DNA of 64,000 bases from Oscillatoria sp. FACHB-1407 (GTDB lineage Bacteria > Cyanobacteriota > Cyanobacteriia > Elainellales > Elainellaceae): positions 372,001 through 436,000 of the forward strand of contig NZ_JACJSA010000002.1 in the NCBI RefSeq assembly GCF_014697545.1. The letters run 5' to 3'. The translations under genes were made by a program, and so were the position numbers. Below the pieces are notes generated by a model, which searched no databases, was not told the origin of the DNA, and saw only the letters and a list, made by a program, of their open reading frames with translations. Shown here one piece after another: positions 1 to 64,000 of this stretch; position 1 is the first letter of the stretch; every line of letters begins with the position of its first letter.

Positions 1-240
1 GACCATGAGGTATTGCCTCTCAAAGCAGGGGAGTTTTTTGGGGAAATGACCCTATTCTCTGGGGAAACCAGTCCCATCTCGGTTACGGTCGTAGAGGATC
101 TAGAGGTGATGATGCTGTCTGCAATGGTGGTGAACCAGATGATTGAACGGCAACCCAGCTTTGCCCGCGAGATCAGCCAAATTTTGGAAACCCGGCGGCG
201 AGCAGTACAGAGTATTCACCAAATGGTGACAGGAGTCTAA
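1..240 (+). CDS. C-terminal end of a cyclic-nucleotide-binding-domain protein (partial)
   Basis: The reading frame is open from the first base of the window and stops at 240, so only about the last 79 residues are visible. The segment GEFFGEMTLFSGE is the phosphate-binding cassette region of a cNMP-binding/CAP_ED beta-roll, followed by a helical tail. In cyanobacteria this kind of ending is common on MscS-type mechanosensitive channels and on transporters, but the part that would decide is outside the window. The Arg that normally contacts the cyclic phosphate a few residues after the Glu seems to be replaced (SPIS), so nucleotide binding is uncertain. The domain call is fairly safe; the full protein is unknown. 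Confidence 0.7.
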   Translation, partial: DHEVLPLKAGEFFGEMTLFSGETSPISVTVVEDLEVMMLSAMVVNQMIERQPSFAREISQILETRRRAVQSIHQMVTGV

Positions 241-294
241 CCCAACCGGAGTAGGACTTATGCCCTTAAAGCCTAAAACTTGAAATTCCTGAAA

Positions 295-756
295 TCAATC
301 TGAAGCTGGAGCTTTTTCTGTGACAGATTCCTCTGGTGAGGCGATCGCCATCTTGTATTCCTCTACAGTTGCCGTGGGAAACTCCTCCAATGCTTTGGCA
401 ATTTGTGAATTAATGTTGTGGTTCTTTCGCAGGCAGTAATAAATAGCGTGTGCCTGAGAACCAAACACAATGCGATCGCGATCGCGCAGGTTGTGAACCG
501 CAACTTTATTGCCGTTCACAAAGAGTCCATTCTGGCTTCTGACATTGCCCTCAATGTCTCCGTCCACAATGCGATAAAAACTGCGATGTCGGTTAGCAGG
601 GATAAGAATTAATGATGCATGACAGCGTGAGGCAAATTGCGAAAAAATTTGAATATTACATTTTGAACTTCTACCAATGGAATAAATAGAAGCGGTTAAA
701 AAAATTTCACGCTGCCCCTGATCATCCTCAAGTATCAATAAGTGTTCATTACTCAT
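295..756 (-). CDS. FHA-domain protein
   Basis: This is a 153-residue protein made almost entirely of one forkhead-associated domain, which binds phosphothreonine peptides. The signature residues are visible: GRS at 28-30, SRxH at 43-46 and NGLFVNG at about 76-82. The last 40 residues are acidic and probably disordered. There is no kinase or secretion gene beside it, so the partner is unknown; FHA proteins usually read the output of Ser/Thr kinases encoded elsewhere. It is convergent with the preceding partial gene, with a 54-bp gap. The start ATG at 756 gives the full FHA first strand (HLLILED). Confidence 0.85.
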   Translation of the reverse strand: MSNEHLLILEDDQGQREIFLTASIYSIGRSSKCNIQIFSQFASRCHASLILIPANRHRSFYRIVDGDIEGNVRSQNGLFVNGNKVAVHNLRDRDRIVFGSQAHAIYYCLRKNHNINSQIAKALEEFPTATVEEYKMAIASPEESVTEKAPASD

Positions 757-1131
757 GTTTGAAAACGTTACAGGGATTGGAACACGACTTTTACTATCAA
801 ATCCAATATAAATCTAGCCACCCTAACAAAACCTGATATAGCAACCGAAGGGTTGATTAGGACGGGGCACAGGGGTGGAACCTCTGGCTGGGAGTTGTAC
901 CCCCATACCCCTTCGTCTCTACTGTCTCGACAGTTGCTATAACAAAGTAAGTCTAATTTAGAAACCGAACATAGCAGTCGCCCATCCGGAGGAAGCCAAA
1001 AAAGCAGGGTGATAATCCTGATTATCGCGTTCACTCCAGCAGGGAGACGGCTATGTAGTGTTCTCGGTAGATCAATACGTTGGACTAGAGGATTTAATGC
1101 ACTAAAAGCAGGCGATCGCTGTTAACGTTTC
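757..1131. other. Intergenic stretch upstream of the FHA gene
   Basis: No credible gene is seen. A possible 88-codon minus-strand frame lies here but has repeat-derived composition and no family resemblance. The stretch holds a MITE-like element (837-942) and one HIP1 octamer near 1113. The FHA promoter should lie in the first ~80 bp. Confidence 0.5.
837..942. repeat. MITE-like element with TATAGCAAC terminal inverted repeats
   Basis: The element begins TATAGCAAC (837-845) and ends with the exact complement GTTGCTATA (934-942). Inside it carries GGGGTG- and CACCCC-like blocks. Its reverse complement aligns along most of its length with a second copy at 7748-7846, and a weaker relative is near 28193-28252. 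It encodes nothing, so if mobile it would depend on a transposase elsewhere. Confidence 0.6.
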
Positions 1132-2313
1132 CTAACCTTTGACACACAAAACCTGTTTTAGAGTTGCAACCACCTCTACCAGATCGGTTTGCTGTGCCAT
1201 CACTTGGTCAATTGGCTTATAAGCACCCGGAATCTCATCCAGCACCCCTTTGTCTTTACGGCACTCGACCCCTTGCGTCTGCTGGATTAAATCATCCAAC
1301 GTGAAGTGCAGCTTTGCCTTATTGCGAGACATTAACCGTCCCGCCCCGTGGCTACAGGAGCAATAGCTCTCTGCATTCCCTTTACCCTTAACGATAAAGG
1401 ATTTTGCCCCCATTGAGCCAGGAATAATGCCGTAATCATCCTGGCGTGCCCGGACTGCTCCTTTGCGAGTGACATACACCTCTTCGCCAAAATGGACTTC
1501 CTTTTCAGCGTAGTTGTGGTGGCAGTTCACCTGGAGCAAAGGCTTCATCGGCTTTCCTCCTGCCAGATGCTTCTCCACCACGCGCATCAAGCGAGCCATC
1601 ATCACGTCCCGGTTCATCCGGGCATAGTCCTGCGCCCACTGCAAATCGCGCCAATAGGCATGGAAATGGGGAGACTGTGCCACAAAGTACGCCAGGTCAG
1701 GATCGGGCAGAGCCGTGTTAGACAGTTTGGCTAACTCACGGGCAGTGCTAATGTGACACTGCGCCAGCATGTTGCCAATATTACGAGAACCGGAGTGCAG
1801 CATCAGCCAGACCTGATCTTCAGTGTCCAGACAGACTTCGATGAAGTGGTTGCCTCCACCCAGCGATCCCAACTGTCGCATGGCTTTGCCCTTCAGGTCT
1901 TGCACCCCGCGATGCAATTCCTTGAAGTGGTTCCACCCCTGCCAGTTGGAAACCGTTTTGTCTGCCGCTTTGTTCTCGTTGAAGCCAACTGGGATCAACG
2001 CTTCGACCTCAGAGCGGATCTTTTTGAGCTTGCCGTCGAGTTGGGTTGCCTTAAACGGTGTTTTGACCGCACACATGCCACAGCCAATGTCAACCCCAAC
2101 TGCTGCTGGGATCAGCGCATCTTTAGTAGCTACGACAGAGCCAACCAGGGCACCTTTGCCCAAATGGACATCGGGCATCAGAGCAACGTGCTTAAACACA
2201 AACGGCAGCGAAGCAACATTTTTTGCCATTTGAGTTTCTTCCCAACCCAGAGGATGATCTGCCCAGGAGAGCACTGGGGTAGGGGTAGATAGGTTCAGTG
2301 ATTCGTAAGGCAT
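1132..2313 (-). CDS. rtcB: RNA-splicing ligase RtcB
   Basis: RtcB joins RNA 2',3'-cyclic phosphate (or 3'-phosphate) ends to 5'-OH ends using Mn2+ and GTP. The 393-residue protein has the whole active site: D75 and C78 in VDIGCGM, N155/H156 in GGGNHF, H173 in HSGSRN, H265/H266 in NCHHN, and the HGAGR loop whose His (about 322) should be guanylylated. The length is that of the shorter bacterial RtcB type. No archease or rtcA gene lies next to it. It reads in the same direction as rsgA, 102 bp downstream of it, so the two may be co-transcribed. Its role in cyanobacteria (RNA repair or tRNA maturation) is inferred from the family. Confidence 0.95.
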   Translation of the reverse strand: MPYESLNLSTPTPVLSWADHPLGWEETQMAKNVASLPFVFKHVALMPDVHLGKGALVGSVVATKDALIPAAVGVDIGCGMCAVKTPFKATQLDGKLKKIRSEVEALIPVGFNENKAADKTVSNWQGWNHFKELHRGVQDLKGKAMRQLGSLGGGNHFIEVCLDTEDQVWLMLHSGSRNIGNMLAQCHISTARELAKLSNTALPDPDLAYFVAQSPHFHAYWRDLQWAQDYARMNRDVMMARLMRVVEKHLAGGKPMKPLLQVNCHHNYAEKEVHFGEEVYVTRKGAVRARQDDYGIIPGSMGAKSFIVKGKGNAESYCSCSHGAGRLMSRNKAKLHFTLDDLIQQTQGVECRKDKGVLDEIPGAYKPIDQVMAQQTDLVEVVATLKQVLCVKG

Positions 2314-2415
2314 ATCGTTTTAGAGTTCTAAGTTTTGAGTAAGGGGTGGAGGAGCGATGGAGTAGAGGGGTAGACAAAACCGACTCATCCACCTCCCACT
2401 CCACCCATGCACTAC

Positions 2416-3522
2416 CTATGACCGCTGTTTGTAATGCGATCGCAAATTTTTGGTGATGCGTTTCCATCGCTCTTTCTCAACGAGTTGAGAACGCTGATCC
2501 TGTTGTCGAGACAGGTGATCCAGTTCTCGCTGCAACTTTTGATAGTTGGCAAAGCGACGACGATCGAGGGTTCCCTGAGCGATCGCCTCCTGGACTCGGC
2601 ACCCCGGTTCGTGCGTGTGCTGACAGTCGCGAAACCGACACGCTTCAGCCAGGGCTTCAATGTCAGCAAAGGTTGCTTGGAGGGGATCATCGCCTGCCCA
2701 AACCTGGATTTCTCGCATTCCGGGCGTATCGATGATCAACCCCCCCGTCGGTAACCGCAATAATTCCCGATGGGTAGTAGTATGCCGACCGCGATCGTCC
2801 CCTTTACGAACCGCCTGTACCGCTTGAGTGTTGGTTCCCAGTAGTTGATTCGTTAGGGTTGACTTGCCCACCCCCGACGAACCCAGGAGAGCAACGGTTT
2901 GCCCAGGTTGGCAATAGCTTTTGAGAGTATCTAACCCCTGGTGTTGGGTAGCACTCACCACAACGACAGGGACTCCAAAAGCAATTTCCCCGGAGTGAGA
3001 ACGGCTCTGCACCGCTTCTATCTGCTCCAGGACAGCGGCAAGATCATTACACAGATCGGCTTTGTTCAGCACCAGAACCGGATTTGCGCCGCTCTCCCAG
3101 GTCAGGAGCAAATAGCGTTCAATCCGACTGGGGTTAAAGTCCTGATCCAGTCCTGACACCAGGAACACAGTGTCTACATTCGCTGCCACCACTTGTTCAT
3201 CGGTCGCACCACCAACCGCCCGACGCGAAAACTTACTGGTTCTCGGCAGGATGTGGTGGATGGTAGCCCGTTGATCGAGATGGAGTTGTTGAATCACCAC
3301 CCAATCGCCTACTGCCGGAAAGTCGGCTAGCCCGATCGCCTGATGGCGTAGTTTGCCCGTCACTTCGGCAGTGCAGTCTCCCTGCTCGGTGTAGAGGGTA
3401 TAGGCACCTCGATGTTCGACCGCAACCCGACCGACCGTGTAGGAGTGGGAGGGATGGGCATTGCAATATTGCTCAAAGGCGTAGGCGAAATGATCATTCC
3501 AGCCTAATTGCTCTAATTTCAT
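2416..3522 (-). CDS. rsgA: Ribosome small-subunit-dependent GTPase A
   Basis: RsgA is a late 30S-subunit assembly GTPase. The 368-residue protein shows the family order: an N-terminal OB fold (to about 100), then a circularly permuted GTPase with G4 (NKAD 153-156) before the P-loop (GSSGVGKST 214-222), switch I ([10 protein letters not shown], about 245) and G3 (DTPG 265-268). A C-terminal zinc site follows with C295, C300, H302 and C308. Length and motifs are normal. It lies upstream of rtcB on the same strand. A long hairpin-forming stretch (3554-3659) sits just upstream of its start. Confidence 0.96.
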
Positions 3523-3553
3523 TTAGTTTTCCTCAATGTGAATCTCTCGCGTC

Positions 3554-3659
3554 GAGGTTCACAGAGGAGGGTTAATCTCTAAGGAGAACCGATGCCTGAG
3601 TCTAGCCGTGACCCACAAGGGGAAACCGCTTCGCACCGCCGCTATTCCTCTGTAACCTC
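3554..3659. ncRNA. Candidate structured RNA or rsgA leader
   Basis: GAGGTT (3554-3559) and ACAGAGGA (3561-3568) pair with TCCTCTGT (3646-3653) and AACCTC (3654-3659). This gives a 14-bp closing stem with one bulged base. Inside it a second hairpin can form (GGT 3570-3572 with ACC 3588-3590, and TCTC 3576-3579 with GAGA 3584-3587). The rest of the loop is GC-rich and can fold further. I could not match it to the core motifs of cobalamin, TPP, manganese or guanidine riboswitches, SRP RNA or 6S RNA. On the minus strand it would be the rsgA 5' leader; on the plus strand a free RNA of about 110 nt. The strand is not decided. Confidence 0.35.
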
Positions 3660-3967
3660 TTCAGTTGTGTAGGAGCGATCGCAGTGGAATTAAAAACCGA
3701 CTCAGCCATAAAGCCTCCTTTTTGATTGCAAAAGGGGTTTGTGTGCTCAAAACACGCAATTTAGCAGACATGCAAGAGCTACACAGAAAGAATTGCGTTT
3801 TACGCAAACTTTTCTCAAAGTAGAGACAATCTCAAAGCAGAAACAAGGATTTGAAGTCCTTGCTTACTTATACTACAAAAATACTACAAGACAGTAATTA
3901 CTGTCAACGGATTGGTTTTGGGGGTGGTGTTCCAAACCTGTTGATAACCTCTGTAAGACCCCCTGTA

Positions 3968-3990
3968 GTCTCCCTTATCAAGGGGGACGG
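3968..3990. repeat. Short CCCTTAT/AAGGGGG palindromic repeat
   Basis: A small inverted repeat of the CCCCTTn/nAAGGGG type that is scattered in cyanobacterial genomes. The same kind of unit occurs inside mutM at 22631-22651. Confidence 0.5.
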
Positions 3991-4028
3991 CGACAGCCGG
4001 GGGTTAGTAGCAACAGATCTGAAACACT

Positions 4029-4150
4029 ACCCTTCATCCTTTACCCTTCATCCTTCATCCTTCATCCCTTACCCTTCATCCTTCATCCCTTATCCTTCAT
4101 CCTTCATCCCTCATCCTTCATCCTTTATCTTTTACCCTTCATCCCTCACC
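4029..4150. repeat. Heptamer tandem array, ATCCTTC/ACCCTTC type
   Basis: About 17 imperfect copies of a 7-base unit (CTTCATC, CTTTATC, CTTACCC variants). It is an STRR-type array. It runs into the 3' end of the ArsR gene and appears to encode that protein's last residues. Related arrays are at 46595-46733, 49622-49875 and 52754-52932. Confidence 0.85.
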
Positions 4151-4462
4151 CTCGCCATTCACCTCTAGCCCCAAGCTGGCAAAACAAGTCGTCAAAAATC
4201 CTCGATTGAGGGAGTGATACTTGGTTTGTCCCTCTTTACGAACCTGAACGAGGCCTGCCTCGATTAGCGTTTTGGAATGGTGACAAAACAACGCCAGACT
4301 AATATCAACCCGATTGGCGATCTCAGAACCGCTAAGTTCCGCCGTTTGAGTCAATAGCTCGACAATTCGTAGGCGAGTGGGATCAGAGAGAGCATCAAAC
4401 ACTTTTGCCCTCTGTTCAATGTCATATTGAAGCGTCACAGGAAGTAACCACGCGATGAACAA
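4139..4462 (-). CDS. ArsR/SmtB-family winged-helix repressor
   Basis: This 107-residue protein has the ArsR layout: a helix with ALSDPTRLRIVELL, then the helix-turn-helix (SGSEIANRVDIS..CHHSKTLIEAGLV, about 43-72) and a wing (RKEGQTKYHSL). The usual metal-site CVC box is absent from the recognition region, so metal sensing is not evident. It is divergent from an old-yellow-enzyme gene, and palindromes lie in the shared promoter region. By analogy with such pairs it probably represses that enzyme in response to an electrophile or redox signal (inference). The last residues (NGEGEG) are low-complexity and overlap the adjacent heptamer array, so the original C-terminus may have been altered. Confidence 0.85.
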   Translation of the reverse strand: MFIAWLLPVTLQYDIEQRAKVFDALSDPTRLRIVELLTQTAELSGSEIANRVDISLALFCHHSKTLIEAGLVQVRKEGQTKYHSLNRGFLTTCFASLGLEVNGEGEG

Positions 4463-4500
4463 CCTCCTTCTATTGTATGAGGTTGTTCTGGGTATTGAAA

Positions 4501-4565
4501 TAGTTAAATAACTACTTGACTAAGAATTGGTCATTCACTATAGTCTAGTTAAATGGTTATTTAAC
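4501..4565. promoter_or_regulatory. Operator-like inverted repeats between arsR and the OYE gene
   Basis: Two AT-rich inverted repeats share the half-site TAGTTA. The first is TAGTTA-AA-TAACTA at 4501-4514. The second is GTTAAAT (4548-4554) with ATTTAAC (4559-4565), separated by 4 bp. Size and spacing fit ArsR-family operators. The second lies 30 bp before the OYE start, where it would block transcription. Confidence 0.6.
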
Positions 4566-4594
4566 GACTTAATCCTCCACGACAAACCTACGCC

Positions 4595-5650
4595 ATGAAT
4601 ACTTCTCCGAATCTTCTCTCCCCAGTCAAGCTTGGTCGTTATGAGTTGCCCAACCGCATCGTTATGGCTCCTCTGACTCGCAATCGAGCTAGTGAAGGGC
4701 TAGTTCCACATCAGTTGAATGCGACTTACTATGCCCAGCGAGCATCCGCAGGTTTGATCGTGACTGAAGCCTCGCAGGTCACCCCCTATGGAATGGGGTA
4801 TCCTAACACACCCGGTATCTATAGCTCAGAGCAGGTCGAAGGTTGGCGATTGGTGACCGATGCCGTACACCAACAAGGGGGGCGGATTTTCCTGCAACTT
4901 TGGCACGTGGGACGCATCTCTGACCCATCCCTGCAACCCAATGGGGTTCTGCCGGTTGCTCCCAGTGCGATCGCCGCCGCAGATCACGTCACTCCTCGTG
5001 CCCTGGAACTCGATGAAATTCCCGGTATTATTGAAGCCTACCGTCAGGGAGCCGCTAATGCTCTGGCAGCAGGATTCGATGGGGTCGAAATTCACGGAGC
5101 AAACGGGTATTTGATCGACCAATTTTTGCAAGACGGCACTAACAAACGCACAGATGCCTACGGTGGCTCGATCGAAAATCGCGCTCGCTTCATGTTAGAG
5201 GTCGTCGAAGCCGTTGTTGGAGTTTGGGGTGCAGATCGAGTTGGCATTCGCCTCTCTCCCAATGGCACCTTTAACGACATGTCAGATTCTAACCCCACCG
5301 CCACATTTACCTATGCGGTGAAAGCTCTCAATCCCTACAACCTGGCATACCTGCATCTGGTTGAACCCCGTACGGGTGACCAGAACGACTTGGGTGCCCG
5401 CTATTTCCGCTCCATCTACAACGGCACCCTGATCTCGGCAGGCGGTTACGATCGCGACATGGGCAATGAGGCGATCGCCAATGGAGATGCCGACCTGATT
5501 GCCTACGGCAGATGGTTTATCTCAAACCCCGATCTACCCCAACGCTTTGCTGTTAATGCCCCTCTAAATCCGTACGATCGCGATACTTTTTACGGCGGCA
5601 CTGAAAAAGGCTACACAGACTACCCCACGCTCAGCCTACAAACGGCATAA
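4595..5650 (+). CDS. Old yellow enzyme family alkene reductase (NemA-like)
   Basis: This FMN-dependent TIM-barrel oxidoreductase reduces activated C=C bonds (enals, enones, maleimides) and sometimes nitro compounds using NAD(P)H. The 351-residue protein starts with the family pattern (SPVKLGRYELPNRIVMAPLTRNRA). It has the substrate-binding pair H167/N170 in EIHGANGYLIDQF, the SIENRARF segment, and FMN-phosphate loops near SAGGYDR and AYGRWFISNPDLP. It is of the classical H/N type. It is divergent from an ArsR repressor with palindromes between them, which suggests inducible detoxification. A clear terminator follows at 5692-5735. Confidence 0.95.
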   Translation: MNTSPNLLSPVKLGRYELPNRIVMAPLTRNRASEGLVPHQLNATYYAQRASAGLIVTEASQVTPYGMGYPNTPGIYSSEQVEGWRLVTDAVHQQGGRIFLQLWHVGRISDPSLQPNGVLPVAPSAIAAADHVTPRALELDEIPGIIEAYRQGAANALAAGFDGVEIHGANGYLIDQFLQDGTNKRTDAYGGSIENRARFMLEVVEAVVGVWGADRVGIRLSPNGTFNDMSDSNPTATFTYAVKALNPYNLAYLHLVEPRTGDQNDLGARYFRSIYNGTLISAGGYDRDMGNEAIANGDADLIAYGRWFISNPDLPQRFAVNAPLNPYDRDTFYGGTEKGYTDYPTLSLQTA

Positions 5651-5691
5651 TGGTGGCTCCATAACTTTAGTTACAACGAGGTAATGACAGA

Positions 5692-5735
5692 GGCAAAGGG
5701 TTAACGATGGTTTCGTTGCCTTTTGCCACTTTTTT
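5692..5735 (+). terminator. Rho-independent terminator of the OYE gene
   Basis: GGCAAAGG (5692-5699) pairs with CCTTTTGCC (5719-5727) with one bulge. An inner AACGA/TCGTT stem extends the hairpin, and a T-run begins at 5730. Confidence 0.8.
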
Positions 5736-5744
5736 GAGCAGAGG

Positions 5745-6782
5745 TTAGAGCAGTTGTCTTAACTGTTGTCGCAGGCGATCGCTATGCCAATATTCAGTCC
5801 CCGGTTCAGCCTCAATCAAAAGATGCTGTTGTCCTAAGTAATGGGCAGTTCTCGTCCAATAAAAGTCGCGAGGAGAACCCAACTCAATTAACATCGCGTT
5901 CGCTGGAGCAAACAATGTATTCGTAAAGCCAGACCCGTGAGGACCTGCCACGACTTCTGCTTGCTTAAATAAGGTCAACTGATCGACTAGAGATAGTTCT
6001 TCTAAATGAACAATCTCAAACCCAAACTCTGCAAAAATAGCTTCAATCTCAAGCAAATTGTCAGCACGCCATTTATCTTTGGGTTGTTTTGTACGGGAAA
6101 TAAAAAATCGTTTGCAATTAGGAGAAATTGCCTCCTCAGAGAGATAAGGCGATAGCTGATCCAGTTGTTCCAGGTGATTGAGGATCAGGTCACGCAACCA
6201 CATCAATGAATCAAACTCCTCAAAGACAGGACCTCCAAAATTCGTGTCCAACCGATTACTGGAAACCGTTAACTCACGGCAAATATAGGTAAACCCCCGG
6301 TCTAAACCCTCAAACTGCTCCAAATCAAGCCCCAACAAATCGAGAAATTGTCGATGATACGTTGACTCAGCCAGAGCGTAGCGATCGATCAATATTTTTT
6401 CGTGACGAGTGTCCAAAAATCGCAATCTAGGTAAACAATCAAACACAAAATGGTAGTAGTTATTGGTGCTGCCTAATAAAAAACAGGTGCGATCGATAAA
6501 GGCAGTATCATAATGCTCTAGCAGAAGATAATTACGATTTTGATAGCTATAGTGACCCTTAATGTAAATCGACTCTTTTTGGTCGTAGACATTCAAGAAA
6601 TAATCTGCAATGCATTGATTCTGGTTATCTACAACAAAATATTCCTCAGGAAAGACCTTTGCTAAGACCAGTTCTCGCACAGCCGTTTGAGAATTGGATG
6701 GGGCAACATTGGAGCGATCATCTGCAATTGGAGTGTCTGCAATTTGATGTAGCCAGGTTAGAGGATGAATGTTGATATGCAT
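5745..6782 (-). CDS. GT61-family (DUF563) glycosyltransferase
   Basis: The 345-residue protein carries the GT61 hallmarks: NYYHFVFDCLPRL at about 108-120, a KRFFISRTK segment near 224-232, and VVAGPHGSGFTNTLFAP at about 277-294 containing the PHGSG loop. GT61 enzymes use nucleotide sugars for glycan or surface-polysaccharide synthesis; the actual sugar is not predictable. It has no signal peptide and is probably cytoplasmic. The gene lies 12 bp downstream of an alpha/beta-hydrolase-fold gene on the same strand, so the two are very likely one operon. Confidence 0.85.
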   Translation of the reverse strand: MHINIHPLTWLHQIADTPIADDRSNVAPSNSQTAVRELVLAKVFPEEYFVVDNQNQCIADYFLNVYDQKESIYIKGHYSYQNRNYLLLEHYDTAFIDRTCFLLGSTNNYYHFVFDCLPRLRFLDTRHEKILIDRYALAESTYHRQFLDLLGLDLEQFEGLDRGFTYICRELTVSSNRLDTNFGGPVFEEFDSLMWLRDLILNHLEQLDQLSPYLSEEAISPNCKRFFISRTKQPKDKWRADNLLEIEAIFAEFGFEIVHLEELSLVDQLTLFKQAEVVAGPHGSGFTNTLFAPANAMLIELGSPRDFYWTRTAHYLGQQHLLIEAEPGTEYWHSDRLRQQLRQLL

Positions 6783-6794
6783 ACTGTATTCCTG

Positions 6795-7715
6795 TTACCC
6801 ATCAAAGGCGTTGAGGAACTTTCGGATCAATCCAATCGTCACAGCAGGTAGTTCCAGTTGAGGAGTGAGTCCAACGTCGTCCAGTACTTCTAGAAACCTC
6901 ACCGCTTGAGGATTCAGGGCTGCAAGGCGACGTCCGATATCGGGACCCGTAAATTGTGACTGTTGTCCCCAAATCATCCCTGTGGGAACAGTCAATTGTG
7001 TGATGTGTTGTGCTAAGTCAAAACATAAGTCTCCTCTGACAAACGACAGAGCCGCGTATTCTGCATTCGGTTCTAGAGCCGACGATAGGTATGCCTCGAC
7101 CATTTCCTGGGAAATGCGATTGGGTTTAGCAAACTGACGCTGTTCCAGGAAAGAACGAATTCCTAATTCAGTCGCGATACCTGTTTGATAGAGCAGCCGA
7201 TCCAGTATTGGAGTACTGACCAACTGAGCAAAAAAGCTGCGCGTGTAGTCATTCCCAAAATCTGATAACCCGGATGGGGTTGTCACAATTAAGGCTCGAA
7301 AGAGATGAGGATGAGCGATCGCCACGCGAATCGTCAACGCTGCCGTCAGCGAAGAAGCGATAACTGTGACAGGGCGATCGCAAATGGCTTCTAAAAACTC
7401 ACGAATCGTCGTGAGGTAGTCATCAATCTGGTAATTTCGCGCAGGATGGTCTGACCGCCCCCACCCGATCAAATCGGGTGCAACAATGCGGTATTCACTG
7501 GCAAATGCCGGATAGACCTTTGACCACTCATAGGCAGATGAGCCACCTCCAAACCCATGGAGAAAAACCAGCGTATCTGGAATCGTTTCCTGGTCTTCTT
7601 CCCAGGAAGTTGCCGTGGCGGTGTAATACACCATCTTTCCTAAGCTCGTGGAAATGGAGCGATATGAAGCAGTTCCCCCAGTAGGGTTATTGCATAAACC
7701 AGTTGGTTGCAACAT
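6795..7715 (-). CDS. Alpha/beta-hydrolase-fold protein, probably catalytically atypical
   Basis: The 306-residue protein has the hydrolase fold landmarks: the oxyanion motif HGFGGG (53-58) and PDLIGWGRSD (about 80-89). The nucleophile elbow reads ASSLT (120-124) instead of GxSxG. The C-terminal GHxPQxE motif reads GLTPQLE (282-288), so Leu283 stands where the catalytic His is expected. These are direct observations; loss or change of activity is an inference. It is the first gene of a two-gene unit with the GT61 gene, so a role linked to glycan or lipid chemistry is possible but not shown. Confidence 0.8.
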   Translation of the reverse strand: MLQPTGLCNNPTGGTASYRSISTSLGKMVYYTATATSWEEDQETIPDTLVFLHGFGGGSSAYEWSKVYPAFASEYRIVAPDLIGWGRSDHPARNYQIDDYLTTIREFLEAICDRPVTVIASSLTAALTIRVAIAHPHLFRALIVTTPSGLSDFGNDYTRSFFAQLVSTPILDRLLYQTGIATELGIRSFLEQRQFAKPNRISQEMVEAYLSSALEPNAEYAALSFVRGDLCFDLAQHITQLTVPTGMIWGQQSQFTGPDIGRRLAALNPQAVRFLEVLDDVGLTPQLELPAVTIGLIRKFLNAFDG

Positions 7716-8471
7716 ATTAAAATCCTAGATTCTCTAAAAATTCCATGGCAACTACCGAGACGGTTCAGACAAGGAATATGGGGGCTTTGTCTCCAACGGG
7801 GAGTTACACCCCTAAACTCCACGCAACCAATTCTTTGGTTGCTATTAATTCTTTGGTCAACCCCTCGCATAAATGGAGAGATTGCAACATAATAAAAACT
7901 GTAAAGGAACGATGAACTAGGGTGTCGTTAGGTTAAAGTTTTGGTGAAGTATTTTGGTTGCATACAGGTTAACCTTAGGCAAATACTGAGCTAGAAAACG
8001 TTTTCTCCCAGGCGAATTGTCAAAAAGGGTGCACTGTGAACGCCGGGGTATGGATTAAATCAGGGATAATACGAATGGGGGGTTAGACCCCACACGCAGA
8101 AACATTGGGTTAAGCTTACATACTTTCCCAACTACATACTTTTCAGGGATAGCATCGACGCTGCGTGTTGATCAACTTATGACAATCGGTCATCATTGAC
8201 CTCCCGTCTCAGAATGTATCAGTAATCTAGCCGATCGGGGCGAACCGTCTGATATTTCAGTCAGATTCCGACTCTGTGGTTTTTACTGAATTTCTTGAGA
8301 AAGTTTTCTTGAAAATGTCCGGATGCTCAGTTGGCTTGGCTGCTTCGATGTGTAGTGCTTTTGTAAACTACAACTTTCAATGGTGAAGTTAACCAATGCC
8401 AGTGCATCAGCCTTAGGGCAGATAGGGCTGGCGGATAGTGGGGTTAATTCAGCCAATCAGCTAAGGGAAGC
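7716..8471. other. Long intergenic region
   Basis: No credible protein or RNA gene was seen. It includes a MITE-like copy at 7748-7846 and a short GGGGTTAGACCCC palindrome near 8081-8093. The final ~100 bp should hold the promoter of the 8472 gene. A possible 76-codon minus-strand frame here overlaps the hydrolase gene and is not supported. Confidence 0.5.
7748..7846. repeat. Second copy of the MITE-like GCAAC/GTTGC element
   Basis: It begins GCAACTACCGAGACGG and ends TTTGGTTGCTAT. It aligns with the reverse complement of the 837-942 element through the GAGAC, TATGGGGG, AGTTACACCCC and GGTTGCTA blocks. Its terminal inverted repeat is reduced to GCAAC/GTTGC. Confidence 0.5.
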
Positions 8472-9071
8472 ATGTTTGGGGGATCTATGACGAAGTTATA
8501 TCAACAAAAACTTGAACACACGCTAGCCTCAAATCAATCTCACCCTCCTAAGGTGGAGTTTGCAGAAGCCCAGGCTTCCATACCGTTCCTGGTTCAACCG
8601 CTTGATGAGTGCGGTTCTGAACTGGCAACTCGTCCCCTACCGACGTGTGTTCGGCTTGACATGGAAGACTTGGAATCCTTTGAAGTGGTTCATGACCAAT
8701 TTAAGGATCTGGGAGTGACGTTTACCAATGCAGTCGCGTTGACCCCTTCTAATCCAGCGTATCCAACCCGTTCTGGCAACAAAGTGCTGATTGGCGCACC
8801 CAAAAGTGGTTGGTTAGAGGCAACTTTCCTCAAGCCAGTACGGTTTGTAGGCGGGTTTGTCACCAGTTCTCGCTGTGCCGTGTTGGCTGCTTTTGATCAC
8901 GAGAATAAGCCCGTTGCCCAAGCTAAAAGTACTTCTGCTAACTTGAATGTTCCTGGTTCCAAGTTGCCCCCCAATGTGCAACTGAGCCTGACTGGCGAAA
9001 ACATCCATCGGATCAGGTTTTATTCCTTTGATGGTCAAATGACCGTGGATGATTTTAGCTTCAGTTTCTAA
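8472..9071 (+). CDS. Unrecognised protein with a probable beta-sandwich domain
   Basis: I do not recognise this 199-residue protein. After a variable N-terminus of about 55 residues it has alternating strand-like segments (LESFEVVHDQFKDLGVTFTNAVAL, VLIGAPKSGWLEATFLKPVRFVGGFVTS, HRIRFYSFDGQMTVDDFSFSF). These resemble galactose-binding-like or PEP-CTERM-type exported domains of cyanobacteria. No signal peptide or PEP-CTERM sorting tail is present. A second ATG at 8487 follows a GGGGGA stretch and may be the true start. The gene stands alone after a long non-coding gap. Confidence 0.55.
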   Translation: MFGGSMTKLYQQKLEHTLASNQSHPPKVEFAEAQASIPFLVQPLDECGSELATRPLPTCVRLDMEDLESFEVVHDQFKDLGVTFTNAVALTPSNPAYPTRSGNKVLIGAPKSGWLEATFLKPVRFVGGFVTSSRCAVLAAFDHENKPVAQAKSTSANLNVPGSKLPPNVQLSLTGENIHRIRFYSFDGQMTVDDFSFSF

Positions 9072-9155
9072 TCTCTCTGCTCCCGCTTACATCCCACTGG
9101 GCGGACAGTACAGCTGTAGCCGCATTCGATGGGGTGGAGGCGAGGCAGGCTAACG

Positions 9156-9911
9156 TTAAACCAAACCTTCTTGCTCAATTTGTTCAATCACCTGCAACCC
9201 ACGGGGATCACCCACCTTCAGCATTGAGAGTTTGGCATCTTCACGAACGCCCATTTCTTCATCTTCCGCAAAGGCTTCGATCAGAGCGTCGATCGCCGTT
9301 GCATACACCACATTTGACGGCAGTTCTCGGCACAGTTGCCCAATGGACCAGGCGCAGTTGCTCCGTACAGCAGCGATCGGGTCTTGGCGCAGAGCCTCAA
9401 TCAGTGGCGGAATTGCGCTGATGATGGCATCGTAGCTCACCTCTGACATCTGAGCTAAGGCGCTGGCAGCCCACAATCGCACCGCCGAAATGTCCGTTTT
9501 CAGGGAGAGGATCAGGGGTTCTAACGAACGGCGATCGCGACAGTTGCCCAACGCCCAGACAATGCCTTTGCGGACGTAACCATTCCAATCTTGATTCAGT
9601 TGAATAATCAGAGGCTCAACAGCTTCTGGACTGGGGTTACGTCCCAACGCATAGGCAGCACTCACCCGAATCAGGGGGCACACGTCTTTAAGCAGCGTAA
9701 TCAAATAGGGAATTGCCCGCTCGTCCTCTAACTCACAAAAAGCACGAGCAGCTATCATGCGTTGCTGGTTGTCGGGCGCATCTAACAACGCCAGCATCGC
9801 ATCTGGATTGGGTTTGGGTACTTCTGCTTCACTGACATCTCCCATTTTGTCTAATGGGCTTTCGAGATCCAGTTCCGCATCCAGTACGCTTAAGTCATCA
9901 TCATCATACAT
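9156..9911 (-). CDS. HEAT-repeat protein
   Basis: This 251-residue protein has an acidic N-terminus (about 1-35) followed by five or six HEAT repeats. Examples are AIPYLITLLKDVCPLIRVSAAYALGR, AVEPLIIQL..VRKGIVWALGN, SLEPLILSL..VRLWAASALAQ, and a block ending in VREDAKLSMLKVG. Such scaffolds mediate protein-protein contacts; in cyanobacteria relatives include phycobilin lyases and assembly factors. No lyase partner or phycobiliprotein gene lies nearby, so no specific role is given. It is cytoplasmic. It lies 64 bp upstream of dacB's 3' end... that is, dacB reads towards it on the same strand. Confidence 0.8.
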   Translation of the reverse strand: MYDDDDLSVLDAELDLESPLDKMGDVSEAEVPKPNPDAMLALLDAPDNQQRMIAARAFCELEDERAIPYLITLLKDVCPLIRVSAAYALGRNPSPEAVEPLIIQLNQDWNGYVRKGIVWALGNCRDRRSLEPLILSLKTDISAVRLWAASALAQMSEVSYDAIISAIPPLIEALRQDPIAAVRSNCAWSIGQLCRELPSNVVYATAIDALIEAFAEDEEMGVREDAKLSMLKVGDPRGLQVIEQIEQEGLV

Positions 9912-9975
9912 ATTGCCACTTTACAGCAGATTGGGAGACGCAGGGTGAATGGGATATTACGCCTTTTGATAGGGA

Positions 9976-11277
9976 TTATCCACAATCTCTCAAACGACCT
10001 AGCAATAGTACGATTTCATCAATCGCCGGACGCACGGTTCGCACAGGTTGATCAAAGTGGTTGAGCAAAATCGCAAAGACCAGAGGCGAGTAATTGGGCG
10101 GGTCGAGGTAGCCAGAAAGCGTAGCAACTCCGCTGAGTGCCCCAGTCTTGCCCTGTAGTCTGCCCTGAACGGGGGTATCGCGAAATCGGTTTTGCAGGGT
10201 GCCCCGTGATCCGGCAATCGCCAGAGAGTTACGAAAAACGGTTGCATTGGGCGATCGCGCCATGCCACGAAGGGTTTGCACCAGTGCTTCTGGCGTTACG
10301 AGGTTGTGACGCGATAGCCCCGATCCATCTGACAGATCAATGCCCTGTGGATCGACCCCCAAGCGGGATAGGGTGGCTTCGATAGCCGCAATTCCGGCAG
10401 CTAAGCTGTCCTCATTGGGATTAGTGGTGGCTCCGAGCGATCGCAACAGTGCTTCGGCGTAGAGGTTATTGCTGTTTTGATTCGTTTCCACGACCAGGGT
10501 CGAGAGGGGAGGGGAGAGAACCGCCGCCAGTTCAGGTTGAGGGGAAGTTGTAGGAGCAGGGGCGATCGCTGTGCCTGCAACGGTGATTTGCGTAGCGTTG
10601 AGCACTCGCTGGAAGCGTTGCAAAAAGTGTTGTGTCGGATTGGGGACTGATCGCTCTCCAATCGCATTTTGATTCAGGATCAAGCTGTTGACCGGAGCAC
10701 CGTAGTCGGTCTGGGTGTCTGACAGTTCCCAGTTGGGATTGGTGAAATCGCCTTTGAAGTGTGTATCGTCTGCGATCAGGCGATCGAGACGAGTGATGCC
10801 CCGTTGCCGTAATTGCTGCGCCAGTTGTTGCAGTTGCGCCTCGGTCAGGCTCGGATCACCCCGTCCCACCACACGGGCGATCGCCCCCGTTTGAGAAGGC
10901 ACTTGATAAACCGATGTCCGCATTTGAAACCTGGCTCCCAACCGTTCCAATGCGGCTGCTGTAGTCAGCACTTTGACATTTGACGCGGGGATAAAAAATC
11001 GCTGTGCCTCCTGAGCAAACAGGGTTTCCCCGGTGTCTAGCCGCTGTACCAAAATGCCCCAGCGCGATCGCTGGAGATTGGGACGGTTGGCGATCGCTGC
11101 GATTTGACCTGACAGTTGAGCCGGACAGATGCCCGTTGCCTGGGCGATCAGGTGCGTGTCCGAAGTGGCAGGGGAGGGTCGCTCACGAGTGGAAGGCATG
11201 ACCTCAGCCTGTACGCCCAATGCCCAGAGGCTCAAGCACCCGCCCAGTACACCAGCAATCCACTTCGACCCGTTCAT
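9976..11277 (-). CDS. dacB: D-alanyl-D-alanine carboxypeptidase/endopeptidase, PBP4 type
   Basis: This periplasmic S13 peptidase trims or cleaves peptidoglycan stem peptides. With the ATG at 11277 it has 433 residues and begins with a signal peptide (MNGSKWIAGVLGGCLSLWA..QA). The active-site triads are present: SNVK (S99, K102), SNN (268-270) and KTG (about 376-378). The upstream in-frame start at 11304 would add nine residues in front of the signal peptide. The 11277 start is preferred because its ATG overlaps the stop of the preceding gene (ATGA), which suggests translational coupling. Confidence 0.93.
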   Translation of the reverse strand: MNGSKWIAGVLGGCLSLWALGVQAEVMPSTRERPSPATSDTHLIAQATGICPAQLSGQIAAIANRPNLQRSRWGILVQRLDTGETLFAQEAQRFFIPASNVKVLTTAAALERLGARFQMRTSVYQVPSQTGAIARVVGRGDPSLTEAQLQQLAQQLRQRGITRLDRLIADDTHFKGDFTNPNWELSDTQTDYGAPVNSLILNQNAIGERSVPNPTQHFLQRFQRVLNATQITVAGTAIAPAPTTSPQPELAAVLSPPLSTLVVETNQNSNNLYAEALLRSLGATTNPNEDSLAAGIAAIEATLSRLGVDPQGIDLSDGSGLSRHNLVTPEALVQTLRGMARSPNATVFRNSLAIAGSRGTLQNRFRDTPVQGRLQGKTGALSGVATLSGYLDPPNYSPLVFAILLNHFDQPVRTVRPAIDEIVLLLGRLRDCG

Positions 11278-11651
11278 GAGAGCTTTTCTTCTAGCGGTCT
11301 GCAAAAGTCATCTATTCCTGTTTTCAAGACGAACAACACAATCGGAACTGCCAGGTCAATCGAGATACCGGCTTCGGTGGTGAGCGATCGCACAGCCATT
11401 GCGACCTGACGAGTCTCTAGTGCAGTTCTAATCGTTGATCCACAGAGGGCAGTGCGCCATCGTTTTGCGACACTCTCTAGCCATTGATCAGAGCGATCGG
11501 GTTCTTGCCCGGTTCGCAGAGCCAGCACGATCGCTGCATCTTCCAGATCGCCATCGCAATCCTCAACCACCTCCAGAGCACGCAAAGCATCCGCATCATC
11601 GGCTAGAGCGGTGCGATATTCATCAACTTCGATCGCTGTCAGAGTTACCAT
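11274..11651 (-). CDS. Unrecognised acidic protein coupled to dacB
   Basis: This 125-residue protein has an acidic N-terminal half (EVDEYRTALADDADALRALEVVEDCDGDLEDAA) and an alpha-helical C-terminal half. It has no signal peptide and no clear catalytic motif. It looks like a conserved cyanobacterial unknown. Its stop codon overlaps the dacB start by the ATGA arrangement, so the two are probably translated together. A link to cell-wall metabolism is only suggested by this context. Confidence 0.65.
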   Translation of the reverse strand: MVTLTAIEVDEYRTALADDADALRALEVVEDCDGDLEDAAIVLALRTGQEPDRSDQWLESVAKRWRTALCGSTIRTALETRQVAMAVRSLTTEAGISIDLAVPIVLFVLKTGIDDFCRPLEEKLS

Positions 11652-11733
11652 GCCTTACCTGATGTCAACGCTCACCTCAACACTATTGCATCATTATCTC
11701 TGCTGAAACCTAACCAACGGTTATTTGCAGCGT

Positions 11734-12999
11734 CTATTTATCCAACGGCACTGATTGTCGCTCCGGATGCTCCTGTAGCGGGGTTGGGGTTGGTTTGCGA
11801 TAACGCACCAGCGATCGCCCCAGCAGGACTGCCAACACAACACCGACCAGTAATCCCGTCAGCAGATAATTCACCCAGGTCAGTTGTAGTTGCCCTAAAT
11901 AATGAGAACCAATCAAGATGCAATGCGCTGCGGCTAACACCAGTGCAGGAACGGCTAACAGATGGAGCGATCGCCACCAATTTCCTAAGCGTCGCTGGGC
12001 TGCATCAAAGCTCGTACAAGCAGCAGGGGTCATGCATACCAGGGCGATCGCCCCAGCGACAATACCCCACTGATGTTGGGGAAGCAAAAAAGCAAACGCA
12101 TCAAAATTCCAACCCCAACTATGCTCCAGCATATGCAGGGTATGCACTAGAGCCAGCACAAATGCACCAACGCCCAACACTCGGCGGTAGCGCAGTGGTT
12201 GCGCCCAGAAACGACTGATGGGACGAGCGATCAACGCCAGGATCAGCAAGAGCAACGCTCCATGCCCGGTGTAGTCGGTCATCGTATCGCCCGTTCGCAA
12301 CAGAGTGAGGATGCCAATTAACAGGGTGATCCATCCCCCCAGGCGGAATAACTGACTGCGGCGATCGCGACTCATCAGCCCGGTGGAAACCCCTACACCT
12401 AGTAAAGTGGGTGCGGTTCCCAGTCCAAACGCCAGCATCGTTGCGCCTCCCCACCAGGGATTACTCGTCTCAGCCGCTTTGATCTGCGCGGCATATAAGA
12501 AACCACAGGGCACCAAGCCCCACACCAAGCCCAACAGCGCAGGCGTCCACCAGTGCGATCGCGCTGAAACCTTCAACATCAACTGGCTGAGGCGATTGTG
12601 CAAATTGCCCTGAGCCATCGGGTGGGCGATCGGCAATTTCGGCAAAAAGTTCGGGCTAATCTGAGCCAACCCAAACCAGATCAACAAAATACCTGTAACA
12701 ACTGCCATCAACCGTCGCAGGTCACTCCCTACGCCCGCCATCTGCCCACCCGCCACCAGGACTGATCCCAGTGCGCCAATGCCTGCCCCCACCAGGGCAT
12801 AGCTCACTACTCGCCCCAGATTCAGCAACCCATGAAAGTAAAACTGTCTCACCCAGGAGGGCTGAGTTTCATCGCCTTGCGACAACGAAAAAGCTGCTGT
12901 GATGGGGCCACACATTCCCACGCAGTGACCAAAACTTCCCACAAAACCCAGGGCAGCAATGAGTAACAGATCCAGCATGATCGCTTTGATAGCAAGCAT
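11734..12999 (-). CDS. SafE/TauE (DsbD-like) membrane domain fused to a ferric-reductase-like heme domain
   Basis: This is a 421-residue polytopic membrane protein with about 11-12 hydrophobic spans in two modules. Residues about 8-235 match the sulfite exporter TauE/SafE or DsbD_2 type, with GHCVGMCGP (24-32) and GLVPCGF (161-167), each carrying Cys within the membrane. Residues about 245-395 look like a ferric-reductase/MsrQ-like transmembrane domain, with candidate heme-ligating histidines (H286, H289, H293, H346, H359, H366) and the RRLGNWWRSLH segment. Such a fusion would suit electron transfer or metal handling across the membrane, but the substrate is unknown. Met8 (12978) is an alternative start. 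It is not tightly linked to its neighbours. Confidence 0.75.
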   Translation of the reverse strand: MLAIKAIMLDLLLIAALGFVGSFGHCVGMCGPITAAFSLSQGDETQPSWVRQFYFHGLLNLGRVVSYALVGAGIGALGSVLVAGGQMAGVGSDLRRLMAVVTGILLIWFGLAQISPNFLPKLPIAHPMAQGNLHNRLSQLMLKVSARSHWWTPALLGLVWGLVPCGFLYAAQIKAAETSNPWWGGATMLAFGLGTAPTLLGVGVSTGLMSRDRRSQLFRLGGWITLLIGILTLLRTGDTMTDYTGHGALLLLILALIARPISRFWAQPLRYRRVLGVGAFVLALVHTLHMLEHSWGWNFDAFAFLLPQHQWGIVAGAIALVCMTPAACTSFDAAQRRLGNWWRSLHLLAVPALVLAAAHCILIGSHYLGQLQLTWVNYLLTGLLVGVVLAVLLGRSLVRYRKPTPTPLQEHPERQSVPLDK

Positions 13000-13086
13000 C
13001 CCATTTTAACGTTGAAGCGTTAGGGAGGGCAGATGAAAAAGGCTGAAGGCTAAATGTGAAGCCAAAGCGAAAGATTGGAAGTAATC

Positions 13087-13632
13087 TTAGTGCCCCTCTA
13101 AAGTTGTCTCAATCACCTCTCGTTCTGCGGTGAAGGTCAACTCAGTCGAGCCAAGGGTGAGTTGTCCAGTCAGTTCTGTGACGGGTTCACCGATGAGAGA
13201 GCCTGCTACGGTTAGGGGAATGGCGGAATTGGTGGAATCTTGTGCCCCAAGCTGGCACTCTGCCAGGTCTGCGGTACCAGATAGAGTAATCTGCCCCTCT
13301 TGCCAGCGTCCGGTCAAGGATGGTTGTTTGCCAAGAGAGGCATTTTCTTGAGAAGTGTCTGATTCAGCCTCAACCAGGGTTAATGTGCCGTTGAGATACA
13401 CCCCCGATTGTTGAATCACCAGCACCAGACGATGCGAAGCAGTTTCTCCTTTGGGGTAATCGCCTTCAGGGCATCCCACCAGCGGTTCGTTGATCAGATA
13501 GTGTCCATTAACATTTGGAGGGGCTTTCAAATGCCTTTCCCCATAGGCACTGGTCAGGCGAAACAGGATCGTGACGGAGCCGATCATGACCCCATAAAAC
13601 AACAAAGACTTGGGTTGAAAGTGGCTACTCAT
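13087..13632 (-). CDS. Membrane-anchored exported protein coupled to the antiporter
   Basis: I do not recognise this 181-residue protein. It starts with a signal anchor (LLFYGVMIGSVTILFRLTSA, about 10-29). The remainder is extracytoplasmic and beta-rich, with two Cys (GCPEGDYP and AECQLG) that could form a disulfide. Repeated segments of the kind LNGTLTL, LTGRW, ITLSGTADL, VAGSLIG and LTGQLTL suggest a small beta-sheet domain. Its ATG overlaps the antiporter stop (ATGA at 13632-13629), so it is very likely made together with the antiporter and may be an accessory subunit (inference). Confidence 0.6.
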   Translation of the reverse strand: MSSHFQPKSLLFYGVMIGSVTILFRLTSAYGERHLKAPPNVNGHYLINEPLVGCPEGDYPKGETASHRLVLVIQQSGVYLNGTLTLVEAESDTSQENASLGKQPSLTGRWQEGQITLSGTADLAECQLGAQDSTNSAIPLTVAGSLIGEPVTELTGQLTLGSTELTFTAEREVIETTLEGH

Positions 13633-15785
13633 GGGGAATAGGAAGAATAGGGAAGAATCGAGGTGAGATGGGGTGTGACCTTACTGTAACGGCGTGTAAT
13701 CAAGAGTGAGGATTGGCAGTGCACCGCCAGTTGGTCGGTGTAGTAACCCAGCGTTTGACGCTCAATCCCCCATTCACGGGAGGCACCCGCAATGGTGAGG
13801 TCAACGCTTTTTGAGGCTTCCACCGCTGCCTGTAGAAAATCGCTTGACTCCAACACTGGAAAGGTAATGCGATCGCGCAAATCGGTGGGTAGTTGTTGCA
13901 TCACACTACGAAACTCATAGCTCAACTCGCTGGGTTGTTGATCGTTTGAGGCGACTCGCAAAATCGTTAAATAACAGTTGGGGTTGCTAACCATAATTCG
14001 CAAGGCTAACTCTAAGCCCAAATCATTATGAATATTGGCAATGTAGGGCACCAGCAATTTTTCTAGCTTTTTAGAGTGGCGATCGACAAATACAGCCACA
14101 TCTGTTTTTGCCGTACTGAGGATCTGCCCCACCCGACCCCCCAAGCGGTTGTCACTAAAGGCTGGGCGGTGCCACCCCACGAGGACTAGATCGGCTTGAT
14201 CAATACTGGCGATCAGGGCAGTCTCCCGCGCCACATCATGACCGATTCGCACGATGGGATGAACGAGGGATTGCGCCGAAACAGGTTCAAGGGACTGAAT
14301 CAGCTCTTGTAATTGAGCTTGCTGTTTTGCCACAATGCGCTCAGCCTCGGCAGGCATACTCTCAAACACATAATCCTGATCCAGTTGAATCAAGTTCAGA
14401 GGATGCACCACTGCTCGCAGAGGTTCAGTGCCTGCGATCGCCACCGCCAGTTGCACCAACCCCTGCTGAGTACTGGGATTCGCAACCGGAACCAGAATTC
14501 GATAAATCATCGCTGGATCGATCGCGGCCTCAGCGATTTCAGCAGGTTCTACTAAATCTTGTCGGATCAGGTCTTTAGAATAAGTCCACTCCAACAGGGG
14601 GGATGTCATAAACGTGGTCACCAACGCCATGATCACCAGCATCGTAAACAGCAACGGCGAAATCACTCCCAGACTCAAGCCAATGTTGAGCACGATCAAC
14701 TCCGTCAAGCCACGGGTATTCATCAACCAACCCAGCGCAGAGGCTTCTCGCTGTTGCAGCCCACACACTCGTCCTGCAACATAAGTGCCGATGTATTTGC
14801 CCCCGATCGCCACCAGCAGCACTGCCCCACACAACAGCCACAAACCGGGTGTGTTCAGCAAGCCAATCTGAGTGCGTAAGCCGCTATAAGCGAAGAAAAT
14901 GGGCAACAAAAACGTCAGTACAAAATCCTCTGTTTTCAGTGCCAGTTCCCGCGTTAACCCATCGTTTTTGGGCATGACGGCACCCAGGAGAAACGCTCCA
15001 AAAATCAGGTGAATGCCAATCACTTCGGTAATCAGGGCAGAGGCGACCACCCCCATGTAAATGCTTGCCAGCAAAGATTGGGTTAGCTTACCTGTGCGAT
15101 CGTAGTGCTTTGAGAGACGCTTTAAGAACGATCGCCCCACTGTCACCATAAAGGCGATATAAAGGGCTGAAAATATCAGCGTCGGCAATGCCGCTATCAT
15201 GCTGTTAGTGCGGGTCACGGCGATCGCGGCTGCCAGCAAACACCAGGCTGTCACATCATCCACCGCTGCACAGGTCAGTGCCAGCGTTCCTAAACGGCTC
15301 CCCTGCAAGTTGTTCTCTGTGATGATACGGGCTAACACCGGAAACGCCGTAATCGACATCGCTGACCCCAAAAACAGCGCAAAGGCAGTAAAGGAGACGC
15401 TGTCGTTAGACACCAACGGATAGAGCAACAGAGCCAGCAACGCCCCCAACGAAAACGGCACAACGATACTGACGTGGGAGGTCAGAATTGCCACCTCTAA
15501 CTGCCCCTGAAGATATCTGGGATTTAGCTCCAAGCCAATCAGAAACATGAAAAAGATGAGTCCCACTTGAGACAGGATGTTCAAGAAGGGAATCGTCTCT
15601 GGTGGAAAGAGCGTAGCTGCCACCTCAGGAGCCACTAGCCCAAACAGAGAGGGTCCCAGCATGATCCCAGCCACAATCTCACCAATGACCAGGGGTTGTC
15701 GCAACGATCGGAAGCCTAACCCCACCAGGCGGGATAGACCAATGACGAGTAGAACCTGTAGCAGGACGAGAACAATGCTTGACAT
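13629..15785 (-). CDS. CPA2-family cation:proton antiporter with C-terminal USP-like domains
   Basis: This is a monovalent cation/H+ antiporter of the inner or thylakoid membrane. Residues 1 to about 390 form roughly 12-13 transmembrane segments with the CPA2 signatures LVIGEIVAGIMLGPS, AAVDDVTAW (ion-site Asp pair) and NTRGLTELIVLNIGL. The C-terminal ~320 residues form two universal-stress-protein-like units (VLVGWHRPAFSDN..GGRVGQIL and LLVPYIANIHNDLGLELALRI), probably regulatory. I chose the ATG at 15785, directly before the first membrane span. A longer in-frame version to 15944 would add a low-complexity N-terminus made from repeat sequence. It is translationally coupled to the 181-aa gene. 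Confidence 0.88.
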   Translation of the reverse strand: MSSIVLVLLQVLLVIGLSRLVGLGFRSLRQPLVIGEIVAGIMLGPSLFGLVAPEVAATLFPPETIPFLNILSQVGLIFFMFLIGLELNPRYLQGQLEVAILTSHVSIVVPFSLGALLALLLYPLVSNDSVSFTAFALFLGSAMSITAFPVLARIITENNLQGSRLGTLALTCAAVDDVTAWCLLAAAIAVTRTNSMIAALPTLIFSALYIAFMVTVGRSFLKRLSKHYDRTGKLTQSLLASIYMGVVASALITEVIGIHLIFGAFLLGAVMPKNDGLTRELALKTEDFVLTFLLPIFFAYSGLRTQIGLLNTPGLWLLCGAVLLVAIGGKYIGTYVAGRVCGLQQREASALGWLMNTRGLTELIVLNIGLSLGVISPLLFTMLVIMALVTTFMTSPLLEWTYSKDLIRQDLVEPAEIAEAAIDPAMIYRILVPVANPSTQQGLVQLAVAIAGTEPLRAVVHPLNLIQLDQDYVFESMPAEAERIVAKQQAQLQELIQSLEPVSAQSLVHPIVRIGHDVARETALIASIDQADLVLVGWHRPAFSDNRLGGRVGQILSTAKTDVAVFVDRHSKKLEKLLVPYIANIHNDLGLELALRIMVSNPNCYLTILRVASNDQQPSELSYEFRSVMQQLPTDLRDRITFPVLESSDFLQAAVEASKSVDLTIAGASREWGIERQTLGYYTDQLAVHCQSSLLITRRYSKVTPHLTSILPYSSYSP

Positions 15786-15919
15786 GTAGGAGAAACAAGA
15801 AGAGAGAAAATAGAAGAAGGAAGAGAGAAGAAAGAAGAAGGAAAAAGAACGATCTGTAGGGTGCCGGGGTATGTCAATTAGAATGTGGCTGTTACCGTTC
15901 CCATCCGCCTGCACATCCA

Positions 15920-16075
15920 TGGCGGGCTCCTTTCCAAAGCCCACTAAAGTGGACTGAAAACCCCTCCTAGTCTGCTAAAGCCGACTTCATCCCATGAGCC
16001 CACACTTTAGTCGCGGGTGGGTTAGAGCGAAGACAGAATAGGGTTTTACACAAAATTCTGGACACACCCTCACTT
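15920..16075 (-). repeat. Dispersed repeat, family 2 (GTGTCCAGAA...GACTAAAGTG)
   Basis: Read on the minus strand it contains GGGTGTGTCCAGAA, then CTTCGCTCTAACCCACC, GCGACTAAAGTGTGGGC and a second half with CACTTTAGTGGGC. About 75 bp of it match the plus-strand copy at 49876-49957 closely. Confidence 0.65.
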
Positions 16076-16107
16076 CATCACTCCATCACTGAACTCTCAG
16101 CACCATT

Positions 16108-16170
16108 GACCCCTGATCATTGACTACTGACTATGACTACTGACTATTGACCATTGACCACTAACCCCCA
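16108..16170. repeat. Heptamer array, TTGACCA/CTGACTA type
   Basis: About eight imperfect copies of the 7-base unit ATTGACC/ACTGACT. It is the same family as 46318-46550, 48536-48705 and 53415-53492. Confidence 0.75.
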
Positions 16171-16189
16171 CCATTAATTAACTGCAACT

Positions 16190-16243
16190 CCCTTCCCTCT
16201 TCATTCTTCATTCTTCTTTTTTCCCTCTTCATTCTTCTTTTTT
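16190..16243. repeat. CTTCATTC/CTTTTTTCC short repeat
   Basis: Two tandem copies of a ~24-base unit CCCTCTTCATTCTTCTTTTTT. It overlaps the last codons (KKEE stop) of the 16229-17080 gene. Confidence 0.65.
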
Positions 16244-17080
16244 CCGATACGGCGTGCCATTGTCCCAGGGCTCGATCGCCCATCCCTGTTGCCGACACTG
16301 CTGTTCTACATCAGGTTGATGATGAGTCGCGACAAACAAAAAGATTCCGCCTTCCGTACCATCGTCTCGATTTAAAGAAGCAGCGATCGCCTCTGGTGGT
16401 TGCAGATGATAGCCATCCCAACCCAGGATGGGGTAAGTATCCCGCACGATGACCAGCGATCGCGTTGTGCCTTTGACAATGCCTGCCAGAGTGACGAAAT
16501 GCCCCACACTCCAATCAGCGGGTGACGGTTGAATAGGATTACCCTCAAGGTGGGCGATCGCATCCTTTAAACTCAACCGCGATCCCCAAAAAGACCCGGT
16601 GCGGACATTTGCCAGAGGTACGGCTTCCCAGTGGGAAAAGGAGTGGCATAAGCGCAGCAGTGTTTCAACTTGTGGGGCTGTCCAGGTTGTTTGCAGGGGG
16701 ATCAAGGCGTACCCACCAGAAGATGCCTTCAGCGTTGCCTCCATTAACCCCAAAGCCGAGGTTCCGCCTAAGGCTGGAGGGCAAGTAGGTAGGGCGATCG
16801 CATAGTCCTGCCGTGACGAGGCTCCGGGAGGCACCCACTGTTGAGGATCATCGCCAATCGGCAAAACCGAGCCTGCTAATTGCCCTAATCGAGCAGGGTC
16901 AATATCGCTCACTCCATAGGCTTTGAGGAGTATTGAAACCCAGTAGGGACCACACAGGTTATCCGGTTGCTGCCCTGCTATTTGGTGCGGTTCCATCAAC
17001 CGCAGTGATCCTGGAAGCCACTCAATCTGTTCACTAATTTGAGCCAATTTAGGGGTAATAGGTGCCAAGGAGTTCATCAA
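16229..17080 (-). CDS. Cysteine-protease-like (papain/C39-like) protein, unassigned
   Basis: The 283-residue protein has the order of landmarks seen in papain-like folds: a Cys at the head of a helix (NLCGPYW, C43), a His before a strand (VGHFVTLAG, H194) and an Asp (VRDTYP, D214). The middle includes a substrate-like or inhibitory loop rich in Gly/Ser/Pro. There is no signal peptide. I cannot name the family with confidence. The catalytic assignment is an inference from motif order. There is no ABC transporter or peptide precursor nearby that would suggest bacteriocin processing. The last four residues (KKEE) come from a repeat array. Confidence 0.55.
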   Translation of the reverse strand: MMNSLAPITPKLAQISEQIEWLPGSLRLMEPHQIAGQQPDNLCGPYWVSILLKAYGVSDIDPARLGQLAGSVLPIGDDPQQWVPPGASSRQDYAIALPTCPPALGGTSALGLMEATLKASSGGYALIPLQTTWTAPQVETLLRLCHSFSHWEAVPLANVRTGSFWGSRLSLKDAIAHLEGNPIQPSPADWSVGHFVTLAGIVKGTTRSLVIVRDTYPILGWDGYHLQPPEAIAASLNRDDGTEGGIFLFVATHHQPDVEQQCRQQGWAIEPWDNGTPYRKKEE

Positions 17081-17286
17081 AGGTTAAGAGTCGATGCATC
17101 GATTTGCGCAACAGCATCACCATCGCCTATTTACTTCGAGAAATCTACTCTGTCTACGTAAATTTGTTTTGCCGCTTCTCATCGGAACAGGTGACGGAGC
17201 GATGCCAGTTTCTCTAAAAGCGATCGCCCCTCCATAAAAGTTCATGTCAAAATTTGATAAGCTAAGCTACCACTAACCCTCTAACC

Positions 17287-17718
17287 TTGTCCGTGAAACG
17301 AATCCCATGGCTTTCCTTATCTCTATTACTGATCGCCTACAGCAGCTTTAGCTGGTTTTTATACCAATCCACCGCCACCTGGATTGTTTGGCTAATTGCG
17401 CTCAGTTTTGCATTGACCCAAGCCCTGTTACTGACTGCCTTCCTTCAGGGCTTTCGGTTTTTTGTAAAAGGCTGGTTAAAGTCAGATATTGGCTACTTTT
17501 CTGTGATTTCAATAGGGGCTTTTTCAATCGCAGCTATTCTCGTCTGGATTCATGTGTTTGAGTATGTCCTTCTGCTGATTGCCGCTGAAGTTTTGGCTCG
17601 AATGGATCTACAAAATGCTGGTTTTAACCAGTGGCAAGCGTTAGGAGTGCTAACCTTAGTCTCAATATCAGGCTTATCTGTTGGCTATACAGCGCAAGAG
17701 TTAACTTTCAATCTCTAG
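17287..17718 (+). CDS. Small polytopic membrane protein, unknown
   Basis: The 143-residue protein has four hydrophobic helices (about 7-27, 31-53, 69-93, 119-138) separated by short loops. No catalytic residues stand out. The start is TTG at 17287 or GTG at 17293; both lie just before the first helix. I do not recognise the family. Confidence 0.6.
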   Translation: MSVKRIPWLSLSLLLIAYSSFSWFLYQSTATWIVWLIALSFALTQALLLTAFLQGFRFFVKGWLKSDIGYFSVISIGAFSIAAILVWIHVFEYVLLLIAAEVLARMDLQNAGFNQWQALGVLTLVSISGLSVGYTAQELTFNL

Positions 17719-18187
17719 TGAGTTATCTCGGTTCTGGTTGACTGACAAAAGTTTTGAACCCCCTGTTATTGTGTGCTGAGGCTGGCAAATTATAACTTTG
17801 GTCAAAAAGCTTAGGACAAAGGCAATGGGGCAAACATTGATTCTAGGGAGCTTTCCGACTCGCCTCTACCCCATCGAATGGAGCAGAAGCATAAATTTGC
17901 GGTTATCCGACCAATCTCAGTCTTCAAGCAATTAAGTGCTGCATGAGCCGTTGATCTGCTCTTAGGATTGATATGCTGTCGTGAGAATTGGGTTACGTTT
18001 TTTTAAGACAAGGCTCAACCAAACCAATGGACACTGAAGAAATCGGCACACATCGCAAAGAGATTTTTGCCAATGTCGAACACACTAGGGTTAGCGTTTA
18101 ACTGTCCTTGCCCTTCAGCCTTGCTGTGGGGCAATTTTTGTTGGTTGTGTGGCTGTGTTTATTTAATACAACGCAAGAGGTAACATC
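17719..18187. other. Intergenic stretch
   Basis: No supported gene. A 24-codon frame at 18027-18101 (starting MDTEEIGTHRK) is the only candidate and has no visible ribosome site. An AAGAGG ribosome-binding site for the next gene lies near 18174-18179. Confidence 0.45.
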
Positions 18188-18499
18188 GTGAAAATTGTCT
18201 GGGAGCGAAGCGTTTACGTTGGCAATGTTCCAGTTTTCTGTACCATTTGCGGTCATCAGTCCTATCCCATTCGGAGTAAAAATCAATTGCTGCTTGCGGT
18301 GTTGTACGACAAACAGGGAGTCGTACGAGGTGAAGTCTGCCGTGACTGCGTTGCTGCTGGCTCCGAAGGCATCAAAGCACGTCTGCACGAGCGAATTGAA
18401 GCATTGCAAACCAAAATGGCAGAATTGCAACTTGTCGCTCAAGAGGACGTAGAAACTCCCACCCTGGAGCAGGAATTTCAAGTTCATCGAGGACAGTAA
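18188..18499 (+). CDS. Small zinc-ribbon-like protein
   Basis: The 103-residue protein starts at GTG (18188) after AAGAGG. It has two CxxC pairs (C18/C21 in CTIC and C51/C54 in CRDC), which should bind one zinc ion. A helical, coiled-coil-like tail follows (about 60-90: RLHERIEALQTKMAELQL). It resembles small cyanobacterial zinc-ribbon unknowns that may act in protein or nucleic-acid contacts. No function is assigned. Confidence 0.65.
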   Translation: MKIVWERSVYVGNVPVFCTICGHQSYPIRSKNQLLLAVLYDKQGVVRGEVCRDCVAAGSEGIKARLHERIEALQTKMAELQLVAQEDVETPTLEQEFQVHRGQ

Positions 18500-18557
18500 T
18501 TAGACAAAAGGGGGTAGCAGGGGAAACGAGTGGTCGGAGAAAAGATGACACGGGTCA

Positions 18558-19241
18558 TTACAAATGCCGAATCACTAACATTTGATTACCCCCTTTCTGC
18601 AATTCATACTCCACAGGGGCAATGTCTACGAAGTAATTTTGGGCTTTGAAGGAATCAATAATCGCATCCAGAAAAAGCGGACGTTTTAACATCAACGTCA
18701 CTAATGGAAAGATCCTCACTTCACGACTCACTCTCAACATTTCGGTGATGGCGTCACGGTGAAATAGCTCGTCAAAATGATCGGCATAAAGAAACAGAAA
18801 GTGAGAACACAACGCCAGGTCAAACTGCTGATCAGAGAATTCTAGTTTTGGTAACTCACCAACTTGATATCTGCCCGTTTGTTTACCTCGCTCATAATCC
18901 TCAACAAAGGTGTGAATCACCTTTACCCGGTTCCACTTCAAATCCCCCGGAGACTTGTGATACGACCAGACCCAATCATCCGGGGTGTTTCTAATTTGCT
19001 GAATGATATCTTCTAAAACTTGATTAAATCGCTCCAAGATCTCTAAACCGCTGAACTGATAGAGCGGATCAACCGAGATAACCGATTTATTGCGCTGAGT
19101 CATTTCAGCGTTGAAGCTAGCTGGGCCATCCCCCACACCGAGAATGCGGCGATCGCAATCCTCTTCCGTCAGGTTAAACATCTTGACATACTCATCCCGC
19201 GATCGCCCAAAGGGGACGACCTGTTTTAAGACCATCGTCAT
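18558..19241 (-). CDS. Class I SAM-dependent methyltransferase-like protein
   Basis: The 227-residue protein has the SAM-binding loop ILGVGDGPASF (about 33-43) and the acidic strand-2 end SVDPLY. Motif IV is FDLALCSHFLFLY and a late DE-type region is AITEMLRVSREVRIFPL. The overall pattern resembles methyltransferases of unknown substrate in cyanobacteria. The ATG at 19241 is preferred because GAGGAG lies 9 nt upstream. An ATG at 19268 lies within the 44-bp palindrome and lacks such a site. Confidence 0.7.
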   Translation of the reverse strand: MTMVLKQVVPFGRSRDEYVKMFNLTEEDCDRRILGVGDGPASFNAEMTQRNKSVISVDPLYQFSGLEILERFNQVLEDIIQQIRNTPDDWVWSYHKSPGDLKWNRVKVIHTFVEDYERGKQTGRYQVGELPKLEFSDQQFDLALCSHFLFLYADHFDELFHRDAITEMLRVSREVRIFPLVTLMLKRPLFLDAIIDSFKAQNYFVDIAPVEYELQKGGNQMLVIRHL

Positions 19242-19258
19242 CCGAACAATCTCCTCTA

Positions 19259-19302
19259 AAACCAACATAGAGACGCGATTAATCGCGTCTCTATGTTGGT
19301 TT
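19259..19302. terminator. Perfect 44-bp palindrome after acs
   Basis: The two 22-base arms are exactly complementary, centred on GATTAATC, with core GACGCGATTAATCGCGTC. It begins directly after the acs stop codon. It can act as a transcription terminator for acs, though there is no clear T-run. It belongs to a dispersed family (second, imperfect copy at 49994-50016; a degenerate one near 63650). Confidence 0.7.
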
Positions 19303-21273
19303 CTATGCTCCTTCGCGGAGTTTATCTAACACGCTGCGATCTTCTAGTGTCGAGGTGTCGCCTGCCACCTCTTCACCTGCCGCCAGCGATCGCAACAACC
19401 GCCGCATGATTTTGCCCGATCGCGTTTTGGGTAGGGCATCACTAAAGCGAATTTCCCCAGGACGGGCGATCGCCCCAATTTCCTGAACAACGTGCTTCTT
19501 CAGTTCGTTCTTCAACTCTTCTGAGGGCTTAAAGGAACCTTCGAGCGTAACAAACGCCACAATGTCGTTACCCTTCACCTCATCCGGTTTGCCGACCACA
19601 GCGGCTTCTGCCACGGCTGGATGCGACACCAGCGCAGACTCCACCTCCATCGTGCCCAGACGGTGTCCGGCAACGTTGATCACGTCATCCACACGACCCA
19701 TCACCCAGAAGTAACCATCTGCATCACACCGGGCACCATCTCCCGCAAAGTACAGGTATTGCCCATCCCGTGGAGGAATGTGCTCCCAGTAGGTGCGACG
19801 GAAGCGATCGGGGTCGCCATACACCGTCCGCATCATCCCCGGCCAGGGGTGCTTCACGGCCAGATAGCCCCCCTCATCCGCAGATACAGGATTGCCATCC
19901 AAATCGACCACCTCTGCCAAAATGCCAGGAAAGGGACGTGTGGCAGATCCAGGCTTGGTAGGAATCGCACCCGGCAGTGGGGTAATCATAATGCCCCCGG
20001 TTTCGGTTTGCCACCAGGTATCAACAATCGGGCACCGCTCACCACCAATGACGCGGTAGTACCACATCCAGGCTTCGGGGTTAATGGGTTCGCCCACGGT
20101 GCCCAATAGCCGCAGGGAGGAGAGATCACGAGCGTTTGGCAGGTGCTCACCCATCTTGATAAAGGCACGAATTGCCGTTGGAGCCGTGTAGAAGATGTTC
20201 ACTCCATGCTTCTCGATGACATCCCAGAAACAACCGGGATTTGAGGGGCGGGGTGCCCCCTCATACATCAATGTCGTGGCTCCATTCGACAGGGGGCCAT
20301 AGACAATGTAGCTGTGACCTGTGATCCAACCGACATCCGCCGTACACCAATAGACATCGTTGTCCTGGATATCAAAGATCCACTTGGTGGTCATATGGGT
20401 GTAGAGGTTGTAGCCCGCTGTGGTGTGAACCACTCCCTTAGGCTTGCCCGTACTGCCAGACGTGTAGAGAATGAACAGCATATCTTCACTGTCCATCGGT
20501 TCGGCGGGGCAATTTCCAGACACACCCTTTTGCAGGTCATGCCACCAGTGGTCGCGTCCTGGCTCCATGTGAATCGACTGGGCGGTACGCTGCACCACCA
20601 GCACATTTTCAACCGTGGGAACGACTCCCTCTGCCAGAGCTTTATCCACCTGATCCTTGAGGGGAACGATCGCATCCTTTCGCCAACCACCATCTGCCGT
20701 TACAACCAGTTTGGCTTTGCCATCGATCAGGCGATCGCGCAATGCCTCTGCACTAAATCCACCAAATACAACGGTATGGGGCGCACCGATGCGAGCACAG
20801 GCCAACATGGCGATCGCTGCTTCAGGGATCATTGGCATATAGATGCCCACCACATCTCCCTTACCGACTCCCAGTTGCTTCAGCACGTTGGCAAACTGGC
20901 AAACCTCCCGATGCAGTTGGGCATAGGTCAGGGTACGGGAATCTCCGGGCTCGCCTTCCCAAATCAACGCTGCTTTGTTGCGTCGCCAGGTAGTCAGGTG
21001 GCGATCCAGACAGTTGTAGGAAATATTAGTCTTGCCACCATCAAACCATTTAGCAAAGGGGGGTTGCCAATCCAGCACGGTGTGCCATTTCTCAAACCAG
21101 TGCAGTTCCTGAGTTGCTAAATCTGCCCAAAACTTTTGCGGATCAGCTTTTGCCCGCTCATACAACTGTTCATACTCCTCCAAACTTTTAATCCGTGCTT
21201 GCTGTGAAAAAGCGGAAGGAGGTTGAAATAAACGGTTTTCGTGAAGAATTGATTCAATCGTGGATTCTGACAT
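19303..21273 (-). CDS. acs: Acetyl-CoA synthetase (AMP-forming)
   Basis: Acs converts acetate, ATP and CoA to acetyl-CoA. With the ATG at 21273 the protein has 656 residues, the usual length. A longer in-frame frame to 21429 adds 52 unlikely residues. Visible motifs are the adenylation P-loop [15 protein letters not shown], the [13 protein letters not shown] core with the acetate-pocket Trp, the hinge region near [16 protein letters not shown], and the C-terminal [11 protein letters not shown] with the catalytic and acetylatable Lys (about 621). It is monocistronic, with a palindrome at its 3' end. Confidence 0.97.
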
Positions 21274-21453
21274 GGTGCTTGATTTACTTGGAGGGAAGGG
21301 AAATATATCACTGTGATTTACCCTTTCAAAACGATACTTTTTTTCATACCCCGCTTGTAGGGGATAGTATCTTTTCTTTAACTTCTGGTTAGAGTTTATA
21401 AAAACAATTCGTTTGCCATTACACTTCATCGTTTTTTGTATTCAAACACCCCA

Positions 21454-22011
21454 ATGACCACTGATCAGCAACCCCCATCAACACGCAACCGACGACTCTG
21501 GCTGATTCCGTTAGGGTGTGGTTGTGGCTGTGCAGGTTTAATAACAGCCATTATTTTGGTGAGTGTTTTTGGGATTTCCTCCTTGTTTCAAGGGTTGTTG
21601 AAATCCTCTGGAGCCTATCAGACCTATCAAATGGCATCTGAGCGACTCAAAACCAATCCGGCAGCGATCGCCGCTTTGGGTGAACCCGTTTCCCCAGGGT
21701 GGGTGAGCAATGTCAAAACCAACGAAACTCCTACCGATGGTGTAACCTGTCTGCGGTTTGGCGTGAATGGGTCTAGAACGAGTGGAACAGCGTATGTGGA
21801 AGCCGAGAAGGTTAGAGGAGCCTGGAATTACTACCACTTCACGCTAAACGTGAATGGTCAACCTGAACCTATAGTGCTCGTCAAACCTCCCGCCGATCGC
21901 CCCCCGTCGCTCTGTCCCGACTTCGATACAGAAACAGACCCTTCTTTGCCTCCTATCGCCCCTTCGACTGACAGCGTTCGCAATAATGCGCCGATCGCCC
22001 CGCTAACTTGA
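21454..22011 (+). CDS. Coa1/Tim21-like single-span protein
   Basis: The 185-residue protein has a short cytoplasmic start, then CGCGCAG followed by one membrane span (about 20-42). The following domain contains KTNPAAIAALGEPVSPGW and GTAYVEAEKVRGAWNYYHFTLNVNG. This pattern is that of the cytochrome-oxidase-assembly Coa1 domain, common in bacteria on small membrane proteins of unknown role. The ATG at 21454 is preferred over an upstream TTG. Its 3' end overlaps mutM by 59 bp tail to tail. Confidence 0.7.
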   Translation: MTTDQQPPSTRNRRLWLIPLGCGCGCAGLITAIILVSVFGISSLFQGLLKSSGAYQTYQMASERLKTNPAAIAALGEPVSPGWVSNVKTNETPTDGVTCLRFGVNGSRTSGTAYVEAEKVRGAWNYYHFTLNVNGQPEPIVLVKPPADRPPSLCPDFDTETDPSLPPIAPSTDSVRNNAPIAPLT

Positions 22012-22876
22012 TGCGAAGAATCGGAGTCTCACACACGCGGCAGGGTTCTCCTTCGCGATCGTAGACCCACGCTACATGACCGTAATTGCCGTTAATTCCT
22101 TCGACATCGCGAAAATCGCTGAAAGTGGTTCCCCGTGACGCGATCGCCGTTTGCAGCACTTGTAGAATAGCCGCGTGGAGTTTTTGAATATGGCGGGGTT
22201 TCAGCTGGCTACACAGCGTTTTGGGTTGAATGCCACTGAGAAACAACGCCTCATCCGCATAAATGTTGCCAATGCCTGCCACAATCGTCTGATCGAGTAG
22301 GGCATTCTTGATGGGGCGATCGCGCCCCTTGAGTTGTTGCGTGAAGTAATTTACCGAAAAAGCCGCCGACAATGGCTCTGGCCCCAATCGCGCCAAGCCC
22401 AACATCACCTGATTGGGCGTCAACTCTGGCGGTATCCACCACATTTGCCCGAACGTGCGCTGATCGACAAAGCGCAATTCCTGATCGTTCTCAAAAAACA
22501 GACGCACACGACAATGCTTTTGCAATGGAGATGTCTGAGACAGCCACAACAGTTGTCCCGTCATCCGCAAATGCGCCCCCAACCAGCCACCAGAGGAGTG
22601 GGTTGAAGCGGGGTCGAATTGATCCCCCCTACCCCCCTTCATAAGGGGGGTGCTGTTTAATGAGGCTTCAGCAGGCACTAACTCCGCCAGCAGATACTTC
22701 CCACGACGATGCCACTGGGCGATCGCTGTACCTTTCACTCCCTCCAAAAAGTCCACTAAAGAAATCGGGTGGGCAATGGTGCGATCGAGCAACACATCCC
22801 CACCCTGAATGGTTTGACCGAGGGTGACTTGGTTTAAACCGCGTCGAACAGTCTCAACCTCAGGTAATTCGGGCAC
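21953..22876 (-). CDS. mutM: Formamidopyrimidine-DNA glycosylase
   Basis: MutM (Fpg) excises 8-oxoguanine and other oxidised purines and nicks the abasic site. The 307-residue protein has the catalytic N-terminus PELPEV (P2, E3), K60 in the RRGKYLL strand, the helix-two-turn-helix region (NALLDQTIVAGIGNIYADEALF) and a C-terminal zinc finger with Cys 279, 282, 299 and 302. About 20 extra residues (about 70-95, STPLMKGGRGDQFDP) lie between two core strands and are encoded by a CCCCCC/GGGGGG palindromic repeat. It lies upstream of Coa1-like and downstream of psaE. Confidence 0.96.
   Translation of the reverse strand: MPELPEVETVRRGLNQVTLGQTIQGGDVLLDRTIAHPISLVDFLEGVKGTAIAQWHRRGKYLLAELVPAEASLNSTPLMKGGRGDQFDPASTHSSGGWLGAHLRMTGQLLWLSQTSPLQKHCRVRLFFENDQELRFVDQRTFGQMWWIPPELTPNQVMLGLARLGPEPLSAAFSVNYFTQQLKGRDRPIKNALLDQTIVAGIGNIYADEALFLSGIQPKTLCSQLKPRHIQKLHAAILQVLQTAIASRGTTFSDFRDVEGINGNYGHVAWVYDREGEPCRVCETPILRIKLAGRSAHYCERCQSKGR
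22631..22651. repeat. CCCCCCTT-CAT-AAGGGGGG palindrome inside mutM
   Basis: The unit ACCCCCCTT (22631-22639), CAT, AAGGGGGGT (22643-22651) is a perfect hairpin, preceded by another CCCCCC block at 22624-22629. It is in frame and adds residues of the type STPLMKGG to MutM. Confidence 0.8.
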
Positions 22877-22921
22877 AACTTAAAACAATAAAGATCTTCT
22901 ACAAATTTAGATCTTTTCACG

Positions 22922-22945
22922 AAAAAGGGTGAGTGCTGAGCACCC
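22922..22945 (-). terminator. Probable terminator of psaE
   Basis: On the minus strand GGGTG, a 9-nt loop and CACCC are followed by TTTTTC, 38 bp after the psaE stop codon. Confidence 0.6.
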
Positions 22946-22982
22946 ACCCACTTCAATCTGAAAGAGATCTGAAGAACAAACC

Positions 22983-23348
22983 TTAGCGAGATTCCGTTCC
23001 CTGGTTAGGTGAACCTTCTTTTGCAGTGGTGTCTACACCGGGTGCTTCTGCTTCGGCACCAGGTCTAGTATCCTGCTTGATGGCTCCCTGACCAGTTCTA
23101 CGAGTCATAGGCTCAACTGTAGTTTGCTTCCCGCCTGAAGGGGTTTTCTTGGCGGTAGGTGCGCCAACTTCTTCCACTTCAGCCAACGAAAAATTGTTGG
23201 TATTAACGCCTGCGTAATTAACTTTGTCAAAACGAACGATAACGGGGTACTTGATGCCGCTTTGATCGATAGAAGCGACCGTGCCCACATCCTTAAACCA
23301 ATAGGACTCTTTACGGAGAATCCGAACTTTGGAACCGCGTTGAACCAT
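22983..23348 (-). CDS. psaE: Photosystem I reaction-centre subunit IV (PsaE) with a C-terminal extension
   Basis: PsaE is a small SH3-like subunit on the stromal face of photosystem I that helps dock ferredoxin and flavodoxin and supports cyclic electron flow. Residues 1 to about 66 are an almost textbook Psa[36 protein letters not shown] and [13 protein letters not shown]. Usual PsaE proteins end near 70-76 residues. This one continues for about 50 residues that are polar, Pro/Gly/Thr-rich and probably disordered ([26 protein letters not shown]). A GGAAAGGA ribosome site precedes the ATG, and a hairpin terminator follows. Confidence 0.95.
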
Positions 23349-23484
23349 GAGTGTTTTCCTTTCCGGTTATTAAGCTTGAACTCATAACGGTATGTGTTAC
23401 CCAGAGTACTACTCAAGATGGACAATTTATTTATCTTCAGCTTTAAGTTTTATTGCTGATTGTGACCATCTTGATCAAGCTTTA

Positions 23485-24108
23485 TCAATACTTTTGCGGC
23501 TCCACCCAACGCACACGAACGAAGTGAACTGGGCGACCCCAGCGATCGCGACTGGTGCTGATCTCTTCAATTGCCAGGTTAAACGGGATAGAAGTCGTAA
23601 CATATTGTTGCACGATCGCCCCCACATCCGGAGCCAGTTGCGCCCCCGCGATCGCTGCCATACCCAACCCTGCCAACTGCTCGATTGGGCCTTTGGGAAT
23701 CAACCAGGTAATGCCCAACGCCAATCCGGCAGTTAACAGCACCCCCACTGACAAATTTGTGCCACAACGGGGGTGTACTGCCAGATCCCATTCCCCATGC
23801 GTCAACCGTCTCAAGGCAACATAAACGGCTCGATGTAGCTCTGCTGAATCCACTGCACCATAAAGATAAAATCCCTGATCGGTTGACATACCTCCTAACA
23901 AGCGACTGGCAACAGCAGTCTGTGTAGAAGGCGATTCACCCAATACCCAAACGGTCGCGTGCTCTAACGCATGAACCTGACGCAGCATCAGCATTTCTTT
24001 CAGACCAGGGATAAAACTGAGTTGCTGAAGTAGCTCGGTATCTTGGGTAAGGTGGGGCGAAAAATCCAATGGAAATGAATTGGATTGGGCGTTGGTGGAA
24101 GAAACCAT
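23485..24108 (-). CDS. DUF6391-like cyanobacterial protein
   Basis: The 207-residue protein contains the conserved stretch QVHALEHATVWVL (about 44-56), where two His and a Glu could form a metal site. It then has RLLGGMSTDQGFYLYG, HPRCGTN and a hydrophobic Gly-rich segment (about 118-160) that may span the membrane twice. I associate this pattern with a cyanobacterial family of unknown function, DUF6391, from memory. The function is unknown. It lies upstream of psaE on the same strand with a 136-bp gap. Confidence 0.6.
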   Translation of the reverse strand: MVSSTNAQSNSFPLDFSPHLTQDTELLQQLSFIPGLKEMLMLRQVHALEHATVWVLGESPSTQTAVASRLLGGMSTDQGFYLYGAVDSAELHRAVYVALRRLTHGEWDLAVHPRCGTNLSVGVLLTAGLALGITWLIPKGPIEQLAGLGMAAIAGAQLAPDVGAIVQQYVTTSIPFNLAIEEISTSRDRWGRPVHFVRVRWVEPQKY

Positions 24109-24225
24109 AACACCACTCCTATGACGAAGCTAAAGGTCGAATATCAAAGGGCAAATCGTTCCTTCAACTCTAGCGAAGCTCTAGAACGGTGACTACTTTG
24201 TCACAATTATTTTTCATACTGAAAT

Positions 24226-24248
24226 GGGCAGATGTTAAACACCTGCCC
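24226..24248 (-). terminator. Hairpin terminator after the PilP-like gene
   Basis: GGGCAGATGT (24226-24235) and ACACCTGCCC (24239-24248) form a 10-bp stem with one G-U pair and a TAA loop. It lies 40 bp beyond the stop codon of the lipoprotein gene. Confidence 0.6.
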
Positions 24249-24287
24249 ACCTCTACGGAAGATTGAATGATGTTAATAGAGTAACCT

Positions 24288-25043
24288 CTATTGGCGAGAC
24301 GAGGCGATCGCCGCCGCCGCAGGAACGCCAGGCTCAGTTGGTGCTCCGCCTGACCCAACAGAGGTTAAGACCTCAATCCCATTCTCCTCAAAAACGACTA
24401 CAGGCTCAGCCTGATTCATGTCAATTCGTTTCACCAAAATCTGACCATTTGACAGATATTGACCCGCTCTGACATAGCGACTGGTCGGTTCGTTAGGTGC
24501 CTTGACGATAGCGTGTACAGTATTGCCAATCTGCACTACTCCAGTCACCTGTACTGCTCGTGCCAGGTCAGCCTGAGGTGGAGGCGGAACAAAATTTTCA
24601 GGCTCTAGCTGAGACGGTGGAAGTGCTCCAGTCCCTGAAGTATCCGGTGCTGGAGGTGCTGCTGGGGCTTGAGGCACCGATGGGGCTTGTGCGGTAGTTG
24701 TACCAGTGCGTTCGATAACTGGAGTCGTTGGCAGCAACGCAAATGGATCGGGACGGTTGCGCTGAATACTCCGAAGACGCTGATCCGGGTCAGTAGAGCT
24801 GATCAAATCCGGAGGAAGAGTGCCTGCCGGAGCAGCAGGTGAAGCCGTTGCTGTAGGTTGTGTGATTGGAGTGCCTGCCGGAGCCTGTGCCACTGGCGAC
24901 GGTGCTCCCGGAGCAGGACTGGCAGGAATCGGAGTCCCCGTGGGAGGTTGCCCAACCGATGGATCAGCAGGTGGAGAGCCTCCACATCCCCCAAGCCATA
25001 GGGCGAATATTCCTGCTGTTGCAAACAACGAAACGTGACGCAT
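24288..25043 (-). CDS. PilP-like lipoprotein
   Basis: The protein (251 residues from the ATG at 25043) starts with a lipoprotein signal ending in the lipobox LGGC (LFATAGIFALWLGGC). A Pro/Ala/Thr-rich linker covers about 20-160. It contains a DPFALLP segment like those in PilP and GspC. The C-terminal domain (about 160-235: VTGVVQIGNTVHAIV, YVRAGQYLSNGQILVKRID, VVVFEENGIEV) looks like the PilP beta-domain that meets the secretin. PilP links the inner-membrane PilMNO platform to the outer-membrane secretin of type IV pili. No other pil gene is nearby, so this is a moderate call. Confidence 0.65.
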   Translation of the reverse strand: MRHVSLFATAGIFALWLGGCGGSPPADPSVGQPPTGTPIPASPAPGAPSPVAQAPAGTPITQPTATASPAAPAGTLPPDLISSTDPDQRLRSIQRNRPDPFALLPTTPVIERTGTTTAQAPSVPQAPAAPPAPDTSGTGALPPSQLEPENFVPPPPQADLARAVQVTGVVQIGNTVHAIVKAPNEPTSRYVRAGQYLSNGQILVKRIDMNQAEPVVVFEENGIEVLTSVGSGGAPTEPGVPAAAAIASSRQ

Positions 25044-25279
25044 AACCAGTCCCCCCCACAAACATATAGCTATAGAATAATCCAGATCCGTACAAATGAT
25101 CTTAGGAGACTTACGGAATCCACATATCATAACTGATACTGGTTGACAATACACACATATTTAGTGTCGCAAATGTAAATTCTTCATAGATGATGGCAGG
25201 AGCGAAGCCTTCGTTAGAGATTGTAGTTGGGCTACCAAACTTGTTTACCGAATATTTCGCCTGTACACAAGTAATAGTT

Positions 25280-26092
25280 ATGTCTGTCCATTCCGTTCTA
25301 ACGCTTTTAACAGATTTTGGCGATCGCGATATTTACGTAGGTGCGATGAAAGGTGTAATCGCCCAGGTTAATCCTAATCTCACGGTGATTGATCTAACGC
25401 ATCACATTCCACCCCAAGACCTCGCGGCGGCTCGGTTTAATCTGATGAGTGCCTACTCCTACTTCCCAGAATCAACGGTACATGTGGCAGTGGTTGATCC
25501 GGGGGTAGGCAGTGAGCGACGAGCGATCGCCCTTCAATTGGCGCATGGGTTCCTGGTGGGGCCTGACAACGGCATTTTCAGTGGAGTGCTCGAACAGTCT
25601 CCGGCGATCGCCGCTGTTGAATTAACCAATCCCCAGTATTGGCGCAGCGCATCCCCCAGCATGACTTTTCATGGGCGAGATATCTTTGCTCCAGTGGGTG
25701 CTCACTTAGCCAGTGGTGTTCCCTTAGAAACATTGGGCAACAGGATTGACCTGGCTACACTGGTTCATCTGCCAATTAACCCCGTCACACAAATGGGCGA
25801 TCGGATTCAAGGTTGCATTCAATATATAGATCACTTCGGTAATCTGATCACCAACATTCCGGGAAGCTGCATTCGGGGTCACATCTGGTCAGTGCAAGCA
25901 GGTTCTTGCATCATCCCCGGACAGCAGACCTATGCTGACGTCGCTGAGAGCGAATTACTAGCCCTTGTTGGTAGTCATAGCTGGATCGAAATTGCGGTGA
26001 ATCGGGGTAATGCTCGTTCTCAATTGCACTTTAATATTGGCGATGTGGTGAACGTCACTATAACTCCTGCATCAAACGTAAGCCTGATTTGA
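25280..26092 (+). CDS. SAM hydroxide adenosyltransferase (SAM hydrolase) family protein
   Basis: The 270-residue protein belongs to the DUF62/SAM_adeno_trans family, whose studied members hydrolyse S-adenosylmethionine to adenosine and methionine. Motifs are LTDFGDRDIYVGAMKG, VVDPGVGSERR, VGPDNGIFS, FHGRDIFAPVGAHLA and IDHFGNLITNI. I start it at the ATG at 25280; an upstream in-frame ATG adds 30 residues with no family match. Its 3' end overlaps the cyclase gene by 35 bp tail to tail. Confidence 0.88.
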   Translation: MSVHSVLTLLTDFGDRDIYVGAMKGVIAQVNPNLTVIDLTHHIPPQDLAAARFNLMSAYSYFPESTVHVAVVDPGVGSERRAIALQLAHGFLVGPDNGIFSGVLEQSPAIAAVELTNPQYWRSASPSMTFHGRDIFAPVGAHLASGVPLETLGNRIDLATLVHLPINPVTQMGDRIQGCIQYIDHFGNLITNIPGSCIRGHIWSVQAGSCIIPGQQTYADVAESELLALVGSHSWIEIAVNRGNARSQLHFNIGDVVNVTITPASNVSLI

Positions 26093-27761
26093 GGCAACGT
26101 TCTAAATAAATTCGGGCGACCTTATCTCGCGGATTTTGATCCAGACAGTTTTCTAGCAGACGAGTTGCTTCCCGATAGCGTCGTTCGTTAAATAGAGCGA
26201 GGGCTTCTGTAAATAGGTCTGCGGTGGACAGCTTTCCTTCTCGCAAATCGGGTGGATCGGCATCAAACACTTCGTAAACAGTTACCAGTTCTGATTTACC
26301 TTTGACCTTAACCTGATCAATCATGCGGATGGAATATTGTTCCGGGTTGTTCAGCTTTGTTAGTGTTTGATGGCTGATCAGGAGGGTAACTTCATACTCA
26401 CGAGTTAACTTTTCAATTCGCGCTGACAAATTCACCGCATCACTGATTACAGTGCTATCCATTCGATTCGCACCACCCACAGTTCCTAACATTAATGATC
26501 CGGTATTGATGCCAATACCAATTTTAATTTCCGGTTGATTTGAAGCGGTACGTTCCTGATTATATTTCGTTAATTTATTAATCATGGCGATCGCCGCATT
26601 GACGGCATCATTTGCCTCTCCATTAAACAACGCCATGATGGAGTCGCCGATGTACTTATCAATAAAGCCACAGTTTTCGGTGATTGCCGATTCCATGTAG
26701 CTGAAATAGGAGTTGATGAACTTGAAATTTTCCTTGGGTGTCATCTGTTCCGACAGCGTCGTGAAGTTGCAAATATCGGCAAACAAAACCGACATTTCCA
26801 ATTGAATTTGATCCCCTAATTCAACATCTACAATGCTGTCTTTTCCTAAAAACTGAAGAAATTCTTTTGGTACAAAACGACTATATGCCTGGTTCAATTT
26901 AATCTGGTTTTGTAGTAATTCTTGCAAATGCTGGGAAAGATTTGTATCAGTTGAGGTTTGAAGAATCAGGTCAGAATAGTTTTGTAGCAGGAGATCAGCT
27001 TTAGCTGTTGCTCCCCAGTGCACGTAGCCTAAATAGGCATCGGTCATGTAAACTCTGGCGATTTTAGTTCTACCTTGATCGACGTAGAATTTCGCTGCCA
27101 ATTCATTAGCGATCGCCTGATCTTGCACAAACCCATGGTCTTGAGCCGAAGCGATCGCCTGATCATAAAGCTCCATTGCGGCTAGACGATCACCTGAAAT
27201 TCGAGCCATCTCAGCACAAATCAAGATGTATTTGTGATAGAAACTTTCAGCACAATCATCTGACCATTGTTTTAATTGATTCAGATTTTCTAACAAAAAA
27301 CCTTGATATTGTTCTCGTGTATCTAGCTCAACCTCTACAGAGAGAGCCGCTAAAATTAAGGAAGAGTAAAAGTAATATTCTGCTTTTTCTGAAGTGTCTG
27401 AACGAGTCTGGACAACATCTGCTAATACTTCAGCTACTTCCAAAGCATGAGTATATTCCTCAAACAGATAAAACCGTTGTAGTTCAGTAATGTGATAAAG
27501 GTAAAAAGCCGTGTTAGAGCGTCTTTCTTGAATCAACTTAACTTGTTCTTTAGACCAGTTGTTGTTATGAAGATCGATCGTAGAATCACCCGATTCTTGA
27601 AGGAATAAGATTGCTCTTTGAAGGATAAGTTGAGCCGAATTGTCAGAGTGATCTTTATTCTTAATCAGGTAGCTGTTAATCGGGTTGGATGGCTGACAGG
27701 GGTTATCTAATTTTCCATGTTTGATAAACATTTCTGCGGCTAAACCATGATTGATATTCAA
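26058..27761 (-). CDS. Class III adenylate/guanylate cyclase with a TPR-like N-terminal region
   Basis: The cyclase homology domain spans about 322-500 of 567 residues. Metal-binding Asp residues are D329 (VLFADICNFT) and D373 (GDSIMALF). K369 and D435 (RMDSTVIS) fit the purine-recognition pair and favour ATP. N444 and R448 (NLSARIE) are the transition-state residues. The N-terminal 300 residues are helical and include the TDAYLGYVHWGATAKADLL pattern that ends the AAA/TPR part of giant cyanobacterial kinases. The protein therefore looks like a short, soluble relative of those. A TPR-like tail follows the cyclase domain. It is predicted cytoplasmic and active. Confidence 0.88.
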   Translation of the reverse strand: MNINHGLAAEMFIKHGKLDNPCQPSNPINSYLIKNKDHSDNSAQLILQRAILFLQESGDSTIDLHNNNWSKEQVKLIQERRSNTAFYLYHITELQRFYLFEEYTHALEVAEVLADVVQTRSDTSEKAEYYFYSSLILAALSVEVELDTREQYQGFLLENLNQLKQWSDDCAESFYHKYILICAEMARISGDRLAAMELYDQAIASAQDHGFVQDQAIANELAAKFYVDQGRTKIARVYMTDAYLGYVHWGATAKADLLLQNYSDLILQTSTDTNLSQHLQELLQNQIKLNQAYSRFVPKEFLQFLGKDSIVDVELGDQIQLEMSVLFADICNFTTLSEQMTPKENFKFINSYFSYMESAITENCGFIDKYIGDSIMALFNGEANDAVNAAIAMINKLTKYNQERTASNQPEIKIGIGINTGSLMLGTVGGANRMDSTVISDAVNLSARIEKLTREYEVTLLISHQTLTKLNNPEQYSIRMIDQVKVKGKSELVTVYEVFDADPPDLREGKLSTADLFTEALALFNERRYREATRLLENCLDQNPRDKVARIYLERCLKSGLRLMQEL

Positions 27762-28327
27762 GGAAACACCGAGTTGATCGAACTACTACTCCTTGCAAGA
27801 ACCTCCTAAAAGATTCGTAGCGATCGCTAGACATACCCTGCTTTAAGACCTGCATAAAGCAAGCTTCAAAAGCATCATGTGGGTTTTACCGTTCGAGCAA
27901 CGATTGGAGTAGTATGCAGTTTGTAGAGACGTTAACACCTCACTGCTTGATAGGCGTTGACTTACCTAATCAATACAGATTTATCAGTAAAAGATCCGGG
28001 CAACCCTGAATAGTCAGTCGTCCAAAACACAGGTTCAGAATGCAGAGCAACTGCTTCTCAATAATGACCCTGATGAAGAGAAGCCAAGAGTCAGACATGG
28101 AACGATGAACTATACGTTCAAGAGTACCTTATCTAACGTAAAGTGCAACCGGATTGATGTGCAACCGGATTGATGAACGACTCAGTCAGAACAAGGGGGT
28201 GTAGAGGCAGTGCCCCAACTAGAGGTTACACCCCCGCACCCCTACCGCAATCAAGCTGGCAGAGTATTAGTTACACCGATCAACCCAATAGGCAAACACA
28301 GCCTGCATTGATGTGGTCAACCAAATC
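27762..28327. other. Intergenic region with repeats
   Basis: No gene seen. It contains an exact tandem duplication of GTGCAACCGGATTGAT (28143-28174) and a GGGGTG.../...CACCCCC block (28193-28252) related to the MITE-like elements at 837 and 7748. The first ~150 bp should include the cyclase promoter. Confidence 0.5.
28143..28252. repeat. Tandem 16-mer and diverged MITE-like block
   Basis: Two adjacent copies of GTGCAACCGGATTGAT are followed by a block with GGGGGTGTAG, TAGAGGTTACACCCCC and GCACCCCT that aligns with the core of the 837-942 element. Confidence 0.5.
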
Positions 28328-30115
28328 CTAGGGTTTTGGCTTAGACACAGTGCTGATGTGCAGTTCTTTGAGTTGTTTATTGTCAACGCTAGAAGGCGCA
28401 TTGGTCATTAGACAGCGTGCTTGCTGCGTTTTGGGGAAGGCGATCGCATCCCGAATCGACTCCTCACCTGCCAACAACATCACCCATCGGTCTAGCCCAT
28501 AGGCAATGCCACCGTGAGGAGGAGTGCCGTATTCAAACGCCTCCAACAAGAACCCAAATTTGTTGTGGGCATCTTCGGGAGTCAACCCAATCAGCTCAAA
28601 GACCTGCTGTTGCAGTTCCGGTTGATAGATCCGCATACTGCCACCTGCCACTTCAAAGCCATTGAAGACGAGGTCATGAGCGAGGGCACGAGCCGTTTTG
28701 ACATCGCTCAAATCTTCCGGACGAGGCGAGGTAAAGGGGTGATGCAATGGCTCAAGCCGCTTTTCATCAGGATTCCACTCAAACATGGGGAAGTCGAGCA
28801 CCCACAGCAGGTTAATTTTATTGGGATCAATCAGCCCCAACTCACGCCCCAACACTTGACGCAGGCGATCGAGCGTTTTGTTGACGGTTCCTGTATCTCC
28901 TGCGCCAAACAATAAAAGATGCCCTGGTTTGGCATTGGTTCGTGCCAACAACTCCTGTTTCTGTGCATCGGTCAGGTTGTCTTTAATTGCACCAATGGTA
29001 TCGATCTCGCCATCTTCTCGCACCCGAATGTAGGCAAGCCCCTTGGCACCTGCTTCTGTCGCTTCTTTGAAGAGATCACCACCGGGTTTGATGCGGACGT
29101 TAGAAATGGCATCGTTGCCATCGGGGATCGGCAGGATCTTGACAATGCCCCCTGCGGCGATCGCCCCTGAAAACACCTTAAACCCAGAATCCTTCATTAA
29201 GTCAGACACATCCACCAGTTCCAGCCCAAAGCGGGTGTCTGGTTTATCACTGCCATAGCGATCCATCGCCTCAGCATAGGAGAGTCGCGGAAAAGGACGA
29301 GGAATATCTACCCCTTTAACATGTTTGAACAAATAGCAAACGAGCCGTTCATTCAGGTCAATCAACTCGTCCTGTGTCATGAAGCTCATTTCCAGGTCAA
29401 GCTGGGTAAATTCAGGTTGACGGTCTGCCCGCAAGTCTTCATCCCGGAAGCATCGCGCCAGTTGATAGTAGCGATCGAACCCCGCCACCATCAGAATTTG
29501 CTTAAACAATTGCGGTGATTGCGGTAGCGCGTAAAACTCACCGGGGTTGACTCGACTCGGCACCAGGTAATCCCTCGCACCTTCGGGAGTAGAGCGTGTC
29601 AGCATGGGCGTCTCGATCTCGATAAACTGCCCCTCATCCTCCAAAAAACGACGCATGGTTTTGATGATCTCATGGCGCAATTGCAGGTTGCGACTCATGC
29701 GTTCGCGCCGCAAATCGAGATAGCGATATTTCAGTCGTAGATCTTCTCGCACAGATTCGGTTTCCGCCGCAGACACCTGAAACGGCAACTGTTTACGAAC
29801 GGCATTTAATAGCTCAATCTGATCGGCATAAACTTCTACTTCGCCTGTTGCCAACCGAGAATTTAAAGACTCTTCAGGGCGTCGGGTAACTCGACCTGTA
29901 ATTTTCACGACATATTCGTTTCGCAAATCTCCAGCGGTTTCATACGAGTCTGGAGTCCGCTCCGGATCGCTCACAATCTGAGCAATGCCGCTGCGATCGC
30001 GCAAATCTAAAAAGATGACCCCTCCATGATCGCGGCGACGATCGACCCATCCACAGAGTGTGACCGTCTCTCCAATATGTTCAGGTCGGAGTTGACCGCA
30101 ATAGTGAGTTCGCAT
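28328..30115 (-). CDS. aspS: Aspartyl-tRNA synthetase
   Basis: This class II synthetase charges tRNA-Asp (in many cyanobacteria also tRNA-Asn, for amidation; not decidable here). It has 595 residues from the ATG at 30115, with MRTHYCGQL as the normal N-terminus. It shows the OB-fold anticodon domain (about 1-110), motif 2 ([21 protein letters not shown]), the bacterial GAD insertion (about 290-420) and motif 3 ([13 protein letters not shown]). A 13-residue longer start at 30154 lacks support. The hybrid kinase gene lies 111 bp upstream on the same strand. Confidence 0.97.
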
Positions 30116-30226
30116 AGCAAGTGTGTCAGATCTTAAAACCCTTTCATTATCCAATAGATCTCTTGCAAATTAGACATTTTGATGAGGTACGGCAGAGGAA
30201 GAGCGACAATGCATGACGTGTCTTCC

Positions 30227-33200
30227 TCACTCCCTATACTCAGCGACACCTGAAAAACATTGCTTCGACTTGACCAGGGTTTCGATCTGTTTAAACCCTT
30301 GTTCAACTTTAGAAAACAGGTATCCCATATCGTCAAACTGCTGCTGTCGGGCTTGTAGTTCCAATTGCTCCATCAGGGCTTGCAGGGATTTTGCACCAAT
30401 GCTGGTTGTGGAACCTTTGATGTAATGTGCCTCTTGCTCGATCGCAGGAAAGTCTTGGGCAGCGATATACGCCCGTAATGTGTCTAAGTGCGGTGGCAGA
30501 GACTCAATCAGGGTTTGCAATAGCTCCTGCTCAAACGCCTCATTGCCATCAGACAACTCGTGCAGATAATCCCAATCAATCAGATCATTTAGTGTCACAT
30601 CAATCTCTGGAGTGCGGCTGATGTGTAAGAGGGAATTGTCTAGGGAATTTTCAGTCGTCATGAGTTTTTGACTCCAATAGGCTAATTTAGCGGCCAGTTC
30701 TTTCTGCCGAACTGGTTTACTGAGGTAATCGTCCATTCCCACACTCATGCAGCGATCGCGATCGTCCTTCATCGCATTGGCGGTCATTGCGATGATGATA
30801 GGAGAATGAAGCCCGTCTTGTTCTAGACGTCGAATTTCTTGAGTTGTGTCGTACCCATCTAGAATGGGCATTTGGCAATCCATCAGCACAATGTCGTAAC
30901 GAATTTTTGCCAACAGATCGAGGACTTCCTGCCCGTTTGCGGCGACATCTGCGGTGCAACCCAATTGCTTGAGTTGGTTGAGAGCCACCTTTTGATTGAC
31001 CAGGCTATCTTCTGCCAGCAGGATCTTGAGTTTTGACGCCTGCTCTGGCGGGATCAACTGCGGTGGTTCAGCCTCTGGTAATAACAAACTGGTAGAGCTA
31101 GCCAGTGGTCTAGAAGTTGTATTCATCACTGCCAGGAGACAATTCAACAGACGGGACTGTCGAATCGGTTTCAACAAGCAGGCAGCAAAGCCTGAGTCTA
31201 ATAAATGGGCTGCCATTTCCTGCTGATGCCATGACGTCAGCATGATCAGTTGAGTGTGACGCAAGAGGGGATCAGCTTTGATGGCACAACCCAGCGTTTT
31301 ACCATCCATATCAGACAGTTGTATGTCTAGAATGGCGAGGTCATAGGGATAGTTTTGCTGTGCCTGTTGCCGCAATTGATGGAGGGCGATCGCCCCATTC
31401 TCCACCTCGTCAACCTGCATTCCCCAATAGAGAGCCTGATGGCGAATAACTTTGCGGTTGGTTGCGTTGTCATTTACCACCAAGACGCGCAATCCTTTCA
31501 AACTGCGGATGTTTAGCAACTCATCCTCGATCGCACTCTGGGGTTGCTTCTCAAATCGCAAATTAAACCAGAAGCGGGACCCTTTATTTGGGGCACTCTC
31601 TACCCCAATCGAGCCTTCCATCAGCTCAACTAGCTGCTTACAGATCGCCAGACCCAGTCCCGTCCCACCATATTTGCGAGTTGTAGAGGCATCGACCTGA
31701 GAGAATGGCTTAAACAATTTCTTTTGTCCCTCTGGGGGAATGCCAACACCAGTATCACTCACTGCGAAGAGGATAGTTGCTGTGCCTGGTGTTTCAGCCT
31801 CCAGGGTCACGGTAATCACGACTTCACCAACGGCGGTGAATTTGACCGCATTGCCCACCAAATTTGTCAAAATCTGGCGTAAACGAGCCACATCCCCTCG
31901 CAGGTGATTGGGTACGTTTTGAGCAATCAGAATAGCCACCTCTAGACCTTTCGCCTGCGCTGGAATGGCTAACATCTCGACGATTTCTTCAATGCAAACT
32001 CTGAGGTCAAAGTCGAGAATTTCTAACTCCATTTCCCCGGCTTCTAATTTTGAGAAATCGAGGATTTCATTAATCAGCGTCAGCAGCGTATCACCGCTCA
32101 AACGAATTGTTTCGGCAAAATCACGTTGCTGCAAATTCAGGTTTGTATCCAGCAACAACCCCGTCATCCCCAAAACCGCGTTGAGTGGGGTGCGGATTTC
32201 GTGGCTCATGGTTGCTAAAAACGTGCTTTTCATTTGAGCCGCCTGTTCTGCAACTTGCTTAGCCCGTTCGAGTGCCAAATTCTGAGTTGCCAGAGCTTCT
32301 CGTTGTTGGGTTTCACACTCCAATAGGCGAGCTTGGGCGATCGCGATACCGACCTGATTTGAGAGTTGCACCAGGGAATCGATTTCAAACAACTGCCAGG
32401 AGCGCGGACCCGAACACTGATGGACAATCAACAAGCCCCAAAGCTGCTGATTCTCCAAAATAGGAACTACGAGATTGGCTCGGACTTGAAAGTGTTTTAA
32501 CAGAGCTTTATGACAGGGCGTGAGGTCAGAGTTATCCAGATCAGCGATCGCACTGATGCGTCCCTGTTGATACTCCTGCCAACGCCCATCCTGAAAACAG
32601 GTGTCTTCAATCCGGGTGTTGAGTGAGCTAGACCACTGGGAATTTACCGCTTCGATGACAATGGTGCCGCTCCAGTCAGTGTTGAAACGGTAAATCAAGA
32701 CCCGGTCTGCCTTCAAAAACTCTCGCACTTCCGCCACTGTCGTCCTGAGAATTTCTTGCAGATCGAGGGATTGACGAATACGAAACGTCATAGCCGCTAG
32801 CAGTTGCGATCGCTGGGTCTGACGTTGGGTTTCTTCTTCGGCTCGTCTTTGTTCTGTGATGTCGATGCCTGTACCGATGACGAATTCCAGCTTGCCATCG
32901 CGGTTGAGCAGAGCCGTATTCGACCAGGTAATCAGGCGGCGATCGCCACTCCGAGTCACCCAATAATTTTCGTGCGTGTTAGGGAGTTGCTTTGTGGTCA
33001 GGTCTGCAAAAACTGCTTTTACAGGCTCCACTTCTTCCTCAAGCAGAAACAGATCCCAAAAGAACTGACTGCGAACCTCTTCAAACAAATACCCTGTCAC
33101 CCGTTCGCAGTTACGGTTAAACCGCACAATTCGTCCTTGCGGATCGAGCACAATCACCATCGCCCCTACGGTGTCTAATACAGCACTCGTAAAGTCGCGC

Positions 33201-34390
33201 TCGTCCTCTAATTTCGCCTCAATCTGTTGTCGCTGCTTGAGGACTTGAAGTGTGAAATAAAAGACCGCACCGAGAACGACAAAACTGAAGACCAATAAAC
33301 TAGCGAGCTTAATCACGGCAGGGGGGTTAGTTACGTGTACTTGCCCTGAATATGGTTCAGTGGAGTAAGTTGCTTCAATCTGACTGATTCGATCGTAAAC
33401 TTCGCGCTCAAGTTCCTGAAAGTGGTTGGTAGATAACGGGGTAAGACCCGGCTGAGTGGGATGCAGTTGACGCCAAGCGATCGCTGTTTTTGCGTCAATC
33501 AGAGCACGGTCAGCTATTTGCTGAATCTGATTAAACCATCGTTTCTGTTCAAGATTGTATTGTGTCTGGCTCTGTGAAAGCTGCAATTCCTGATGAAGAT
33601 GGGCGATCGCAGTGTGATAAGACTGTAAATCTTGTTCCTCGCCCGACAAGGCAAACTGTTGCTGATTGAGCTTGGCAGTTTGAATATCAGTGGCAATATG
33701 CTCGAGTTGGGCCAGGGTAGCCTGCGCTTGAAGGATCGCCGCGGCAGAGTGGGAAAGCTCGACAACCTGTTGATAAATCAATACTCCTAAGCCCAGAAAC
33801 AGACTGAGAGCAAAGCCAAACCCAACTTTGACTACCTGTAATTGATCGGGTTTGGTGAGTGGTTGTCTGCGGACGATGGCATCTCGTTCAAGCTCAGCCG
33901 AATATCGGCGCAACTCAAACTGCTTAATTACCTGGTGTCCCAGCGTTTTTAAGGCTTGAATTTGTGCCGGGGTGAGTGTCCGGGGAACCTGATCGATGAC
34001 ACATAGCGATCCTAAAGCCAACCCATCAACCGTGACCAGGGGCACCCCTGCATAAAAGCGGATGTATGGGTCTGAGAGCACAAGCGGGTTATGGGCAAAC
34101 CTGGGGTCAGCGAGAGTATCTGGTACGACCAGCACATCGCTCTGCAAAATCGTGTAGGAACAGAACGATAGGCTGCGATCTGTCTCTGCGATCGTCAACC
34201 CAACTTTGGCTTTGAACCATTGCCGCTCCGCATCCACAAGACTGATAACGGCGATCGGAGTCTGGCACACATACGCCGCCAGTCGAGCGATGTCATCAAA
34301 GGCTGGTTCTGAAGCAGTATCTAAAATTCTGCATTGGTGAAGTGCTTCCAGCCTAGCCAGTTCATTTTTGGGTAAAGGAGCACTAGGCAT
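30227..34390 (-). CDS. Hybrid histidine kinase with a DXCF-type cyanobacteriochrome GAF domain
   Basis: The 1387-residue sensor has, in order: GAF (about 25-160), membrane span (187-207), extracytoplasmic helical sensor (208-357), membrane span (358-381), PAS (397-512), second GAF (535-692), HisKA (718-785; [11 protein letters not shown]730), HATPase (about 829-945; N847, DTGVGIP), REC1 (967-1090; D1022, K1074), REC2 (1122-1240; D1171, K1225) and HPt (about 1280-1370; H1322 in AHYIKGS). The second GAF carries the cyanobacteriochrome marks: C626-H627 in LTPCH for thioether bilin attachment, and DTCF (596-599) giving the second Cys (C598) of the DXCF subfamily. Such domains sense violet/blue versus green/teal light. 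In REC1 one of the two N-terminal acidic residues is Asn (N973). The target response regulator is not in the window. Confidence 0.93.
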
Positions 34391-34667
34391 CGTTCCGCGT
34401 TCCTAAGTTTCTACCGTGCTACTACAACAGCATAGGATCAATGATCTGCACGGTAGCACTGTTATCTCGCGGCTTGACTCGTGGATAACCCTTAACTCAG
34501 TTCGAGGAAATGTCTTGTGATGCGAGAAAATACGTGGGGATCGTGAGGAAAGGCGGGCAGGGGTGGAGGGTGAGGAGCGAAGAAACTAGAGGAGAGGTGG
34601 GGGATAAGCCTTTTATAAAATTGCTTGACCCCTCACCTCTCTACCTTCTACTGGGTGACAGCTTGCG

Positions 34668-36101
34668 TTAAACGCCAGCAGGAACTTTGTCTTCGGTTGT
34701 CCATTCAGTGTGGAATACGCCTGATTTATCAGTACGCTCGTAGGTGTGAGCACCGAAGTAGTCGCGCTGTGCCTGGGTCAAGTTCTGGGGCAGGGAAGCA
34801 CGACGGTAGCTGTCGAAGTAGTCGAGGGATGCACTAAAGGCAGGTACAGGGATACCCGATTTAGCGGCGATCGCCAACGTTTCGCGCCAAGATGCCTGAC
34901 GATCTAGAATCGTCTGCTTAAACTCAGGAGCCAGCAACAAGTTGGGTAGCTGCGGATCGTGAATGAATGCCTGCTGGATCTTGTTCAGGAAGCGTGCCCG
35001 GATGATGCAACCCCCTTTCCAAATCCGCGCCATTTCACTCAAGTTGAGATTGTAGTTAAACTCTTGAGACGCCTTACTTAACAGTGCCATGCCCTGAGCG
35101 TAAGAACAGATCTTGGAACAATAGAGGGCATCCCGCACCATGTTGACGAAAGCTTTTGTATCGCCATAAGCAGTGATGCTGGGTCCAGACAGTTGATTAG
35201 AAGCGGCAACCCTTTCTTGTTTGTAGGACGAAATAATCCGAGCATTTACTGCCGCAATGATTGTGGGGATACTGACGCCCAACTCCAGTGCGCTCATCAC
35301 CGTCCAGCGTCCGGTGCCCTTTTGCCCCGCTGAATCAAGAATCATCTCAACCAGGGGTTGATTCGTATCGGGATCAATCTTACGGAAAATGTCAGCCGTG
35401 ATCTCAATCAGGAAGGAATCGAGTTCCTCCGTGGTATTCCACTCGGCAAATACTTCGTGGAGTTGGGTGTGGTTGAGTCCACCGACATTCTTGAGCAGGT
35501 CATACGCCTCAGCGATCAACTGCATATCACCATACTCGATACCGTTGTGAACCATCTTGACATAGTGTCCAGAGCCACCGGGACCAATGTAGGTGACGCA
35601 GGGACCGTCATCCACTTGAGCAGCAATCTTAGTCACGATTGGCTCGATTTCCCGATAAGCCGCTTCTGTGCCACCGGGCATCAGACTGGGACCATTCAGT
35701 GCGCCTTCTTCACCACCGCTGACCCCCATACCAATGAAGCTCAATCCGGTAGATTCTAACTCTTTGACACGACGCTCAGTGTCTTCATAGAGGGAGTTGC
35801 CCCCATCAATGATCATGTCGTCTTTGTCGAGTAGGGGCTTTAACTGGTTAATCACTGCATCTACAGGACCACCCGCCTTAACCATGATGAGGATTTTGCG
35901 GGGGCGATCGAGCGATTGAACAAACTCTTCTAACGAGAACGTTCCTTTGACGTTCTTACCTTCTGCGCGAGTAGAGAGAAACTTTTCCGTCACCGAGGAG
36001 GTGCGGTTGTAAACGGCGATCGGGAATCCGTTGCGCTCAACGTTGAGCGCAAGATTTTCTCCCATGACCGCTAAACCAATCAGACCAAAACTTTGTGCCA
36101 T
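34668..36101 (-). CDS. gnd: 6-phosphogluconate dehydrogenase (decarboxylating)
   Basis: Gnd oxidises 6-phosphogluconate to ribulose 5-phosphate plus CO2 with NADP+ in the oxidative pentose phosphate pathway. It is important for dark metabolism in cyanobacteria. The 477-residue protein from the ATG at 36101 has the Rossmann motif GLIGLAVMGENLALN at 6-20, the substrate loop VSGGEEGA, and the C-terminal helical domain with SAGQKGTGRWT and KGGCIIRARFL. A longer in-frame start at 36143 adds 14 residues without support. Length is normal for the long form. Confidence 0.97.
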   Translation of the reverse strand: MAQSFGLIGLAVMGENLALNVERNGFPIAVYNRTSSVTEKFLSTRAEGKNVKGTFSLEEFVQSLDRPRKILIMVKAGGPVDAVINQLKPLLDKDDMIIDGGNSLYEDTERRVKELESTGLSFIGMGVSGGEEGALNGPSLMPGGTEAAYREIEPIVTKIAAQVDDGPCVTYIGPGGSGHYVKMVHNGIEYGDMQLIAEAYDLLKNVGGLNHTQLHEVFAEWNTTEELDSFLIEITADIFRKIDPDTNQPLVEMILDSAGQKGTGRWTVMSALELGVSIPTIIAAVNARIISSYKQERVAASNQLSGPSITAYGDTKAFVNMVRDALYCSKICSYAQGMALLSKASQEFNYNLNLSEMARIWKGGCIIRARFLNKIQQAFIHDPQLPNLLLAPEFKQTILDRQASWRETLAIAAKSGIPVPAFSASLDYFDSYRRASLPQNLTQAQRDYFGAHTYERTDKSGVFHTEWTTEDKVPAGV

Positions 36102-36223
36102 AAACCCTTTTGCCTGCTTCTGGATAATGCTGGGGAATTGCATTCATCCCTCAAGCGTAGACAACTTTTTTTAAAGGGCAACCTGCTAAAAGGTTTTCTT
36201 TATGCTCCGACCGAGGATAGAGG

Positions 36224-36305
36224 TTAGAAGTGGGAGTAAGAGAGTGGGGATCGGGGAGGGAAGTGAGGGAGGGAGTAGGGGATGGGGAGTAGGGAGTGGG
36301 GAGTA
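36224..36305. repeat. Heptamer array, GGGAGTA/GGGGAGT type
   Basis: Imperfect repeats of GGGGAGT and GGGAGTA upstream of gnd. Related arrays are at 44819-44897, 57890-57945 and 62587-62671 (as ACTCCCC on the other strand in two of them). Confidence 0.7.
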
Positions 36306-36380
36306 CCTATCATCCCTCTACTTCGTTACCCATTCACCCTTTTCGTTCTTCGTTCTTCATTTTTCTTTATTCTTCGCCCA

Positions 36381-37067
36381 TTACCACTGCCAGGTAGGGT
36401 TAAAGTTTTCGCGGATGAAGGTAGTTAACATGACCTGGGGTGATAGAGCAGGTGGTTTGGATAGATCTAACGTATCGAGTCTCCAGAGAGCGAGGGCTTT
36501 GTCGGGATGTGCTCCGGTGTCGTCGCTGGGGTCGCTCAGAATCATAAGGGGTTCGCCAAAGTTGAAGGGAGGGAGGAGCAGGTTGAGCGATCGCCAGGAA
36601 CCCGTCGCAACGTCTCGATTTTTGGTAGTTCTGGGATACGTTGTCACCAATAGATATTTGGAACCGCTGCGTTGGAATTGTTGCAATGCCCGATAACCTG
36701 TTCTCAGCGAGAGATGCACGAGGCAATCTCGGCAGATGATCAAATCGGCAGTCGGCAGAGCATCATTGGCGATATCAGCCGCCATGAATCGAATGGCTGC
36801 ACTGCCATAGGTGCGTTGATTCTGTTCAATCACCTCTGGCACAACATCAACCCCGGTGTAATCGATTCCATCTAAGGGGATGTGGCGCATCCAGTTGAAG
36901 TCACCACAGGGGGCATCCAGGATGGATTTGACCTCTAATTTCTTGAGTACATTCGGCAATGTTGCGCGAATCGAAGCTGTACACGCCAGTTCAGAACCTC
37001 GACCTGAGCAGGACTCTGCACTCTGCCACAAACGGTTTTGGGTGATGTGTGTAAAGATTCGTTTCAT
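36381..37067 (-). CDS. SAM-dependent methyltransferase
   Basis: The 228-residue protein has a class I SAM-binding motif SILDAPCGDFNWM (about 48-60), an acidic residue after strand 2 (YTGVDVVPEVI), AADIAND and a motif IV-like ADLIICRDCLVHLS. The DAPCGDFNWM pattern is shared with small bacterial methyltransferases of unknown substrate. It is cytoplasmic. It stands alone, divergent from a small membrane protein gene. The ATG at 37067 starts 48 residues before the SAM motif, a normal distance. Confidence 0.8.
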   Translation of the reverse strand: MKRIFTHITQNRLWQSAESCSGRGSELACTASIRATLPNVLKKLEVKSILDAPCGDFNWMRHIPLDGIDYTGVDVVPEVIEQNQRTYGSAAIRFMAADIANDALPTADLIICRDCLVHLSLRTGYRALQQFQRSGSKYLLVTTYPRTTKNRDVATGSWRSLNLLLPPFNFGEPLMILSDPSDDTGAHPDKALALWRLDTLDLSKPPALSPQVMLTTFIRENFNPTWQW

Positions 37068-37127
37068 GATGTTTAGGGAAATCGCAAGTTTTGGAGATAG
37101 TTTTTTAGAAGTGTGTATCCTAAGCGA

Positions 37128-37523
37128 ATGCTTGAATTAACTTCATTGTTTGAATTTTCGCGAACCCATTGCGTCGCCATCTGTGCCTTTTTGGTGCCTG
37201 CCAATCTGCTTGCAACAGCACAAACGCTATTTTTTGTGGGCTTTGACCGCCCCATGCTCCAGGTTCGGCTGATGACGATGATCGCCAGTTTTTATGCCCT
37301 TGTTATGGTACTGCATGTTGGCACCTGGTTAATGATCGGAGTGGTGATGGTGCCAACCTTTGTGTTGTTGTGGTTGGGGACAACCTGTCTGGCGATCAAT
37401 GGATGGGCGATTGCACACCCCAACAGTTTGACAACGCTGCTCCGACGGATTGCGGTACTGGTTAATCAGATGGTTGTTCCAAATCTACGGTTGATGGGCG
37501 ATCGCTATAGTTCCCATTCCTGA
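37128..37523 (+). CDS. Small membrane protein, unknown
   Basis: The 131-residue protein has three hydrophobic spans (about 12-35, 47-68 and 71-92) and a short polar C-terminus. A GTG at 37113 would add five residues. No family is recognised. Confidence 0.5.
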   Translation: MLELTSLFEFSRTHCVAICAFLVPANLLATAQTLFFVGFDRPMLQVRLMTMIASFYALVMVLHVGTWLMIGVVMVPTFVLLWLGTTCLAINGWAIAHPNSLTTLLRRIAVLVNQMVVPNLRLMGDRYSSHS

Positions 37524-37580
37524 GCGACTACCGGACTTGAAACCGAGCGTTACGCTAACAGCCCGCTGGAACTAAAACCA

Positions 37581-37720
37581 CGTGAAGTCGGGCTCAGGAT
37601 TTTGGCGGTTGAAACCGCAACTATTACGAACAGAACCGATCTGCGTCAGTTTGTCTAACCCTTGATTTTCGGTCATCTGCGAAGGCAGACTTGGTTCTGG
37701 TAGCCGCGAATTCACTCGCC
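37581..37720 (-). repeat. Dispersed repeat, family 1 (GAATTCGCGGCTA...AACCGCC)
   Basis: On the minus strand it reads GGCGAGTGAATTCGCGGCTA, then an AAGTC..GACT stem, AAAATCAAGG, ATCGGTTCTGTTC, TGCGGTTTCAACCGCC and AAATCCTGA. It aligns along its whole length with the copy at 48391-48527 and partly with 55665-55772. Confidence 0.75.
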
Positions 37721-37773
37721 GGGGCTTGACCGAACTGATACCAATTTAAATTGGCTTCGCTGCACATGATTCC

Positions 37774-37801
37774 GTAAGGGCGTTTCGCGAAACGCCCCTA
37801 C
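37774..37801. repeat. GGGCGTTTCGCGAAACGCCC palindrome
   Basis: A 28-bp inverted repeat with one mismatch, centred on TTCGCGAA. It is of the type dispersed in cyanobacterial intergenic regions. Confidence 0.7.
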
Positions 37802-38105
37802 CCAATGATCTGCCACAATCAACCATTAAATCGGTATGACACTAAAATTCATAAATTTCCTGCAACGACGATCGCCCCGATACTCTAGCCAAAATAAAGT
37901 TTATTAACGATCGACAAACTTTAATCGGTAAAAATTAGGGTTCATTACATCTTCGTTAAGAGTGCATTTGCATTACCCACAAAACTCGGTAAACCGATCA
38001 AAATGAGACAAACTATCGTCTATGCTCTGTTGCCTCGCTGTCGCTGCTAATGACAGTTGTGATAGGGCTGCGATCGCTTAACCCGATCTCCTGGGGTATT
38101 GAGCC

Positions 38106-39026
38106 ATGCTGAGCCATGCATTGAGTTATCCGCTTCAAGACCGTGATGGACGAATTACACCTCATGACCAGGTTCAAATTGCCCTGGCGATCGCCGAAGA
38201 GCATGTGTTGAAATCGCTGTTGGTGAATTGCAGCCCACCCATCGTTAAATATCACCAGATTGGAGCCATTTCCTCTACCATCGGGGTGCCTCTAACCGCT
38301 AGGAAAACGATCGATGGCATTATTCAGTTTGAATCGGTGCAATGTGTCTTAAGTGATGCTCCGGTGGAGGTTGATCCCCAGCGATCGGACAACAACCTCA
38401 ATTATTTGTCGCGATCGCGACAGTCCAGTCTGACCCACTGTGAATCGGAACTGCAAACGCTGGGACAGACAATTCCCATGGCACAGGCGATCGCCCTATT
38501 GGCTCATTCGGGGTTCTCGGCTCGTCAGGTTGAGGACATTTTGAATTTGCCCTATGAGGCGTGGCACAAAACCTGGTGGTGTACGTTGGATGCCGCAGGT
38601 AACTTTACGGTTCCATTTCTGCGCTTTATCCGCACATTACGCTATCCCGACGGCACATACACCATCCAGTACAAAGACTACTACTCCCAGGAAAAGCCTT
38701 CCTGCTTTAGCAGCCAACCTCAGAAAGTGCTGATTGAGATCAAACCACAGCTCGAAAGTTTTAGTAAAACGCTGGAGAAAATCAATTACTCCAGAGAGCA
38801 CTGCAATACCGAGAAGGCAATCTTGATTTGCAACTCGTTGACTGACCTCGAAGCGCAAGGATTTATGAGTCAGGGGATCAGCCTCTACAGTGCTACTGAG
38901 CTGATTTTGCCGATTCAGGCAAATTGCGCTGTGTGTGGCAGCCAAACCTGCCCAATGCATGGCATTGCAGATTCTCCCATTGTGATGTGTCGCCAATTTT
39001 ATCGGGATGAGTTTTCTACCGAGTGA
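38106..39026 (+). CDS. Unrecognised protein with a C-terminal Cys/His cluster
   Basis: I do not recognise this 306-residue protein. It has no signal peptide or membrane span. The N-terminal part (about 1-110) has strand-like segments, and the middle is helical. The region 195-250 is polar. The C-terminus ends with CAVCGSQTCPMHG (about 277-289), a likely zinc site. It looks like a cyanobacterial conserved unknown. There are no operon partners; the next gene is convergent. Confidence 0.6.
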   Translation: MLSHALSYPLQDRDGRITPHDQVQIALAIAEEHVLKSLLVNCSPPIVKYHQIGAISSTIGVPLTARKTIDGIIQFESVQCVLSDAPVEVDPQRSDNNLNYLSRSRQSSLTHCESELQTLGQTIPMAQAIALLAHSGFSARQVEDILNLPYEAWHKTWWCTLDAAGNFTVPFLRFIRTLRYPDGTYTIQYKDYYSQEKPSCFSSQPQKVLIEIKPQLESFSKTLEKINYSREHCNTEKAILICNSLTDLEAQGFMSQGISLYSATELILPIQANCAVCGSQTCPMHGIADSPIVMCRQFYRDEFSTE

Positions 39027-39059
39027 ACCCCCATCGGCTCATCCAACCCCCTGACTCAA

Positions 39060-39683
39060 TCAATCCGGGTCTTGTTTCCCGCGTCGGGGTGAGCGGCGAT
39101 GCGAAGCAGTCCGTTCCGTGGAGCGATCGCCCGGACTTGCCTGATCTTCATACCACCGCTGCCACTCTTTAGAGCTCCGGATCGCCAACCAGAGCAGCAA
39201 TAAGGCAATTAACCCTCCTTGACGGGGTGCATCCAGCGCAAACAGCACCAGCGAAACACAAACAAAATCTTGCAAAAAGATCACCCATAGGGGCATTCGT
39301 TGGAGGCGATAAGACCATCCCACTTGCACCAGTTGTAACACCAGTGCCAACAGACCCCCGACAATTGCCAAAACAAAAGTAAGCCACACCTCTAACTCGG
39401 TCGTAACTGCCACTGTAATTCCAGCGATCGCCCCAACAATCGGGCTAAACAGGAGTTGAATGATTTGTAAAAACCGTTGCCCTACTGGCTCTTTAGACAG
39501 CAAAAGCTCAATCAACGACCAACTTACCAGGACCCCTAACACGAGTTGAGGTGAGAATTGGGACAAGATCGGAACATTCGCCCAAAAGTTATCGCTGTAG
39601 AGCAACCCAATTAAAAGCAGAGGTAGGGCGATTCTCACTCCTGCTGCTGCTGACAGAGATAGGGCAGCGAGGACTTCAATCAT
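39060..39683 (-). CDS. DUF4126 membrane protein
   Basis: The 207-residue protein from the ATG at 39683 has about five hydrophobic spans. The start MIEVLAALSLSAAAGVRIALPLLL is the DUF4126 signature. It ends in an Arg/Asp-rich cytoplasmic tail (SPRRGKQDPD). The family is widespread in bacteria and its function is unknown. An upstream in-frame start (39722) adds 13 polar residues and is less likely. Confidence 0.75.
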   Translation of the reverse strand: MIEVLAALSLSAAAGVRIALPLLLIGLLYSDNFWANVPILSQFSPQLVLGVLVSWSLIELLLSKEPVGQRFLQIIQLLFSPIVGAIAGITVAVTTELEVWLTFVLAIVGGLLALVLQLVQVGWSYRLQRMPLWVIFLQDFVCVSLVLFALDAPRQGGLIALLLLWLAIRSSKEWQRWYEDQASPGDRSTERTASHRRSPRRGKQDPD

Positions 39684-39738
39684 ATCGATGGTTTCACCCT
39701 GGATGTAGCTCGAACTCTCCACGCACAGTGCATGGCAA

Positions 39739-39812
39739 CGCCCCAGGCAGGACTCGAACCTGCGACCATCTGCTTAGAAGGCAGATGCTCTATCCAGCTG
39801 AGCTACTGGAGC
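39739..39812 (-). tRNA. tRNA-Arg (anticodon UCU)
   Basis: The 74-nt cloverleaf reads on the minus strand: acceptor GCTCCAG pairing with CTGGGGC (one U-G), D arm GCTC...GAGC, anticodon stem TCTGC/GCAGA with loop CTTCTAA (anticodon TCT), and T arm GCAGG-TTCGAGT-CCTGC. The discriminator base is G and CCA is not encoded. It reads AGA/AGG codons. Confidence 0.97.
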
Positions 39813-40132
39813 CTATCAAATCACAAGAGCAACCTGGGATATTCAGGTTAACTCCTTCAAGAATTTATGGGAAGAATAAAAAGCAGTATGCTTTTACGCC
39901 CATCTTGAACCAATATATAGTATCAGGATAACTACAACATTGTGTTATGCTGACCCACTTCCAAACAAAAGGTTTTTCTTGTATTGTCAGACATCCTTCA
40001 AGTTGTTATTCATAGATGTACACTGAGAAGCAGTCCATTTCAGCATTTACTGCAACAATTGCGTTTTAGGGGAATGTGCAATCCCCGGTTTAGCTCAACC
40101 CCCTGCCCTGATAGGAGTTAATTGGCAGCGTC
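39813..40132. other. Intergenic stretch
   Basis: It is AT-rich with no gene, repeat or convincing structure. It should contain the promoters of tRNA-Arg (minus) and of the 40133 gene (plus). Confidence 0.4.
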
Positions 40133-40810
40133 ATGTTTATCTTAAAGAGACAGGATGTTGAAATTACAAGTGTGCAGCATCCCAAGAAGGATCAACAGAT
40201 TCCCATTCTCCATTACCAGGGGCAGACGTTTCGTCTGATTAGCGTATTTGGTGCTGCTCAAGAAGAGGATGCGAAGGCGTTTTGGCGCGATTTGACTGAC
40301 AATCGCGGTAAGGCTTGCGTCTTGCTCGAAGAACCAGACCGCTATAGTGTCTGGGGCAAAGTGCGACTCGACCAACTAGCGGGTGATAGTGCTGATCCCC
40401 AAGCGACCAGCGATGCGACAACCCCATCCTTTATTCAGGCGAGCCTGCTGCTGTTACAGGCAGTCTACATCGACATTGAAGACTTGTTAGGGGCACGGCA
40501 GGCCGGATCATTTCAAAAAGAAATTGAGGGAGTGTTTCAGAAAGGGCAATTCCCTCAAGCGGGAACTCCCGATGCCGTCCATCAACTGTTAACCGTTGAT
40601 CCCCTGGCATCACTGCAAGTGCCTCCCTGGGAGGAGCATCACCTCAACATGCTGTTGCAGGAGTTGTATCGCATCGGCAAACAACACTTTGGCAATGCCA
40701 GCTTTACTGGACGGGTGATGGATGTATTGCAAGATATGCCCAGTGGCGATCGCAATCAGTTTGTGGCGTGGTTAAAGCAGTCTCCCACGGGTAAAGTCTG
40801 GCAAGCTTAA
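40133..40810 (+). CDS. Cyanobacterial conserved protein (Npun_F0813-like)
   Basis: The 225-residue protein begins MFILKRQDVEI and has strand-rich N-terminal segments (IPILHYQGQTFRLISVF, KACVLLEEPDRYSVWGKVRLDQL). An all-helical C-terminal half follows. There is no signal peptide. I associate it from memory with the cyanobacterial Npun_F0813 family, function unknown. No catalytic motif is obvious. Confidence 0.6.
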   Translation: MFILKRQDVEITSVQHPKKDQQIPILHYQGQTFRLISVFGAAQEEDAKAFWRDLTDNRGKACVLLEEPDRYSVWGKVRLDQLAGDSADPQATSDATTPSFIQASLLLLQAVYIDIEDLLGARQAGSFQKEIEGVFQKGQFPQAGTPDAVHQLLTVDPLASLQVPPWEEHHLNMLLQELYRIGKQHFGNASFTGRVMDVLQDMPSGDRNQFVAWLKQSPTGKVWQA

Positions 40811-40878
40811 GCTAGATAATTGCAAAAAAGTTGATCATAAACGCTCAATTTGTCTTAATATGCAATGCTTAATATGCA

Positions 40879-42027
40879 TTGTTGAAGAACAGACGTAATA
40901 TTGAGGACTGTAGACAATTTCAGGCTTTGACCCATTGGTTTTTGCCTCGTCAGAATTTTGACCTCAATTACGCCTTGAGGAGCAGCCCGTTGAGCAAAAA
41001 AACCTCTTCCCTAGAGTCTTTCCTATCTGTACAAACCCTCGTCCTTGTCGCTAGTGCCTGGGCGATCTTTGCGTTGTTATTTTTCCTTCTATTCAGTGTT
41101 CCGTTGCCAGGGCAAGAGCGTCCCGAATGGTATGGCATCACGACCTACATTCTTGAGAATTTAGCTTTTTTGGGAGCCTCAATTCTCTGTTTCCGCAATT
41201 GGCGCAGCCCTCAAATTGTCAGTGGACGCACTGTCTGGTTGCTGATTGGACTGGGTATGCTGTCCTATTTTGTAGGAAATCTGGTTTTAGGCTATTGGGA
41301 ACTGGGTTTGGGTAAAGAGCCAGATGTGACCCCTGGTGACTTTTTCTTCCTATTGACCTATGTGTTGTTAGGTTGGGGAATGTTGCTGGCTGTCCTATCC
41401 AGACAATTGACTCTGACTCCGCCTCAATGGGTAATTGTGTTTGGCATTCTGATCGGTAGTGTTGCCCTTGCCTACTTCCTTGTGTTGAAACCCTCCCAGG
41501 CAAGCTTAGCCGAGTCGGTCACCCTACCATCGCTGGAGCAGCCCGCCTTTGCTCAAGCCCCTCCAGCAGATCCTCCGGCTTCTCCTCAAGTCGCTCCAGC
41601 GGCTCCCCCGGTGGCTCCCGAAGCCCCTGTTGAGGCGGCTCCCGCTGAGGTGGCTCCCGCTGAAGAACCCAGTACTGCTCCAGGATGGGCGATCGCCATT
41701 GAAGAGTTTTTAGCTCCCTTTGCCTCGGTTGTGTTGCTGTTTTATCTTGTCGGCGATATCTCACTGGTAGTGATGGCGACGACTCTGCTCCTGGCGTTTT
41801 GGGGCGGGCGATTTTCGCTCTCCTGGCGGTTTATTGCGGCAGCCGCCCTGTGTTTCTACATCGCTGATTTGTGGTTCTTCTACGCGGTCTATAACATTGA
41901 GGACTACCAAACTGGAGCACTGCCAGAGGTATTTTTCATCTTTAGTGCCTGCCTCTTTGCGATTGGGGCAGCCCTAGAATATGACCTCTCGACTCGTTCT
42001 CGCCGAACCAGTCGTCGAAGAGGCTGA
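40879..42027 (+). CDS. Polytopic membrane protein with a Pro/Ala-rich loop
   Basis: The 382-residue frame has about eight hydrophobic spans: five before position 200 and three or four after 265. An unusual loop of about 60 residues (about 210-270) is made almost only of Pro, Ala, Glu and Val. The DNA of the loop is a degenerate GCTCCCGCTGAGGTG-type repeat. The first ~37 residues look non-native, and the TTG at 40990 (MSKKTSS) may be the true start. Spans with acidic and aromatic residues resemble membrane sensor modules, but no output domain follows. Function unknown. Confidence 0.6.
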   Translation: MLKNRRNIEDCRQFQALTHWFLPRQNFDLNYALRSSPLSKKTSSLESFLSVQTLVLVASAWAIFALLFFLLFSVPLPGQERPEWYGITTYILENLAFLGASILCFRNWRSPQIVSGRTVWLLIGLGMLSYFVGNLVLGYWELGLGKEPDVTPGDFFFLLTYVLLGWGMLLAVLSRQLTLTPPQWVIVFGILIGSVALAYFLVLKPSQASLAESVTLPSLEQPAFAQAPPADPPASPQVAPAAPPVAPEAPVEAAPAEVAPAEEPSTAPGWAIAIEEFLAPFASVVLLFYLVGDISLVVMATTLLLAFWGGRFSLSWRFIAAAALCFYIADLWFFYAVYNIEDYQTGALPEVFFIFSACLFAIGAALEYDLSTRSRRTSRRRG

Positions 42028-42171
42028 CAATGAACTCTATTAAGCGTTAGATTGATTGCGGCTATCTAACCTGCCAGAATAGATCTCTGGTGAAGCAGAT
42101 GATGCTGACTCATCTTCCTGGGTGGTGCATTAATTTGCAGCGGCAATTATTGATTGTTTCTAGTTCGCGGT

Positions 42172-43134
42172 ATGGCTCCTAAACGACTGTCTGATTCCGA
42201 TAAACAAGAGATCCTCACGCTCTATCGCGAAACCCAGGAGACGACTTCTACCCTGGCAAGTCGGTATGGGGTGAGTAATACGACCATTAGCCGAATTCTC
42301 AAGCAAACACTGTCGGATGACGAATACGAAGCCCTCATCCAGCAAAAGCGGATTGCTGGTAAGAGTGGAGGTGAGTCCTCGGATGCATCGGAGGACACGT
42401 TGCCGCTGGAGGTGATTACCCCCGTTGCGGAAAAGATTGCTGTCCCAGGCATTGAGCCAGAGATCTCACCTGTGGAACTGCCCTCGACGCAAAACGCACC
42501 CTATCGGCGTCAGCGCAAACGCTCAACGGTTGCGACGACCCTATCGGATGAGCCTGTCACCGAAGCGCAGTTACCCTTAGACCTGATTGACCCTCCAGCC
42601 CCAGCCGAACCAGAAGCGGTTGAAGCTCCTTTTGTTCCAGAAGCCAGCCCCCTCCAGGAAATCTTAGAGGAAGAAATCATCGACCCCGAAGAGGACTTTG
42701 AGGACGACCTGGAGGATGACGACCTGGATGACGATGAGGATGAGGACGACCTGGATGACGATGAGGATGCGATCGCCGAAGGCTTAGATGAAGTTACGAC
42801 TCTGCACGTTCAGAGTGAGGGGTTGATTCAAGTGCTGCCGCTGTCAGAGGCATCGATCCCCAAGACGTTTTATCTCGTGGTCGATCGCGCCTCTGAGTTG
42901 ATCACCCGTCCGCTCAAAGATTTTGCGGAGTTGGGTCAGATCCCCGATGAGGAAACCCAAGCAAAGACGCTGCCAATTTTTGATAACCATCGGGTCGCGA
43001 AGCGGTTTTTGCGTCGAATGCAGCGGGTGGTGAAAGTGCCCGATGGCAAAATGCTGCAAAAAACGAGTTCCTACCTGCAAGCTAAAGGAATTACCCGCCT
43101 GTTAATTGACGGACGGATTTATTCGCTGAACTAA
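42172..43134 (+). CDS. HTH protein with a long acidic linker
   Basis: The 320-residue protein begins with a homeodomain-like helix-turn-helix (KRLSDSDKQEILTLYRET, STLASRYGVSNTTISRILK; about 3-45), as found in transposase or resolvase N-termini and in cyanobacterial regulators. A low-complexity middle follows, including about 40 residues of nearly pure Asp/Glu (about 175-215). The C-terminal domain of about 110 residues is conserved-looking (FYLVVDRASELITRPLKDFAELGQI, GITRLLIDGRIYSLN). A DNA-binding role is likely; the target is unknown. Its stop overlaps the convergent LapA gene by 4 bp. The start is ATG at 42172. Confidence 0.65.
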   Translation: MAPKRLSDSDKQEILTLYRETQETTSTLASRYGVSNTTISRILKQTLSDDEYEALIQQKRIAGKSGGESSDASEDTLPLEVITPVAEKIAVPGIEPEISPVELPSTQNAPYRRQRKRSTVATTLSDEPVTEAQLPLDLIDPPAPAEPEAVEAPFVPEASPLQEILEEEIIDPEEDFEDDLEDDDLDDDEDEDDLDDDEDAIAEGLDEVTTLHVQSEGLIQVLPLSEASIPKTFYLVVDRASELITRPLKDFAELGQIPDEETQAKTLPIFDNHRVAKRFLRRMQRVVKVPDGKMLQKTSSYLQAKGITRLLIDGRIYSLN

Positions 43135-43364
43135 TCCTCAAAGTCTTCCCGTGCAGCAGAACGGCTCGGCTTGAGGGAGGGCAATATCAAAGCCATGCCA
43201 ACTGTGCCGATCGCCGCTCCAAAGGCGACGACGATGCCGAGTGGCATCTGTACCGATTGAAAGGTGAGAAACCGCAGGGTAACAGGAGCCGCATTTTGCA
43301 CAGAGATCAGGGCGATCGCCATAATCCAAAAGGCGATGATGATCGAGACGATGAAGTTTGCCAT
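43131..43364 (-). CDS. LapA-domain (DUF1049) membrane protein
   Basis: The 77-residue protein has two membrane spans (about 4-24 and 41-62) separated by NAAPVTLRFLTFQSVQMPLG, the signature of the lipopolysaccharide-assembly-protein-A domain. In enterobacteria LapA/LapB control LPS synthesis. Cyanobacterial single-domain versions are uncharacterised. It is monocistronic and convergent with the HTH gene. Confidence 0.75.
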   Translation of the reverse strand: MANFIVSIIIAFWIMAIALISVQNAAPVTLRFLTFQSVQMPLGIVVAFGAAIGTVGMALILPSLKPSRSAAREDFED

Positions 43365-43701
43365 GGCAGTCGTGGTCAGAATGGCGTATGAAAGCCATCT
43401 TAACGGCTAGTTGCACGAGTAGGTGCCAACCCCTCATTTGAGGGTAAAAAAACGAACGTTGCGAATAGAGGGATGATTATTTTGACACAGACGTGAGCGA
43501 GACGCTCACACTCCTTTCAGGTAAATCGTTTAACCCAGTGCGAGCATCCTGCTCGCGACTCATTCATCCCCAAGATCAGCACCGCCAAAAAACAAACACC
43601 TATTTAGGAACTTCGACTCTCCATTTCTTGTCCTGGTGAGAGAATTGGCAGACAGCTTGCGATCACGCCAGTTTCTACTCACCTGCTAAACCCGGTTAAC
43701 T
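43365..43701. other. Intergenic stretch
   Basis: There is no gene. It holds a GTGAGCGAGACGCTCAC inverted repeat (43493-43509) and a second CGAGCATCCTGCTCG hairpin (43539-43553). The promoter of the poly-Asp gene should be near its right end. Confidence 0.45.
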
Positions 43702-44802
43702 ATGCAAAACGGATCTGCAAACCGCTCAGTTTGGAGAACACTTTGGACAAAACTTCCCCTGGCTCTAATCGCCACAACTCTTTTTTGGCAGGGGTCTAGT
43801 CTCTCAACTCAAGCCACTAATGCACCGATACAAGTTAGTCAGCGGCAAGAGCGACGACAGGAGTGGAACTCAACGCTGCAAGTGGCTCGTCTTGTTAATG
43901 CGCGTCAGCAAGTCACTGACCTGGTGGTTCAACTCGATATTCTCAACAAGCCCGAAACCACCTACGCCAATGCGGTTTATCAGGTATTTGTGCGAATTGA
44001 TGGACGTTGGCAGGAGATTTATACCAATCAAGGGGCACGATTGATTGTTGGGCAGGCAGGACGGGTCACCCTACAACCTGAAGTGATTTCCATCGGCGAT
44101 TTGCAGGAAAGCCTGGACGCTTTAGAACTCAACCTGGCAGACGCCGAATTACGAGTAGTCGCCCAGATTCGCTATGACGCGCGGGGAGGCAGACGCGATC
44201 AACGTATCGAGGTCGAACAAATTCAAGCCTATCGCCTGATCGCTCAGACTACCCAAGTTGAGATTGTGACAACTACAGTGACGGGTAGTGGAACTGTAAC
44301 AGGTTCAACCGGGGTTCCTTGTCCTCTAGACTGTGATAACGACGACGATGATGACGACGACGATGACGATGACGATGATGACGACGACGATGACGATGAC
44401 GATGATGACGACGGCGATGATGATGACGATGTAACCTATCGAGATGTCGTCACCCTCTCAAACGGTTATCGGGTCAGCTTTTTGGGAGTTTCCTACACAG
44501 GCAGGACTTCAACCTGGCGATATTACGTAGAAGAGTTGCCGATCGCCCAGGATTTGAGTAACTGGGTTCTGGAATTGCCGCGCTGTGCGAGTGTGGTCAA
44601 TGCCTCCCCCCGAGGAGAACTGGTCAACCCCGACCCCAATGCTCGGTTGAGTGGAATCAAGTGGCAACCGGGCGGTGGCTTTGTGCAGGGTGAGTTTTCC
44701 GTGACGTTGTCAGGGACATTGACCGTTGGGCGCATTAACGTCGCTGTCAAGGGACCCGATGTGGCGATTGGGGAGTTGGCTGGACCCACCTGCGGCGGTT
44801 GA
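43702..44802 (+). CDS. Exported protein with a poly-aspartate tract
   Basis: The 366-residue protein starts with a signal peptide (about 1-38, hydrophobic LPLALIATTLFW). The first domain (about 45-185) is beta-rich (LNKPETTYANAVYQVFVRIDGRWQEIY). A nearly uninterrupted run of about 33 Asp (about 214-247, one Gly) follows a CPLDC pair. The second domain (about 250-366) resembles extracytoplasmic C-terminal beta domains (YRVSFLGVSYTGRTSTWRYYVEE, GGFVQGEFSVTLSG). The tract is encoded by mixed GAC/GAT codons, not a simple triplet slip. Strong calcium binding is a reasonable guess. The family is not recognised. Confidence 0.7.
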   Translation: MQNGSANRSVWRTLWTKLPLALIATTLFWQGSSLSTQATNAPIQVSQRQERRQEWNSTLQVARLVNARQQVTDLVVQLDILNKPETTYANAVYQVFVRIDGRWQEIYTNQGARLIVGQAGRVTLQPEVISIGDLQESLDALELNLADAELRVVAQIRYDARGGRRDQRIEVEQIQAYRLIAQTTQVEIVTTTVTGSGTVTGSTGVPCPLDCDNDDDDDDDDDDDDDDDDDDDDDDDDGDDDDDVTYRDVVTLSNGYRVSFLGVSYTGRTSTWRYYVEELPIAQDLSNWVLELPRCASVVNASPRGELVNPDPNARLSGIKWQPGGGFVQGEFSVTLSGTLTVGRINVAVKGPDVAIGELAGPTCGG

Positions 44803-44818
44803 TGAGCTTCATCTATGA

Positions 44819-44897
44819 AGGAGGTAGAGGGTAGAGGGGAAACCACTGACTCCCCTACTCCCTACTCCCTACTCCCCATCCCCCACTCCCTATTCCC
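44819..44897. repeat. Heptamer array, ACTCCCT/ACTCCCC type
   Basis: About eight copies of CTACTCC/CCCACTC units just beyond the 3' end of the phosphohexomutase gene. Confidence 0.75.
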
Positions 44898-46310
44898 TCA
44901 CCCAATTGCCTGAATCATCTCCTGCATCGCTTGAGTGATCTGCTTTTGCTGCTCAAGAGTGACAGTTTCCATGTAGACGCGCAGTAGGGGTTCGGTGCCG
45001 GAGAGCCGTAGTAAGATCCAATCGCCATTCTCCAGGTAAAGTTTGATGCCGTCTTTGTAGCCCACATCTTTAACGAGGATTCCGGCGATCGCCGTTGGCG
45101 GAGATTCCACAAAGGTCTGCAAAATCTTCGATCGCTGAAATGGGCTGAGTCGCAGATCAACCCGGTGGTTTAATAATGGTCCTCCCACTTCGGCAATCAG
45201 ATCATTAACTAGCTGGCTCAGGGGCTTGTTCTCATAGGCGATCGCCTCCAAAACCAGCAGGTTTGCCAGAATCCCATCTTTTTCAGGGATGTGTCCCAAC
45301 ACGCTCAATCCGCCCGATTCTTCGCCACCAATCAGCACCGGGGTTTCGCGCATCTTTTGCCCAATGTATTTGAACCCGACGGGAGTTTCGTACAGTTCCA
45401 GCCCATGTTGTTGAGCAAAGATGTCTAACAAACGGGTGGTCGCTACGGTACGGACGATCGCCCCAGTTTTGCCTTTGTGTTTGATTAGATGACGCGCCAG
45501 TAAAAGCATCACTGTGTTAGGAGGTAGACAGTTGCCCTGTTCATCCACAATGCCGTAGCGATCGCTGTCTCCGTCCGTGGCTAATCCCACTGCTGCTCCA
45601 TCTCGCCGCACCGCTGCAATTAACTCAGTCAGGCGATCGCCTTTGGGGTCAGGCATTCCACCACCAAACAACACATCGCGGTAATCATGCAACACCTCAA
45701 CGGTGCAGCCACAATGCTGTAACGCCATATCGAGATAGCCGCGAGAGGTGGAATAGAGGGCATCATACTTAACCGAGAGATGCACCTGACGAATGCGATC
45801 GACATCGAGGAACTGGTAGAGCGATCGCAAATAGTCGGGTCTGGGGTCAAAATAGGTGATTAGAGGGGAATTCTGCTCGGTGGGAGCGATCGCTGACATG
45901 TGGGCAATGGCTGCGGTAATGGCATTGGTAATCTCATTGGTGGCAGGACCCGCATAGTCGGGGATGTATTTGATGCCGCAATAGGAAGCCGGATTGTGAC
46001 TGGCGGTAAACATCAACGCCCCTGCCGAGTTGAGATGCTTGGCATGGTAGGCGATCGCGGGTGTAGGGCAATCTCGATCCGCCATTTTGACCTGCCACCC
46101 TGCCTCAACCAACACCTGAGCCGCTGTCTGAGCAAACTGATCTGCGAAGAAGCGAGTGTCATAGGCAACCAGGACAGGGCGATCGTGCGAGTAGGTGGTG
46201 GAGAGATAGTGGGCGATCGCACGAGTGACCCGACAGACATTAGCGAAGGTAAAATCATCAGCAATAATGCCGCGCCAACCATCGGTTCCAAATTGAATGG
46301 ATGTTGTCAT
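44898..46310 (-). CDS. Phosphoglucomutase/phosphomannomutase family protein
   Basis: This alpha-D-phosphohexomutase interconverts sugar 1- and 6-phosphates. From the ATG at 46310 it has 470 residues with the four family regions: FGTDGWRG near the N-terminus, the phosphoserine loop FTASHNP (S104), the metal loop DGDSDRYG, the sugar-binding GGEESGG and the C-terminal phosphate site RLSGTEPLLR. All catalytic residues are present. Whether it favours glucose, mannose or glucosamine phosphates cannot be told. The upstream start at 46331 lies within repeat sequence. Confidence 0.92.
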   Translation of the reverse strand: MTTSIQFGTDGWRGIIADDFTFANVCRVTRAIAHYLSTTYSHDRPVLVAYDTRFFADQFAQTAAQVLVEAGWQVKMADRDCPTPAIAYHAKHLNSAGALMFTASHNPASYCGIKYIPDYAGPATNEITNAITAAIAHMSAIAPTEQNSPLITYFDPRPDYLRSLYQFLDVDRIRQVHLSVKYDALYSTSRGYLDMALQHCGCTVEVLHDYRDVLFGGGMPDPKGDRLTELIAAVRRDGAAVGLATDGDSDRYGIVDEQGNCLPPNTVMLLLARHLIKHKGKTGAIVRTVATTRLLDIFAQQHGLELYETPVGFKYIGQKMRETPVLIGGEESGGLSVLGHIPEKDGILANLLVLEAIAYENKPLSQLVNDLIAEVGGPLLNHRVDLRLSPFQRSKILQTFVESPPTAIAGILVKDVGYKDGIKLYLENGDWILLRLSGTEPLLRVYMETVTLEQQKQITQAMQEMIQAIG

Positions 46311-46317
46311 GGGTCGA

Positions 46318-46550
46318 TTGTCATAGGTCAATCGTCAGGGGGCATGGGTCAATCGTTAGTGGTCAATGGTCAGTAGTTAATGGTCAATGGTCAATGGTTA
46401 GTGGTCAATGGTCAGTAGTTAATGGTCAATGGTCAATGGTTAGTGGTCAATGGTCAGTGGTCAATGGTTAGTGGTCAATGGTCAATGGTCAGTGGTCAAT
46501 GGTCAATGGTTAGTGGTCAATGGTCAGTAGTTAATGGTCAATGGTTAATC
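46318..46550. repeat. Long heptamer array, TGGTCAA/TGGTCAG/TGGTTAG type
   Basis: About 32 copies of TGGTCAA with TGGTCAG, TAGTTAA and TGGTTAG variants that also form a higher-order ~63-base repeat. It is STRR-like and lies directly upstream of the phosphohexomutase start. Confidence 0.9.
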
Positions 46551-46594
46551 GTCTTTGGTTGATGCTGCTGAGGTTGACGATGCTCAGTTGAGAG

Positions 46595-46733
46595 CTTTCT
46601 TATCCTTTATCCTTCAGCCTTCAGCCTTTATCCTTTATCCTTCATCCTTTATCCTTCATCCTTTATCCTTCAGCCTTCAGCCTTTATCCTTCATCCTTCA
46701 GCCTTTATCCTTCTTTTTTCCCTTCTTCCTATT
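46595..46733. repeat. Heptamer array, ATCCTTC/AGCCTTT type
   Basis: About 18 copies of ATCCTTT, ATCCTTC and AGCCTTC, ending at the 3' end of the lipoprotein gene. Confidence 0.88.
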
Positions 46734-47454
46734 GAGCACAATTTTCGGAGAGGCAGACGATCAAAACCGATTGGATTGTAGCTCCTTCTCGAAAGGTTTG
46801 AGTTTCGTTAAATTCGCCGATGGGTGAGGGGTAAACCCCGGCTGTCTCGGTGTTGCCGTTCCCTGTTGCAAAGGAGACATTGTCGGCGGGTTGGTCTTCA
46901 AAGCGAGCATACTCTCTCGACTCGTTGGAGGTGCTGTAGGACAGGGTAGCTTTGCCGTAGGCTGCCTCTGCCTGTTGGATGGAGGTTCCGGGACCGACCC
47001 CTGCTGCGGTCTTGAAGCTGGGGTTGTCGGTGAGCAAACCCTGAATCACGTCTGCATCTTGCAAGGGTTGACCCGCCAGATGCAGGATGTAGTATTTCAC
47101 CTCGCCAGATTGACGAACGGCGATCGCATCAAAATCGACGATGAAGGGCGACTTAACCTCAAACTCAGCCGATGCGCCCAGTTTTTGTTTGAGTTCCCCA
47201 AGCGTCATGCCCAGACGCGCTTCACCGATCCCCTGCTCTGAGATCAGGTTCGGTTGAACGGCGGTTTCAGAGGGAGAGGCAGCGGGAGTGGGGGTAGCGG
47301 TGGGGGTTGCGTCAGTGGTAGGTGACTGGGGAGATGGCTCTGGAGAAGAGGTCACTTCAGGAGCAGAGTTGCAACCCGCGATGACGACTAAGCCCAACAG
47401 AGCAAGACCGATACGGTGAGGCGAATTAGGATTCAGGTTAAGAAATCGTGTCAT
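46729..47454 (-). CDS. Lipoprotein of unknown function
   Basis: From the ATG at 47454 the protein has 241 residues and starts with a lipoprotein signal ending in the lipobox VIAGC. A Ser/Pro/Thr-rich linker (about 35-75) leads to a domain with GIGEARLGMTLGELKQKLG and VGPGTSIQQAEAAYGKATLS. These resemble two copies of a short SmpA/BamE-like or DUF-type repeat, and two Cys lie near the end (VCLSENC). The gene overlaps the 3' end of rsmI by 17 bp, so it is probably co-transcribed with it. Confidence 0.65.
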   Translation of the reverse strand: MTRFLNLNPNSPHRIGLALLGLVVIAGCNSAPEVTSSPEPSPQSPTTDATPTATPTPAASPSETAVQPNLISEQGIGEARLGMTLGELKQKLGASAEFEVKSPFIVDFDAIAVRQSGEVKYYILHLAGQPLQDADVIQGLLTDNPSFKTAAGVGPGTSIQQAEAAYGKATLSYSTSNESREYARFEDQPADNVSFATGNGNTETAGVYPSPIGEFNETQTFREGATIQSVLIVCLSENCAQ

Positions 47455-48292
47455 CGGAGATAGAAAGTGCCAACTGATAAATTTCACGACGAGAAAGAGA
47501 GGTTTGCTGTGCCAATTGCCGACTCGCCTGTGAGCGAGATAAGCCTTGATGGATTAACTGCTGTAATTCTGCTTTAAGAGCCGCTTCTGAAAGTAGGGGT
47601 TGGTTTGATTCTGCCCCGGTCAAGACAATGGTAAATTCACCCTGCGGCTCATGGGTTGTGTAGTGCGCGATCGCCTCTTCTACAGTACCGCGCCAAAACT
47701 CTTCGTGCAGCTTGGTTAATTCTCGCGCCAGCACAATGGAGCGATCGCCTCCTAGAGTTGCCGCCATATCATCTAACGTTTGCCGCAGTCGATGAGGCGA
47801 CTCATAAAAAACCAGGGTGCGGGGTTCCGTTTGCAGCGTTTCCAGGCGATCGCGCCGTTCGTTGCCTTTGGCAGGGAGAAATCCTTCAAACACAAAGCGA
47901 TCGGTGGGCAACCCTGCCGCACTGAGAGCCGTAATCACCGCACTGGCTCCGGGAATGGGTACGACTGGAATCCCCTCCTCAACACAGGCTTTCACCAGGT
48001 CATACCCCGGATCGGAAATGCCGGGAACCCCTGCATCGGTGACAATGGCGATCGCCTTTCCCTGCTGCAACCGATTCAACAGATCCGGCAGACGACTGGT
48101 GCGGTTGTGTTCGTGATAGCTGACTTGGGGAGTTGTAATCTGAAAGTGTTGCAGCAGCTTTCCAGTGTGGCGTGTGTCTTCGGCAGCGATCGCATCCACC
48201 TGCTGCAATACGGCGATCGCCCGGAAGGTCATATCTTCCAGGTTGCCAATGGGCGTGGCGACGACATAGAGAGTACCAGCTTTAACATCCAT
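47438..48292 (-). CDS. rsmI: 16S rRNA (cytidine-1402-2'-O)-methyltransferase
   Basis: RsmI methylates the 2'-OH of C1402 in the decoding centre of 16S rRNA with SAM. The 284-residue protein is of normal length and has the tetrapyrrole-methylase fold motifs: GTLYVVATPIGNLEDMTFRAI at 6-26, AAEDTRHTGKLL, TDAGVPGISDPGYDLV and FEGFLPAKGNERRDRL. It heads a small unit with the downstream lipoprotein gene. Confidence 0.96.
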   Translation of the reverse strand: MDVKAGTLYVVATPIGNLEDMTFRAIAVLQQVDAIAAEDTRHTGKLLQHFQITTPQVSYHEHNRTSRLPDLLNRLQQGKAIAIVTDAGVPGISDPGYDLVKACVEEGIPVVPIPGASAVITALSAAGLPTDRFVFEGFLPAKGNERRDRLETLQTEPRTLVFYESPHRLRQTLDDMAATLGGDRSIVLARELTKLHEEFWRGTVEEAIAHYTTHEPQGEFTIVLTGAESNQPLLSEAALKAELQQLIHQGLSRSQASRQLAQQTSLSRREIYQLALSISDDTIS

Positions 48293-48390
48293 TACTTAAA
48301 ATGAACCGACTTGGAGATCAGTCGATCAATTGTTCATTGTCAATTGTTAATGGTATCTGTCATTTGTGGATAGTCAATCGTGGATTGGTG

Positions 48391-48527
48391 GCGAATGAAT
48401 TCGCGGCTACTAGAGCGAAGTCCACCGACGTGGACTCCGGAAAATCAAGGTTTGACGAACCGACTCAGGTCGGTTTTGCTCCAATAGATGCGGTTTTAAC
48501 CGCCGAAATCCTGATCCCGAATTCACC
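48391..48527 (+). repeat. Dispersed repeat, family 1
   Basis: It contains GCGAATGAATTCGCGGCTAC, a GTCCAC..GTGGAC stem, a CCGACTCAGGTCGG stem and GCGGTTTTAACCGC. It aligns with 37581-37720 (opposite strand) and 55665-55772. Confidence 0.75.
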
Positions 48528-48535
48528 TTAACTAT

Positions 48536-48705
48536 CAACGATTGACCACTAACCATTGACTATTGACCATTGACCATTGACCACTGACTACTGACTACTG
48601 ACCACTAACTATCAACGATTGACCATTGACCATTGACCATTGACCATTGACCATTGACCATTGACCATTGACCACTGACTACTAACCACTGACGATCGAC
48701 CATTA
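48536..48705. repeat. Heptamer array, TTGACCA/CTGACTA type
   Basis: About 24 copies of ATTGACC, with a pure run of nine between about 48611 and 48675, and ACTGACT variants. It lies directly upstream of the PfkB-kinase gene, so the promoter must lie in or before it. Confidence 0.9.
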
Positions 48706-48725
48706 ACAAAACACCTCGATCAGAC

Positions 48726-49634
48726 ATGACCTATTGTGGATTATTTGTCGGAATCACAACGCTGGATCTGATCTATCTGGTGGAACAGGTGCCAACCTCC
48801 AACCAAAAGATTGTTGCCCTAGATTCCATTGTGGCAGCAGGAGGTCCGGCAACGAATGCCGCAATTACCTTTGCCCATCTCAACCAACAAGAGGTCGTTG
48901 GTCAATGCGCCATGTTGCTAGCCGCATTGGGAACCCATCCCATGACCCACCTGATTCGAACCGATGTGGAATCGAGGGGAGTGGCGATCGCGGATCTGAT
49001 TCCCAATCAGGCTTTTGTCCCACCTGTCTCCTCCATCCTGGTGACGCAGGCGACCGGAGAACGGGCAGTCGTGGCTTTAAATGCAGTTAAGCAGCAGCTA
49101 GGAGTTGAGGCAATTCCTGCCGCTGTTTTAGAGGCGATCGCTGGCAAACTCATCGATATTGTGTTGATTGATGGGCATCAAATGGCTGTGGGAGAGGCGA
49201 TCGCTCAACAGGCTAAAGCCAATGGCATCCCAGTCGTAGTGGATGGCGGCAGTTGGAAGCCTGGATTTGATCGGGTCTTACGCTGGACAGACTACGCCAT
49301 CTGTTCCGCCAACTTTCATCCTCCCGGATGCACTACAGAAGCCGATGTGGTTGTCGCCCTGAGAGACTTGGGGATTCCCAAAATTGCCATCACCCATGGA
49401 GAGCAACCTATTTTTTATTACGACTCCCTCGACTCAACGGGCATCGCACTGCCCGTTCCTCAAATTCAAGCCGTTGATACCTTAGGCGCAGGTGACATCT
49501 TTCACGGGGCGTTTTGCCATTACATCTTGCGATCGCCCTTTGCAGAGGCATTGGCGCAGGCAGCCGCGATCGCCGCTCAAGCCTGTCAGTACTTTGGCAC
49601 CCGCCGTTGGATGGAGGGGAAGAGAGAAGAATGA
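48726..49634 (+). CDS. PfkB-family carbohydrate kinase
   Basis: This 302-residue ribokinase-fold kinase phosphorylates a sugar or nucleoside with ATP. It has the N-terminal substrate loop AAGGPATNAAIT, a strand-rich lid, and the C-terminal DTLGAGDIFHGAF motif (near residue 250) with the catalytic Asp. The substrate is not predictable. The last codons (EGKREE) come from purine-rich repeat sequence. The next gene is convergent. Confidence 0.87.
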   Translation: MTYCGLFVGITTLDLIYLVEQVPTSNQKIVALDSIVAAGGPATNAAITFAHLNQQEVVGQCAMLLAALGTHPMTHLIRTDVESRGVAIADLIPNQAFVPPVSSILVTQATGERAVVALNAVKQQLGVEAIPAAVLEAIAGKLIDIVLIDGHQMAVGEAIAQQAKANGIPVVVDGGSWKPGFDRVLRWTDYAICSANFHPPGCTTEADVVVALRDLGIPKIAITHGEQPIFYYDSLDSTGIALPVPQIQAVDTLGAGDIFHGAFCHYILRSPFAEALAQAAAIAAQACQYFGTRRWMEGKREE

Positions 49635-49875
49635 AAAAAGAAGAGAGATAAAGGAAAGGATAAAGGATGAAGGATGAAGGATAAAAAAAGAAGAGAGATA
49701 AAGGAAAGGATAAAGGATGAAGGATGAAGGATAAAAAAGAAGAAAGAAGAGAGAAGGATAAAGGATGAAGGATGAAGGATAAAAAAAGAAGAGAGATAAG
49801 GGAAAGGATAAAGGATGAAGGATGAAGGATAAAAAAGAAGAAAGAAGAGAGAAGGATAAAGGATGAAGGATAAAA
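49622..49875. repeat. Composite purine-rich array (GGATGAA/GGATAAA plus AAAAAAGAAGAGAGA)
   Basis: Four or five ~50-65-base units each combine GGATAAAGGATGAAGGATGAA heptamers with an AAAAAAGAAGAGAGATAA spacer. The array begins within the last codons of the PfkB-kinase gene. Confidence 0.88.
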
Positions 49876-49957
49876 GTGGGTGTGTCCAGAAATTTGCGTG
49901 AAACCCCTGCTGCCTTTGCTCTATCCCACCTGCGACTAAAGTGCGGGCGCATAGCTA
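49876..49957 (+). repeat. Dispersed repeat, family 2
   Basis: It starts GTGGGTGTGTCCAGAA and ends near GCGACTAAAGTGCGGGC. It matches the minus strand of 15920-16075 over about 75 bp. Confidence 0.65.
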
Positions 49958-49993
49958 CAGGGACAGACACACTTTAATTCACGGTTTCACAGA

Positions 49994-50016
49994 TAGGGAC
50001 GCGATTAATCGTGTCT
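49994..50016. repeat. GACGCGATTAATCGTGTC palindrome at a gene end
   Basis: An imperfect copy of the 19259-19302 palindrome. The TAA stop codon of the LpxB-related gene (50005-50007) lies in its centre, so its last residues (RHD) derive from the repeat. It may also work as a terminator. Confidence 0.65.
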
Positions 50017-51264
50017 TTGGAATCGTTCCATTAGCTTGCCTGCAATGCGCTGGGCGGCTCCAGCCGTTCCCATCCGGCGATGACCATTTTCGGCAATCAG
50101 TTGGAGGCGATCGGGATCTTTCAACAAAGATTGCAGGACGGTTGCGGCTTGAGCGGGTTGCTTCACCAAAATGACTGAGGCTCCCAATAAACGAGTTTGC
50201 GCTTCAGCAAAAGCCGGAGTGAACTGCGGCCCCTGCCCCGGAATAATAATGGCGGGTTTGCCCAGTCCAACGAACTGTTCCGTAGCGGTGCCTGCCATTG
50301 CGATCGCAAAGTCGGCTTGATGCAGGCAATCCGCAAAGGCGGTTTGGGTCAAAATCATCTGTGGGCGTGGGGCACGCAGCCCAGGATGCAAGGTGTAGGT
50401 TTGATTGGCAGTAGACGTGGCGGTGAGTTGCCAGCCTTGAGTCTGTAGGGTCTGTTGTAAGGGAGCAAGGTCAAGACCAGGCGCGATCGCCCCCAAAAAC
50501 AACACGGGTTTGTTGGGAAATGCGGCGACAATGGCAGCGATCGCTTGCATGATTACCTGCCAGTTTTCGTAGGCTTCTGGTGGACGAGAACCCGGTAATA
50601 GCGCAATTGTTAATGTCTCTGAAGAAACCCTTCTTCCCCCAAGCAGGGTTTTGGTTGGCTCCAGTCCATCCATCATGGGGTTGCCCAAATCAAAGGCATT
50701 TATTCCGCGTCGTCTCAGATACTCTGCCGTCAGTCCATCTCGTGGGAATACGGCTCGACATCGCTTACGGCTCATCAACCAGCGATCAACGGGATGAAAG
50801 ACCGAATCTGACCAGCGTTCCAGGCGATCGGCAAACCACGACGACCGGGGCAACAGTCCGGCTTCATCGCGCAAGTAATATTCTGACCGAGCTGTACCGA
50901 CAAAGGCGTAAGGAGCACCGCTCCACCAGGCAAACAACAGCGGCACCACATCCCCCACCGCCAGGATGACTCCCCCCTGCCGTGCCCAGGTTTTCACGAC
51001 TCTGAGTTGCTTGAAGGTCAGTTGCAGCAAGCCCCCTCGCAGATCGCGCACCAATTGCCGACTGTCCATGTAAACGAATCCACCGGAGGGCATCCGTTTT
51101 ACCTGTCCGGCGATCGCAATCCCGTGATCTCGATAGGCATGTCCCTCACCCACCAACGGCAGTGCCGCGATCTCAGGCTGGGATGGGTGCTGTTGTAGAT
51201 GCTGGAGAATGCGGAGGGCGATCGCATCCTCGCCGTGACCATTACTTAAACACAAAAGTTTCAT
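50005..51264 (-). CDS. Lipid-A-disaccharide-synthase-related protein
   Basis: The 419-residue protein belongs to the cyanobacterial/plant family related to LpxB (TIGR03492, from memory). It has the N-terminal LSNGHGEDAIALRIL, VGDVVPLLFAWWSGAPYAFVGTARSEYY and the GT-B C-terminal signature AMAGTATEQFVGLGKPAIIIPGQGPQF. True LpxB joins two acylated glucosamines in lipid A; this branch is uncharacterised and may glycosylate another lipid. It is divergent from zds with a 64-bp gap. Confidence 0.88.
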   Translation of the reverse strand: MKLLCLSNGHGEDAIALRILQHLQQHPSQPEIAALPLVGEGHAYRDHGIAIAGQVKRMPSGGFVYMDSRQLVRDLRGGLLQLTFKQLRVVKTWARQGGVILAVGDVVPLLFAWWSGAPYAFVGTARSEYYLRDEAGLLPRSSWFADRLERWSDSVFHPVDRWLMSRKRCRAVFPRDGLTAEYLRRRGINAFDLGNPMMDGLEPTKTLLGGRRVSSETLTIALLPGSRPPEAYENWQVIMQAIAAIVAAFPNKPVLFLGAIAPGLDLAPLQQTLQTQGWQLTATSTANQTYTLHPGLRAPRPQMILTQTAFADCLHQADFAIAMAGTATEQFVGLGKPAIIIPGQGPQFTPAFAEAQTRLLGASVILVKQPAQAATVLQSLLKDPDRLQLIAENGHRRMGTAGAAQRIAGKLMERFQRHD

Positions 51265-51328
51265 GGACTCATTGTACTGACGCCTGAACCCTTTACAATA
51301 CGTAAAGAATATGAGTAGGACAGGTTGA

Positions 51329-52774
51329 ATGCGAGTCGCGATCGTTGGTGCAGGATTAGCAGGTCTGGTGACAGCTATTGATCTGGCAGATGCCGGACAT
51401 CAGGTCGAAATCTTTGAATCTCGCCCGTTTGTCGGCGGCAAGGTGGGCAGTTGGGTGGATGCCGACGGCAACCATATTGAAATGGGGTTGCACGTCTTCT
51501 TCTTCAACTACGCCAACTTGTTTGAGTTGATGAAGAAGATTGGTGCATTTGAGAATTTGCTGCCCAAGCAACACACCCACACCTTTATCAACCGGGGTGG
51601 TGAAGTCGGTACACTGGATTTCCGCTTCCCGATTGGCGCACCCTTTAACGGACTCAAAGCCTTCTTTACAACCGCCCAGTTATCTCTGCGCGACAAACTG
51701 CAAAATGCGATCGCCCTGGGTACAAGCCCTATTGTGCGTGGTTTGATCGACTACGAAGGGGCAATGAGAATGATTCGAGCACTCGATCGCATCAGCTTTG
51801 CCGACTGGTTCCGCCAACATGGTGGCTCAGAGGGCAGCCTCAAGCGCATGTGGAACCCGATCGCCTATGCTCTGGGCTTTATCGACACTGAAAATATCTC
51901 GGCTCGGTGTATGCTCACCATCTTTCAGATGTTTGCCGCCAAGACCGAAGCCTCTAAGCTCAATCTGCTGGCAGGTTCCCCCTACGAGTATCTGCATAAA
52001 CCCATCCTCGACTATCTGGAAGCACGCGGCACCAAAGTCTACACCCGTCGTGGCGTTCGCAAGGTACTGTTTGAGGATGCTGGCGATCGCACCAAAGTGA
52101 CTGGGTTGGTCGTTGCTAACGGCGATAGCGAAGAGACGATCGCTGCCGATGTCTATGTCTGTGCTTGTGACGTACCGGGAACCCAACGCTTGTTACCGGA
52201 GGAATGGCGACGCTGGCAGGAGTTTGACAACATTTACAAGCTCGATACGGTGCCTGTGGCAACCGTGCAACTGCGGTTTGATGGTTGGGTCACCGAAATG
52301 GAAAACACGGCTGAACGCAAGCAACTCGACCATGCCGCCGGAATCGACAACCTGCTCTACACGGCTGATGCAGATTTTTCCTGCTTCGCGGATCTGGCTC
52401 TGTCCAGTCCTAAAGACTATTACCGCGAAGGACAGGGATCGCTGATTCAAGCGGTTTTGACTCCGGGTGATCCGTTTATCAAACAAAGTAACGAGGCGAT
52501 CGCTCAACACGTCCTCAAGCAAGTTCACGACCTTTTCCCCTCGTCGCGGGAACTCAACATGACCTGGTATAACGTCGTCAAACTGGCGCAATCGTTGTAT
52601 CGCGAAGCCCCTGGTATGGATGTGTATCGTCCAGACCAAAAAACCCCCGTCTCCAACTTCTTCCTGGCGGGCAGCTACACACAGCAAGACTACATCGATA
52701 GCATGGAGGGGGCGACGATTTCAGGACGACGCGCTGCTAAAGCAATCCTAGAAAGGATAAAGGATGAAGGCTAA
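51329..52774 (+). CDS. zds: Zeta-carotene desaturase (plant-type)
   Basis: Zds (CrtQ) converts zeta-carotene through neurosporene to lycopene in the poly-cis carotenoid route, with FAD, passing electrons to plastoquinone. The 481-residue protein has the FAD-binding VGAGLAGL at 6-13, [14 protein letters not shown], the cyanobacterial/plant core ([25 protein letters not shown]) and the C-terminal [23 protein letters not shown]. The last six or seven residues (ERIKDEG) are encoded by a heptamer array that begins there. It is followed by an SRPBCC gene, an arrangement known from Synechocystis (slr0940/slr0941). Confidence 0.97.
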
Positions 52775-52932
52775 AGGATAAAAAATTAGAACATCCAAAA
52801 CACTCTCCTTATCACTACTCAGAGATCCTTCATTTCCCAATTCCCACCTCCACCTTAATTTCTCATCTCTTATTCTTTCCTCATCTCTTACCTTTTATCC
52901 TTCATCTTTTATCGTTTATCCTTTCCTCCTTC
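52754..52932. repeat. AAGGATAAAGGATGAAGG / TTATCCTTCATC arrays
   Basis: A short purine heptamer array at the zds 3' end (52754-52790), and its complement-type CTTTTATCCTTCATC array before the next gene (about 52885-52932). The two can pair as a long inverted repeat between zds and the SRPBCC gene. Confidence 0.75.
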
Positions 52933-52940
52933 TTCCCCCT

Positions 52941-53387
52941 ATGTCTGACTGGTTAGAACACAGTGTGCAAGTCGAAGTTGAAACACCCATCGATGTGGTG
53001 TGGAATTTGTGGTCTGACCTGGAGCAGATGCCCCGCTGGATGAAGTGGATCGACTCCGTGAAAGTATTGGAAGACAACCCAGAGCTATCCCGGTGGAAAC
53101 TGGCAACGGGCGGGTTGGAGTTTAGTTGGCTCTCCCGCATTTTGAAGGTAGTGCCCCACCAGATCATTCAATGGGAATCGGTGGATGGTCTGCCCAATCG
53201 AGGTGCCATTCGCTTCTATGACCGGGGATCCAGCAGCATTGTGAAGCTATCAGTCTCCTATGCGATTCCGGGCTTTCTGGGTAAGTTGATGGACAACTTG
53301 TTCCTGGGGCGGGTGGTGGAGTCCACGATTCAAGCGGATCTGGAGCGGTTTCGAGAATATGCGTTGAAAGCCTATACCCCTCAATAG
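52941..53387 (+). CDS. SRPBCC (polyketide cyclase/START-like) protein next to zds
   Basis: The 148-residue protein is a single START/Bet v1-like helix-grip domain: an N-terminal strand (EHSVQVEVETPIDVVWNLWSDLEQMPRWMKWI), beta strands, and a long C-terminal helix (VVESTIQADLERFREYAL). These folds bind hydrophobic ligands. Its conserved place after zds in cyanobacteria suggests a role with carotenoids or membrane lipids (inference from gene order). There is no signal peptide. Confidence 0.85.
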   Translation: MSDWLEHSVQVEVETPIDVVWNLWSDLEQMPRWMKWIDSVKVLEDNPELSRWKLATGGLEFSWLSRILKVVPHQIIQWESVDGLPNRGAIRFYDRGSSSIVKLSVSYAIPGFLGKLMDNLFLGRVVESTIQADLERFREYALKAYTPQ

Positions 53388-53414
53388 GGCGATCGCCTCA
53401 AAACCAGGCATGAT

Positions 53415-53492
53415 TATTGACCACTAACTATTAACAACTGGCTATTGACCGCTGACAATTGACAATTGACCACTGACAATTGACCACTGACA
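53415..53492. repeat. Heptamer array, TTGACCA/CTGACAA type
   Basis: About ten imperfect copies of ATTGACC/ACTGACA between the SRPBCC gene and typA. Confidence 0.7.
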
Positions 53493-53540
53493 ATCGCCCT
53501 CAAGTTAGTAAGCGATTTGAAAAGGGGTAAGCTAGAATTG

Positions 53541-53615
53541 TAAAGGCTTCTTTACCAGGATTGTGGTTTAACTCCTAGAAAAACTTTGTTAAGAAGCCCC
53601 GGTTATCCGATAACC
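53541..53615 (+). promoter_or_regulatory. Structured 5' leader of typA
   Basis: GGCTTCTT (53545-53552) pairs with AAGAAGCC (53591-53598) around a ~38-base loop. A small hairpin GGTTAT-CCG-ATAACC (53601-53615) follows at once, 35 bases before the typA start. It could be a leader attenuator or a stability element. Confidence 0.4.
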
Positions 53616-53650
53616 TCCTCTTAAATTTCACCCCTTACTGGAATTTCTTT

Positions 53651-55441
53651 ATGACTCTGCCGATTCGCAATGTCGCCATCATTGCCCACGTTGACCATGG
53701 CAAGACAACACTGGTTGATGCTCTGCTGAAACAGTCTGGTACATTTCGAGAAGGCGAAGAAGTTCCAGATTGCGTCATGGACTCCAATACGTTGGAGCGT
53801 GAGCGGGGAATCACCATTTTGTCTAAGAACACCGCTGTTCGCTACAAAGACACTCTCATCAACATCGTCGATACTCCGGGTCACGCTGACTTTGGCGGTG
53901 AGGTAGAGCGTGTGTTAGGCATGGTAGATGGCTGCATCCTGATTGTAGATGCCAACGAAGGCCCGATGCCCCAAACTCGGTTTGTACTGAAGAAGGCTCT
54001 GGAAAAAGGGCTACGTCCCATCGTCGTTGTGAACAAGATTGACCGTCCCCAGGCTGATCCCTATGGGGCGATTGATAAGGTGCTGGATCTGTTCCTGGAA
54101 CTGGGCGCAGACGATGACCAGTGCGAATTCCCCTATTTATTTGCGTCCGGTCTATCCGGCTATGCCAAAGATGCACTGGACGATGAGCCTGTCGATATGG
54201 CTCCCCTGTTTGAAGCAATTCTGCGGCACGTTCCACCCCCTGTTGGTGATGTGGATAAGCCTCTGCAACTGCAAGTCACCACGCTGGACTACTCCGATTA
54301 TCTCGGTCGCATCGTCATCGGCAGAATCCACAACGGTACAATCCAGATGGGTCAGCAGGCGGCTCTGGTGAAGGAAGATGGCTCTATCGTCAAAGCCAAA
54401 ATCACAAAGCTGATGGGCTTTGAGGGTCTGAAGCGAGTTGACCTGCAACAGGCGAGCGCAGGCAACATTGTTGCAGTATCGGGTTTTGCAGATGCCAATA
54501 TTGGTGAAACCATTACCTGCCCTAACGAACCGCAGGCGTTGCCCCTGATCAAGGTGGACGAGCCAACTCTGCAAATGACCTTCTCCGTCAATGACTCTCC
54601 CTTTGCGGGTCAAGAGGGTACCTACGTGACCTCCCGGCAAGTGCGCGATCGCCTCTTCCGGGAATTGGAAACCAACGTGGCTCTGCGGGTTGAAGAGACT
54701 GACTCCCCTGATAAGTACTCTGTGTCGGGTCGGGGTGAGTTGCACCTAGGCATTTTGATCGAAACCATGCGCCGTGAAGGCTATGAGTTTCAGGTATCTC
54801 AGCCGCAGGTGATTTACCGCGAAGTTAGTGGTCAGCCCTGTGAGCCTTACGAATTGCTGGTGCTGGACATTCCCGAAGAAGCCGTTGGCGGTTGCATTGA
54901 GCGATTGGGTCAGCGTAAAGGCGAAATGCAAGACATGCGGGTTGGCGGCAATGGTCGCACCCAATTGGAGTTTGTGATTCCAGCACGGGGCTTGATCGGC
55001 TTCCGGGGTGAGTTTATGCGCCTGACTCGTGGGGAAGGCATTATGAACCACAGCTTCCTGGATTACCGTCCGCTGTCGGGTGATATCGAAGCGCGTCGCA
55101 ATGGGGTATTGATCTCCTTTGAGGAAGGCACAGCAACCTTCTATGCCATGAAGAACGCGGAAGACCGGGGCGTATTTTTCATCACGCCTGGAACGCGGGT
55201 TTACAAAGGCATGATCGTTGGGGAGCACAACCGTCCTCAAGATCTGGAACTCAATGTCTGCAAAACGAAGCAGTTGACCAACCACCGAGCCGCTAGCGGT
55301 GAGGAATTGGTGCAGTTGCAGGCTCCAGTGGATATGAGCCTGGAGCGGGCACTGGAGTACATCGGACCGGATGAACTGCTGGAAGTTACCCCTGAGTCAA
55401 TTCGCCTCCGCAAGCTGTCGAAGAAGCTCGTCAAACGTTAA
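53651..55441 (+). CDS. typA: Translational GTPase TypA/BipA
   Basis: TypA is a ribosome-binding GTPase of the EF-G family needed for ribosome assembly and growth under stress or cold. The 596-residue protein is of normal length and has G1 (AHVDHGKTT 12-20), G2 (RGITI, about 52-56), G3 (DTPGH 74-78) and G4 (NKID 128-131). Domain 2, the EF-G-like domains and the C-terminal domain specific to TypA ([47 protein letters not shown]) follow. It ends with a basic tail. It is monocistronic, with hairpins before and after. Confidence 0.97.
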
Positions 55442-55456
55442 TTTGCTCTACTCTCG

Positions 55457-55478
55457 TTCCCAGCCTCCTGGCTGGGAA
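55457..55478 (+). terminator. Hairpin after typA
   Basis: TTCCCAGCC-TCCT-GGCTGGGAA, a 9-bp perfect stem 15 bp after the typA stop. It lacks a T-run. The CGTTCCCAGCC form also occurs as a dispersed cyanobacterial repeat, so termination is probable but not certain. Confidence 0.6.
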
Positions 55479-55567
55479 TGCCCCTCAGTGGCTTTGCCGT
55501 TTGTGCTTAGCAGAGGTAGAACCTCCGATTTCCAGGCAAAGCCTGAGAAACGAGACAGTTCACTTTG

Positions 55568-55600
55568 AGAACTCCAACTTCGTCGAGAAGTTGGAGTTCT
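55568..55600. repeat. Long hairpin with 14-bp perfect stem
   Basis: AGAACTCCAACTTC (55568-55581) and GAAGTTGGAGTTCT (55587-55600) are exact complements around a 5-base loop. Confidence 0.75.
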
Positions 55601-55664
55601 TGAGTTTTAGGGTTAACAACTGGCGGTTGCAGTGGGTAAATCTAGTAGTTGGGGGACTGAACCC

Positions 55665-55772
55665 GGCGAATGAATTCACGGCTATTGGAACGAAGTCCGC
55701 CTATGCGACTGAAGGTTTTGAACCTGCGTAGGCAGGTTTTGGTCTAGTAGCTGCGGTTTCAACCGCCACTCC
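55665..55772 (+). repeat. Dispersed repeat, family 1 (short copy)
   Basis: It contains GCGAATGAATTCACGGCTA, CGAAGTCCGCC, GAACCTGCGTAGGCAGG and GCGGTTTCAACCGCC. It ends 2 bp before the stop codon of the asparaginase gene. Confidence 0.7.
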
Positions 55773-55773
55773 C

Positions 55774-56730
55774 CTAACCGTCAGATGCACCCGTTTGCAG
55801 TCCGGTTGGGAGTTCCAGCGTATCACCAATGCGATCGCCATCGTGATATGCCGCCAGCAGAACTTCACTGGTCTTGCCCCATCCGATCGCCCCATGTGCA
55901 TCAATGGCGATCGCCCCAAAGTCACGGTTATGCTGGTGTGCCTCCAGGAACGATCGAGCCAATGCCTCTGATAGCGGTAATCCGTCTGTGACTCGAACGA
56001 CGATACGGGCTGCCAGACACTCATCAATGATGTCTTCCCCAATGCCCGTACAACTCACGGCAGCATGGGCTGTGGCATAGTTTCCGGCAGGCATCGCAGA
56101 GTCGCTGACTCGACCAATGCGCTCAAAGCCTTTGCCCCCGGTTGACGTTCCGGCAGCTAAGCGTCCCTGGCTATCCAACACAACGACCCCAATCGTGCCG
56201 CGTCCAGCTTCTGTCACCAGTTCCTTTTCAGCTACCACACCTGCCATCTCTTTCGAGAAGTTACCCTGCCGCTCCAGAATCCACTCTTGCAAGCGAAGCT
56301 CGGTCAGGGGATCGTAGGCTGGGATTTGCAGTTCTCGCAGCAGTTCCGCAGAACCATGATCTGACAAGATGCGATCGTCTGAGTCTTGCAAAAACTGCGC
56401 CAGGTTAATCGGGTTCTTTACCCGCGACACGTTAATGACACCGCTAAACCGTTGTGCCATGCCGTTCATTAGCGAGGCACTCATGCGAATCTGCCCATCA
56501 GATTGCAGCACTGACCCAGTCCCAGCATTAAACCGGGGATCGTCCTCCAGTAACTCGCATCCACGGACAACAGCCGCTTCAGCACTCGCCCCAGATAACA
56601 ATAGGGCGTACACATCTTGAATAACCGCATAGAGGGATTGACGAACCGCTTCGACACCACCCTTACCTTTTAAGGAGCTTCCGGCTCCACCATGGATAAT
56701 CAGTTTGGGTTGAAATTGACCCGTTGGCAT
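55774..56730 (-). CDS. Isoaspartyl peptidase / type 2 L-asparaginase
   Basis: This Ntn-hydrolase removes isoaspartyl (beta-Asp) dipeptides and asparagine. The precursor self-cleaves before a Thr to give alpha and beta chains. The 318-residue protein from the ATG at 56730 shows IIHGGAG at 11-17, NAGTGSVLQSDG, the cleavage site RGTIGVVVLD (nucleophile T179), and the substrate loops STGGKGFERIGRVSDSA and CTGIGEDII. Everything needed for activity is present. It probably serves turnover of damaged proteins or cyanophycin-derived dipeptides. The upstream TTG at 56739 is a possible longer start. Confidence 0.92.
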   Translation of the reverse strand: MPTGQFQPKLIIHGGAGSSLKGKGGVEAVRQSLYAVIQDVYALLLSGASAEAAVVRGCELLEDDPRFNAGTGSVLQSDGQIRMSASLMNGMAQRFSGVINVSRVKNPINLAQFLQDSDDRILSDHGSAELLRELQIPAYDPLTELRLQEWILERQGNFSKEMAGVVAEKELVTEAGRGTIGVVVLDSQGRLAAGTSTGGKGFERIGRVSDSAMPAGNYATAHAAVSCTGIGEDIIDECLAARIVVRVTDGLPLSEALARSFLEAHQHNRDFGAIAIDAHGAIGWGKTSEVLLAAYHDGDRIGDTLELPTGLQTGASDG

Positions 56731-56754
56731 ATCTAACAAACGTCCTGGAAAATC

Positions 56755-56931
56755 CTAAAATTTCTCTTCTTCGGGGTCGGCTTTTGCTGTAGAACGACGA
56801 CGCCGACAACGCTCTGAGCAGTATTTCACCTCATCCCAACAATCTTCCCATTTTTTACGCCAAGTAAAAGGTCGCTGGCATACCGGACACATTTTTGTTG
56901 GCAAATCAGATTTAGAACGAGCACGCGCCAT
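56755..56931 (-). CDS. DUF2256 small zinc-finger protein
   Basis: This 58-codon gene lies just upstream of the asparaginase gene. It reads [20 protein letters not shown], then [20 protein letters not shown] and CRRRRSTAK, and stops at 56755. The pattern CPVC...FxWRKKW...WDxVxYCSxRCRxxR is DUF2256. Cys 15, 18, 38 and 42 should bind zinc. The family is a tiny, basic, possibly nucleic-acid-binding protein of unknown role, often found beside photolyase-related genes in other bacteria (from memory). It is 24 bp from the asparaginase start, so the two are probably co-transcribed. Confidence 0.88.
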
Positions 56932-57105
56932 AGAACAAAAAGGATTTACAGGGTTTAAGGTTGCAGGGGCGGGTTTAGTCAGTCCGTCGTTAGTTTTACC
57001 TACGCTTTGAGCAAAACCCGTCCGTATCAGGATTTGAGATGAATACGCTAATCTAAACCTACCATTCTGAAATGGGTCATGGTGTGTAATGTTTAGGAAC
57101 GGGGC

Positions 57106-57906
57106 ATGGCAGAGACAGGGTTAAGCCAGGTGCGAATTGTGCTGGTGGAGCCAGCAGGGGCACTGAATGTGGGTGCGATCGCCCGTGTGATGAAAAACAT
57201 GGGGTTACAACGGTTGGTGTTGGTTAATCCACAATGTGACCCGTTGGGGGCAGAGGCGCGACAAATGGCAGTCCATGCGGCAGATGTTTTGGAGTCAGCT
57301 ACACGAGTCGCAACTCTACCAGAGGCGTTAATGGGGGTGCAGCGAGCGATCGCCACAACAGGACGCGATCGCACCACTCTAGACATTACCCTGGAGCATC
57401 CCAGAACTGCACTGCCCTGGTTATTACCCCTTAATTCAGAGGATGAATTAGCCTCTGCGCTGATTTTTGGACGCGAAGACCGGGGATTAACCAATGAAGA
57501 ACTCAACTACGCGCAACGATTCATTCGCATTCCCAGCAGTGCGGACTATTTATCCCTCAATCTGGCACAGGCAGTTGCGATTTGCTGTTACGAACTCCAC
57601 TGTTTTATCAACGCAGATCCCTCAGACTTAACAGGTTCAATAGGACGGACTCCGCCAACTACTTGGGTTCCTCACCCAACACACGACCCAAATTTAGCAA
57701 CCCTCGACTGTTTGGAAGGCTACTATCAGCAATTGGAGACATTACTGCTGAAGATCGGCTACCTCTATCCTCACACTGCTGCTAGCCGTATGGAAAAGTT
57801 TCGCCGTTTGTTTAACCGAGCCTATCTATCGGATGGCGAAGTTGCGATGTTACGGGGAATTCTGAGTCAAGTGGAATGGGCGATCGAGCAGGGGAGTAGG
57901 GAGTAG
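57106..57906 (+). CDS. TrmJ-like tRNA/rRNA methyltransferase (SPOUT)
   Basis: The 266-residue protein has the SpoU/TrmH-type knotted methyltransferase motifs: [23 protein letters not shown] (motif 1), [16 protein letters not shown] (motif 2) and [23 protein letters not shown] (motif 3). The C-terminal helical extension is of the TrmJ kind. TrmJ 2'-O-methylates position 32 of tRNAs. The target is inferred. The last codons run into a GGGGAGTAGGG repeat. Confidence 0.88.
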
Positions 57907-57945
57907 GGTGTGAGGGTGTGAGGGTAGGGGAATGGGAGAGGGAAA
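57890..57945. repeat. GGGGAGTAGGGAGTAGGG / GTGTGAGG repeats
   Basis: A short GGGAGTA array passing into GGGTGTGA units. It overlaps the last codons of the TrmJ-like gene. Confidence 0.65.
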
Positions 57946-58172
57946 TAGCTAAAAACCGTAATTCTTAGTGACAAACGGATTACTTTTGAGACGTTTACCG
58001 CTACAATGCAGCAAACTCGTTGCAAACGTTTGTACTGACGTATTGAGAATCAGATCTATATAGCTGCTCTCGACCATAGAGTATTGATATGCTCGTGTTG
58101 ATTGAGCGATGCTAAGCACTTCCCCCCAGGGGTAATCGCATTCTCTGCCCGTCGCCCTGGAGACATAGCACT

Positions 58173-59972
58173 ATGCTGGAGCCTAACAAGCCATCAAAAT
58201 TCATGCGTCGGCGGTTGGTTCGTCAAAAGTCTGCTCGCTCTGTACCGCCAACCCCAATGCGACCGCCGGAGGGACGACCTCTATTGCCACCTCCCGGCAC
58301 TTCACCGGAGATGAGACAACCTGGCTATCCGCCTCAGCCTGTGCCTTTGAGCCCGGCACAGCGGCGGGTTTCACGCCAGGTCAGACGTAACCCCTCAGTG
58401 CCGGAGGACAATAATCGCTTTAACCTGCGGCATCTACTGAATGATCGTCCTAACCCCACTGGGAGATCACAGCAACGACGCAAAGATGGGAAGACCCCAC
58501 CGCGATCGCGTGCAGATGCCACTCCAGGACAAGTCTCCTATTCTATTTCGCCCATCCACCCTGGTGCCCGATCTCAGTCCAATTCCATTGCACCCATTCC
58601 CGGAGCGTCGCGGCACACTCGCTCTAAGCTGACTCCTCTTCGTCGTCCAGGAGAGGGGGCTACTCCAGGGCAAGTGCGTGTCCTTAATCCCTATCCGGTG
58701 GCTCCTCCGGTTCCTACTGGGGTGCAGCGATCGCAACGTCGTCCTCGTCGCAAGCCTTCTGCGGTGCTCTATGTGACACGACTCCTGATTTTGGGTATCG
58801 GTGTGGGGGCGATCGCCGGAACCATGTTGTCCGTTTGGGATCCGGCTAGCCGTGAACGTCCCAATTCACAACCAGCAGCAGGATTGCCTCTGAATGGGGC
58901 AGAAAATGCCTCTGTCTCAGTTACGAGCCGAGATTTGACCCCAGGCGCAATTTCACCGCTACCCGTTTCCCTGAAGCTGGGTCAACCGATTGCTCCACTC
59001 ACCACCAGCATCCAAACCCTCACAGCGCAATATCCGGGGTTAAGTCCTGGTGTATTCATCGTGGATTTGGATACAGGGGCTTACCTTGACCTCAATGGAG
59101 GAACGATCTTCTCCGCTGCCAGCACAATCAAAGTGCCGATCTTAGTGGCATTTCTACAAGACGTAGATGCGGGTAAAGTTCGGCTCGATGAGATGCTGAC
59201 CATGCAGCAGGCTGACATTACGGTTGGCTCAGGTGATATGCAAGATCAGCCGGTGGGCACTCAATACAGTGCTTTAGAAACGGCGATCAAAATGATCACC
59301 ATCAGCGACAATACTGCCACCAATATGCTGATCACCCGCCTGGGTGGGGCAGAGGCACTCAACCAGCGATTTCGCTCATGGGGCTTGACGAATACACAGA
59401 TTCGTAACCCTCTAGCGGATTTGGAAGGTATGAACACCACAACCCCTAAAGATCTAACCGGGTTGCTGGCGATGGTAACTCAAGGCGATTTGTTGTCGTT
59501 GCGATCGCGCGATCGCCTCTTTGACATCATGCAAGCCACTGTAGCCAACTCCCTACTTCCCAGTGGGTTAGATCAAGGAGCTACGATCGCCCACAAAACG
59601 GGCACCATCGACACTATGGTGGGGGATACTGGCATTGTTGATATGCCCAACGGCAAACGCTTTATCATTACAGTGATTGTGCAACGTCCCGTAGATGATG
59701 AGCGTGCCTCGGAGCTGATTCGTCAGATCTCTAGAGAGGTTTATCAACACTTTAACAACGCTCAAAATCCCCAACTGGGTAGCCCTCTGCCAACGCAGGT
59801 ATCACTCCCCGGTTCAGGGCCAGCTTCAACTCGTGTATCCTCAGAAGACAACCAGTACCCAACTGGTCATTCCTTACCAGTGCCCAATCAATCTCCCAAT
59901 TCCCCTCTGCCAATCGGTAGCCCCTATCCAAATATGGGCATTCCAACCACTCCTACGAGGGGTAGCCAGTAG
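58173..59972 (+). CDS. Class A beta-lactamase-like serine hydrolase with a long basic N-terminal region
   Basis: The 599-residue protein has a cytoplasmic-looking N-terminal ~195 residues rich in Pro, Arg and Ser. This contains two copies of ATPGQV (116-120 and 163-167 region). One membrane span (about 198-220) leads to an extracytoplasmic beta-lactamase/transpeptidase-like domain (about 260-525). The active-site motifs are complete: STIK (S317, K320), SDN (378-380) and HKTG (474-477). A Glu in LADLEG (418) may serve as general base. Family members with this build are often peptidoglycan-active; hydrolysis of beta-lactams is possible but not shown. The last ~75 residues are Pro/Ser-rich. Confidence 0.85.
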   Translation: MLEPNKPSKFMRRRLVRQKSARSVPPTPMRPPEGRPLLPPPGTSPEMRQPGYPPQPVPLSPAQRRVSRQVRRNPSVPEDNNRFNLRHLLNDRPNPTGRSQQRRKDGKTPPRSRADATPGQVSYSISPIHPGARSQSNSIAPIPGASRHTRSKLTPLRRPGEGATPGQVRVLNPYPVAPPVPTGVQRSQRRPRRKPSAVLYVTRLLILGIGVGAIAGTMLSVWDPASRERPNSQPAAGLPLNGAENASVSVTSRDLTPGAISPLPVSLKLGQPIAPLTTSIQTLTAQYPGLSPGVFIVDLDTGAYLDLNGGTIFSAASTIKVPILVAFLQDVDAGKVRLDEMLTMQQADITVGSGDMQDQPVGTQYSALETAIKMITISDNTATNMLITRLGGAEALNQRFRSWGLTNTQIRNPLADLEGMNTTTPKDLTGLLAMVTQGDLLSLRSRDRLFDIMQATVANSLLPSGLDQGATIAHKTGTIDTMVGDTGIVDMPNGKRFIITVIVQRPVDDERASELIRQISREVYQHFNNAQNPQLGSPLPTQVSLPGSGPASTRVSSEDNQYPTGHSLPVPNQSPNSPLPIGSPYPNMGIPTTPTRGSQ

Positions 59973-60204
59973 CAGATATTGCCTCTGCTTCACATAAAAA
60001 ACCCTGACGATGGCAATAGCGGTTGTATAAACAAAATGGATGAGCAAAGCCGGGGCAATCAATTTCGACCTCGTTGTGTCTGGCAGGTTAAAACCAAGTG
60101 AATGCTAACCTAGTGTTTAGCCTAAATTGGTTTCCTGTTCCAGTGGTCAATGGCAGGCAGATCCGTCTCTTTGATTGGGTATATCTCTGCCATAAGGAGG
60201 TTTT

Positions 60205-61293
60205 ATGAGTTCTTCCCAGAGCCAGTCTCCCCAGCCGCCTAAGTCGGCTTCGTCTCCAACTCCATCCGATACTCGGGCAACACCGCCTGAACCTTTGCCT
60301 CAAATAGAAACTTCTATGGATCAGCTCTCAGCCTCAACACTCGCCATGGATTCTTCCGCTGCCACACCTGATGAAACATCCGATCTGACCGTTGATACCT
60401 CTGATACGACTGCACTTAATGATAGTAGCGACTCTGACGCAATCATGCGCCAACAGCCTATCCCTCCGGCTAGCGAACCCATGCAGTATCGGGCGATCGG
60501 ATTAATTCGGGGAAAATACACTGCCTCAGAAGAACAATTCACTCGCGGTACCTTAACCACCGAAGATGGAGTTCCCATTGATGCTGTGCTGTTAGGGCGA
60601 GTCATGAGCCTGGTGAAAAAGCACCTCGACCTGGAACAGAGCCATCTGTGGGTGGTTTACCCCCGTACTCGCAACAAAGACAACGATTTACATGCCCAAA
60701 TCGTCGGTGTATGGGAACCTGAGAAGCTGAATAAGGCGATCGCTTCTCCTGAAGAAACCACGTCTGAGTCAACCAGCCCTGAAGCTCCATCTGAGTCTCC
60801 GTCTGAACCGGAAGAGAGTGCTGCTAATCCCCAGGAAGACTACTTCTCCATCCGGGGTGAAGTGCTGTTTTACTCGCTTGAAGAGGAACGGTTGATCGTC
60901 AAGATTCAACAGTCTCCGCGTAAGGGTGACGAAGAAGGTAAATCCTTTAAGCTCAATCTCAAAGGCACTTTGGAAGGCAAAGTTGTTGGTTATTTTTGGG
61001 ATTTGAACGTACAACGGCAAGATAACTTATTGGTCGTTCAAGATGGCACCATGATTGCCCTTGTGCCACCCAAAAAACGTGGCAAGACCAAGAAGCCGTT
61101 CCGGGGAGGCAGACCTGGCGGTGGTGGCGGTCGCAAACGGTGGGATGGTCCTCCACGGGATGGACAGCGTCCGTCTGGTGATCGTCGGGGAGGCGATCGC
61201 CCAGGAGATCGGTCAAATGTGGGCGCACCTCCTGCCCGTCGGGAGGCACTGCCCAAACCCATCAAAAAGAAAAGTCAGCCTAATCCAGACTAA
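60205..61293 (+). CDS. Cyanobacterial conserved protein with a Gly/Arg-rich C-terminus
   Basis: A strong ribosome site AAGGAGG (60194-60200) precedes the ATG by 4 bases. The 362-residue protein has a Ser/Thr/Pro-rich N-terminus (about 1-95). A conserved-looking domain follows (MQYRAIGLIRGKYTASEEQF, IDAVLLGRVMSLVKKHLDL), then an acidic linker and a second strand-rich part (YFSIRGEVLFYSLEEERLIVKI, EGKVVGYFWDLNVQRQDNLLVV). A ~70-residue basic tail full of RG/GG (RGGRPGGGGGRKRWDGPP, RRGGDRPGD) ends it. RG-rich tails commonly bind RNA. The role is unknown. Its 3' end overlaps the DUF39 gene by 14 bp tail to tail. Confidence 0.75.
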   Translation: MSSSQSQSPQPPKSASSPTPSDTRATPPEPLPQIETSMDQLSASTLAMDSSAATPDETSDLTVDTSDTTALNDSSDSDAIMRQQPIPPASEPMQYRAIGLIRGKYTASEEQFTRGTLTTEDGVPIDAVLLGRVMSLVKKHLDLEQSHLWVVYPRTRNKDNDLHAQIVGVWEPEKLNKAIASPEETTSESTSPEAPSESPSEPEESAANPQEDYFSIRGEVLFYSLEEERLIVKIQQSPRKGDEEGKSFKLNLKGTLEGKVVGYFWDLNVQRQDNLLVVQDGTMIALVPPKKRGKTKKPFRGGRPGGGGGRKRWDGPPRDGQRPSGDRRGGDRPGDRSNVGAPPARREALPKPIKKKSQPNPD

Positions 61294-62497
61294 TCTGGGC
61301 ACCCCAACGGTCTTGGGATAAAAAGGCTCGGTCTGTCGGAATTGGAGCGATTGGTTCAGTCAGGGTAAATTCCCCGTTGCTGATCCATTGCTTCAATTCT
61401 TCGGCAATTTGGCGAGATAGAAAAATGCTGGCGAGGGGCGCAACCCGCACCGACTTACCATCGATGGTGATACGCCCAGTTTTAAGTTGGGCATAGCTGA
61501 CTAACCCAAAGGTGGGACGCACTCGCCGGGGAATCGAAAAATCAACGACAGGAGCTACTAAATCGGCATCCTGAACCGCACAATGCTGAATTACCTCCTC
61601 ATTCAGCACAGGCAGTGGCACTCCAACACCCAACATAATAGAGGGACCATAGCTCTTAAAGTGACATCCCTTAACCCACTGGGGGGTCATTTGTTTCGCA
61701 TCACCGATTAATGCCAGTGTGGCAGCAGGTCCAATCGGGGTACGATTGGGCAGTCGTTTTTGTAACGGGAAGTGTTGCGTTCCCTCCCAGGCAATGTAAC
61801 CGACACCCCCACCCAAAAAGATACGAGTGCCAATGCCAATCACCTGTAAGTCTGGATCATTCCACAGGGGTGAAATAGCCCCAGGATTAGAGTAGACGGC
61901 ATTACCGAGTCGGGGTTGGAGCGGTCCTAAATAGGTGAAGAGAGGGCGATCGCCCCCATTAACCCCCACAATGAAGTTTTGATAGAGATTTCGAGGGTTG
62001 AACAGATAAAACTGGTTGATCGTGTCACGGGTGATCGTCGTCTCCACTGACGCACGCGGATAGCAGTCTGTCACTTGCCCGATCGCTCTCAGTCGTACTG
62101 GCTTTCCCGCGATCAAATCAGCGATTACGTGCCCACCGCCCCGCTCTCGGATGGGGTTCCGCAGGGCAGACTCATCCGCATCAACGCTCTCTCCGGCGGC
62201 TCCATAGTCAGCCACTTGAGTCGCTCCCAGGTATAAATCTACTGCCCCAAAACCAGAGTAGGCAGGCACTCCATCCAGCCAACACTGCCGAATCTTGATA
62301 GGAGGGTCAGTATGCCCCAGGTTGATAATCGCTCCAGAAGATTCCATCGGCTCAAATGTGCCTGTTGTGATCACATCAACCTTCTGTGCTGCTTGCGTTA
62401 CGCCAATTTCTTGAACTCTGGCTTTTAACTCTTCGACTGTCCAGACAACTGCACGGTGGGCTTGAATTTTTTCGTTAATCTCTGCAATTGTTTTCAT
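61280..62497 (-). CDS. DUF39 (HcyBio) family protein, homocysteine-biosynthesis-like
   Basis: The 405-residue protein matches the DUF39 family: AQKVDVITTGTFEPMESSGAIINLGHTDPPIK at the N-terminus, VQ-type core strands (GIGTRIFLGGGVGYIAWEGTQH) and the conserved Cys segment VKGCHFKSYGPSIMLGVGVPLPVLNEE. In methanogens members take part in sulfur transfer to aspartate semialdehyde to give homocysteine. The CBS and ferredoxin domains found there are absent here. In cyanobacteria the role is untested; homocysteine supply is the simplest idea. Confidence 0.85.
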   Translation of the reverse strand: MKTIAEINEKIQAHRAVVWTVEELKARVQEIGVTQAAQKVDVITTGTFEPMESSGAIINLGHTDPPIKIRQCWLDGVPAYSGFGAVDLYLGATQVADYGAAGESVDADESALRNPIRERGGGHVIADLIAGKPVRLRAIGQVTDCYPRASVETTITRDTINQFYLFNPRNLYQNFIVGVNGGDRPLFTYLGPLQPRLGNAVYSNPGAISPLWNDPDLQVIGIGTRIFLGGGVGYIAWEGTQHFPLQKRLPNRTPIGPAATLALIGDAKQMTPQWVKGCHFKSYGPSIMLGVGVPLPVLNEEVIQHCAVQDADLVAPVVDFSIPRRVRPTFGLVSYAQLKTGRITIDGKSVRVAPLASIFLSRQIAEELKQWISNGEFTLTEPIAPIPTDRAFLSQDRWGAQISLD

Positions 62498-62586
62498 GGT
62501 CAGCAGTTAAACAGCGGCATCACTGATCATTGATTATGCGGTATTAAGTTAAAAGGCAGGAGGCAGAGGGTAGAGGGGTAGAGGGG

Positions 62587-62671
62587 TACCTACTCTTTTA
62601 CCGTACTCCCCCACTCCTTTACTCCCTTACTCCCCCACCCTCGACTCTCCTACTTCCCCACTCCCCCACTT
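62587..62671. repeat. Heptamer array, ACTCCCC/ACTCCTT type
   Basis: About eleven imperfect copies of CCCACTC/TTACTCC that run directly up to the ribokinase start codon, leaving no purine-rich ribosome site. Confidence 0.8.
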
Positions 62672-63598
62672 ATGCCCATCATCGTATTTGGCAGCATCAA
62701 CATGGATTTGGTCGCAAACACACCCCGTTTGCCCCGTCCTGGAGAAACCCTGACAGGGCATCGTTTTACAACTATTCCGGGTGGTAAGGGAGCCAATCAA
62801 GCTGTGGCAGTTGCTCGATTAGGAATACCCACGGAGATGGTGGGGCGAGTCGGGGGCGATCGCTTCGGCGAGGAACTACTGACCAGCTTACGGGCATCGG
62901 GGGTGGGGTGCGATCGCGTTCTTCAGGACAACACAACCCACTCTGGAGTGGCGATGATTGCGGTGGATGACTCCGCTGAAAATCAAATCATTGTCATCCC
63001 TGGGGCAAATGGACAGGTTGACCCTACTGATCTGCAACGATTCACCGACGTTTTATCGACTGCCAGTGCGCTGCTCCTGCAACTGGAGATTCCTCTGCCT
63101 GCTGTCGTTGCAGCCGCTCAAGCTGCCAAAGCGGCAGGGGTTCCCGTTATCCTCGACCCGGCTCCGGCTCCGACTCACTTGCCGGATGAGTTGTATCCTC
63201 TCATCGAGATCCTCACTCCCAATCAAATTGAGGCAGGTCAACTGGTGGGGTTTGAAGTCAATACCCTGGATCTGGCAGCCGATGCGGCAACTGTACTCCA
63301 TCAACGAGGTGTATCAACAGTCATCGTCAAATTAGGCAAACAAGGAGCCCTCTGTAGCCCAGCGAACGGAGAACCATTTCAGGTGCCTGCATTTGTGGTA
63401 AAAGCGATCGACACGGTTGCAGCAGGGGATGCTTTTAACGGGGGATTAGCGGCTGCATTGGCAGAAGGGCTGTCCCTACGACAAGCCACCCGATGGGCAG
63501 CCGCCACGGCTGCCCTATCCGTTACTAAAGTCGGAGCACAATCCTCTATGCCCAGCCGAGAGGAGTTGGAGGCGTTTTTAGCAACCCCTGGGGTTTGA
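62672..63598 (+). CDS. rbsK: Ribokinase
   Basis: The 308-residue PfkB-family kinase phosphorylates D-ribose to ribose 5-phosphate. It shows FGSINMDLV at 6-14, GGKGANQAVAVARLG (about 38-52), AGVPVILDPAPAP and the ATP-site DTVAAGDAFNGG (catalytic Asp near 254). This pattern is closer to true ribokinases than the PfkB kinase at 48726. The start ATG follows a pyrimidine-rich heptamer array. It is monocistronic. Confidence 0.9.
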   Translation: MPIIVFGSINMDLVANTPRLPRPGETLTGHRFTTIPGGKGANQAVAVARLGIPTEMVGRVGGDRFGEELLTSLRASGVGCDRVLQDNTTHSGVAMIAVDDSAENQIIVIPGANGQVDPTDLQRFTDVLSTASALLLQLEIPLPAVVAAAQAAKAAGVPVILDPAPAPTHLPDELYPLIEILTPNQIEAGQLVGFEVNTLDLAADAATVLHQRGVSTVIVKLGKQGALCSPANGEPFQVPAFVVKAIDTVAAGDAFNGGLAAALAEGLSLRQATRWAAATAALSVTKVGAQSSMPSREELEAFLATPGV

Positions 63599-63693
63599 GG
63601 AATGGGGAGTTGAGGGGTAGGGGAGCCGTGAAAGGGTAAAGGAGTAAAAAGACGCGATGCATCCCGTTTGTACGAGGGTAAGCGTAGAAGCAA

Positions 63694-64000
63694 TTACGCT
63701 TTGTTCTCTGCATCCGAGGCTGACTTCAACCGCCAACCGGGTTTCACCACTTGGCGCGATCGCGCAATGACCAACGCATCATCACCGACGTCTTCCGTAA
63801 CCGTTGAACCAGCGGCGATCGTCACATCTGAGCCAATAGTAATCGGAGCCACTAAAACACTGTTCGACCCGGTTTTTGTGCGATCGCCGATGATCGTGCG
63901 GTGTTTTCTGACCCCGTCATAGTTAGCTGTAATGGTGCCTGCACCGACATTTACCTTTTCACCCAGCGTGGCATCGCCAAGATAAGACAGGTGCGCGACT
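63694..64000 (-). CDS. glmU: GlmU, C-terminal part (partial)
   Basis: The frame is open to the right edge of the window, and its stop TAA is at 63694-63696. The visible ~101 residues are the left-handed beta-helix acetyltransferase part: [51 protein letters not shown] and [13 protein letters not shown]. GlmU makes UDP-N-acetylglucosamine from glucosamine 1-phosphate; the uridylyltransferase half lies outside. The tail [13 protein letters not shown] ends the protein. Confidence 0.95.

Follow-up and report, generated by a model that had tools for sequence, protein, structure and literature searches.

A tailed photosystem I subunit PsaE in Oscillatoria sp. FACHB-1407 and the module that it shares with free-standing small proteins of cyanobacteria

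PsaE is located at the stromal ridge of photosystem I, where ferredoxin binds (available text of PMC8689207 and PMC9467995). In T. elongatus the contacts with ferredoxin are made via Arg3, Ile37, Arg39, Ser53, Asn56, Thr57 and Asn59, as given in the available part of PMC9467995. The solved chain 9eys_E was deposited with 66 residues and ends at the core. A tailed PsaE sequence is already public in structure entry 7qco, in which chain V (126 aa) is named photosystem I reaction center subunit IV; we take this entry to be the photosystem I tetramer of Chroococcidiopsis TS-821. The paper on the TS-821 structure (PMC8760143) gives structure entry 6QWJ, not 7qco, and the tail is not mentioned in its available text.

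The window, which is the whole 64,000-nucleotide stretch of the Oscillatoria sp. FACHB-1407 genome analysed here, contains a psaE gene that continues well beyond the core. The features referred to throughout are the following (all on the minus strand).

21953..22876, minus strand: mutM (fpg), directly downstream of psaE, marking the common psaE-mutM locus (translation PELPEVETVRRGL)
22983..23348, minus strand: psaE with tail, 121 aa plus stop (ORF list, Pfam, NCBIfam)
23166..23348, minus strand: SH3-like core of PsaE, residues 1-61, without the 7-residue CD-loop insertion (Pfam, AlphaFold2, VIA-align, match span)
23136..23165, minus strand: linker, residues 62-71, variable between relatives
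23085..23135, minus strand: tail motif 1, residues 72-88, with columns invariant or nearly so in fused proteins, and one R and one T invariant in fused and free forms
23037..23048, minus strand: middle motif EAPG, residues 101-104, common, not invariant
22986..23015, minus strand: C-terminal motif, residues 112-121, ending the protein; its G, N, Q, G, T and R do not vary among the 26 modules compared, fused or free

The reading frame starts with ATG and has 121 codons in the window ORF list, and its core part is ordinary. Residues 2-61 score 123.1 bits with PF02427 (PSI_PsaE), for which the cut-off is 27, and the NCBIfam equivalog NF002745 gives 112.2 bits, its cut-off being 88. Five strands are predicted by AlphaFold2 at residues 7-62, a five-stranded core which we take to be the fold named 'SH3-like', and the predicted core superposes on the solved PsaE chains 9kc5_E and 9eys_E at rmsd 0.7-0.9 (VIA-align Z 13.3). 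By profile and by superposition (Z up to 13.3) the core is thus that of any PF02427 protein, whereas the whole protein differs in its 60 extra residues, which form a separate conserved module, and in lacking the CD-loop insertion. Six of the seven ferredoxin-contacting residues are kept, with R4, I37, R39, N49, T50 and N52 of the window protein equivalent by eye to R3, I37, R39, N56, T57 and N59 of T. elongatus. The seventh, S53, has no equivalent because the CD-loop is absent; in the 1jb0_E sequence Ser53 of T. elongatus falls inside the insertion.

There is a single psaE in the source genome (8.13 Mb, 66 contigs). The gene directly downstream is presumably mutM, an identity assigned from the motif PELPEVETVRRGL, and this order of psaE followed by mutM is found in 53 of 86 distinct psaE loci. 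By kind of psaE, mutM follows in 19/20 loop-bearing, 17/21 plain and 17/45 tailed distinct loci, with the window among the tailed ones. Upstream of psaE on the same strand are a 207-aa DUF6391 protein (23485-24108) and a Pro/Ala-rich frame of 288 aa (24288-25154) with, by eye, a lipoprotein-like stretch near its start.

The tail comprises residues 62-121, is Gly-rich (15% Gly), has a mean hydropathy of -1.25 and contains neither Cys nor Trp. The original prediction had described a polar C-terminal extension of about 50 residues; the extension is real and hydrophilic, with about 60 residues. Rather than being generic, it forms a defined module whose motifs are conserved and which occurs as a free-standing small protein too. 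The fused proteins have two conspicuous motifs, GGKQT....RRTGQG and the C-terminal G(D/S)PNQGTE(S/A)R. Over 26 diverse fused and free modules, eight columns are invariant (R, T, G, NQGT and the final R); a few of the other sequences read differ from this at the module end, such as L070 (NQGTESN), L132 (NQGNPSR) and L032 (NQGTTSR). The tail is shared with close relatives: 35 of 36 same-family genomes have PsaE, with 43 psaE genes between them, and the GGKQT...NQGT tail is present in 25 of the 43, from 25 genomes, and missing in the other 18. A sequencing frameshift or missed stop, the artefact considered at the outset, is rejected, since relatives of many genera have the tail in common, including its end, and 7qco_V carries it as well. 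That chain aligns with the whole window protein from end to end, tail included (143.1 bits), differing in the species it comes from. No other PDB sequence was found with the tail profile (E up to 10), and over 126 residues the fused PsaE of genome G040 hardly differs from 7qco_V (251 bits).

Of 946 pairs, the 25 close ones with pS in the range 0.1-0.6 were selected, and their median pN/pS was 0.18 for the tail and 0.13 for the core; as judged from these ratios, the tail is under purifying selection in the closest pairs. In an AlphaFold2 model built from 42 tailed sequences, the block means of pLDDT were 91-94 over residues 1-60, fell to 70 over residues 61-70, and were 50-58, with no secondary structure, over residues 71-121. 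The tail is therefore probably disordered as far as this model goes, in agreement with the earlier suggestion. The source genome has 11 matches to a DNA pattern for PNQGT, and none of the ten outside psaE ends a frame as PNQGTxxR-stop; likewise, the profile search (E up to 10) found the fused copy only. Other extensions of PsaE exist, in L005 (92 aa), L006 and L009 (102 aa each) and L071 (103 aa). Like the window protein these have a PsaE core with an extended C-terminus, yet their ends are Ala/Pro/Lys-rich without the window motifs, and L006 and L009 have the CD-loop insertion.

Searches with the tail outside the PsaE context revealed where else the module occurs. A profile of the tail only matched in at least 113 of 388 genomes of the class at E 0.1 or better, and a profile of 26 modules, both fused and free, in at least 110 of the 388 at E 0.001. 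The latter gave at least 124 hits, of which 53 follow a psaE core immediately and in the same orientation (belonging to 52 psaE genes, that of G520 being in two pieces) and 71 do not. The window tail scores 74.1 bits against this profile, being itself among the profile members, and has the marks of the free family: a 49-residue module, the invariant R, T, G, NQGT and R, and a stop at the C-terminal motif. Judged by sequence, the window gene is a PsaE with a second module joined at its C-terminus, a module whose homologues form a family of free-standing small proteins in many cyanobacteria. We hold the anatomy of the tailed PsaE and the separable nature of the module with high confidence. The free NQGT(E/D)xR proteins share the module of 49-50 residues and the same C-terminus with the window tail; unlike the fusion, they are encoded by separate genes and have an N-terminal stretch of their own. 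Their frames have 60-110 codons in the 388-genome profile search, with outlying frames of 55 codons in a species scan and 114 codons in a draw across the phylum. Two kinds can be told apart by eye, type A with a GGYQTP- or GGKQT-like stretch and type B with a TTEEGDTPLDERYRMTGQE-like one.

Counted by genome (at least 110), 41 have only the fused form, 58 only the free form and 11 both. With 9.2 genomes expected to have both forms under independence, strict exclusion of one form by the other finds no support. Two of the 11, G022 and G324, have a partial second hit, and in seven others the free protein, when read, was of type B; the remaining two are G436 and G442. In Pleurocapsales LEGE 06147 the fused and free copies (L174, L154) look alike. 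A scan of 84,980 species found 224 stretches matching GxPNQGT(E/D)(S/A)R, of which 183 were confirmed. The best 80 of these 183 loci consist of 25 fused and 55 free modules, and by their titles all 80 are cyanobacteria, some of them presumably so, having been placed from the genus alone. In Anabaenopsis elenkinii CCIBt3563 a single chromosome carries three copies of the free gene (L194, L197, L200), whose frames translate identically.

Neither Pfam nor NCBIfam has a family for the module; in Pfam one of 18 members gave a single chance-level match (LbR_Ice_bind, E 0.076). One free protein had no match in the plasmid collection. No description of the tailed PsaE or of the free family was found in the open-licence literature, including the available text of PMC8760143, PMC8908432, PMC9467995 and PMC8689207. 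The free NQGT proteins are thus an unnamed small-protein family, and the tailed gene is a PsaE variant undescribed in the open-licence literature searched. Annotation easily overlooks small disordered proteins with a role at the photosystems, and a natural fusion to PsaE points to the probable workplace of one such family.

How the fused and separate states are related can be approached from the psaE-mutM locus. In genome G453 a plain psaE (73 aa) is followed by a free module gene and then by mutM. The free gene begins 592 bases past the psaE stop and has a start codon of its own, an ATG with a GAGG 8 bases ahead of it; lying between psaE and mutM, the module thus occupies the same gap as in the window fusion, as a gene of its own. 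Among the matches listed from the 388-genome search, no other free gene has a psaE on its own strand at a distance of 5 kb or less. In a tree of 82 PsaE cores over 62 columns, 48 of the 79 inner branches are open, and seven changes between fused and unfused states are needed. A single origin of the fusion is possible on these sequences. The split psaE of G453 (L139) stands beside the fused L098 (SH-aLRT 88), and fission is therefore as possible as fusion. Alternatively, the tail might have arisen by read-through into a gene downstream and have persisted by chance, as a neutral extension. The gene order of G453 shows a possible route for such read-through and the core tree leaves room for a single event, but a tail pN/pS of 0.18 over the 25 close pairs and the same motifs kept in many families, fused as well as free, argue strongly against neutrality, which we regard as highly improbable.

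In the draw across the phylum, PsaE was found in at least 184 of 386 genomes and the module in at least 48 of those 184, all within the class; among the matches listed, none of the 202 genomes without PsaE had the module. Confinement to PsaE genomes fits a link with photosynthesis, and the distribution follows lineage too. A closer tie emerged from the CD-loop of PsaE, in which an insertion of about 7 residues divides the cyanobacterial proteins. The insertion was called from the length of the profile match for at least 258 psaE of at least 241 genomes, with two psaE (G016 and G031) set aside; the 52 tailed PsaE of the 388-genome search, every one of them without the insertion, were supplemented by six tailed genes that were read and three from the phylum draw. 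Among the psaE listed, the insertion is lacking in 61/61 tailed PsaE and in 66/68 tail-less psaE of genomes with only the free module, G584 and G560 of the free-only genomes having no psaE match for comparison. Fourteen of the genomes listed have another psaE besides the tailed one, and in all 14 this other copy carries the insertion. The tailed copy in two-copy genomes was taken as the loop-less one, which was shown by position or reading in 12 plus 2 genomes. In genomes where no module was found, 29 of the 113 psaE listed lack the loop and 84 have it, so that loop absence does not require the module. Because the free form goes with loop-less PsaE, there is a tie to photosystem I independent of the fusion, in raw counts which partly follow lineage. 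Tandem psaE pairs, a few hundred bases apart, were seen at G471:C123:10424-11067, G585:C246:1229-1760 and G563:C210:555-1072.

The reading that we favour, tentatively and at rather less than even confidence, is that the module would be a disordered adaptor, placed at the acceptor side of photosystem I by its fusion to PsaE. The linker would reach out from the stromal ridge, the C-terminal motif in particular, together with motif 1 (GGKQT..RRTGQG), would bind a partner, and the fusion would fix the adaptor at the acceptor side. That the ferredoxin-docking face is the place of action had been put forward in the original prediction; as a location it is reasonable, since PsaE contacts ferredoxin in T. 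elongatus (available part of PMC9467995) and all 61 tailed PsaE lack the loop in which one of those contacts lies. A disordered tail at that face could, as was also suggested there, have an influence on docking, cyclic flow or supercomplexes. A role in the handling of acceptors (ferredoxin, flavodoxin, FNR) seems likeliest because genomes with the module, whether fused or free, have a PsaE without the CD-loop insertion, which takes part in ferredoxin contact in other PsaE. The fusion suggests that the separate small protein also works at photosystem I, although fusion alone does not imply that the free protein binds there. The free module probably docks at the acceptor side; it may attach to photosystem I reversibly in the vicinity of PsaE, possibly in stress conditions. 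A further-reaching proposal, which we consider doubtful, is that the free NQGT proteins are an accessory photosystem I factor that docks at the stromal ridge, controls the use of acceptors (ferredoxin, flavodoxin or FNR) and has become part of PsaE in the lineage of the window and several others. PsaE that is loop-less and goes with the module, versus loop-bearing PsaE, would then be two functional types, exchanged within the cell where both are kept. If true, this split of cyanobacterial PsaE into loop-bearing and module-associated types matters for the reading of ferredoxin-docking mutants and of cryo-EM structures, which may contain the tail without showing it.

Exchange of PsaE copies would also be expected if the tail were a tag for sorting or turnover, with a protease or assembly factor reading the C-terminal motif and tailed PsaE being replaced as conditions change. 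The position of the motif at the C-terminus suits a tag, as do the 14 genomes in which tailed and tail-less PsaE paralogs occur together. Free proteins that carry the same tag are nevertheless hard to explain as substrates alone, and the source genome has one psaE and no other PNQGT frame ending in the motif; we consider a tag quite unlikely.

The composition of the tail raises another alternative, that the module acts as a protectant in the manner of hydrophilins, its disordered, hydrophilic chain with much Gly keeping proteins folded under drying or salt stress; the fusion would then merely place it on photosystem I. Hydrophilins have over 6% Gly and a mean hydropathy below -1. The window tail, with its 15% Gly and -1.25, falls within this rule, and three free proteins have hydropathies of -1.2 to -1.6 and 9-12% Gly. 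All 110 hit genomes of the 388-genome search have a size of 4.0 Mb or more, which is in keeping with a protectant. The genes around the free module bear on the same question. From 81 distinct free modules, of 101 in loci, 404 neighbour proteins were collected, and Pfam named six of the nine neighbours scanned. An SDR-type gene is near eight free loci and topoisomerase IB near seven, mostly in Leptolyngbya and Phormidesmis types; a PRC-barrel/DUF2382 protein is near five, mostly in Pleurocapsa types, and L104 is adjoined by a member of the ribosomal S30EA family (hibernation factor). SDR, topoisomerase IB, PRC-barrel/DUF2382 and hibernation-factor neighbours are linked with stress, and their presence near the free gene in some lineages gives a hint, though no more than that, of a stress context for this part of the tree. 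The commonest neighbours, however, are not stress genes: a GNAT acetyltransferase gene lies upstream of the free gene on the other strand in 19 of the 81 loci, in Nostoc-type genomes, and a gene resembling a methyltransferase by eye is near it in 17, again in Nostoc-type genomes. Eight invariant positions and a fixed C-terminus resemble binding motifs and not composition alone, and the tie with loop-less PsaE is left unexplained by a protectant. A search of the open-licence literature found nothing joining hydrophilins and cyanobacterial photosystem I. On this balance we find a protectant unlikely, if not strongly so. Photosystem I genes were absent from the neighbour clusters common to three or more of the 81 free loci.

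A tail at the stromal ridge could instead join photosystem I monomers or bind a larger partner, such as the tetramer, NDH-1 or the phycobilisome. The tail is carried by 7qco_V, a photosystem I subunit IV chain, and the free form is found in Nostoc-type genomes; Nostoc types form photosystem I tetramers, and adjacency of psaF and psaL is the gene order of tetramer formers. Against this, psaF and psaL are linked in 18 of 48 genomes with the module versus 8 of 31 without it, so that linkage of these genes lends the tetramer no support, and in the source genome psaF is on contig C1 with psaL on C3 and C8, apart from one another. The count covers 79 of 80 genomes searched (G142 was left out) and leaves out the second psaF of G017, G023, G029, G202, G453 and G503; in G017, G023, G029 and G453 the second psaF lies beside a second psaL. 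A function in a larger complex therefore appears improbable to us.

Two psaL genes are present in the source genome (C3:338969-339400 and C8:221583-222014), both off the contig with psaF (C1:236647), and one of them may belong to a light-acclimation set. In other genomes PsaL matches were found inside frames of about 490-630 codons (G040:C41:164593-165033, G053:C13:64317-64745 and others), which is presumably what would be expected for an IsiA-type antenna-PsaL fusion.
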